Positions 1-33,271 of a stretch of 33,271 bases of DNA are shown here, in pieces (within the stretch, counting starts at the first letter, position 1; each line of letters starts with the position of its first letter). The stretch is from a virus: positions 1-33,271 of IMG/VR virus record IMGVR_UViG_3300047510_001802. One strand, given 5' to 3'. Under the pieces are notes generated by a model, which saw nothing but the letters and a program-made list of their open reading frames with translations, ran no database searches and was not told the DNA's origin. The translations under genes were made by a program, and so were the position numbers.

Positions 1-100
1 ATACTATTAGATTATATAATAATTATAATAAATATAATAATATATATAATAAATATAATATATCTAATATATATAATATTAATAATATATCAATTATAAC
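1..100. other. Extreme A/T block at window edge
   Basis: Only 5 of the first 100 bases are G or C. The rest is a run of TAT/AAT/ATA words. It stays open in the frame of the downstream glycosyltransferase, where it reads as a run of Asn, Tyr, Ile and Lys. It is either a low-complexity segment of that protein or an assembly artefact at a contig end. TATAAT strings inside it carry no promoter meaning. Confidence 0.6.
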
Positions 101-494
101 AAATGATGTTTCTACAAGTCAACTTGCGGGTATATTTATGACACATCACTGTTTAGTTTATCCTTCCTACGGCGAAGGTTTTGGCTTCATTCCGCTTCAA
201 GCCCTTGCAACTGGTATGCCAACAATTTGTACTGGAGAATGGGCAGAGTATAAAAAGTATCTAGGTGAACTTGAACTCAAGAGTTCTTACATCCCTTCCC
301 CTTGGCCAGACATGCATCCTGGATATATGCCAGAGCCAGACTTCGATCATTTATGCGATTTGCTAAAAGATGTTGCAAATAGGTATAATACTCACTCTGA
401 AGTTTTTTACAATCAAGCTGCGGAAGTTGCTCAAGCATTTGACTGGTTACAGTTGACCAATAATGCTATGAAGAGAATTGAAGAAAAATTTTAA
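3..494 (+). CDS. GT-B glycosyltransferase, C-terminal part (5' partial)
   Basis: The frame is open from the left window edge to the TAA at 492-494, giving 163 residues of a longer protein; the Met at 138 is internal, not the start. Around residues 51-71 it carries the donor-sugar binding signature of GT4-type retaining glycosyltransferases (CLVYPSYGEGFGFIPLQALA). In the family's E-x7-E motif the first Glu is present (residue 58) but the second is Gln (residue 66). Just upstream the text STSQLAGIF matches the helix that precedes this motif. The N-terminal acceptor domain lies outside the window. The first roughly 30 residues are Asn/Tyr/Ile-rich low complexity with no family resemblance. The role is inferred: transfer of a nucleotide-activated sugar, possibly to a virion or host-surface glycan. 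The family call is solid; the substrate is unknown. Confidence 0.8.
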   Translation, partial: TIRLYNNYNKYNNIYNKYNISNIYNINNISIITNDVSTSQLAGIFMTHHCLVYPSYGEGFGFIPLQALATGMPTICTGEWAEYKKYLGELELKSSYIPSPWPDMHPGYMPEPDFDHLCDLLKDVANRYNTHSEVFYNQAAEVAQAFDWLQLTNNAMKRIEEKF

Positions 495-500
495 AAGTTT

Positions 501-529
501 TTGGTCTTTAAAACCAGATTCATTATACT
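501..529 (+). promoter_or_regulatory. Putative sigma70-type promoter before ribonucleotide reductase
   Basis: TTGGTC (501-506) and TATACT (524-529) are separated by 17 nt in the 89-nt gap before the reductase. The -10 matches consensus at 5 of 6 positions; the -35 matches only in its first three bases. The start would fall near 536, leaving a leader of about 48 nt, too short for a cobalamin riboswitch. Confidence 0.4.
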
Positions 530-583
530 TGTATTTACTAACAGATTTTAAGCCCATGGATGGGCCAGGAGGAGTATTCGGAA

Positions 584-2518
584 ATGTCAGAAACAATTGA
601 TAACGCATATGAGAATTTCATTGCACTAAGCAGATATGCAAGATGGATCCCAGAACATGGGAGAAGAGAAACTTGGGGAGAAACAGTTGATCGCTATGTC
701 AACTATATGACCAAGCATCTTAAAGATAATTATAACTACGAGCCATCAGCAAGTCTTGTATTTGAAATTCGTGATTCTATTTTTAATAGAAACGTTATGC
801 CATCAATGAGAGGTGTGATGACAGCTGGAGCAGCATTGGATAGAGATAATGTTGCTGGTTACAACTGCTCTTTCTTGCCTGTCGATTCACTACGTTCTTT
901 TGACGAAGCAATGTATATCTTGATGTGCGGAACAGGTGTTGGTTTTTCTGTTGAATCAGTTTATGTAGATAAGCTTCCAGCCGTCAACGAGCACTTTGAA
1001 AAGTCTAGCACAGTAATTGTAGTTGAAGATTCAAAGGCTGGTTGGGCAAAGTCTCTCAGAGAGCTTCTTGCTTTGTTGTGGCAGGGTCAGATTCCAACAT
1101 GGGATGTTTCTAATGTTCGTCCTGCAGGTGCAAGACTAAAGACTTTTGGTGGTCGTGCATCAGGACCAGAACCACTTGTTAATCTTTTTGAGTTTTGTGT
1201 TACAACAGTAAAGCATGCAGCAGGTCGCAGACTAAGTTCTATTGAAGCACATGACATTATGTGTAAGATTGGTGAGGTTGTTGTAGTTGGTGGAGTTCGA
1301 CGTTCTGCTTTGATTTCACTTTCAGATCTTCGTGATAACGATATGGCAAAAGCAAAGGCTGGAGCATGGTGGGAAGCAACAGGTCATCGTGCACTTGCAA
1401 ATAACTCAGTAGCATATACTGATCGTCCTTCAATGTCAGACTTTATTACAGAGTGGAAGAATCTTTATGACTCAAAGTCTGGAGAGCGTGGTATCTACAA
1501 TATTAAGGCTGCACAAAAGCAGGCTGCAAAGTATGGACGTCGTGATGAAACAATTAGATACGGAACAAATCCATGTTCAGAAATTATTCTTCGTCCTTAT
1601 CAGTTCTGTAACCTTTCAGAAGTTATCGTAAGACCAGAAGACAACGAAGAAACACTAAAGAGAAAGGTTGAGCTTGCCACTATTCTTGGAACATGGCAAT
1701 CAACACTTACAAACTTTAAGTATCTTCGCAAGATTTGGAAAGAGAATACTGAAGAAGAAAGACTGCTAGGAGTTTCAATCACTGGCCAGTTCGGACATGA
1801 AATGATGTCTGGAAAGCAGGGTCTTGATAAGCTTGAGCAAGTTCTAAATGATCTAAGAAAAACTGCAGTTATAACTAACTATGATGAAGCAGAAAGAATT
1901 GGAATTCAGCACTCAGCAGCTATTACCTGCGTTAAGCCATCTGGAACAGTATCACAGCTAACTGGAGTTTCTTCAGGAATGCACCCATGGCATAACGACT
2001 ACTACATTCGTACAGTTCGTGGAGACAAGAAAGATCCTCTAACTCAGTTCCTAATGGAAGCTGGAGTTCCAGCTGAGGATGACTTTATGAATCCTACTCA
2101 AACTAAAGTATTCTCATTCCCAGTAAAGGCTCCAGAAGGAGCTATTTTAAGAAATGATCTTACTGCTATTGAACACCTGAATACTTGGCTTGTTTATCAG
2201 AGAGCATGGTGTGAGCACAAGCCTTCTATCACCGTTTCAGTCAGAGATGAAGAATGGATGGAAGTTGGGGCATGGGTTTGGGAGCACTTCGATGAAGTAT
2301 CTGGAATCTCATTCTTGCCTTACTCAGATCATACATACAAGCAAGCACCATATCAAGATGCTACTAAGGAAGAGTACGAAGAAGCTCTTTCAAAGATGCC
2401 AGAAAAGATTTACTGGGAAATGCTAACAATGTATGAAACAGAGGACGGAACTTCAGGAAGCCAGACCCTAGCCTGCTCTTCAGATGCAGGTTGCGAAGTA
2501 GTAGATATTGGCTCTTAA
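584..2518 (+). CDS. nrdJ: Class II (adenosylcobalamin-dependent) ribonucleoside-triphosphate reductase
   Basis: Reduces ribonucleotides to deoxyribonucleotides in the cytosol, supplying dNTPs for phage replication with B12 as the radical source. The 644-residue length fits the monomeric RTPR class. Numbered from base 584, the first redox Cys is C95 (AGYNCSF) and the finger-loop radical site is N329-P-C331-S-E333. The second redox Cys, C342, lies 11 residues after C331, the spacing of C408/C419 in the Lactobacillus enzyme. A C-terminal Cys pair (C631, C637) fits the reductant-shuttling tail. The phosphate-binding stretch KPSGTVSQLTG is also intact. The start at 584 is chosen because GGAGGAG (568-574) sits 9 nt upstream; in-frame ATG 560 has no good ribosome site. 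No separate R2 subunit is needed. Class assignment is confident; the NTP rather than NDP preference is inferred from the monomeric type. Confidence 0.95.
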   Translation: MSETIDNAYENFIALSRYARWIPEHGRRETWGETVDRYVNYMTKHLKDNYNYEPSASLVFEIRDSIFNRNVMPSMRGVMTAGAALDRDNVAGYNCSFLPVDSLRSFDEAMYILMCGTGVGFSVESVYVDKLPAVNEHFEKSSTVIVVEDSKAGWAKSLRELLALLWQGQIPTWDVSNVRPAGARLKTFGGRASGPEPLVNLFEFCVTTVKHAAGRRLSSIEAHDIMCKIGEVVVVGGVRRSALISLSDLRDNDMAKAKAGAWWEATGHRALANNSVAYTDRPSMSDFITEWKNLYDSKSGERGIYNIKAAQKQAAKYGRRDETIRYGTNPCSEIILRPYQFCNLSEVIVRPEDNEETLKRKVELATILGTWQSTLTNFKYLRKIWKENTEEERLLGVSITGQFGHEMMSGKQGLDKLEQVLNDLRKTAVITNYDEAERIGIQHSAAITCVKPSGTVSQLTGVSSGMHPWHNDYYIRTVRGDKKDPLTQFLMEAGVPAEDDFMNPTQTKVFSFPVKAPEGAILRNDLTAIEHLNTWLVYQRAWCEHKPSITVSVRDEEWMEVGAWVWEHFDEVSGISFLPYSDHTYKQAPYQDATKEEYEEALSKMPEKIYWEMLTMYETEDGTSGSQTLACSSDAGCEVVDIGS

Positions 2519-2533
2519 TCCTAACTCATTCCA

Positions 2534-2542
2534 TGATAAAAT
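2534..2542 (+). promoter_or_regulatory. Extended -10 promoter for the tail-fibre block
   Basis: TGATAAAAT is an extended -10 (TG-N-TAAAAT) in the 46-nt gap after the reductase stop. No -35 match is seen 17 nt upstream. AGGAG at 2554-2558, 6 nt before ATG 2565, is the ribosome site. It probably starts the structural transcript. Confidence 0.45.
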
Positions 2543-2564
2543 GATATTGTGTGAGGAGTAGCTA

Positions 2565-2915
2565 ATGCCATTTGTAACTAAAAATTTTTCAGTCGACCAA
2601 GGTGCAACATATACATTTGATGTTGTATGGAATGACTCTAATGGTCAGCCAATTAATTTGACTGGATATTCTGCTAAGATGCAGGTTAGAGATCAAGCTG
2701 GAGGTAAGCAGCTAGCATTTACTTTAACGCATGTAGACGGAATAGCTATAAATGGTCCACTTGGTAAAATAACTGTTACCATTAGTGCAGAGAGAACAAA
2801 TAAGCTAATTTACCCTAAGTCTTTTTATGATATTCTTCTTACCGCTCCAGACAGCATAACCAAGACAAGAATTCTTGAAGGAACACTTACTCTATCAAGG
2901 GCTGTGACAGTTTAA
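2565..2915 (+). CDS. BppU-like N-terminal beta-domain tail/baseplate protein
   Basis: 116 residues, all predicted beta strand. The pattern is typical of a small Ig-like phage protein: an opening on the need for a strong N-terminal strand (FSVDQGATYTFDVVW), then DSNGQPINLTGYSAKMQVRD, then GKITVTISAERT and YDILLTAPD, ending in EGTLTLSRAV. This layout resembles the N-terminal domain of baseplate upper proteins and small structural proteins of marine myoviruses. It likely connects fibres to the baseplate or caps a fibre base. Its stop overlaps the next ATG by one base (TAATG), so the two are translationally coupled. Fold assignment is by pattern only; the exact virion position is unknown. Confidence 0.6.
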   Translation: MPFVTKNFSVDQGATYTFDVVWNDSNGQPINLTGYSAKMQVRDQAGGKQLAFTLTHVDGIAINGPLGKITVTISAERTNKLIYPKSFYDILLTAPDSITKTRILEGTLTLSRAVTV

Positions 2916-3400
2916 TGGCTGAAACAATAATTGTTACCGAATTAAATCAATCAGTTCAGGTAGATGAAAACACTACAGTAATTCAAATAGCGACAACTGG
3001 TCCACAAGGACCCTCTGGAAGAACAATTCTTAATGGTTCTGGAAATCCTTCAGACTCCCTTGGAGCAGTTGGAGATTTTTATTACGATACCACAGGGTTT
3101 AAATTTTGGGGTCCAAAGATCCAGATAGATCCAGAGTCAACTACTGGAACATGGGCAGGATCAACAGTAATACCATTTAACGAGCCTGTCGCATTTGAGT
3201 ACAGCTGGGGAACTGACGACCTAGTTTCTCATGCTGATGGATGGGCTATAACTATTCAGCACAACCTAGGATTTAAGCCCAATGTCACTGTAAAAGCAAC
3301 TGGCGGAGACGTATTAGAGACTGGAGTGCAGTATAATAATCTTAGCAGTATTACGCTAACTATGACACAAAAATTTAGTGGGACAGCGTATCTGTCTTAA
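2915..3400 (+). CDS. Small tail-fibre protein with short collagen-like stretch
   Basis: 161 residues. The N-terminal strand region is followed by a minimal collagen-like stretch (TTGPQGPSGR, about residues 27-36) and then a fibre motif of the G-x-FYYDTTG-x-KFWGP type, common in phage fibres. The C-terminal 55 residues (ITIQHNLGFKPNVTVKA..., ending FSGTAYLS) form a small beta domain of the 'HNLG...V.V...G' type. A version of the same domain closes the next protein. Start overlaps the previous stop (TAATG). Probably a short fibre or fibre adaptor; function inferred from composition and neighbours. Confidence 0.6.
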   Translation: MAETIIVTELNQSVQVDENTTVIQIATTGPQGPSGRTILNGSGNPSDSLGAVGDFYYDTTGFKFWGPKIQIDPESTTGTWAGSTVIPFNEPVAFEYSWGTDDLVSHADGWAITIQHNLGFKPNVTVKATGGDVLETGVQYNNLSSITLTMTQKFSGTAYLS

Positions 3401-3412
3401 CGAGGAGTTGAA

Positions 3413-4906
3413 ATGGCAAGAGTATTTGCTATAAACATTGATTTAGCTAAAAATCAGCTGATCAATGCTAGAATTCATAATGCGCCATCCAGTGCAAAGC
3501 CTGCAACACCTGGATTAGGTCAAATCTATTTTGATACAACTGACAATTTTTTATATTTTTGGAATGGAACTTCTTGGTTAAGAGCATCTGGTGATTTTGG
3601 TGTTGGCGGAGAAACAACTTCTCTAACTTTTGGAAATACAAAGTCTGACGGAACATCTACTGCGGTAGCTCGTGCAGATCATACTCATGAAGTTCCAGAC
3701 ATCCTTGGAACAACTGGAAAGATTACAGTTACAAAAGATGGGACAACTGGCGATGCAACAATTACGCTTCCAGACGAAGTAACAGTAACTACAAAAGTAA
3801 CTGCGCCAGAGTTTGTTGGAGATTTAACTGGTAATGCTCAAACAGCAACAGCTTTTGATGGTTTAAGAACTGTAGAGTTAGCTGGAGATGTAGCAGGAAC
3901 TACAACTTGGGATGGTTCTGGAAATCTTACAATAACTACATCAGTACAAGAAAACTCAGTAGCACTTGGAACTGATACAACTGGCGATTATGTTGCTGGA
4001 GTTTCAGTATCTGGTAATGGTATTTCAGCAACTGGAACTGGAGAAGGAGCCTCAGTTGCAATTTCTTCAAACGCTACAGCAGACAATGTTGCAAGCACAA
4101 CAGTATTTCGTGATTCAAGTGGTAACTTCTCCGCTAATAGAATTACAGTAGAAAATTTAACAATTAATCAGACTCCCACACAAGCTACAGATGCTGCAAC
4201 CAAGGGTTACGTAGATGGACTTAAGCAGGGCCTTGATGTAAAAGATTCTGTTAAGGCTGCAACAACCGAAAACATCGCACTTGATCAAACAACAACAGTG
4301 CTTGACGGAGTTGCTCTTGCAGATGGAGACAGAGTACTTGTAAAAGATCAGACAGATGCTGTAGAAAACGGTATTTGGGTTGTAAGCACAACTGCATCAT
4401 GGACAAGAGCTGTAGATGCAATAAATGGAAAATTAACTGGTGGATCATTCTTCTTTGTAGAACAAGGTGGAGTAAACGGAGATAACGGTTTCGTACTTGC
4501 AACAAATGGTACACCATCTGTTGGGACAGTAGGTCTAATATTCACACAGTTCTCTGGCGCAGGTCAGATTGATGCTGGTGCAGGACTTTCTAAGGCAGGA
4601 AACCTACTAACAGTAAACACTGGACTTGGATTAGAGATTGTTGATGACAATGTAAAAATTGACACAGCAATTGTTGTAAGAAAAGCGGCAGCAACAATCC
4701 CAGGAGATTCTACAAGCACAACATTTGCAATAACACATAACCTAGGAACAGACGATACAACAGTTCAGGTATTTAGATCAACTGGAGATAAGTCTCAAGT
4801 AGAAGTAGATGTAGAGCATACAGATACAAACACTGTTACTATTAAGATGGCTCAGAGTCCAAATGACTTAGGCCTAGGAGCTTTCAGAGTAGTTATCCAC
4901 GGATAG
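3413..4906 (+). CDS. Tail-fibre protein
   Basis: 497 residues with clear fibre modules. Residues about 33-58 contain GQIYFDTTDNFLYFWNGTSW, a repeat unit found in many phage fibres. Residues about 138-175 contain DLTGNAQTATAFDG followed by VELAGDVAGTTTWDGSGN, a unit typical of cyanophage-like fibres. Residues about 260-380 hold ATKGYVDGLKQGLDVKDSV and DGDRVLVKDQTDAVENGIWVV, another shared fibre domain. The C-terminus (FAITHNLGTDDTTVQVFRS) is the small beta domain also present in the preceding protein. AGGAG 3403-3407 lies 5 nt before the start. A trimeric beta-structured fibre is expected; receptor unknown. Confidence 0.8.
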   Translation: MARVFAINIDLAKNQLINARIHNAPSSAKPATPGLGQIYFDTTDNFLYFWNGTSWLRASGDFGVGGETTSLTFGNTKSDGTSTAVARADHTHEVPDILGTTGKITVTKDGTTGDATITLPDEVTVTTKVTAPEFVGDLTGNAQTATAFDGLRTVELAGDVAGTTTWDGSGNLTITTSVQENSVALGTDTTGDYVAGVSVSGNGISATGTGEGASVAISSNATADNVASTTVFRDSSGNFSANRITVENLTINQTPTQATDAATKGYVDGLKQGLDVKDSVKAATTENIALDQTTTVLDGVALADGDRVLVKDQTDAVENGIWVVSTTASWTRAVDAINGKLTGGSFFFVEQGGVNGDNGFVLATNGTPSVGTVGLIFTQFSGAGQIDAGAGLSKAGNLLTVNTGLGLEIVDDNVKIDTAIVVRKAAATIPGDSTSTTFAITHNLGTDDTTVQVFRSTGDKSQVEVDVEHTDTNTVTIKMAQSPNDLGLGAFRVVIHG

Positions 4907-4916
4907 GAGATAATAG

Positions 4917-7900
4917 ATGGCTAAGAGACTTCTATCTACAGTATCTCTCCCTTCATTAAGTACAGCACCTACTGGTGCAAATGTTGGCGAACTTTACTAT
5001 AACACAGCAGATAAAACAGTTCATTCATATACTGGAACTGAGTGGAGACCACTTAGCGTAGATTATATGAAAGAAATGTTCCTTGGTGGCGCACACGAAG
5101 GAATAAATGTAAACTATGACTCTGTAGCAAATACACTTAATTTAGATTTAGATTTAACAAAATATTCTTTAGAGCCAGGGGGATTTGAAAATAGAGATGA
5201 TTCTGAGCTTATTTGGGATGCCCCTTCAAAATCAATAAGATTAAATATAACTGGAAACTCTTCTCTGTATTCTCCATATGGTGCATCTCCATATACATTT
5301 AAAGGTGCATATGAGAATGGAGCTGATTATAACGTAGATGATGTTGTTACTTACAACGGTAAATATTACGTAAGAATACTTCCAGCAAATCCAGGTTATC
5401 CTCCTGAAACAGAATATTGGGATGCAGGGCATGGACAGCAATGGGCTGAATACTTTTTAAATCAATATATTTATTATGTTCAGGGCAAGAAGTTTACGAG
5501 ATTCTTGCCAGATGCAATGAATATACCAGACGATATTGATGGTCTGGTTCCAGGAATATATTACATTTATTATGCAGTCGATGGAAACCTTGTTAGAAAA
5601 ACAACACCATTTAATTTTAAAGATGAGTGTCCAGTAGCAGTAGTAGTAGTTGGCGAAGATAGATCTGTTCTCCATGTTGGCGAAGAAAGACATGGAATTG
5701 CAATGGACTGGGCAACTCAGTATTATTTGCACAGAACTTTTGGAACACAGTCTACTGGCGGATTTAATATTGGAAATTACAATATTGCAACAGATGGAAC
5801 AGCCGATTCAAATTATCAATTCTCTTTAACTGGCGGAACAATATATGATGAAGACAGTGACTTTACAATAACACATTCTGCTACTCCTTCAGTAGAGGGT
5901 GAACAGATATTAGAGCCTATAGCAAACCTTCCAGTTTTATATAGAGTTGGTCCAACTGGATGGGCTAAAAAGAATCCAAGTCCAATGGCTATTAATGTCA
6001 ATGGGTCTGGAATACCACAAATAAATGTTAAGTCTGGAACAGACTGGATATCTCAATCTGCAACAAATAATGATTTTTATGCAGTGTGGATTGTAGCAAC
6101 AAATAATTTGCTACATCCAATAATTGCTATTATGGGTCAAAGAACAGACACAACAATAAATGCTGCAAAAGCAAATAACTCTTATGATTCATTAGATCTT
6201 ATTGGAATTCCAGGATCAGAATTTTATCCTTTATATAGAGTTATACTTCAGCACAAGACATCGTACACAAATTCAGCAGCTTCGGTTATAGAAGATGTTT
6301 TAGATATTAGATCTTCTTCTGGAGGAACATCTGGTGGCGGCTCTACAACAACTCCAGAACACGGAGAGCTTGTAGGATTACTAGATGATGATCATACTCA
6401 ATATATTCATATATCTAATCCAAGAACTATCGTAGCCGCACACACATTTAATCCCTCTTCAGTTGGACCAGCTTTTGTGCTTGGACCAAATGCACAAGAT
6501 TATTTAATAGAGGGCTTAAATGCTGAAATGGTTGGTGGAAATACACTAACTCAAATTAACACAACAGCATTTGGATATGCTTCTTCTGCTAAAGATGATG
6601 CAATTGCAGCATCTAATGGGTATACAGATGGAAAGTTTACAAACATAGATAGTTACGTTGCACCTCTCTTAAACCATTCAGGTCATGATGGAGTTCAAGT
6701 TGCATGGGATGATTCTCAAAACAAAATAACTTTAAATGTTGAAGAGCCAGTAAGAGTTTCTAATACTCCTCCAACAGGTGTTGCTGAAGGTGATCAATGG
6801 TACGATAATCAAACTGGTGTAATGTATGTTTACGACGGAGCTTACTGGGTTGAAGTATCTGGAGGTCTAGGAGCAGATGCGGCGGAACTACCTTCAACAG
6901 TACAATATTTGACTGGAACTACATCTAATATACAGTCTCAATTAAATGCAAAGGCTCCTTTAGCAAGCCCAACATTTACAGGAACCGTCAATCTTCCTAG
7001 CAATACATTCTATAATGGAACTGAGTTATCTATTATTTCTAATATACCAAATGCAGCACCAAAAGAATCTCCAACATTTACTGGAACAGTTTCTTTGCCA
7101 AGTACAACTTCGATAGGAAATGTTTCTTCTTCAGAGATCGCTCACCTCGATGGAGTTACATCAAATGTGCAAACACAAATCAATTCTAAAATTTCTGCAA
7201 ATAATCCTACACTTACTGGAGTCGTAAACCTTCCGTCAACTACATATATTGGATCTGTAACCCCGATAGAAATAGGTCATTTGGATGGACTAACTGGATC
7301 AGTTCAAACACAGCTAGATGATAAAGTTTCTTATGGAAACTTTAATACAGCTAATATTTCTATTCAGACATATGCAACACTAGCTAATCTACCACCAGCT
7401 TCCGCTAATGCTGGAAGAATAGCATATGTTTCTGGAGATGGATATACATACTATTCTCATAGCAACGCATGGATTAAGTTAGCTAAGTTTTCAGATATTG
7501 CAACTGGCGGAGCAGCATTTCCAATAAACGAACTTTCAGATGTAGATACATCAACAACTTCTCCTACATCTGGACAAGTTCTATCTTGGGATGGTTCTAG
7601 CTGGGTGCCAGCAACGGTAGCTGGAGGAACAGGAAGTGCTCCGCTAGAAAGCCCAGCATTCACTGGTAACGTTTATTTGCCTAATACTACAACTATAGGA
7701 GATATTTCATCTACAGAATTATCTTATCTAGATGGAGTTTCTTCTAGCATTCAAGATCAGTTAGATTTAAAATCTCCTGTTAATGATCCAGTGTTTACTG
7801 GTCAGGTATCTCTTCCATCAACAACAAGCATAGGTGGAGTTTCAGAAGAAGAGATTGGATATCTAAACGGAGTAACTAGCGAAATCCAAGCTCAAATAAA

Positions 7901-8585
7901 CTCTAAGTTAAATTCTACTGATTTTAAATATACAGACATTGCCATAAATGCATATGCAACAGTCCTAGCTTTACCAGCAGCATCTTCTAACACTGGAAGA
8001 ATTGCATTCGTATCAGCAGATCAATCAATATACGTTTCAACTGGAACTGTATGGGCTAGATTAGCAAAGGCTTCAGAAATTTCTGGAACAACTATATCTA
8101 CAATAAATGATTTAACTGACGTAGATACAGCAACCGCATCTCCTATGACAGGGCAAGTCTTATACTGGAACGGCACATCTTGGATTCCACAAACGTTAGC
8201 GATTCCAACCATAGTTCCTACATATCCAGCAATTACTCAGTTGGAAGTAACAAACAACGGAGCAATGGCGTATAACTTCTTAAACCAATATACTGGAGAC
8301 AATCCATCGCTGTATGCAATTTCTGGAACTACAATTGCATTTAAGCTAAATGTACCAGGACACCCTTTCTTGATACAAAATTCTTCTGGAACAAATTATA
8401 GCAATGGTTTAGTGCATGTTGGACTAGATGGTACCATTTCTACTGGGTCTAATGCTCAGGGAAAAACAAATGGTACACTATATTGGCAAATACCAGCAAC
8501 ATTAAGCGGAGACTATAAGTATCAGTGTCAAGTGCATTCTATGATGAATGGTATTATAACCGTAAAGGATATATCTCTGATATGA
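4917..8585 (+). CDS. Giant tail-fibre protein with duplicated repeat block and cupredoxin-like C-terminus
   Basis: 1222 residues. Begins with the fibre unit GELYYNTADKTVHSYTGTEW and has DHTQYIHISNPRTI near residue 495, both common in phage fibres. Residues about 680-1095 contain five copies of a unit of the form SPTFTGTVxLPSTTSIG-x-EI-x-LDGVTS-x-QTQINSK, arranged in a larger duplicated block (see repeat). The last roughly 110 residues form a beta domain with H1149 (PGHPF) and C1204-x2-H1207-x2-M1210, the ligand pattern of cupredoxins. AGGAG 4905-4909 gives the start. Likely a long side or central fibre whose tip domain may bind metal. The fibre role is well supported; metal binding is untested. 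Confidence 0.8.
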   Translation: MAKRLLSTVSLPSLSTAPTGANVGELYYNTADKTVHSYTGTEWRPLSVDYMKEMFLGGAHEGINVNYDSVANTLNLDLDLTKYSLEPGGFENRDDSELIWDAPSKSIRLNITGNSSLYSPYGASPYTFKGAYENGADYNVDDVVTYNGKYYVRILPANPGYPPETEYWDAGHGQQWAEYFLNQYIYYVQGKKFTRFLPDAMNIPDDIDGLVPGIYYIYYAVDGNLVRKTTPFNFKDECPVAVVVVGEDRSVLHVGEERHGIAMDWATQYYLHRTFGTQSTGGFNIGNYNIATDGTADSNYQFSLTGGTIYDEDSDFTITHSATPSVEGEQILEPIANLPVLYRVGPTGWAKKNPSPMAINVNGSGIPQINVKSGTDWISQSATNNDFYAVWIVATNNLLHPIIAIMGQRTDTTINAAKANNSYDSLDLIGIPGSEFYPLYRVILQHKTSYTNSAASVIEDVLDIRSSSGGTSGGGSTTTPEHGELVGLLDDDHTQYIHISNPRTIVAAHTFNPSSVGPAFVLGPNAQDYLIEGLNAEMVGGNTLTQINTTAFGYASSAKDDAIAASNGYTDGKFTNIDSYVAPLLNHSGHDGVQVAWDDSQNKITLNVEEPVRVSNTPPTGVAEGDQWYDNQTGVMYVYDGAYWVEVSGGLGADAAELPSTVQYLTGTTSNIQSQLNAKAPLASPTFTGTVNLPSNTFYNGTELSIISNIPNAAPKESPTFTGTVSLPSTTSIGNVSSSEIAHLDGVTSNVQTQINSKISANNPTLTGVVNLPSTTYIGSVTPIEIGHLDGLTGSVQTQLDDKVSYGNFNTANISIQTYATLANLPPASANAGRIAYVSGDGYTYYSHSNAWIKLAKFSDIATGGAAFPINELSDVDTSTTSPTSGQVLSWDGSSWVPATVAGGTGSAPLESPAFTGNVYLPNTTTIGDISSTELSYLDGVSSSIQDQLDLKSPVNDPVFTGQVSLPSTTSIGGVSEEEIGYLNGVTSEIQAQINSKLNSTDFKYTDIAINAYATVLALPAASSNTGRIAFVSADQSIYVSTGTVWARLAKASEISGTTISTINDLTDVDTATASPMTGQVLYWNGTSWIPQTLAIPTIVPTYPAITQLEVTNNGAMAYNFLNQYTGDNPSLYAISGTTIAFKLNVPGHPFLIQNSSGTNYSNGLVHVGLDGTISTGSNAQGKTNGTLYWQIPATLSGDYKYQCQVHSMMNGIITVKDISLI
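7068..8197 (+). repeat. In-frame tandem duplication of about 194 codons
   Basis: Inside the giant fibre, two super-units (about 7068-7615 and 7650-8197, offset about 582 nt) share the same order. Each has two SPTFTG/LPSTTSIG units, a linker (YATLANLPPASANAGRIAYV versus YATVLALPAASSNTGRIAFV), then a segment of the form DVDTSTTSPTSGQVLSWDG-SSWVP. They are diverged but collinear, so this is an old duplication. Confidence 0.75.
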
Positions 8586-8604
8586 TAAATAAGGAAAATC
8601 TATA

Positions 8605-10197
8605 ATGGCTACAATATTCCCAGCTAATCCATCCATTAACCAGATATATAATGGTTATCAATGGAATGGTACTGCCTGGAAGATTATAGATAATTTTACT
8701 GAAAGATCTCAAGATGCTGTATCATCTTTGTTTACTCATACAAATCACTCAAATGTAAGCGCTGTATATAATGATGAAACAAACCAGATAATATTTACTG
8801 CTTCTGCAACATTAACGCAAGAACAAATACAGGATTCTGTAGCACCACTTTTAAATCACGTAAATCATCAAAACATAGACGTTTTGTATGATGACGATAA
8901 TAATAAGCTTATACTAGAAGCGGTTATTCCTCCTTCTAAGGCAATAATTTCTGCAACTGCCCCAACCTCTCCTCAAGATGGAGAGTTCTGGTTTGATATA
9001 GACGATTTGCGTGGGGACATAAAGGCATTAAAGGTTTGGAATGCCACTTCTTCTGCATGGGAGTATGTTAGCCCAAATCTAGGTCTGTCTACAACTAACT
9101 CTTGGACAGCAAAAAATACATTTAGCCAAGGTGTTGTAATTGGACTTTCCTCTTCACCATCATCTCCAGTAGAAGGCCAAGTTTACTACGATACAACTTT
9201 AGACACATTGCGAATCTGGAATGGCACTCAATGGACAACAGTAACTGGTGGTGGGGGTGGCGGATCAGCATTCTCCTTAATATCTACTGACACAACTCAA
9301 GTTCCAGCAATTATGTTTTTTGGAGCAGCAGCTCCTTCAGGCGGAACTCAAAACGTAGGTGATTTATGGATTGATATAGATGATGATGCTGGAGATACAG
9401 AGTTTATACATGTTGGTCCTGATGCGCCAGATACTTATGGTGCAGGAACATTGTGGGTAGATACAGATGAGCCAGAACTTCCTTTAATATATTCTGATGA
9501 GGAGCCTCCAAATCAAACTCCAATCGAGGGAGACTTTTGGGTAGACATTGATGATCTAGCTGGACAACTGGTAACAGTAAGAGAAACAGCACCCCTACCA
9601 TCAGAGTCCGAACTTTGGATTGATACTTCTACAGAAGAAGGACTAGAAACATTTACAGTTGCAAATGTATATGAAGGAAATAGGTCAGTATTTAATACAG
9701 TAACAGATTTACCAAACGCTTCAACTCATGGTGGAATGATTGCGTATGTAGAGCAAAACAAATCTCTTTATGTGTCAAGAGTAGATATCCCAGAATATAC
9801 CCTTGCTGCTACTTATACTATTTCAAACAATGGGTCATTAAACTATACAATTAATGGAAATTCTAATGCGCCTATAATTTTGCAAAGAGGTAAAAAGTAT
9901 ATATTCAATATAAATTCACCAGGACACCCATTTTGGATTAAAACTCAGCCTTCGGCTGGAGTTAACTTTGACTGGTATTATGGAGTCGTAAATAATGGCT
10001 CAGACAGTGGTTCTGTAATATTTAATGTGCCATACAATGCTCCAGACAACCTATACTATGTTTGTCAAGGGCATGAGGCTATGAGTGGATCAATAACAGT
10101 AACTGGAACAGTCACATTAACCTCATCTTGGGAAAAGCTTTACCCAAATGATGCAAAAGATCAATTAGAGGTCTTTGGTTACATGGGATTATTATAA
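8605..10197 (+). CDS. Tail-fibre protein with repeated acidic strand units and cupredoxin-like domain
   Basis: 530 residues. Residues about 115-345 carry at least six versions of a 'G-x-(F/L)W-x-D-(I/T)-DD' unit, for example GEFWFDIDD, GDLWIDIDD, GTLWVDTDE and GDFWVDIDD, plus GQVYYDTTLDTLRIWNGTQW. A roughly 110-residue domain at about 395-500 has H441 (SPGHPFWI) and C487-x2-H490-x2-M493, matching the C-terminal domain of the preceding fibre. A segment (TVTDLPNASTHGGMIAYVEQ) is related to the linker in that fibre's repeats. AAGGA 8591-8595 precedes the start. It is the third large fibre in a row and probably shares an assembly with its neighbour. Confidence 0.75.
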   Translation: MATIFPANPSINQIYNGYQWNGTAWKIIDNFTERSQDAVSSLFTHTNHSNVSAVYNDETNQIIFTASATLTQEQIQDSVAPLLNHVNHQNIDVLYDDDNNKLILEAVIPPSKAIISATAPTSPQDGEFWFDIDDLRGDIKALKVWNATSSAWEYVSPNLGLSTTNSWTAKNTFSQGVVIGLSSSPSSPVEGQVYYDTTLDTLRIWNGTQWTTVTGGGGGGSAFSLISTDTTQVPAIMFFGAAAPSGGTQNVGDLWIDIDDDAGDTEFIHVGPDAPDTYGAGTLWVDTDEPELPLIYSDEEPPNQTPIEGDFWVDIDDLAGQLVTVRETAPLPSESELWIDTSTEEGLETFTVANVYEGNRSVFNTVTDLPNASTHGGMIAYVEQNKSLYVSRVDIPEYTLAATYTISNNGSLNYTINGNSNAPIILQRGKKYIFNINSPGHPFWIKTQPSAGVNFDWYYGVVNNGSDSGSVIFNVPYNAPDNLYYVCQGHEAMSGSITVTGTVTLTSSWEKLYPNDAKDQLEVFGYMGLL

Positions 10198-10203
10198 AGA
10201 ATT

Positions 10204-10212
10204 TGGTATAAT
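10204..10212 (+). promoter_or_regulatory. Extended -10 promoter before the collagen-like fibre
   Basis: TGGTATAAT, a perfect extended -10, lies in the 35-nt gap after the fibre stop. AAGGAG at 10218-10223 is 9 nt before ATG 10233. No -35 match is seen. Confidence 0.5.
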
Positions 10213-10232
10213 TCTATAAGGAGTGTGAGCTA

Positions 10233-10796
10233 ATGTCATTAAAACGCTATGATGGAACGCAATGGGTTACCGTTGCTGGTTCACGTCCAGGCCCTACAGG
10301 TCCAGCAGGACCTCAAGGCCCAGCAGGTTCACAGGGGCCAGCAGGCCCCGCAGGTGCGGCAGGCCCAGCAGGACCACAAGGTCCGCAAGGAGTCGCAGGC
10401 CCAGCAGGTTCACAAGGAATTCAGGGTCCTATTGGTCCAACAGGTGAAAGAGGCTCAAAGTATTTTACTGGCTCATTGAATCCAGTTTCAACTTCTGGCT
10501 ACTTCACTGGAGATCAGTTTTTAAACACCACAACTGGTGACCTATTTACATTTAGTGCACTTCCAACACCAGCTTGGACACTAGCGGATAATATTATTGG
10601 TCCAGCAGGACCGCAAGGCCCAGCAGGACCAACAGGTCCTACTGGAGAAATTGTTGTGGCGGACATTGAAAGAAGAGTATCTGCATATGAGTTAGATATT
10701 CTGCTAAACTTAGGTATATACTTTCCAAAGTATAATACCCTTGCAAATCTTTCAACAGTTACTGGAACAATTTCAGCAACAAGCTTTATTCTATAA
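10233..10796 (+). CDS. Collagen-like fibre protein
   Basis: 187 residues. The N-terminus ([17 protein letters not shown]) is a fibre 'YDGTQW' cap. Residues 20-73 are 18 uninterrupted Gly-X-Y triplets, mostly GPA, GPQ and GPT. Residues 74-122 form a globular insert containing [14 protein letters not shown] second stretch of five triplets starts at residue 123. The tail is a roughly 50-residue helical or mixed segment. Collagen-like triplets in phage fibres form trimeric rods. Proline sits almost entirely in the X position. Codons in the triplets are more GC-rich than the surroundings, as expected for Gly/Pro/Ala. It could be a substrate for the P4H-type dioxygenase encoded at 23059 (inference). 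Confidence 0.85.
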
Positions 10797-10810
10797 GATG
10801 GAGAAAATGA

Positions 10811-13800
10811 ATGGCTAGAAGAACGTTAGTAAACAGAGATTACATATTTAATCCAGTAGCTGGAACAATTATAATTCCTGAACCAATTCAACGTGAAAGA
10901 CTCATGTTGATAACAAACGTAACACGTAATAAGGTTATCTATAACTTCTCAGATCAAAACCTAGGTGCGCTTGCTTACTCCATCAGCGACCACCCAACAT
11001 CACCTGACACAACAGTAACATTAGAGTATAACACTGCTGATATGGCATCAACAGATGATCTATCAATTATTTACGATGATGCAGTAGAAAGATTCTTGCC
11101 AGCAGAGACAATGATCGATGCAGTTGGAAAAATGCGTGTTTCTACTCCGCAGTCTCTCATCGATACAGACTTTGAATACTCAGTTCAGAACTCTAAGTGG
11201 GAAACACTTACACTTCAAAACAATTACCCATCATTCTTCTCAAGAGGTACTGGAGGAAACTCATTTGACCTTCTTTCTGTTACATCGAATGGAGCTTCAC
11301 CTAGATCAGTTATTACAGTAACAACAAACTCATTAGCCCCACATGGACTTAATAGTGGTGATATCGTTTCTGTTCAAGAAACATTAAACGCTTTGGCAGA
11401 TGGTACATCTGTTATTCAGGTAACAAACGCAAACGTATTTACATATACTTCAAAAGGAATAATTCCAGCAGGCGAATTGCTAGATGGAACACTAACAACA
11501 ATTTATGGTGGCGGTATTTTTGACAATGCACATATCCCAGGAGGAATCCCAGGACAGTTTAACGCATTTGCAGCGGTATCAGATGAAGCATCAGCCGCAT
11601 CAGGCGGATCTACAATTACAATTCAGACTCAGAGACCACATGGACTCTATGCTGGAGTTACAGTTTTGTTTGCAGGATCTTCTGCAACATCAATCGACGG
11701 CAACTACTTGGTAACAAAAGTTCCTACAGCTACTACAATTCAGTTTAAATCACCAAATACAGTATTAAACCCAATCAATACTGACCAGCTAGGATTTTAT
11801 GTAAGACCAGAAGGATACGTAGACCACAGACCATTTGACGGTGGTGTTATTCTTTCAACCGCTAATAACGTATGCGGAACACAAACAATTCGTCAGACAC
11901 GCCGTTACTTCCGTTATCAGTCAGGTAAGTCAATTCAGTTCTCAACAGGAACTAAGTTTACACCTACATTTGATATTACAGATATTTATTCTACATCAAC
12001 TGCAGCAGGATCAAACTACATTAATATTACAACACTTCAAGACCATAACCTACAGCCAGGCGCAGAGGTACTTCTTGAGGGAATTGAAACAGTTGGATAC
12101 AACCCATATAATGGTGTACACGTTGTATATGAAGTTATTAATAACACACAGCTTAGACTTCAAACAGTATTCACACAAACAATTTCTGGACTAGATCAAT
12201 ATCCAGGTGGTGTTAATGCATTCTTAACAGCATACCGCTGGAAGGGTTCAGCAACACGTGCAGGTCTATATGATGAGCAAAATGGATTCTATTTTGAGTA
12301 TGACGGAACAAAGCTTTATGCAGTTAAAAGATTCTCAAACAAAGAGCTTTTTGGAAAGCTAACATGTACTCAATACTCTAATCTAATTACAGGTCAAGGA
12401 ACAAGATTCCGCAAGCAGCTTGTGGTTGGACAGTATATTGTTATTCGTGGACAGTCATATCGTGTTATTGGAATTGATTCTGACACACAGATGTATGTTT
12501 CTCCAGCATATCGTGGATCATCAAATACATCTGCAAGATATATGGTTACTCAAGTAGAAAAAATTCCTCTAGATGAGTGGAACATAGATAGATTTGACGG
12601 AACAGGTCCTTCAGGATTTAAGATTGATCTTTCAAAGATGCAGATGACATATATTGATTACTCATGGTATGGAGCTGGTTACATTAGATTTGGTCTCAGA
12701 ACAACAGAGGGAGACATTGCTTGGGGTCATAAGATTTCAAACAACAATATTAATACAGCAGCATATATGCGTTCTGGTAACCTTCCAGCTCGTTATGAAA
12801 CAATTAACGAGCCACTTGAGTCAACAAGATTAATTGCAGGAGGAGATGGAGTAAGCGGTTCAACATTGTTCCCACAGCAAACACTTCTTTACGTAGAAAA
12901 TGTTGAAAGATGGCCAGCACAAGGTCACCTAAGAATTTCTGATAATACAAACTTTGAAATTTGTGAGTATACTCAAATTGGTGCATATAACTCTACATTA
13001 CGTGCTTATCCGATTACAGTAATTAGAAGAGCTCCACAAACATTAGTTTATGGAGGACAATCTTATGTCCTAACTGGAACATCAAGCCTTGTAAACTTTG
13101 TACCAGACCTATCAATTCCTGGTGGTTCTGGAAATGCTCAAGTTTCTGTTCAAACAATTTCTCAAAACTGTGCACCAGTTATGTCCCACTGGGGATCATC
13201 CGTAATTATGGATGGTGGATTCAATGATGACTCATTCTACCTCTTCACTGCTGGTATGCAGAGATATCTACAGGTTGGTGGATCTGGTACAGTTTCTGCA
13301 ACAGTTACAAACCGTTCACGTGCTGCAAACATTGTAACCCTAACAACGTCAACAAATCATGGATTACAGGTTGGCTCTGCAGCAACTATTTCTGGAATTC
13401 TTCAGCTATCAACTATTACTGGTAGACAGTTAACATCTGGAGTTGCAATTATTTATATGGCATCTGATCACGATGCAGTTGTAGGAAATCAAGTAACAAT
13501 CACAGGACTTGATTCAAGATTTAATGGAACATATACAGTAGCATCTGTTCCAAATAATAATACTATTACTTACTCAAGATTAGGATTTGGAAACGTACCA
13601 TTTGCCTCTGCATCAGGAACTGCAACAGTTTCTACTTCATACAATGGAGTATTTACACTTACAGCAGCCTCTGGAAACACTTTAACCTATTCTAATACTG
13701 GACCAGATGAACCACAAACATCTGTTATTCCAAATGGTACAGTTCAACAGTCACTTGGATCTACTCCAATTCCACGTCCATTAATTTCTCTTAGAATTGC

Positions 13801-14308
13801 ACCTTCTGTAGATAATGGTATTGCAAGAAACTTTGGTGTTCGTGAACTAGCAAATAGAATGCAGCTAAAGCTTGACTCAATTGGAGTTTTGGCTTCAGGT
13901 CAGTTCCTAATTGAAGGAATTTTAAATCCAGCATCTATGAACGGTCCAACATTGCCTACAGCATGGGAAACAGTTCGTGTTGGAGCAGGTTCCCTAGCTC
14001 AAGTTATCTTCCATGATAATACTGGTACTCAAGGAGCAACAGTTACATCTCCTACAAATACAATCGGTGGTGGTGACCGTGTATTTGCATTTTATACAGA
14101 AGCTCCTACAGGTGGTACATTCTCAGTAACAAACTTCTCTGCTACAAAGATCAGAGATTTGGGTAACTCAATTCTTAACGGAAATGGATCACAGACAAAT
14201 CCATCATTCCCTAACGGTCCAGATATTCTTACAATTGTAGCAACAAACATTGGTACAGCAGCTGCAAACATTTCAGCTCGTGTAACATGGACAGAAGCTC
14301 AGGCATAA
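10811..14308 (+). CDS. Large virion structural protein (1165 residues) with repeated 'HGL..G' beta domains
   Basis: The N-terminal 120 residues (MARRTLVNRDYIFNPVAGTI, then KMRVSTPQSLIDTDFEY and the nearby KWETLTLQNN) resemble large structural proteins seen in marine T4-like and related phages. At least four copies of a beta unit opening with 'H-(G/N)-L-x2-G-x-x-V' follow: APHGLNSGDIV, RPHGLYAGVTV, QDHNLQPGAEV and TNHGLQVGSAA. In databases this unit is often labelled E1-FCCH-like. The middle contains a region with WNIDRFDGTGPSG. The C-terminus (TEAPTGGTFSVTNFS) looks like a fibre-attached beta domain. GGAG at 10800-10803, 7 nt upstream, supports the start. Probably a baseplate wedge or central tail-tip protein; the precise role is not established. 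Confidence 0.7.
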   Translation: MARRTLVNRDYIFNPVAGTIIIPEPIQRERLMLITNVTRNKVIYNFSDQNLGALAYSISDHPTSPDTTVTLEYNTADMASTDDLSIIYDDAVERFLPAETMIDAVGKMRVSTPQSLIDTDFEYSVQNSKWETLTLQNNYPSFFSRGTGGNSFDLLSVTSNGASPRSVITVTTNSLAPHGLNSGDIVSVQETLNALADGTSVIQVTNANVFTYTSKGIIPAGELLDGTLTTIYGGGIFDNAHIPGGIPGQFNAFAAVSDEASAASGGSTITIQTQRPHGLYAGVTVLFAGSSATSIDGNYLVTKVPTATTIQFKSPNTVLNPINTDQLGFYVRPEGYVDHRPFDGGVILSTANNVCGTQTIRQTRRYFRYQSGKSIQFSTGTKFTPTFDITDIYSTSTAAGSNYINITTLQDHNLQPGAEVLLEGIETVGYNPYNGVHVVYEVINNTQLRLQTVFTQTISGLDQYPGGVNAFLTAYRWKGSATRAGLYDEQNGFYFEYDGTKLYAVKRFSNKELFGKLTCTQYSNLITGQGTRFRKQLVVGQYIVIRGQSYRVIGIDSDTQMYVSPAYRGSSNTSARYMVTQVEKIPLDEWNIDRFDGTGPSGFKIDLSKMQMTYIDYSWYGAGYIRFGLRTTEGDIAWGHKISNNNINTAAYMRSGNLPARYETINEPLESTRLIAGGDGVSGSTLFPQQTLLYVENVERWPAQGHLRISDNTNFEICEYTQIGAYNSTLRAYPITVIRRAPQTLVYGGQSYVLTGTSSLVNFVPDLSIPGGSGNAQVSVQTISQNCAPVMSHWGSSVIMDGGFNDDSFYLFTAGMQRYLQVGGSGTVSATVTNRSRAANIVTLTTSTNHGLQVGSAATISGILQLSTITGRQLTSGVAIIYMASDHDAVVGNQVTITGLDSRFNGTYTVASVPNNNTITYSRLGFGNVPFASASGTATVSTSYNGVFTLTAASGNTLTYSNTGPDEPQTSVIPNGTVQQSLGSTPIPRPLISLRIAPSVDNGIARNFGVRELANRMQLKLDSIGVLASGQFLIEGILNPASMNGPTLPTAWETVRVGAGSLAQVIFHDNTGTQGATVTSPTNTIGGGDRVFAFYTEAPTGGTFSVTNFSATKIRDLGNSILNGNGSQTNPSFPNGPDILTIVATNIGTAAANISARVTWTEAQA

Positions 14309-14319
14309 AAGGAGAATAA

Positions 14320-14988
14320 ATGCCAGACTATACTACGCTATCTGATCAGATAGAGTTATTTAAAGATAAGGTTGATGCCTTAACCTCAACAACTATGGAT
14401 GCAAACGACCTAGTTCTTTTGGCATCTGCTCTAAATGCTCTAGGAGCATCTCTTGGCGTAAATGACATTTTGCAGGCTACAGTAGATAGAATAGCAGCAA
14501 TTGAGGCGGCTAAGGTTGCTGCAATTGCAACAATTAACTCTTCAGTTAATGGTGATAGACTTACAGACCTAGAAACAAGCCAGGTTGATCAAGAATCAAG
14601 ACTAGACAACGTAGAAAACTTTGTGTCAACTAGCCTTTCAGATTTTAGCGGTTTGTCTTCTCAAATAAATACAATTAATTCTCAGCTGGCACCAAACCTT
14701 CCATCAACATGGAAAGTAATTACAGACAGTGGATATACAATTGCCAACAAGGATAGACTACTTGTTGTCCCCTCTGCTGGTCAAACAGTAACTTTACCAA
14801 TTACTCCTACAGTTGGAGCAAATGTTCAGATTGTAGATGCAGTAGGAAATTCAGCAACAACTAGCTTTACCGTATTAAGAAACGGATCACTAATAAATGG
14901 TGTAGCAGAAGATTTGGTATTTAACGTAAATGGTGGAAACGTAACAATGGTTTTTGCAGGTTCAACTTATGGATGGAGAGTGTTCTAA
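14320..14988 (+). CDS. Short fibre: coiled-coil stub plus beta tip
   Basis: 222 residues. The first 45 (MPDYTTLSDQIELFKDKVDA, then LVLLASALNALGASLGVNDI) are paralogous to the whole N-terminal part of the protein at 16303. A heptad-like region follows at about 60-120 (DRLTDLETSQVDQESRLDNV). The C-terminal 90 residues form a beta tip (TVTLPITPTVGANVQIVDA ... NGVAEDLVFNVNGGNVTMVF) common in phage fibre ends, finishing YGWRVF. It reads as a complete trimeric short fibre: anchor, coiled coil, tip. Directly followed, with no gap, by a TTG-started gene. Confidence 0.7.
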   Translation: MPDYTTLSDQIELFKDKVDALTSTTMDANDLVLLASALNALGASLGVNDILQATVDRIAAIEAAKVAAIATINSSVNGDRLTDLETSQVDQESRLDNVENFVSTSLSDFSGLSSQINTINSQLAPNLPSTWKVITDSGYTIANKDRLLVVPSAGQTVTLPITPTVGANVQIVDAVGNSATTSFTVLRNGSLINGVAEDLVFNVNGGNVTMVFAGSTYGWRVF

Positions 14989-15867
14989 TTGGCTAATTTA
15001 AATACAATAAAAACTAATCAGTCTGGTATTTCTTTAAATATTCAGCAGGCTGAAGAAAGACTTTTTAAAGAAGTAACGGATGGCTCAAGAAGACCATTTC
15101 AAATTCCTACCATTACAACAGTAAATAATAGAACAAATGTCTGGGCTTATAACTGGTCATCAGGAGAATCTTGGACAAACTATTATAATTACCTTACTGG
15201 AGCTGGTGAGCCAGATATGGAAAGAGCTTTCTGGTTCTCACTTGGAACAAACAATAGACAAAGCACTTTAAGCTATTCTTCACAGCATCCAGCGCATACT
15301 GGAAGAGTTGAGTATGCAACTAATACTGTAGCTGGCGGAGAATCTCAGTTCACATCTTGGTCAAATAATACATCATATGGACCAATGAGATTTAGAACTT
15401 TATTTCTAAGAAATTTTCACCCAACATTAACTAAATCAGTTACTATGTACGGACATTATTCAAATTACTGGTCAGCTGGATATGAGGGTTCTGGAGTTAC
15501 TATTGGAACTCCTAATACTCAGAATTACGCTGGGTGCACAAGAGTAAATTGGACAGTTCCAGTAAATAGATCTGGCGGAAACTCTTATTACACTTGGTCG
15601 TGGAACGTATCAATTCCTCCTCTTAGAACAGTTGCAGTTGTACAGGCAAATTCAATGTGGTATTGGACAAGCTCAAGCGGACAATATGTTTGGGGAGATA
15701 TTAATAAGTTCTACGATCTTCATACAACATTCAGCGATTTTTGGGTTCAACCAGATCTTAAAATGACTCATGCTGCAGATACATATAATGACCATGATAA
15801 CCAGTTTAATTCATATACCGCACATAAAATTTGGAATAGAACAGCACAGTTGTTTGGAGACAGATAA
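14989..15867 (+). CDS. Trp/Tyr-rich tail protein, candidate receptor-binding protein (TTG start)
   Basis: 292 residues. The TTG at 14989 follows the previous TAA directly, and GGAG about 10 nt upstream supports it. The N-terminal 30 residues look helical (IKTNQSGISLNIQQAEERLF) and may join the preceding stub. The rest is strikingly rich in Trp, Tyr, Asn and Ser (for example WAYNWSSGESWTNYYNYL, YWSAGYEGSG), which suits a beta-rich carbohydrate-binding adhesin. No catalytic motif is recognised. It overlaps by one base (TAATG) a tail-assembly chaperone, the usual partner of a fibre tip. The receptor-binding role is an inference from composition and position. Confidence 0.55.
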   Translation: MANLNTIKTNQSGISLNIQQAEERLFKEVTDGSRRPFQIPTITTVNNRTNVWAYNWSSGESWTNYYNYLTGAGEPDMERAFWFSLGTNNRQSTLSYSSQHPAHTGRVEYATNTVAGGESQFTSWSNNTSYGPMRFRTLFLRNFHPTLTKSVTMYGHYSNYWSAGYEGSGVTIGTPNTQNYAGCTRVNWTVPVNRSGGNSYYTWSWNVSIPPLRTVAVVQANSMWYWTSSSGQYVWGDINKFYDLHTTFSDFWVQPDLKMTHAADTYNDHDNQFNSYTAHKIWNRTAQLFGDR

Positions 15868-16265
15868 TGTATTACATAAATTTTGATGAAAACGGAAATC
15901 AGTCAGAGCTAAAATGGTTTGACGGCGTTGAGCCTTCAGAAGAAGGCTGGTACCAAGCAGATCTAGATATTATTGGAAAAAGATATAAGCTAGTTTCTGG
16001 TGAAGTTTCAGAAATGACATCAGAGGAAATACAGTCTGAAAATGACCAGCTTTTTTTTAATAGTTCTCTAATTGGAATAAAAGATCAAAGAAACAGAATG
16101 CTTTTAGAGTCAGACTGGACAGCAAATCCTCAAATTCCTATGTCGGATGAAAAGAAGGCTGAATGGGCTATGTATAGACAATCTTTGAGAGATTTTCCGT
16201 CAACAGTAACTCTAGAATTCCTAAAGAGTGGGGCTGACCTTTTATGGCCAGTCCCTCCTTCTTAA
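15867..16265 (+). CDS. Tail-fibre assembly chaperone (Phage_tail_APC type)
   Basis: 132 residues. The C-terminal half has the family signature: RNRMLLESDWTANPQIPMSD, then KKAEWAMYRQSLRDFPS, then LLWPVPPS. In this family the 'R..LL..SDWTQ....S....W..YRQALRDIP' helix pair binds a fibre tip and aids its folding or trimerisation. It is coupled to the upstream Trp/Tyr-rich protein by a TAATG overlap, so that protein is its probable client. A second member of the family lies at 19666. A good family match; the client is inferred. Confidence 0.8.
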   Translation: MYYINFDENGNQSELKWFDGVEPSEEGWYQADLDIIGKRYKLVSGEVSEMTSEEIQSENDQLFFNSSLIGIKDQRNRMLLESDWTANPQIPMSDEKKAEWAMYRQSLRDFPSTVTLEFLKSGADLLWPVPPS

Positions 16266-16271
16266 AGGATT

Positions 16272-16291
16272 TTAAGGTATAATTTAACAAG
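16272..16291 (+). promoter_or_regulatory. Promoter-like element, copy 1 (TTAAGGTATAAT core)
   Basis: This 20-nt element matches 19200-19219 at 19 of 20 positions and contains TATAAT (16278-16283). It lies just after the chaperone stop. AGGTGAG immediately downstream is the ribosome site for ATG 16303. No -35 match is visible. Confidence 0.5.
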
Positions 16292-16302
16292 AGGTGAGAT
16301 AA

Positions 16303-16635
16303 ATGCCAAGTTATGATAGTTTACAGACACAGATTGACCTTTTTAAGACAAAGGTTAATGCTTTGTCGGGTTCAACTTTAAATACACAGGATCTAGTCTT
16401 TTTGGCTAAGGCCATCGAATCAATGGGCAACCTGCTTGGCGTTAACGACGTTCTTGCAGCAACAGCAGCAAAGATCAACGAGATTCAAACAGCTTCTTCT
16501 GGAGCTGTTACACAAATTGGAACAGCAGGAGGAACTCAGGTTTCTAATGTTCAAAGTGCAGGACTAGCAGCAATAGCTTCAGTAGAAGCGGTGCTAGATA
16601 ATTTTAAGATATATTCACACATGGGAGTAATTTAA
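16303..16635 (+). CDS. Coiled-coil anchor stub, paralogue of 14320 N-terminus
   Basis: 110 residues. MPSYDSLQTQIDLFKTKVNA followed by LVFLAKAIESMGNLLGVNDV aligns along its length with the first 60 residues of the protein at 14320, but the beta tip is absent. The remainder (AAKINEIQTASSGAVTQIGT, then VSNVQSAGLAAIASVEAVL) is helical and coiled-coil-like. It likely provides the trimeric base for the following small beta protein at 16637, which begins one base after the stop. It looks like one half of a fibre split into two genes. Confidence 0.65.
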   Translation: MPSYDSLQTQIDLFKTKVNALSGSTLNTQDLVFLAKAIESMGNLLGVNDVLAATAAKINEIQTASSGAVTQIGTAGGTQVSNVQSAGLAAIASVEAVLDNFKIYSHMGVI

Positions 16636-16636
16636 T

Positions 16637-16954
16637 ATGGCTACAGTAGTAACACCAGTCAGATTTTATGCGAATGTCCCAGGAACATCAGACGTAGCTG
16701 TGTATACCGTACCAGCATCTCAAATCGATGTTGTTACTGGAATTTCAATTAATAACAATACAGATGTCGCAGCTCAGGTAAGCATCAAGATGGCAGGAGT
16801 ATTCTTCTGCAAGAACCTAGATATTCCACCACGTTCACTAGTGGCCTTGGATTCAAAGACAGTTTTGAATACAGTAGAGACAATATCTGTTTATCAGAAC
16901 ACAGCAAGCGCTTGCTCAGTATTTATTTCTGGCGTAAAAGTAAACGAAGTTTAA
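16637..16954 (+). CDS. Small beta-sandwich virion protein
   Basis: 105 residues, nearly all beta strand: VTPVRFYANVPGTSDVAVYT, GISINNNTDVAAQVSIKMAG, NLDIPPRSLVALDSKTVL, SVFISGVKVNEV. It is related to the 111-residue protein at 20844 by length and strand order ('...N.T...A.V.I...G...I...S.V.D...L......A..SGV'). Such proteins occur between fibre genes of marine phages. Starts one base after the coiled-coil stub, so the two are probably made together. Function unknown beyond a virion role. Confidence 0.55.
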   Translation: MATVVTPVRFYANVPGTSDVAVYTVPASQIDVVTGISINNNTDVAAQVSIKMAGVFFCKNLDIPPRSLVALDSKTVLNTVETISVYQNTASACSVFISGVKVNEV

Positions 16955-16971
16955 TATAATTTAGTTAGGGG
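16955..16971 (+). promoter_or_regulatory. -10 element and TTTAGTTAGGGG leader before glycine-rich adhesin
   Basis: TATAAT (16955-16960) is followed by TTTAGTTAGGGG (from 16960), whose AGGGG serves as ribosome site for ATG 16978. The same 12-nt string recurs at about 20827-20838 before the gene at 20844. Confidence 0.4.
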
Positions 16972-16977
16972 TTACAA

Positions 16978-17955
16978 ATGACATACAGCGTAGGTACTAC
17001 AACAGGGCAAACCTATTTACCAGGCCTTACCTCAACATTAACAAGTATTGTTTCGGCAAATCTTGTAGTTAATGGTGGTGCTTACTTGCCAGTTCAAGAA
17101 AGAATTTATACAACTGGTAACTGGACACGTCCAGCAAATCCAGTTCAGATTGCAGACTGGATCAAAGTAACTTGTGTTGGAGGAGGCGGCTCTGGTGGAT
17201 CTGCAACATCATGGACTGGTCCTGGCTCAGGCGGTGGCGGAGCTGGTCAGTACCTAACACGATTTGTCAACATCGCAGGTGTTGCTGCTGGAGGAACAAT
17301 ACCAGTTGTTATAGGTGATGGAGGTGCTCAGGTTGGAGGAAACACTAACGGAAATAATGGTGGAAATACAACCTTCGGAGTAAATGGTAACGCATTCCAT
17401 CTTATTGCATATGGCGGTGGCGGTGGAGCATATGCTAGAGACTGGGGAAGAAATGGCAACAACGGTTCATGCGGAGCAGGTGCAAGTAACATTCAAGGCT
17501 CAGGCTCAGGCGGTGGCGGAGGGGGTTACTGGCAGTATCAGTACTCAGGATCAGGCGGAGGTGGAGGAGCTAATGAAGTTGGACACCATGCATTCTCCCA
17601 CGTAAGAACAAACGGAACATTTTATGGTGGATACCTAGGAGGAAGAGCCTACGGCTTTGGTTCATCTATGGGTGGAAATGGAATTTCAAACTCTTGGGGA
17701 ACGTATCACACTTCTGGAGGAAGAGGTGGACAAGGCATCAACGGTCTTGCAGGCGGCGGCGGAGGCGGCGGCGGAGTTGGTGGAGCAGGATCTTCTGGTG
17801 GAGGACAAGGGGGAGATGCAATTAGAGATAACGCTGGACAGCCAGGTGTTGATGGAACTGGCGCAGGCGGAGGCGGCGGAATGAATGGTGGATCAGTAGG
17901 TCGAAAAGGCGGTAGTGGAATAATAATAGTAGAATATTATAGAAGGATATCATAA
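16978..17955 (+). CDS. Glycine-rich tail adhesin, copy 1
   Basis: 325 residues. A roughly 35-residue N-terminal tag (MTYSVGTTTGQTYLPGLTST) precedes YTTGNWTRPAN and VTCVGGGGSGG, then long polyglycine runs of the Gly-rich-2 type (GGGGAGQYLTRFVNIAGV, PVVIGDGGAQVGG, LIAYGGGGGA), closing with the family end GGSGIIIVEYYRR. Such domains are expected to fold as polyglycine-II helical bundles and act as receptor-binding tips, as in T-even gp38-type adhesins (analogy). It overlaps the next small gene by one base (TAATG). A paralogue is at 18241. Confidence 0.8.
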   Translation: MTYSVGTTTGQTYLPGLTSTLTSIVSANLVVNGGAYLPVQERIYTTGNWTRPANPVQIADWIKVTCVGGGGSGGSATSWTGPGSGGGGAGQYLTRFVNIAGVAAGGTIPVVIGDGGAQVGGNTNGNNGGNTTFGVNGNAFHLIAYGGGGGAYARDWGRNGNNGSCGAGASNIQGSGSGGGGGGYWQYQYSGSGGGGGANEVGHHAFSHVRTNGTFYGGYLGGRAYGFGSSMGGNGISNSWGTYHTSGGRGGQGINGLAGGGGGGGGVGGAGSSGGGQGGDAIRDNAGQPGVDGTGAGGGGGMNGGSVGRKGGSGIIIVEYYRRIS

Positions 17956-18230
17956 TGACAAGTAGATTTGTTTTAGTTGATGGAGAAACAATTGTAAATT
18001 CTGTTTATGGCGGAACTAGAGAGTTTTTAGAGTCTCACCCAGATTATCAAGGGTATACAGTAGTTGATGTTTCTGATATGGATCCGTGGCCATCAGTAGA
18101 TTGGACATATGTAGATGGGGAATTTGTTCCTCCAGTTACAAATGTAGAGGCAGCTCCAGTTCCTGGAGCTTTTGAAGAAGAAATTGTAACTGAAGTTGAA
18201 AATATAACTCCAGCTATTGGAGAAGTTTAA
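17955..18230 (+). CDS. Small 'WxxVDGEFVPP' protein, adhesin-linked
   Basis: 91 residues. RFVLVDGETIVNSVYGG opens and VDWTYVDGEFVPP closes a roughly 58-residue unit that resembles each half of the duplicated protein at 22364. The last 30 residues are acidic (GAFEEEIVTEVENITPA). Starts in a TAATG overlap with the glycine-rich adhesin and ends 10 nt before its paralogue. Its position between two adhesins suggests an accessory or chaperone role, similar to small assembly proteins after fibre genes. Function not known. Confidence 0.55.
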   Translation: MTSRFVLVDGETIVNSVYGGTREFLESHPDYQGYTVVDVSDMDPWPSVDWTYVDGEFVPPVTNVEAAPVPGAFEEEIVTEVENITPAIGEV

Positions 18231-18240
18231 GGAGAGTAAC

Positions 18241-19203
18241 ATGCCAACAGTTCTAAGCACAACCCAACAAATAATGATTCCAGGCCTTGAGGACACTTTA
18301 GGTTCTGTTGTCAGAAACGTGACTCCACCAACTCCTCTTTTTATTCAAAAAGAAGAAACAATTTTAGCTAATGGTAACTGGACACGTCCAGCAAACATTT
18401 CTGATTTTATTGAAGTGACACTAATTGCTGGTGGTGGATCAGGAGGAACTTCAAATAACAACTCACGTTATGGCGGAGGCGGTGGCGCAGGCCAGTTTGT
18501 AAGAAGAATTCTTAATATCTCATCAATAGCGTCACTTGGAGTTATTCCAGTTACAATTGGAAACGGCGGAGCAGCGGTATCTGGTGCAACTAATGGAAAC
18601 AATGGCGGAAACTCAGCGTTTGGAACATCTGGAAATACATTTTACATGGTTGCATACGGCGGAGGCGGCGGAGGTTGGGCCGCAGATAATGGACGTGATG
18701 GAAATAATGGATCGATGGGTCCAGGTGCAGAGAATAGAACAGGATCTGGCTCAGGCGGAGGCGGCGGTTCAGAATGGCAACGTTCATGGGGCGGCGCAGG
18801 CGGAGGCGGAGGTGCTTCTCAGGGAGGAATGACTGGTGGAGCAATTCATGGAGGACACCAAGGAGACTTTGATGCTGGACGTGCTGGAGGAAGAGGAATT
18901 GGTGAAGGCTCGTCTGGCGGTGGCGGTGGAATGGGAAACAGTACATCTCATGAAGACGCAACTGGCGGATCAGGCGGAGCAGGAATTGAAGGTTACGCAG
19001 GCGGAGGCGGCGGAGCAGGACGATGTGGTGGAGGTAATGGGTCTTGCGGTGGAGGAATGGGAAGAAATCACACCCATGGTGAGCATGACAAGTCTGCCGC
19101 ACCTAACTCAGGCTCAGGAGGCGGAGGATCTAATTCAGATACTTCTTCTGGGGCTGGTGGTTCAGGAATATGCATAATCAGATACTGGGCTAAAATAAAT
19201 TAA
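18241..19203 (+). CDS. Glycine-rich tail adhesin, copy 2
   Basis: 320 residues, paralogous to the adhesin at 16978 throughout: N-terminal tag (STTQQIMIPGLEDTLGSVV), ILANGNWTRPAN, VTLIAGGGSGG, the polyglycine core, and GGSGICIIRYWAKIN at the end. The core differs in loop residues (WAADNGRDGNNGSMGPGAE, NHTHGEHDKSAAPN), where receptor contacts would be expected. The start is set at ATG 18241 because AAGGAG (18229-18234) lies 6 nt upstream. An in-frame TTG at 18217 would lie inside the previous gene and has no ribosome site. Confidence 0.8.
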   Translation: MPTVLSTTQQIMIPGLEDTLGSVVRNVTPPTPLFIQKEETILANGNWTRPANISDFIEVTLIAGGGSGGTSNNNSRYGGGGGAGQFVRRILNISSIASLGVIPVTIGNGGAAVSGATNGNNGGNSAFGTSGNTFYMVAYGGGGGGWAADNGRDGNNGSMGPGAENRTGSGSGGGGGSEWQRSWGGAGGGGGASQGGMTGGAIHGGHQGDFDAGRAGGRGIGEGSSGGGGGMGNSTSHEDATGGSGGAGIEGYAGGGGGAGRCGGGNGSCGGGMGRNHTHGEHDKSAAPNSGSGGGGSNSDTSSGAGGSGICIIRYWAKIN

Positions 19204-19219
19204 GGTATAATATAACAAG
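19200..19219 (+). promoter_or_regulatory. Promoter-like element, copy 2 (TTAAGGTATAAT core)
   Basis: Nearly identical (19/20) to 16272-16291. It overlaps the adhesin's TAA stop (19201-19203) and places TATAAT at 19206-19211. AAGGAG (19216-19221) begins inside it and serves ATG 19229. Confidence 0.5.
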
Positions 19220-19228
19220 GAGATAATT

Positions 19229-19657
19229 ATGGCAATTACATCGATACCAACACAAGTAACACCTCCACTTTGGGCTTATACCTTTGTTCAGGCACCAATC
19301 AACGGAAATGGTTACGACTATTTTAATACTGCAGTTAAGAGAACAAACTATGGAACTGTCTCAACAGGGACACTTGCCCTAGATGTAACAGCAGCAGCTA
19401 TTCACAGATGGCAACCAGGTGCTACCACAACAGTTTCATTTACTGGTTTTCCAGCAGTTTCAACAGGATATTTTTGGCAGGTAGAAATTAAGGGTGGTTC
19501 ACTCTTTACAATTAACTGGCCAGCATCAATTAAGTGGGATTCATCTGCATCAGCTCCAACGCTATCTGCAAACGTAACACTACTTAATTTCTTTACCCCT
19601 AATCAGGGAACAACAGTTTACGGCGGAGTAGCATTCGCAGATATTAACGCAGCATAG
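19229..19657 (+). CDS. Short fibre-tip beta protein
   Basis: 142 residues. The second half (TVSFTGFPAVSTGYFWQVEI, then LFTINWPASIKWDSSASAPT, then VTLLNFFTPNQGTTVYGG) follows the recurrent phage fibre-tip pattern '...W P..I.W...SAP.LT.....L.F.T...GTTWYG'. No enzymatic motif. It is followed by a tail-assembly chaperone 8 nt downstream, so it may be that chaperone's client. Start set by AAGGAG. The fibre-tip call rests on pattern recognition. Confidence 0.6.
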   Translation: MAITSIPTQVTPPLWAYTFVQAPINGNGYDYFNTAVKRTNYGTVSTGTLALDVTAAAIHRWQPGATTTVSFTGFPAVSTGYFWQVEIKGGSLFTINWPASIKWDSSASAPTLSANVTLLNFFTPNQGTTVYGGVAFADINAA

Positions 19658-19665
19658 GAGATATA

Positions 19666-20100
19666 ATGTACGCAATTTTAGAAGATGGAAAAGTATCAAA
19701 GTTTGGATCATTGTCAGAACTCTTTCCAAGCGTATCTTTTGCTGCTTCTGGTCCAGATAAAGAGTGGCTAACACTAAACAACGTAACAGAAGTTGAAATG
19801 ACAATGCCATACAATCAGGATACCGAAGAATTAGTTTATCTAGAGACACCAAAGGTTACAAAGGGCGGAAAAGTAATTGGAGTCGAAGCAAAGAAGCTTT
19901 CAGATGAAAATGCATGGGCAAGAATTAAGATGAAAAGAAATGATTTGCTTACAAAGACTGACTGGACTCAACTAGCAGATACTCTAACACCAGAAATGAC
20001 AAAGAAGTATGCAGAGTATCGTGCTGCACTTCGAGACATTACATCAGCAAAAAGTCCGTCTGATGTTATCTGGCCAGAGGATCCTGCAAAGGGGGCATAA
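19666..20100 (+). CDS. Second tail-fibre assembly chaperone (Phage_tail_APC type)
   Basis: 144 residues. The C-terminal part carries KRNDLLTKTDWTQLADTLTP, then KKYAEYRAALRDITSAK and DVIWPEDP, the same signature as the protein at 15867 but in the more standard 'DWTQL' form. The N-terminal half (MYAILEDGKVSKFGSLSELF) is a separate small domain. It lies between a fibre-tip protein and a LamG protein and overlaps the latter by one base (TAATG). Two chaperones suggest at least two distinct fibre types needing assistance. Confidence 0.8.
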   Translation: MYAILEDGKVSKFGSLSELFPSVSFAASGPDKEWLTLNNVTEVEMTMPYNQDTEELVYLETPKVTKGGKVIGVEAKKLSDENAWARIKMKRNDLLTKTDWTQLADTLTPEMTKKYAEYRAALRDITSAKSPSDVIWPEDPAKGA

Positions 20101-20831
20101 TGCTTCCTCACGTATTATTTAACTTTAGAACTGCTAATAGAGCAGCCTTTCCAGTAACAGCTGGATTGCAAATGCATTATGATGCAGATGCGCTAAATAC
20201 ATTTACAAAAAATGCTTCTAACGATGTTTCTCAATGGAGAGACCGTTCTGGAAATTCAAGACATGCTGCACAAGCAACATCTAATCAACAGCCAAGATAT
20301 ACTCTTAATACTGTAGGAGGAAAGGCTGGAGTCGTACATGATGGTTCAAATGACTTTATGCTTATGGGAGATGGAACACTATCTTTCTTGAATACATCTT
20401 CAATGACAATTGCAATTGTATGTAATAGACCAGATACACCAATTAACAAGTGGATTGTTGGTGGTCAGGGTGGAATTACAAGAACAAATCTGCAAATTGG
20501 TTACAACTCAGCAACATCGTTTAAGTTTGGTTTTGGTTCAGACGACCTTAACGCAATTATTCCAAACGTTTCAACAAACACAACAGAAATGTTTATTATG
20601 ACATACAACTCCTTGAACCAAGAAAAGTTTTTGAGAAGAAATAAAGTAGAAGAGGCATCTGGCGCAGGAACTGGATCAATCTCATCTATGACAGGCCAAT
20701 CAATAGGTAGATACCTATCAGCATTTGGCAACATATCTGTTGGAGAAATTGCAATATTTAATAGAGTCCTTTCACAGGCAGAAATAGATACAGTAGAGAC
20801 ATCTCTTGCTATTAAGTGGCAAGTAGTTTAG
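20100..20831 (+). CDS. LamG/concanavalin-like jelly-roll tail protein
   Basis: 243 residues. QMHYDADALNTF, DVSQWRDRSGNSRHAAQAT, VVHDGSNDFMLMGDG and the close GEIAIFNRVLSQAEIDTVE form the familiar LamG_3-type jelly roll with its 'E...YNRVLS..E...V..YL..KW' end. These domains bind carbohydrate or form beta tips on phage tails. Coupled by TAATG to the upstream chaperone. A role in host glycan binding is inferred. Confidence 0.75.
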   Translation: MLPHVLFNFRTANRAAFPVTAGLQMHYDADALNTFTKNASNDVSQWRDRSGNSRHAAQATSNQQPRYTLNTVGGKAGVVHDGSNDFMLMGDGTLSFLNTSSMTIAIVCNRPDTPINKWIVGGQGGITRTNLQIGYNSATSFKFGFGSDDLNAIIPNVSTNTTEMFIMTYNSLNQEKFLRRNKVEEASGAGTGSISSMTGQSIGRYLSAFGNISVGEIAIFNRVLSQAEIDTVETSLAIKWQVV

Positions 20832-20843
20832 TTAGGGGATAAA

Positions 20844-21179
20844 ATGGGATACATACCAACCAGAATAGTTGGTCCATATAACCTGATTGATGATTATCAG
20901 GCAGTTTATGTTGCCCAAAACAAAACAATCATGAAGCAGGTATTGCTTTCTAATGTAACGGGAACTGCTGCTAACGTAAGACTTGCAATAACTGGATTTC
21001 AAGGATCACCGTCCTCAATTAACGCTATTATGCAAGACGTAGAAATAGAAGCAAACTCAACATTGGTTGCAGATATTGTACAAGTTTTAGAGGTATCAGA
21101 TAAGTTGTATGCAAGATGTTCTATTTCTGGAGCAATTAATCTTACAGTTTCTGGTGTAGTTCAAGAAGAAACAGAGTAA
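20844..21179 (+). CDS. Small beta-sandwich virion protein, paralogue of 16637
   Basis: 111 residues: VYVAQNKTIMKQVLLSNVTG, AANVRLAITGF, VEIEANSTLVADIVQVL, LYARCSISGAINLTVSGVV. Same length class and strand order as the 105-residue protein at 16637. AGGGG in the shared TTTAGTTAGGGG leader provides the ribosome site. No catalytic residues recognised. Confidence 0.5.
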   Translation: MGYIPTRIVGPYNLIDDYQAVYVAQNKTIMKQVLLSNVTGTAANVRLAITGFQGSPSSINAIMQDVEIEANSTLVADIVQVLEVSDKLYARCSISGAINLTVSGVVQEETE

Positions 21180-21193
21180 AATGGGAGACTACC

Positions 21194-22312
21194 TTGGCCG
21201 TTCAGTCTTTTCCCAAAGATAGAAATCAGCAAGTAGAGCATTTAAATGTTCCATATGCCCGTGTAATTGTTCCTAATTTAGTTGGATTAAATAATGTTGT
21301 TGCACAGCAAGAGCTTGATGGTCAAGGTCTAAGATCAGACGAAAGGTACTTTGTAGATACTTCAGGAACTGGCGGAGTAGTAATTTCACAAGCAGTTCCA
21401 GCTGGAAAAAGAATTAGATTTAAAACTAAAATTGAATACACAGTAAGAACCTTGTCTGCAGTAACCACCCCATATGTTGTAGGGCAAACAAAAAATTCAG
21501 CAATAGCAACAATTACATCATCACTACTTACCTATAATATTGTTACTGCATCTACTCCAAACCAAAATAATCAAGATGTTGTTATTGGTCAGTCTCCAGA
21601 GCCACCAGTACAGCTTGCCCCTGGTGCCACAGTTACAATAGTTGTTGGTAATTATGTTCCAGCAACAGCTGGAATTTTGCCAGACGTAACAAGCAAAACA
21701 GAATCTGAAGCGATATTAGCATTAAATGTTGCTGGATTTACAACATATACCGTAACAAATAGCGTAGGGTCAACACCATCATATCAAACTTTAAACGGTA
21801 AAATTATTGCTCAAACTCCAACAGGTGGAGCGCTACAAGACTTTACAACAAACATATCTTTGACAAAGGCAGTTTATCAAGTTGTAACGCCAACTGTTAC
21901 ACCTACAGCTCCTACAGTAACTCCTACAGCCCCAACAGCACCAGTCGGTGTTGTTCCAGCAGCTCCTACAGTTACTCCTACAGCCCCAACAGTTGTTCCT
22001 ACTGCCCCAACAGCGCCAAGAGCTCCGACGGTAACCCCTACAGCCCCAATTGGTGTTGTTCCAACCGCACCTACGGTCACACCAACCGCACCTACGGTCA
22101 CACCAACCGCACCTACGGTCACACCAACCGCACCTACGGTCACACCAACCGCACCTAGCGGAGGCGGGGGATGTACACCAGGAGCTGTTTGTGGTGAAAT
22201 CATAGTTCCTTGTGGATCTTCAGGATGTACTTGTTGTCCAGAAGGATGTACAAGATTGAGAAGATATACAGCAACCTGCGCCTGTACAAATAGCGGTGGA
22301 TTGTTATGTTAA
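21194..22312 (+). CDS. Triple-PASTA protein with Pro-Thr repeats and Cys-rich tail (TTG start)
   Basis: 372 residues. Three PASTA-like domains occupy about residues 24-84, 91-152 and 161-225, each opening with 'P-x-(V/L)-x-G' or similar (VPNLVGLNNVVAQQEL, TPYVVGQTKNSAIATI, LPDVTSKTESEAILAL) and ending in a strand such as TVTIVVG. Residues about 231-321 are TPTAPTV-type repeats. Residues 322-372 hold ten cysteines (for example GCTCCPEGC), ending at Cys372. There is no signal peptide or membrane segment. PASTA domains are known from peptidoglycan-sensing kinases and PBPs of Gram-positive bacteria, so this virion protein may contact the host wall. TTG 21194 is chosen because GGGAG (21183-21187) sits 6 nt upstream and the ATG at 21181 opens a frame that closes at once. 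Confidence 0.75.
   Translation: MAVQSFPKDRNQQVEHLNVPYARVIVPNLVGLNNVVAQQELDGQGLRSDERYFVDTSGTGGVVISQAVPAGKRIRFKTKIEYTVRTLSAVTTPYVVGQTKNSAIATITSSLLTYNIVTASTPNQNNQDVVIGQSPEPPVQLAPGATVTIVVGNYVPATAGILPDVTSKTESEAILALNVAGFTTYTVTNSVGSTPSYQTLNGKIIAQTPTGGALQDFTTNISLTKAVYQVVTPTVTPTAPTVTPTAPTAPVGVVPAAPTVTPTAPTVVPTAPTAPRAPTVTPTAPIGVVPTAPTVTPTAPTVTPTAPTVTPTAPTVTPTAPSGGGGCTPGAVCGEIIVPCGSSGCTCCPEGCTRLRRYTATCACTNSGGLLC
22061..22157 (+). repeat. Perfect 21-nt tandem repeat (4 units plus 13 nt)
   Basis: Four identical 21-nt units beginning CCAACCGCACC start at 22061, 22082, 22103 and 22124, followed by a partial unit. Each encodes PTAPTVT in frame. They use GC-rich codons (ACC, GCA, ACG) unlike the older TPTAP copies just upstream, which points to recent expansion. 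Confidence 0.95.
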
Positions 22313-22314
22313 TA

Positions 22315-22343
22315 TTGACATCATTAAAACAATATGATATTAT
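22315..22343 (+). promoter_or_regulatory. Consensus sigma70-type promoter opening the modification cassette
   Basis: A perfect -35 TTGACA (22315-22320), an exact 17-nt spacer, and TATTAT (22338-22343) preceded by TG-A as an extended -10. It begins three bases after the PASTA gene stop. Transcription would start near 22350, giving a leader of about 14 nt with AGGA before ATG 22364. It is the strongest promoter in the window. Confidence 0.8.
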
Positions 22344-22363
22344 CGTTCATATGAGGAATAAAA

Positions 22364-22804
22364 ATGTTAAAAAATAAATTTGCTATGGTTGTAGAAAACG
22401 ACGTGTTTGATGTCCTAGAGTTTGGAACAGGGTCTGACATATCTGGAAGATGGATAGCTGGAATGAACTCTGATCCAACCTTTGTAAAGGTCAATCTTGT
22501 ACCAGACGTATGTGCAGGATCTTTTTGGGACGGCAACAACTTCTTCTTGCCTGGAGATGATCTTAGAGAAAATGCTTTAGTTCCTTCGGAAGTAGATAGT
22601 TTAGGCGGAGCAATTAAATACGCTGCAATTGTAGACGGAGACGTATTTGGAACTATAACGTATGATCTAGAGGCTTACTCTATTCAAGAAGTAGAGATGA
22701 TAGATGCGGCAATGCAATCAAATCCAGTAGCAGTACCAGTAGATTCTTCCACCCAGGTTTTACCTGGATGGACATGGGACGGACAAAACTTTAATCCAGC
22801 ATAG
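22364..22804 (+). CDS. Small protein with internal duplication (two 'WDGxNFxP' units)
   Basis: 146 residues made of two related units, about 4-63 and 84-146. KFAMVVENDVFDVLEF aligns with KYAAIVDGDVFGTITY, GMNSDPTFVKVN with AMQSNPVAVPVD, and GSFWDGNNFFLP with GWTWDGQNFNPA. A single-unit relative is encoded at 17955. The 'W.WDG..F.PP' end is common in small proteins near phage fibres, so it may aid fibre assembly or cap a fibre. First gene after the strong promoter. No enzymatic motif; function unknown. Confidence 0.6.
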   Translation: MLKNKFAMVVENDVFDVLEFGTGSDISGRWIAGMNSDPTFVKVNLVPDVCAGSFWDGNNFFLPGDDLRENALVPSEVDSLGGAIKYAAIVDGDVFGTITYDLEAYSIQEVEMIDAAMQSNPVAVPVDSSTQVLPGWTWDGQNFNPA

Positions 22805-22818
22805 AAAGGGCTAGTCAC

Positions 22819-23049
22819 ATGACTTCAGCTTGGCAGCAGTATAAAAAGAATTTAGGTGAAAGCAGGCCCTGGCATATGCTTGACCCTACAACAGAAATGG
22901 CAGATAAAGAAATTGCAGACTCTAGAATGGAGATATGCAAGGCATGCCCAGAGCTTATAAAAGTAACTCATCAATGCAAGAAATGTGGATGCTTTATGTC
23001 TGCAAAGACAAAATTAAAAAATGCAACGTGCCCATTGTCTAAGTGGTAA
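22819..23049 (+). CDS. Zinc-ribbon-like small protein (DUF6171-like)
   Basis: 76 residues. Six cysteines, C40-x2-C43, C53-x2-C56-x-C58 and C71, sit in EICKACPEL, CKKCGCFM and ATCPLSKW, a pattern I recall from small phage and bacterial zinc-ribbon proteins often beside 2OG dioxygenases. The N-terminus TSAWQQYKKNLG shares an 'AWQ-x-YK' tag with the adjacent dioxygenase at 23059, suggesting a shared docking peptide. Followed 9 nt later by that gene. Role unknown; zinc binding inferred from Cys spacing. Confidence 0.65.
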   Translation: MTSAWQQYKKNLGESRPWHMLDPTTEMADKEIADSRMEICKACPELIKVTHQCKKCGCFMSAKTKLKNATCPLSKW

Positions 23050-23058
23050 GGAGTAAAA

Positions 23059-23760
23059 ATGGAAAAAACAGCATGGCAATTATACAAAGAGCAAAACTCA
23101 ACAGCTCCTGCTAAAAAGGAAGTTGTTTTTAATCCAGAGCCAATAAATTTTACAAAAGTAGAATTAGCTCCAGGGGTATGGATTTATAAGAATGTTTTTC
23201 CAAGCCCAGATGATCTAGTCGCAAAGATCAATTCTGAGTTTGAGTCAAGTTGGCAAGATGGCCAAGTGTTTAGTAATGGCGACGAAAAGAAAGAAGAAAT
23301 AAACAAAAAATTTAGAGATTGCTCTGTGGTTGTAATCAATAAGCCAAATGAAGATTCAAGCGAGCAGAGAGATTTGCTGTATAAGCTTGTAGATCATTCA
23401 ATGAGGGTATGCCTAGAAGACTATACAGCTATGTTTGGCATGAGTATGACAGAGCTTATTGGTGATGAGTGGCAAGTTTTAAAGTACGGACACGGACAGC
23501 ATTTTGATGGCCACGCAGATGATGGATTTAGATTCCCAAGAACAGTTTCTATTACAGCATATCTCAACGATGAATATGAAGGCGGAGAGCTAGACTATAA
23601 GCACTTTAATCTATTCTTTAAGCCAGAAAAGGGAGACGTATTAGTATTTCCATCCAACTATGTATATAACCATCGTGTTGTAGAGGTAAAGACTGGTGTA
23701 AGATACGCATTGGTAAATTGGTTTAGATGGAAGACTATGAAGGTGGATATGTTATCATGA
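23059..23760 (+). CDS. 2-oxoglutarate/Fe(II) dioxygenase, prolyl-4-hydroxylase type
   Basis: 233 residues. The double-stranded beta-helix core lies in about 135-225. Fe ligands are H152-x-D154 (FDGHADDG) and H205 (YNHRVVEV), and R215 (TGVRYAL) is the 2-oxoglutarate salt-bridge residue. YGHGQHFDGH matches the P4H-type 'Y..G..Y..H.D' entry, and YEGGELDY plus KGDVLVFPS complete the fold. The expected reaction is hydroxylation of a protein or small-molecule substrate in the cytosol with O2 and 2-oxoglutarate. The N-terminal MEKTAWQLYKEQN tag matches that of the zinc-ribbon neighbour. The collagen-like fibre at 10233 is a possible client. Overlaps the next gene by ATGA. Confidence 0.85.
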   Translation: MEKTAWQLYKEQNSTAPAKKEVVFNPEPINFTKVELAPGVWIYKNVFPSPDDLVAKINSEFESSWQDGQVFSNGDEKKEEINKKFRDCSVVVINKPNEDSSEQRDLLYKLVDHSMRVCLEDYTAMFGMSMTELIGDEWQVLKYGHGQHFDGHADDGFRFPRTVSITAYLNDEYEGGELDYKHFNLFFKPEKGDVLVFPSNYVYNHRVVEVKTGVRYALVNWFRWKTMKVDMLS

Positions 23761-24326
23761 ATATAAAAGTACAAGAACCAAGAATTATAAAAGATTTATT
23801 TTCTCAGCCAGATTATGAGAGGTTAAAGAATTACCTATACTCATATGAAAAAACAGATTCTACCTACGATAAGTACTTTGGTAGATACTGTTTTCATGAT
23901 CCATTAATAGATGAGTATGCAAAGAAGATAACTCCCTATGCCAGAAAAGTTTTTGGTAGTGACACACTAGTTCCGTCCTACTCTTTATTTGCACACTATG
24001 AAGGGTCAGAAGCAAACTTGTTCAAGCATGTAGACGATAATGCTTGCACATATACTTTAGATATGTGTGTGTATCAGAATGAGCCATGGGATTTATGGGT
24101 AGATGATAAACCTTATGAACTGTATCCTAATGAAGCTCTAGCATATTATGGAAATGATCAGATGCACTGGAGAGAAAAGTTTCCAAATCCAAATTCTCAA
24201 CATGTAGCAATGATATTTTTTCACTTTATTGAGCCAGACCACTGGTATATAACAAAGGGTCCTTCGTATTTAGAAGTTATTAGAGGAATAAAAACGGAAG
24301 ATCAATGGAACAGCGAACAGCACTAG
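23757..24326 (+). CDS. Second 2-oxoglutarate/Fe(II) dioxygenase-like protein
   Basis: 189 residues from ATG 23757 (an upstream in-frame ATG at 23727 lies inside the previous gene and is less likely, as the ATGA junction is typical coupling). H91-x-D93 (FKHVDDN) and H137 (QMHWREKF) fit the iron triad. FAHYEGSEANLFKHVDD and YPNEALAYYGNDQMHW resemble the core of small viral and bacterial dioxygenases. The 2OG-binding basic residue is less certain, perhaps R139 or a residue after AMIFFHFIEP. It is divergent from the first dioxygenase, so the two probably act on different substrates or positions. Function inferred. Confidence 0.65.
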   Translation: MNIKVQEPRIIKDLFSQPDYERLKNYLYSYEKTDSTYDKYFGRYCFHDPLIDEYAKKITPYARKVFGSDTLVPSYSLFAHYEGSEANLFKHVDDNACTYTLDMCVYQNEPWDLWVDDKPYELYPNEALAYYGNDQMHWREKFPNPNSQHVAMIFFHFIEPDHWYITKGPSYLEVIRGIKTEDQWNSEQH

Positions 24327-25273
24327 TATTAGGTGCAGGCGGTTTTATAGGAAGCCATCTAGTAAAAAGACTCAAGGAAGATGGCTTTTGGGTCAGAGGC
24401 GTAGATTTAAAGCTTCCAGAATACTGGGACACATACGCAGATGATTTTGTAATAGGTGATCTAAGAAACCCTATTGTTGTAAATAAAGTTATAGACATAC
24501 GTTTTGATGAAGTCTACCAGCTTGCCGCAGATATGGGTGGCGCTGGATATATAAATACTGGAGATAATGATGCAGAAGTAATGGGAAACTCAATTCTTAT
24601 TAATGTTAATGTGTTAAAAAGATCTCATGACATAGGGATAAAAAGTGTTTTTTATTCTTCTACTGCATGTGTTTATCCAGAATATAATCAGATGGATCCA
24701 GATTCAATAAATTGCCGTGAAGATTCTGTTTATCCAGCTGCACCAGATACAGAGTATGGATGGGAAAAGCTTTTTAGCGAAAGGCTATATCTAGCATACA
24801 ACAAAAACTATGGTATGAAAAACAAAATTGCAAGATACCACAACGTCTTTGGTCCGTACGGAACATATGATGGTGGAAAAGAAAAAGCTCCAGCTGCTAT
24901 ATGCAGAAAAGTAGCAAAAGCTGATTCTAATATTGAAATATGGGGAAGCGGAAAGCAACATAGGTCATTTTTATTTATCGATGAATGTATTAAGGCAACA
25001 GTTGACTTCTATAGGCAGGAAGGCTTTAATGAGCCTATAAACATAGGTTCTGAAAGATCAGTATCTATAGATGAGCTTGTAGATATAGTTTCTTCTATAG
25101 CAGGAAAAAATTTAGTTAAAAAGTATATTGACGGTCCAATTGGAGTTCATGCAAGAAAGTCAGAGAATTCCCTAATCAGAAAAGTTTTAGGTTACGCACC
25201 AAAAGAAAATTTAGAGCATGGGTTGTCGGTTACCTATGCTTGGATATCAGAAAGGATCAGCAATGAAAAATAA
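24305..25273 (+). CDS. GDP-mannose 3,5-epimerase-like NAD-dependent sugar epimerase
   Basis: 322 residues, extended SDR fold. GAGGFIG (10-16) binds NAD, and Y151-x3-K155 (YGWEKL) is the catalytic pair. C122 in SSTACVYPE matches the extra catalytic Cys of plant GDP-mannose 3,5-epimerase. ADMGGAGYIN, RYHNVFGPYGTYDGGKEKAP, FLFIDECIKA and INIGSERSVSIDELV follow that enzyme closely, as does the C-terminal GPIGVHARKSEN. The plant enzyme converts GDP-D-mannose to GDP-L-galactose or GDP-L-gulose; the same reaction is the best guess here. It overlaps the previous gene by 22 nt and the next by 11 nt. A related GDP-sugar epimerase or dehydratase cannot be excluded. Confidence 0.8.
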   Translation: MEQRTALVLGAGGFIGSHLVKRLKEDGFWVRGVDLKLPEYWDTYADDFVIGDLRNPIVVNKVIDIRFDEVYQLAADMGGAGYINTGDNDAEVMGNSILINVNVLKRSHDIGIKSVFYSSTACVYPEYNQMDPDSINCREDSVYPAAPDTEYGWEKLFSERLYLAYNKNYGMKNKIARYHNVFGPYGTYDGGKEKAPAAICRKVAKADSNIEIWGSGKQHRSFLFIDECIKATVDFYRQEGFNEPINIGSERSVSIDELVDIVSSIAGKNLVKKYIDGPIGVHARKSENSLIRKVLGYAPKENLEHGLSVTYAWISERISNEK

Positions 25274-26297
25274 AATATTTTTTCAAATGTGGAATCCAAC
25301 TGGAATGATTAACCAAGTAATGAGCCTGGAGATAGCCGCAGGAATCTCTCATGAAACAAAGAGTAATGTTATAGTTCATTATGTTTCTACAGAGGGAGAA
25401 CACTTTAAAAAAGTTCCGATATATACGCCAAGCATATACCATAATCAAAATAGAATAAACTTTACTGACAAAACAAGGTTCCCACACTTAAAAGATATAT
25501 TAGAGTGGGATGCAGATCTAACTCTAATAGATGAGTTAATATCTTCTTTTCCTCAGCAAGACGTAGAAATTACTGGAACATGTAATGACTACTACTATGC
25601 TAATCCAAATAATTCAATAACAGAGGACGAGCTCATGTTTGCTGAAGGAAGACAAAGATTAGTTATAGATAGAAACGTGCATCTTAAACAAACCCTAGGC
25701 TGGTACTCAAGATTTTTCTATAAAAGAAGCAGCGACCTAGACAGATCCCTTGCGTCGGTAAAATTTAAAGACCAGTACGTACAATTTGCAAATATGGTTT
25801 CAAAATCTCTAGGAGATTTTCAAGGAGCTCACATTAGGCTTTCAGATCATGCAACCAGAATGTTTAGTACATCTCAAGAGATGTTTGAGGCTGGACTTGA
25901 AAAGATGGAAAGAAATAATCTTCCTATAGTTATATCTACCTGTGAACCAATGAATAAGATGATTATAGACAATAAGCATAGGTTTATTCTTTTAGACGAT
26001 TACATAGTTCAAAATTTTGAAAAAGAGTTTAAACAACTAGACTTCCAAGACGAGGTTGTATTTGGCCTTATATGTAATCTAGTTATGCATGATGCAAAAT
26101 ATTTTATAGGAACTTCTGGAAGCACATATACTGCGTATATTCATAGAAAAAGAAATCAATCTGGAATAGAAACATGGGATCTTTTTGATAATCCAGACCA
26201 TTCTAGTGCTGGACCATACAGCTTTAATACGCCAAAGCTTGAAGGATATCAAAAGAATTTTTGGAGAGAGTGGGAGGAGTCAAAATTAGTTTTTTAA
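25263..26297 (+). CDS. Fucosyltransferase-like GT-B glycosyltransferase
   Basis: 344 residues from ATG 25263 (AAAGGA upstream). The N-terminal MWNPTGMINQVMSLEIAAG is in the place of the 'G-x-G-N-Q...A' loop of fucosyltransferases. GAHIRLSDH (H190, R192) matches the 'H-x-R' GDP-binding motif of alpha-1,2/1,6 and O-fucosyltransferases. IVISTCEP and DAKYFIGTSGSTYTAYIHRK (about 277-296) fit their 'F-(I/V)-G-(T/S)-x-S-x-(F/Y)' end motif. These enzymes use GDP-L-fucose. Beside a GDP-mannose 3,5-epimerase-like gene, a GDP-L-galactose or similar donor is a reasonable inference. Overlaps the upstream gene by 11 nt. Acceptor unknown: virion protein or glycan. Confidence 0.6.
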   Translation: MKNKIFFQMWNPTGMINQVMSLEIAAGISHETKSNVIVHYVSTEGEHFKKVPIYTPSIYHNQNRINFTDKTRFPHLKDILEWDADLTLIDELISSFPQQDVEITGTCNDYYYANPNNSITEDELMFAEGRQRLVIDRNVHLKQTLGWYSRFFYKRSSDLDRSLASVKFKDQYVQFANMVSKSLGDFQGAHIRLSDHATRMFSTSQEMFEAGLEKMERNNLPIVISTCEPMNKMIIDNKHRFILLDDYIVQNFEKEFKQLDFQDEVVFGLICNLVMHDAKYFIGTSGSTYTAYIHRKRNQSGIETWDLFDNPDHSSAGPYSFNTPKLEGYQKNFWREWEESKLVF

Positions 26298-26368
26298 GAA
26301 GATTCCTGTATAAATATAAAATGTGGAAAAAATATAGGAAGATTAAAAAAAGTAATTTAACCTACTGA
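26285..26368 (+). CDS. Micropeptide A, coupled to SGNH gene (start uncertain)
   Basis: An open frame ends in TGA at 26366-26368, whose A is the A of the next gene's ATG (TGATG). Read from ATT 26285, which has GGAGGAG (26273-26279) 5 nt upstream, it gives about 27 residues, basic and aromatic, with FLYKYKMWKKYRKIKK and ending SNLTY. It aligns with micropeptide B (28245-28331) over about 21 residues, including YK-x-(K/R), KxYR, KK and the final TY. An in-frame ATG (26321) would leave only 15 residues. ATT is a rare start, so the start is open. The following gene has no visible ribosome site of its own. Confidence 0.45.
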   Translation: MSFLRRFLYKYKMWKKYRKIKKSNLTY

Positions 26369-27315
26369 TGTTATTTGATACTTATTACAGCAAAGTAATT
26401 CCAAATTTTAATAGGGAACTAGAAAACCCAAATAAGAATTACTCAGAGGTCTTAGACATTATAGCTCCACACTCTGAGGTGCCACGCTCAGAGTACAACT
26501 ATGTTATGAATTCAGATGGTCTAAGGTCTATAAAGTTTGATCCTATGCCAGAGGTGATAGCGCTTGGATGCTCAATAACTTTAGGTCAGGGCCTTCCTGT
26601 AGACTTAAGGTGGTCAGACTTGCTATCAAAAAGAATAGATAAGCCAATAGGTAATATATCTTATAGCGGAGCAGCAATAAACAAAGACATTTCTAGCTTT
26701 TTTGGTTTAGTAAATCAATATGGCAAATACCCAAAGATACTGCTCTGCAACTTTGCAAATTTTGAGCGTTTCTATTTTATTGATGAGGGAGGTCAATATT
26801 TAAGAGATTGGTATATAAACTATAGTCCAAAAGTTACAAAAGCAAAAGTTCCATGGAACTATCAAGAAATACTTCCATATGAATGGGTATACTATCAAAA
26901 TCTAGATCACATAAAAATGCTAGAAGTATTTTGCGATTCAGTAGGAATAAAGCTATTGTGGACTTGTTGGTCAAACGCCCTGACAGTAGAAATGGAAAGT
27001 TTTTTAACTTGTAACTTTAAACACTATGTTCCAAATATGGTTAGAAAAGTTTTCCCAGAAAACTTTGAGTTCAACGTTGTGGCCAATACCGTAGATGACT
27101 TAGAGAAAAGCTACAAGATGAAAAATTGGGATATTGTTAGATGTCACAAAGAATATAAAGATATGTACCCAGAAATATTTGAATATGCATATGACAAGAA
27201 TAAGATAGCGGGACCATGGGGAAGTGGATCCCATTGGCCACACCCAGGCCTACACAAGCAGTTACACTTTGCAGACTTTTTTTATGAAGAGCTAAAAGAC
27301 AGAAGTTGGATATAA
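26368..27315 (+). CDS. SGNH hydrolase-like protein 1
   Basis: 315 residues. VIALGCSITLGQGL (Ser69) is the block I nucleophile region of SGNH esterases and acyltransferases, with Cys68 where GDSL enzymes have Asp. Block II Gly is in NISYSGAA, block III Asn probably in CNFANFER. Block V is SHWPHPG, with His292 in the catalytic position but His289 where DxxH enzymes have Asp. LDHIKMLEVFCDSVGIKLLW is shared with the next protein (paralogues). Likely removes or adds acyl groups on a sugar; specificity unknown. The start overlaps the micropeptide stop (TGATG) and has no ribosome site of its own. Confidence 0.65.
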   Translation: MLFDTYYSKVIPNFNRELENPNKNYSEVLDIIAPHSEVPRSEYNYVMNSDGLRSIKFDPMPEVIALGCSITLGQGLPVDLRWSDLLSKRIDKPIGNISYSGAAINKDISSFFGLVNQYGKYPKILLCNFANFERFYFIDEGGQYLRDWYINYSPKVTKAKVPWNYQEILPYEWVYYQNLDHIKMLEVFCDSVGIKLLWTCWSNALTVEMESFLTCNFKHYVPNMVRKVFPENFEFNVVANTVDDLEKSYKMKNWDIVRCHKEYKDMYPEIFEYAYDKNKIAGPWGSGSHWPHPGLHKQLHFADFFYEELKDRSWI

Positions 27316-27316
27316 T
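27311..27316 (+). promoter_or_regulatory. -10 box for apparent leaderless transcript (SGNH 2)
   Basis: TATAAT ends exactly 6 nt before ATG 27323 and no ribosome site is present between them. It overlaps the end of the preceding gene. The same TATAAT-N6-ATGAAG layout occurs at 29743 and a TAAAAT version at 31455. Confidence 0.55.
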
Positions 27317-27322
27317 ATTGGT

Positions 27323-28252
27323 ATGAAGTTTTTATATAGTTACGAGACCTGGGGTAAGATACTAAGATATGTTGATCCTAACAGACTAGATAACTTTACT
27401 TTCGATTATGAGTCTTACCATTTTTATTCAGACGGCAGGCTTAAGAAAACTGAAGATGGCTACCACATTGGTCCAAATGGATATTATGACCCCTCAATAA
27501 AAAAAGAGGATAGGGTAAGCTATAGATTTAACAATTTATTTTTTAGATCTAGGCACTTTGAAAAACTAAACGAAAAAGAAGTAAATATACTATACTCTGG
27601 TTGCTCATGGACATATGGAAGCGGCATGTATGAAGACTTTATGTGGACAAAGTTTTTGACAGAGAAGATAAAGGGTAATGGAAAAGTGGTAAAAGATTTC
27701 AACGTTGCACTTCCTGGAAGCTCAGTTTTTTTAGCTATAAAAAATGTAATGTCGTTTATTAGACAGTATGGAAAACCTACCTATATTTTTATTAATATGC
27801 CACCAATAGCTAGAGACATGAAGTATGATAAGAAAAACAATTTCTTCTATTCGGTAGTTATGGGTAGCGGGTACTTTGAGAGCAATCATCCAAAAATATA
27901 CCTAGAGTATATAAAGTCACATAATCATGAAGATAGTATATTAAAAGCAGTAGACCAAATAAAGATGCTAGAAGATTACTGTAGTGAAGCTGGGATTAAA
28001 TTAATATGGACATTCTGGCATCAACATGACTCTGGGGTTTATGAAAGCATAAAGTTTGATAATATTTTTTTACCAGACTTCAATTTTAGACCCTACGTTT
28101 TAGATGAGGATAATAATAAAGAATACTATGATAATTCAAATGGACTACCGCTTTGGGAGTTAGCGCAGGATAGATGTCACCCAGGCTCAGCATGGAATAT
28201 AAAGTGTGCAGATGATTTTTATAGCGAGATCGTTAGGAGAGGTTATGAATAA
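27323..28252 (+). CDS. SGNH hydrolase-like protein 2
   Basis: 309 residues. NILYSGCSWTYGSGM holds the nucleophile Ser95, again preceded by Cys rather than Asp. FNVALPGSSVF (block II Gly) and TYIFINMPPIAR (block III Asn) follow. QDRCHPGSAW near the end is a regular DxxH pair (D283, H286), unlike the first SGNH protein. VDQIKMLEDYCSEAGIKLIW is the paralogous segment shared with it. Acyl hydrolase or transferase on a glycan is the likely role. Its last codons overlap micropeptide B. The start is apparently leaderless (TATAAT at 27311). Confidence 0.7.
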   Translation: MKFLYSYETWGKILRYVDPNRLDNFTFDYESYHFYSDGRLKKTEDGYHIGPNGYYDPSIKKEDRVSYRFNNLFFRSRHFEKLNEKEVNILYSGCSWTYGSGMYEDFMWTKFLTEKIKGNGKVVKDFNVALPGSSVFLAIKNVMSFIRQYGKPTYIFINMPPIARDMKYDKKNNFFYSVVMGSGYFESNHPKIYLEYIKSHNHEDSILKAVDQIKMLEDYCSEAGIKLIWTFWHQHDSGVYESIKFDNIFLPDFNFRPYVLDEDNNKEYYDNSNGLPLWELAQDRCHPGSAWNIKCADDFYSEIVRRGYE

Positions 28253-28331
28253 GATAAAGTCTATTTTTTATAAAATAAGATATTATAAAATATACAGAGA
28301 ATTAAAAAAGAAGAGCGATTACACATACTGA
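28245..28331 (+). CDS. Micropeptide B (28 residues), coupled to carbamoyltransferase
   Basis: ATG 28245 has AGGAG (28235-28239) 5 nt upstream and overlaps the end of the SGNH gene by 8 nt. The 28 residues are basic and aromatic (NKIKSIFYKIRYYKIYREL, then KKKSDYTY), with no membrane segment. The TGA stop overlaps the carbamoyltransferase ATG by one base (TGATG), and that gene has no ribosome site of its own. It is related in sequence and layout to micropeptide A. In bacteria, short proteins such as DUF5989 are recalled near NodU-type carbamoyltransferases, but those have a membrane segment, so the link is only suggestive. Confidence 0.65.
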   Translation: MNKIKSIFYKIRYYKIYRELKKKSDYTY

Positions 28332-29758
28332 TGATAGTACTTGGTATAAATGAAACATCTCATGATGCAGCAGCATGTCTTATAAAAGATGGAGACATAC
28401 TTTTTGCTGGCCATGCAGAAAGGTACAGCAAGGTAAAGAATGACTGGTATGTAAATGATGATCTTATAAATGACTTAATGTCGTATGGAAAACCAGACGC
28501 TATTGCATATTATGAAAAACCATTTTTTAAAAAGTTAAGGCTTAGTCTAAGAGGCGGACTTGGAGACTGGAAGCCAAAGTTTGATATATCAGATATTCCA
28601 AGACGTAACTTTAATCATCATTACTCTCACGCATGTGCTGGATACTTTACAAGCAAATTTAATGATGCCGTAATAGTTGTTTTAGATGCTATAGGAGAAT
28701 GGAATACTTCAACTATATGGGTAGGCAAAGGTACAGAGATTACTCAGAAGTATAAGAAAAACTACCCAGTCAGCTTTGGCCTGTTTTACTCAGCTTTCAC
28801 AAAGTTAATAGGTCTTATGCCAAACCAAGAAGAATACATAATGATGGGCATGGCTGGTTATGGTGACCCAAATAAATATCTATATAAAGTTTCTCAATAC
28901 TTTCCAGATATAAACACTCAAAAATATAATTTTCATAAAGGTATATTTGATTGGGATGAACCAATTACTGAGAAAAATAAATTTGATATTGCAGCATCAG
29001 TTCAAAAAGTTTATGAATTAAGACTTAACGAATTTATGCACTTTGCCTATAAAATTACTGGTAAAGAAAATCTAGTATTTATGGGTGGGTGTGCTCTTAA
29101 TTCTTCTGCCAACACGATGTTATGGAACATATTTAAAAACGTATGGATAATGCCGAACCCAGGAGATGCTGGTAGCTCTTTGGGAGCAGCAGCAGCTTTT
29201 TATGGCAAGCATTTAAATTGGAATGGTCCATATTTAGGACACGATTTAGGCGGAGAGTATCCAGTAGAAAAGATTGTAGAAAAAATATTAAATGACAAAA
29301 TAGCTGCAGTCGCAACTGGTAAGGCGGAGTTTGGCCCAAGAGCGCTAGGAAACAGAAGCATACTCGCTGACCCAAGAGATCCAGATATAAAAGATAAGGT
29401 TAATCTTATAAAGCAGAGAGAGTTGTTCAGACCATTTGCTCCAGTAGTTTTAGAAGAACATGCCTCATCATGGTTTGATATGGACTTTAAATCTCCATAC
29501 ATGCAATATACCGTCAAATGCTTAAGGCCAGATATTATCCCATCAGTAGTTCATGTGGACGGAACTTCTAGGGTACAAACAGTCAGTAAGTCTGAAAATC
29601 CAGGACTATGGGAAGTGGTGAATAAATTTTATGAAAAGACTGGAGTTCCAGTGCTCTTAAATACTAGCCTTAATATAAAGGGACAGCCGTTGCTTAATGA
29701 CCTCAATGATGCTCAAGAATGGTCAAATCTTTATGGTACTGGTATAATTGGTGTATGA
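28331..29758 (+). CDS. NodU/TobZ-type O-carbamoyltransferase
   Basis: 475 residues. The Kae1-like N-terminal domain has ETSHDAAACLIKDG (H11) and FNHHYSHAC (H96 and H100, metal ligands), then VVLDAIGEWN and MGGCALNSSAN, NPGDAGSSLGAAAA. The C-terminal domain has EFGPRALGNRSILADPR, ELFRPFAPVVL and LLNTSLNIKGQPLL. The expected reaction transfers a carbamoyl group from carbamoyl phosphate via carbamoyl-adenylate to a hydroxyl of a sugar or nodulation-like glycan. It ends normally for the family. Translation is coupled to micropeptide B. Its neighbours suggest carbamoylation of a sugar made or attached by this cassette. Confidence 0.9.
   Translation: MIVLGINETSHDAAACLIKDGDILFAGHAERYSKVKNDWYVNDDLINDLMSYGKPDAIAYYEKPFFKKLRLSLRGGLGDWKPKFDISDIPRRNFNHHYSHACAGYFTSKFNDAVIVVLDAIGEWNTSTIWVGKGTEITQKYKKNYPVSFGLFYSAFTKLIGLMPNQEEYIMMGMAGYGDPNKYLYKVSQYFPDINTQKYNFHKGIFDWDEPITEKNKFDIAASVQKVYELRLNEFMHFAYKITGKENLVFMGGCALNSSANTMLWNIFKNVWIMPNPGDAGSSLGAAAAFYGKHLNWNGPYLGHDLGGEYPVEKIVEKILNDKIAAVATGKAEFGPRALGNRSILADPRDPDIKDKVNLIKQRELFRPFAPVVLEEHASSWFDMDFKSPYMQYTVKCLRPDIIPSVVHVDGTSRVQTVSKSENPGLWEVVNKFYEKTGVPVLLNTSLNIKGQPLLNDLNDAQEWSNLYGTGIIGV
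29743..29748 (+). promoter_or_regulatory. -10 box for apparent leaderless transcript (LamG gene)
   Basis: TGGTATAAT (TATAAT 29743-29748), an extended -10, ends 6 nt before ATG 29755 and lies in the end of the carbamoyltransferase gene. No ribosome site intervenes. Same geometry as 27311 and 31455. Confidence 0.5.
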
Positions 29759-31407
29759 AGATATTAGATGCTGTTTTTAATCAGCAAGACCAGTCATTCT
29801 CAAATCCATGCGGATTCGCTGCACGAGCTATGAAGGAAGGTCTTGGAACCTTAAAGTACACAACCCCACTATCATCTACCTCATATAGCTCTATAAGGGT
29901 TACCCCGCAGGCATCAGTGTCACTACATGATTTAAATATAGGTAAATATAGCTATGAAAAAGAAGACTTTTTCTTTTCTTTCCAGGCCTATTTTGGAAAC
30001 ACTTTTTCTACCCAACAAAATTTTCTTTATGACGTAAGTCAAAATATAGGTTTTTCTGTAAAAGACGGAAATGTAATTTTTACTATTACAGATAGTCTAG
30101 ATGTTTCGCACAAGATATATTACAAGCTTCCTTCTATATCTGAGTCTTATTCGATAATAGGAGCCTACTCAAACAATCAATCCTCTTTATATATAAATGG
30201 TGAGTTAAAGGCTTCAAAATATCTAGGAGATTTGTTTAAGTTTAAGTCTCAGATTGATCTTCAGCTAGACTCAGAAGTAAGCTCAGATTTTATAATATTG
30301 GACAAAATAGAGGTTTATAAATCAAAGGTTAATTCTGTATATCTAAGAGATATAGCAGAGTACAAGGTTTTGGCTAATAATATAAATAGAAACATTGTCA
30401 TGGATAACCCAGTTTATTTTGAGGCGGCTAGAGACTCAAAGCCAATATCTCATGCCATGATCTATGGAGTAAATAAAGATGTTTCCACAGCAGAGCTATC
30501 TAATGTTTATATAACAGACTCTAGAGAAGTAAAGTTGATTGAAGGTCAGGCTTCTGGGTATTTAAAAGATTACTACTTCTTCCCTCCAGTTGCTGACTCA
30601 GACCATAATCAAATTGAGTGGTTATTTAACAACTCTGGCATAGCCTTTGAGTACAGCTTTGACGATATTACATATTATCCAGCAACAAATAATTCTAATA
30701 TACCTGGATTTTCGGGTGGCTATTTTTATTATAAGGTCACGCTAACATCTTCAGATACATCAATTAATGATCCAGTATTTTCTGGGATATCTTTTATTTG
30801 CTATGAATCTAAAACAATAGGCTCAGATAATTCAATAGGACAAATAACAACAGACTATAATTTTTTGGTTGGGAAAAGAAACTCATCCGTACTCTACTAT
30901 GCCTCTAATAAAGGCATAGTGCCGCTTTCTGGAGGCTTTAGATATAACTCTGGAGATGTAAGGTCAGTAGAGTTTATGTACCGTCCTACGGGCCTAGGAC
31001 AGACTTCTTTGGTTGACTGCGGAGATTCTAGAGTTTCTTGGAGTGCGGCTGGAAATGTAACAAAAAGTAATATTTCCTCATTCTACGTAAATGGTACAAA
31101 TCAGACATCTACTTCTATATCAGACATATTCGACATAGGTATCTGGTATCACGTACTAATAACATTTTCTTCAAACAAGCAAGCAGATCTATTCTTTAAT
31201 CAGACACAGACTGGGACCATGCTTGGAAGCAACAGTAACTATTCTAATATTGCTATTTATGACTATGATGCTTCAGGATTAGCATCTAAGCATTTTAATA
31301 ACATAATTAATAACACATATATTGCATCTTCTTCAGATTCCATAACCATAGGTTCAGATTCCTATAACGGCTTTAATGTTGACGTATTAGTGCACTCAAC
31401 ACAATAA
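29755..31407 (+). CDS. Double LamG-like jelly-roll virion protein
   Basis: 550 residues from ATG 29755, which overlaps the previous stop (ATGA); an earlier in-frame ATG lies inside the carbamoyltransferase. The first beta domain (about 55-215) includes FFFSFQAYFGNTFS, SIIGAYSNNQSSLYINGELK. The second (about 400-550) includes VEFMYRPTGLGQTSLVDCG, GIWYHVLITFSSNKQADLFF and ITIGSDSYNGFNVDVLV, which is LamG-like. The middle (DYYFFPPVADSDHNQIEWLF, YSFDDITYYPAT) is another beta module. Probably a tail-tip or capsid-surface glycan-binding protein, last gene before the hairpin and the head module. Association with the modification cassette is by position only. Confidence 0.6.
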   Translation: MKILDAVFNQQDQSFSNPCGFAARAMKEGLGTLKYTTPLSSTSYSSIRVTPQASVSLHDLNIGKYSYEKEDFFFSFQAYFGNTFSTQQNFLYDVSQNIGFSVKDGNVIFTITDSLDVSHKIYYKLPSISESYSIIGAYSNNQSSLYINGELKASKYLGDLFKFKSQIDLQLDSEVSSDFIILDKIEVYKSKVNSVYLRDIAEYKVLANNINRNIVMDNPVYFEAARDSKPISHAMIYGVNKDVSTAELSNVYITDSREVKLIEGQASGYLKDYYFFPPVADSDHNQIEWLFNNSGIAFEYSFDDITYYPATNNSNIPGFSGGYFYYKVTLTSSDTSINDPVFSGISFICYESKTIGSDNSIGQITTDYNFLVGKRNSSVLYYASNKGIVPLSGGFRYNSGDVRSVEFMYRPTGLGQTSLVDCGDSRVSWSAAGNVTKSNISSFYVNGTNQTSTSISDIFDIGIWYHVLITFSSNKQADLFFNQTQTGTMLGSNSNYSNIAIYDYDASGLASKHFNNIINNTYIASSSDSITIGSDSYNGFNVDVLVHSTQ

Positions 31408-31431
31408 TTTGTCCACGCTGGCGGACAAATT
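31406..31431. terminator. 9-bp-stem hairpin, possible terminator
   Basis: AATTTGTCC (31406-31414) and GGACAAATT (31423-31431) form a perfect 9-bp inverted repeat around an 8-nt loop. It begins at the stop of the LamG gene and precedes a promoter. A T-run after the stem is lacking (TTCCGCC follows), so it may be a weak terminator or an RNA-stabilising hairpin. Confidence 0.55.
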
Positions 31432-31451
31432 CCGCCTGATACTACAGAAAA

Positions 31452-31460
31452 TGGTAAAAT
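31452..31460 (+). promoter_or_regulatory. Extended -10 for apparent leaderless transcript of the head module
   Basis: TGGTAAAAT (TAAAAT 31455-31460) ends exactly 6 nt before ATG 31467, with no ribosome site between. It is the only leaderless-type box of the three that lies in a true intergenic gap. Confidence 0.6.
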
Positions 31461-31466
31461 GTAACT

Positions 31467-31799
31467 ATGAACAATAAAAGAGTTAAAGAAGTCCAAGAGA
31501 CTAAATACGGCGTCTATGTCTGGGAAATGCCAGATGGCAAGTGGGTTGGAGATGACGAAGGTCACTACATGCTTGTGCCAGCAACTCAGGGTGATAAGGA
31601 CAGCATAAAGGCTATAACCGATGCTGCTAAGTCATATGGGATAGAGGAAGGCGGACCAGTATTTTTAGCTGGAAGAAGAAAGGTTACTGATGAGGAGTAT
31701 TCTCTTCAGGAAACAAGATTAAAGTTAGGACTTACACCAGACCCATATGATATTGGAGAAGGTTTAGATTTGCAAAGGAAGTTAATCCATGGCCGCTGA
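31467..31799 (+). CDS. Hypothetical protein upstream of portal
   Basis: 110 residues, not recognised. TKYGVYVWEMPDGKWVGDDE opens and HYMLVPATQGDKDSIKAITD, then YGIEEGGPVFLAGRRKVTDE follow; the end (LGLTPDPYDIGEGLDLQRKL) is charged. It looks soluble, with no membrane segment. Conserved position directly before a portal (11-nt overlap with it) suggests a head or packaging-linked role, though small proteins here vary. Apparently leaderless start. Confidence 0.6.
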   Translation: MNNKRVKEVQETKYGVYVWEMPDGKWVGDDEGHYMLVPATQGDKDSIKAITDAAKSYGIEEGGPVFLAGRRKVTDEEYSLQETRLKLGLTPDPYDIGEGLDLQRKLIHGR

Positions 31800-33271
31800 G
31801 TTTGTAGAAGATAACGATATCCAAGAAATCGATATCAAGCTAGGTACTGATTTTTCAGAGAGTAAAGAGTCATACTCTGACCCTTTCATGAGACCTCTAG
31901 AGAAAACAAAAAAGCTAGATGGGTTAAGTACAGCATTCAAGAAAAGAATTGCAAGAACAGACTTCTCAAAGTTTTTGCGTGGTGATGGAGTAGCATCAAC
32001 AGCAATTGTTGAACCATTCATGATCACAGGATACAGCATCCTTGATGTAGTTCAGCCACCATACAACATAGACTACCTTGCAAAGATTTATGAAATTTCT
32101 GCACCACACTACGCTGCTGTAAATGCAAAGGTTGCAAACATTGTTGGCCTAGGCTACGACTTTGTTGAGAGCGAAGCAACAAAAGAAAGACTTGCTGATA
32201 TTGATGACGAAAAGAAATTAGAGTTTGCAAGACGCAAGCTTGAAAGAATGAAGATTGCAATAAACGAATGGATCGAGTCTACAAACGAAGAGGAGACATT
32301 TGTTGAAACTCTTTCTCGTGTATGGAAAGACTATGAAACAACTGGTAACGGATATCTAGAAATTGGTAGAAAGAATACTGGAGAGATTGGCTATATTGGT
32401 CATGTTCCAGCGGCATCAATGCGTGTTCGCAGATTAAGAGATGGCTTCGTACAAATAATTGGAAATCAATCTGTCTACTTTAGAAATTATGGAGATACAA
32501 CATCTCCAAATCCAGTAACAGCAGATGCTCGTCCAAATGAGATTATTCACTTCAAGAACTATACACCAACAAATGGATACTATGGTGTTCCAGATATCAT
32601 AGCTTCTAAGAGCGCTATGACTGGAAACGAGTTTGCAGCCAGATATAACCTGGACTACTTTGAAAATAAGGCGGTACCAAGATATATTATTACCGTAAAG
32701 GGTGCAAAGCTTTCTAACGATGCAGAAAGAAAGTTGCTTGAGTTCTTCCAGACTGGTCTAAAGGGAAAGAATCATAGATCACTCTATATTCCACTTCCAG
32801 CAGACAATCCAGACTCAAAGGTAGAGTTTAAGATGGATGCGGTTGAGAACGGAATTCAGGACTCATCTTTTAACACCTATAGAAATGCCAACAGAGATGA
32901 AATATTGATCTCTCACAGAGTTCCAATTAACAAGGTTGGAACGCCACAGGGCGTCTCTTTGGCCAATGCTCGTGATGCAGATAAGACATTTAAAGAGCAG
33001 GTATGTCGTCCAGCTCAAAGAAATATTGAGAAGAGACTAAGCAAGATAATTTCAGAAAAAACAGACATTTTTATTCTTAAGTTTAACGAGCTTACCCTTA
33101 CAGACGAAGACACCCAGTCTAAGATTGATGAGCGCTACTTGCGTATGAAAGTCGTGGTTCCTAATGAAATTCGTGCTAGAATGGGACTACAAGGAATACC
33201 TGGTGGAGACCAGCCAGTTGAACTTAACGCTAAGGCGGCTGCAGAGCAAACAACTCAAGCAACTGGCAATA
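31789..33271 (+). CDS. Phage portal protein (3' partial, runs off window)
   Basis: From ATG 31789 (AAAGGA upstream, 11-nt overlap with the previous gene) the frame is open to the window edge, 494 codons. VVQPPYNIDYLAKIYEISAP, then HYAAVNAKVANIVGLGYDFV is the typical entry of PBSX/Phage_portal family proteins. EETFVETLSRVWKDYETTGN-GYLEIG and YIPLPADNPDSKVEFKMDAV follow, with ILISHRVPINKVGTPQGVSL in the stem/crown part. Portals form the dodecameric DNA entry/exit ring of the capsid and anchor terminase and the tail. No terminase gene is seen upstream in this window; it must lie elsewhere. Confidence 0.9.
   Translation, partial: MAAEFVEDNDIQEIDIKLGTDFSESKESYSDPFMRPLEKTKKLDGLSTAFKKRIARTDFSKFLRGDGVASTAIVEPFMITGYSILDVVQPPYNIDYLAKIYEISAPHYAAVNAKVANIVGLGYDFVESEATKERLADIDDEKKLEFARRKLERMKIAINEWIESTNEEETFVETLSRVWKDYETTGNGYLEIGRKNTGEIGYIGHVPAASMRVRRLRDGFVQIIGNQSVYFRNYGDTTSPNPVTADARPNEIIHFKNYTPTNGYYGVPDIIASKSAMTGNEFAARYNLDYFENKAVPRYIITVKGAKLSNDAERKLLEFFQTGLKGKNHRSLYIPLPADNPDSKVEFKMDAVENGIQDSSFNTYRNANRDEILISHRVPINKVGTPQGVSLANARDADKTFKEQVCRPAQRNIEKRLSKIISEKTDIFILKFNELTLTDEDTQSKIDERYLRMKVVVPNEIRARMGLQGIPGGDQPVELNAKAAAEQTTQATGN

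Follow-up and report, generated by a model that had tools for sequence, protein, structure and literature searches.

A PASTA-domain gene among tail-fibre genes

The analysed window (33,271 bases, the right-hand part of an IMG/VR viral contig of 55,313 bp) carries among its tail-fibre genes a TTG-initiated open reading frame encoding a 372-aa protein (Table 1). The TTG start is credible because the GGGAG motif 5 nt upstream, its spacing, and the TTG itself are kept unchanged in relatives. A sequence-only reading of this gene had described three PASTA domains without a signal peptide, and a Pfam profile search agreed: PASTA (PF03793) matched at E 1e-21 and 77.1 bits, against a cut-off of 23.2, in three stretches that each exceed the cut-off individually. 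NCBIfam aligned residues 23–223 to the PASTA part of Stk1/PknB kinases (NF033483) and to no other part, scoring 65 bits where the family cut-off is 450, and Pfam found no kinase domain in the protein. Profile searching of the PDB gave M. tuberculosis PknB as the sole relatives. By inspection, the N-terminus (MAVQSFPKDRNQQVEHLNVPYARV) contains no hydrophobic segment, signal peptide, or membrane segment. AlphaFold returned a pLDDT of 33.8 for the full protein and 32.7 for residues 1–229, from an alignment too thin to support a model. The protein matched no PHROGs family, no annotated phage record at E 0.01 (by tblastn, which profile-level relatives in named phages could escape), and nothing in 84,980 bacterial and archaeal genomes scanned once with the whole protein and once with the tip; the literature searched yielded no PASTA protein from a phage virion.

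Table 1. Features of the PASTA-stalk-tip locus and its surroundings, in window coordinates.
Feature	Position	Strand	Basis
phrog_5838 virion structural protein	10811..14308		PHROGs
Phage_tail_APC tail-fibre assembly chaperone-like protein	19666..20100	+	Pfam
Upstream fibre-module protein, 111 aa	20844..21179	+	76–96% conserved, along with the PASTA gene
Ribosome-binding site GGGAG ahead of TTG start	21184..21188	+	Sequence; identical in L003, L004, L006, L008
PASTA-stalk-tip protein, 372 aa	21194..22312	+	Pfam, NCBIfam; seven related contigs
N-terminal 24-aa segment	21194..21265	+	96–100% identical in all relatives
PASTA domain 1	21263..21436	+	Pfam, 29.1 bits
PASTA domain 2	21461..21649	+	Pfam, 34.7 bits
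PASTA domain 3	21677..21832	+	Pfam, 31.0 bits
Pro/Thr repeat stalk, APTVTPT unit	21881..22171	+	Repeat and composition analysis
46-aa tip with ten invariant Cys	22172..22309	+	Composition; comparison with relatives
Predicted promoter TTGACA-N17-TATTAT, TG before -10	22315..22343	+	Between the candidate adhesin gene and the next gene
Small protein, 146 aa	22364..22804	+	83% identical in contigs with the ten-Cys tip
2OG-Fe(II) oxygenase	23059..23760	+	PF13640, E 2.3e-15; HxD...H iron triad in alignment
Second oxygenase-like protein	23727..24326	+	HxD...H retained; no Pfam match
NAD-dependent sugar epimerase/dehydratase	24305..25273	+	Profile match
O-fucosyltransferase-like protein (weak)	25218..26297	+	Match under Pfam cut-off
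NodU-type carbamoyltransferase	28331..29758	+	Profile match, NCBIfam
Conserved right border of swapped cassette	29719..31407	+	82% in L004 and L006

The Pro-Thr stalk and ten-cysteine tail named in the same reading are likewise present. Within the stalk, a 21-bp unit forms a perfect array of 4.6 copies at 100% identity (22061–22157), and residues 230–326 are 27% Pro and 31% Thr. Exactly ten Cys fall in the last 46 aa; the chance of at least ten is 4e-15 given a Cys rate of 0.4% (from 20 left-hand genes). All ten are unchanged in four relatives, and a dN of 0.05 against a dS above 1.1 (window versus L003 or L004) indicates that the tip is under strong purifying selection in those comparisons. 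Pfam gave no match for the tip, to a known cystine-knot family or otherwise. A cyclotide-like Cys spacing (kalata B1, E 0.37 in the PDB) was dismissed as chance or compositional. The tail had also been called unusual for a virion protein; the Cys richness is real, but the oddity is less than claimed because the virion of phage Milano holds an extensive disulfide network (PMC10811340). Milano is thus a precedent for Cys-rich virion proteins in a tailed phage, although its disulfides lock the sheath and baseplate and it has no Cys-rich mini-tip or PASTA domain (PMC10811340).

Siting among tail genes, a further element of the earlier description, is evident from neighbours matching Phage_tail_APC, Gly_rich_2, and phrog_5838. 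Two paralogous Gly_rich_2 fibre proteins (16978–17955 and 18217–19203) are 52–53% identical, with an extra copy in L006 and L008. Near the left window end lies a TA-rich tandem repeat (13–98) with 27-bp and 9-bp periods.

Several lines converge on an actinobacterial host, as had been proposed. The contig's class II ribonucleotide reductase (RNR) shares about 67% identity with its counterparts in Streptomyces phages, the same contig carries GP88, and its SLT_3 lysozyme has its best phage matches in Streptomyces phages. The window family lacks WhiB; of 26 records examined that have a related reductase, 7 encode it, among them each of the four whose length approaches or exceeds 95 kb. Structural genes such as that of the phrog_5838 protein match T4-like cyanophages, and also Actinomycetia phage DSL-LC01 and a small number of Microbacterium phages. 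On the RNR, GP88, SLT_3, and relatives' WhiB, we regard an actinobacterial host as well supported by gene content.

Outward variation and a modular series of fibre partners

The protein occurs in seven related contigs (L003–L009, two of them truncated), and the gene's place among the fibre genes is fixed in all of them. Between the window and L006, amino acid identity is 96% over the N-terminus (residues 1–24), 88% in the first PASTA domain, 66% in the second, and 52% in the third, beyond which stalk and tip cannot be aligned. Stalk units differ wholly between relatives (APTVTPT, PPIIAVT, PPPIIAT, PPVFTA). Copy number also differs, 11 in L003 versus 5 in L005, between contigs whose right-hand flanks are 99.9% identical; this could reflect rapid change in stalk length or an assembly effect, as assemblers can miscount repeats. 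Two unrelated Cys-rich tip classes sit on one shared base: five contigs have the ten-Cys tip and three others bear a different tip with two Cys-rich modules. Since the two classes follow two clades, the exchange may have been a single event.

Each tip class has its own small downstream gene, the 146-aa protein giving way to an unrelated 129-aa protein in contigs with the other tip. We infer that the 146-aa protein may be a tip chaperone or accessory, and stop short of calling it a strict tip partner because there are two classes only and the small gene has its own promoter. That predicted promoter is near-consensus and sigma-70-like with an extended -10; its hexamers are conserved in all relatives while spacer and flanks differ, and it probably starts a separate transcript of the sugar and oxygenase genes beyond.

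With identity falling outward, the stalk rewritten, and the tip exchanged, the alignments point to the PASTA end as the fixed base and the tip as the part that would meet the host. This pattern is, as far as sequence comparison can tell, the polarity of an adhesin, base fixed and distal end exchangeable, and it joins the two features expected of a tail-fibre adhesin, location in a fibre module and a conserved virion end with an exchangeable distal end. We propose the near-invariant N-terminal 24-aa segment as the candidate fibre or virion attachment part.

A search for PASTA proteins in 44 other records with a related reductase yielded two more, and a third emerged with an HMM built in this analysis. 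All three combine PASTA with a repeat stalk, and two have a distinct tip: L080 has one PASTA domain (20.9 bits in Pfam, slightly below cut-off), a PYHAP stalk, and an 8-Cys tip; G047 has two PASTA domains, a PVIINE stalk, and a Hint-like tip; and G028 has one PASTA domain, a PPVVPP stalk, an FN3-like domain, and a Pro-rich tail. Their genes lie directly 3' of a tail-fibre gene, with codons overlapping or nearly so: in related actinophages the partner gene starts 0–36 bp after a fibre gene that has the C-terminus ..TPGLKLRAQWSSATLLKR.., and stop and start overlap in G047 and G028. In the window family the gene directly 5' is instead the 111-aa protein, not a fibre with the LKLR C-terminus.

Used as a probe, this fibre C-terminus revealed that the next gene in most related records encodes FN3, a Pro-rich stalk, and a tip. 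Partners thus share a plan of a short N-terminus, PASTA (four lineages) or FN3 (most others), Pro-rich repeats, and a tip that is Cys-type, Hint-type, or plain; stalks of FN3 partners are often FFPP, and G028 has both an FN3 and a PASTA version. Because FN3 stands in PASTA's position in sister phages, we interpret the two, on gene order and domain content, as alternative modules at one site. The Hint-type tip of the G047 protein, its sole part matched among annotated phages, resembles annotated tail or virion structural proteins of Erwinia and Dickeya phages. The FN3 partner of L120 matched nothing in the annotated phage collection at 1e-3, and no annotated phage record matched the PASTA-stalk-tip architecture.

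Stalk proteins in L137 (5906–7006, minus strand) and L089 (20265–21626) are tipped with a Hint/intein-like domain that could be self-processing; the L137 tip matches tail or virion structural proteins from phages of Erwinia and Dickeya. The partners in G008 and G026 instead contain 32 or 51 Cys and lack a Pro-rich stalk of this kind. Such Cys-rich partners follow the fibre gene at L054 9807–11210, G008 33058–34458, and G026 84121–85497; those of L054 and G008 contain NPYNPC repeats, and these phages lack the Pro-rich stalk and oxygenases.

Taken together, we favour, with a probability of roughly 0.7, the gene product as an adhesin subunit by which the tail-fibre module of a phage of a freshwater-type actinobacterium would contact its host. 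Its PASTA base, Pro-rich stalk, and exchangeable Cys tip would make it a new adhesin variant in a modular actinophage series. The protein would presumably reside in the virion, its N-terminal segment and three PASTA domains forming a virion-proximal part in which PASTA probably serves structurally. From this base the repetitive, probably extended stalk would project, carrying a small, probably disulfide-knotted tip that may touch the receptor and that is swapped whole between related phages.

Neighbouring oxygenases and the proline-rich stalk

Downstream, a cassette spanning 23059–29758 is hypervariable and swapped between close relatives, as judged against L003, L004, and L006. Its contents include 2OG-Fe oxygenases, DUF6065, PF11397 or GT61 glycosyltransferases, an epimerase, and a NodU carbamoyltransferase. 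Every relative keeps a PF13640 oxygenase in the swapped cassette along with sugar enzymes. L003 and L004 carry PF11397, the family of the Skp1 hydroxyproline GlcNAc-transferase, and L006 carries GT61; a search with the L004 glycosyltransferase returned near-identical contigs and one distant phage, nothing else. The closest solved chains to the first window oxygenase are prolyl 4-hydroxylases, a weak match at E 0.012.

These neighbours raise a possibility that we hold only tentatively, namely that the stalk prolines are hydroxylated in the infected cell by the adjacent 2OG-Fe(II) oxygenases and then, in some phages, glycosylated. Retention of the oxygenase and sugar enzymes in an otherwise swapped cassette favours the idea, as does their distribution. 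Among 26 whole records, an oxygenase occurs in 13/13 lineages with a Pro-rich stalk and 0/9 stalk-less records, one of which (G030) extends just 3.3 kb past the reductase. One record alone disagrees, G036, which has 645 bases past the reductase and so does not include the fibre region. Fisher's exact test gives p 1e-5 with an oxygenase HMM built in this analysis, trained partly on these same phages, and p 1e-4 with PF13640 alone, in counts that ignore kinship. Oxygenases also lie near the stalk gene, mostly 1–5 genes away, totalling 70 steps versus 191 expected by chance among genes of the same record. Collagen-like proteins were considered as an oxygenase substrate and set aside: the two occur together in the window family, but across the records they show no association (p 0.36).

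Other results weigh against stalk hydroxylation. A tree-aware test gave five independent pairs, four concordant, none discordant, and one tied (p 0.125), and is underpowered; it used the reductase tree, from which a fibre-module tree may differ. The window oxygenases resemble phrog_61, which is common among cyanophages, and their substrates could be others than the stalk. In G042 and G046 the stalk gene lies at a contig terminus, with the closest oxygenase 15 genes away. Given the ignored kinship, the tree-aware p value, and the partly self-trained HMM, we rate the association between stalk and oxygenase as suggestive at the level of gene content. In L136 (8291–13885, minus strand), two stalk-partner genes of a single phage enclose an unbroken row of six 2OG-Fe(II) oxygenases and two DUF6065-type genes.

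Viral precedent comes from Chlorella virus PBCV-1, which, according to Eriksson 1999 as cited in PMC9301287, encodes a prolyl 4-hydroxylase and offers evidence of 4-hydroxyproline in viral proteins. The likeness, as far as that source goes, is of a virus with a prolyl hydroxylase gene and Pro-rich viral proteins; PBCV-1 is a eukaryotic virus, whereas the present link comes from co-occurrence and gene proximity. Extended to a whole actinophage lineage whose Pro-rich fibre stalks would be hydroxylated, and some glycosylated, in the cell by phage oxygenases and glycosyltransferases, on PASTA or FN3 bases and with Cys-knot or Hint tips, the proposal becomes slightly more doubtful.

Alternative roles, known systems, and significance

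The sequence-only reading suggested a different role, noting that PASTA domains bind peptidoglycan and that the protein may hold the tail to the wall; stalk and Cys tip would then act as a tether or virion anchor. The domains are bona fide PASTA, with M. tuberculosis PknB as their only structural kin, the host is actinobacterial, and PASTA recurs in four lineages of these phages, all of which would suit such an anchor. The PASTA fold, an alpha plus three-strand beta arrangement, binds muropeptides or beta-lactams in some members only, and many PASTA domains do not bind muropeptides. More directly, conservation is highest towards the PASTA end and variation gathers in stalk and tip, which counts against PASTA as the main host-binding part, and its interchangeability with FN3 in sister phages speaks for a structural function rather than for wall binding as a requirement. 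Wall binding by these domains is therefore possible from their sequence, yet as the main account of the gene we think wall anchoring unlikely and prefer the host-contact adhesin.

Considerably less probable is a protein outside the virion, cytosolic or secreted, that binds host peptidoglycan or the partners of kinase PASTA domains and, for example, disturbs PknB signalling. The resemblance to the extracellular region of PknB/Stk1, including a tandem trio of PASTA domains, would fit such a role; yet the window protein has no kinase, transmembrane segment, or signal peptide, its gene is fixed in a fibre module with an adhesin-like gradient of variation, a stalk and Cys tip follow the PASTA domains, and the same plan recurs after fibre genes elsewhere with FN3 in place of PASTA. 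Host-derived contamination or chimeric assembly, a concern because a PASTA search of the annotated phage collection gave eight hits, every one in an unannotated record, and the five inspected were whole host PASTA kinases in records labelled UNVERIFIED, is refuted by synteny of the window gene in independent contigs from several metagenomes, and the gene has neither a kinase nor a transmembrane part nor any relative in the scanned cellular genomes.

As a host-contact adhesin, the protein resembles in plan the gp38-type adhesins of T-even phages (Salmonella phage S16, T2/T6), which are encoded by a separate gene after the fibre gene and have a variable receptor-binding end. Both arrangements pair a conserved attachment end with a variable distal one, but the likeness is one of plan alone: gp38 has a glycine-rich helix bundle where PASTA or FN3 and a Pro-rich stalk stand here. 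Closer are the FN3-stalk-tip partners (L091, L094, L103, L120, L121, L089), alike in position after the fibre gene, plan, and tip types, and different in having FN3 for PASTA and stalks of the FFPP or FFGPP type.

To our knowledge, few phages of the abundant freshwater actinobacteria have been isolated, and little is known of their receptors; a modular set of adhesins in which base, stalk, and tip can each be swapped offers clear candidates for determinants of host range. A hydroxylated stalk, if true, would be a bacterial-virus counterpart of hydroxyproline-rich glycoproteins. Many aquatic phages carry 2OG-Fe(II) oxygenases with a role described as cryptic (PMC9301287), and such a stalk would supply these enzymes with a substrate.
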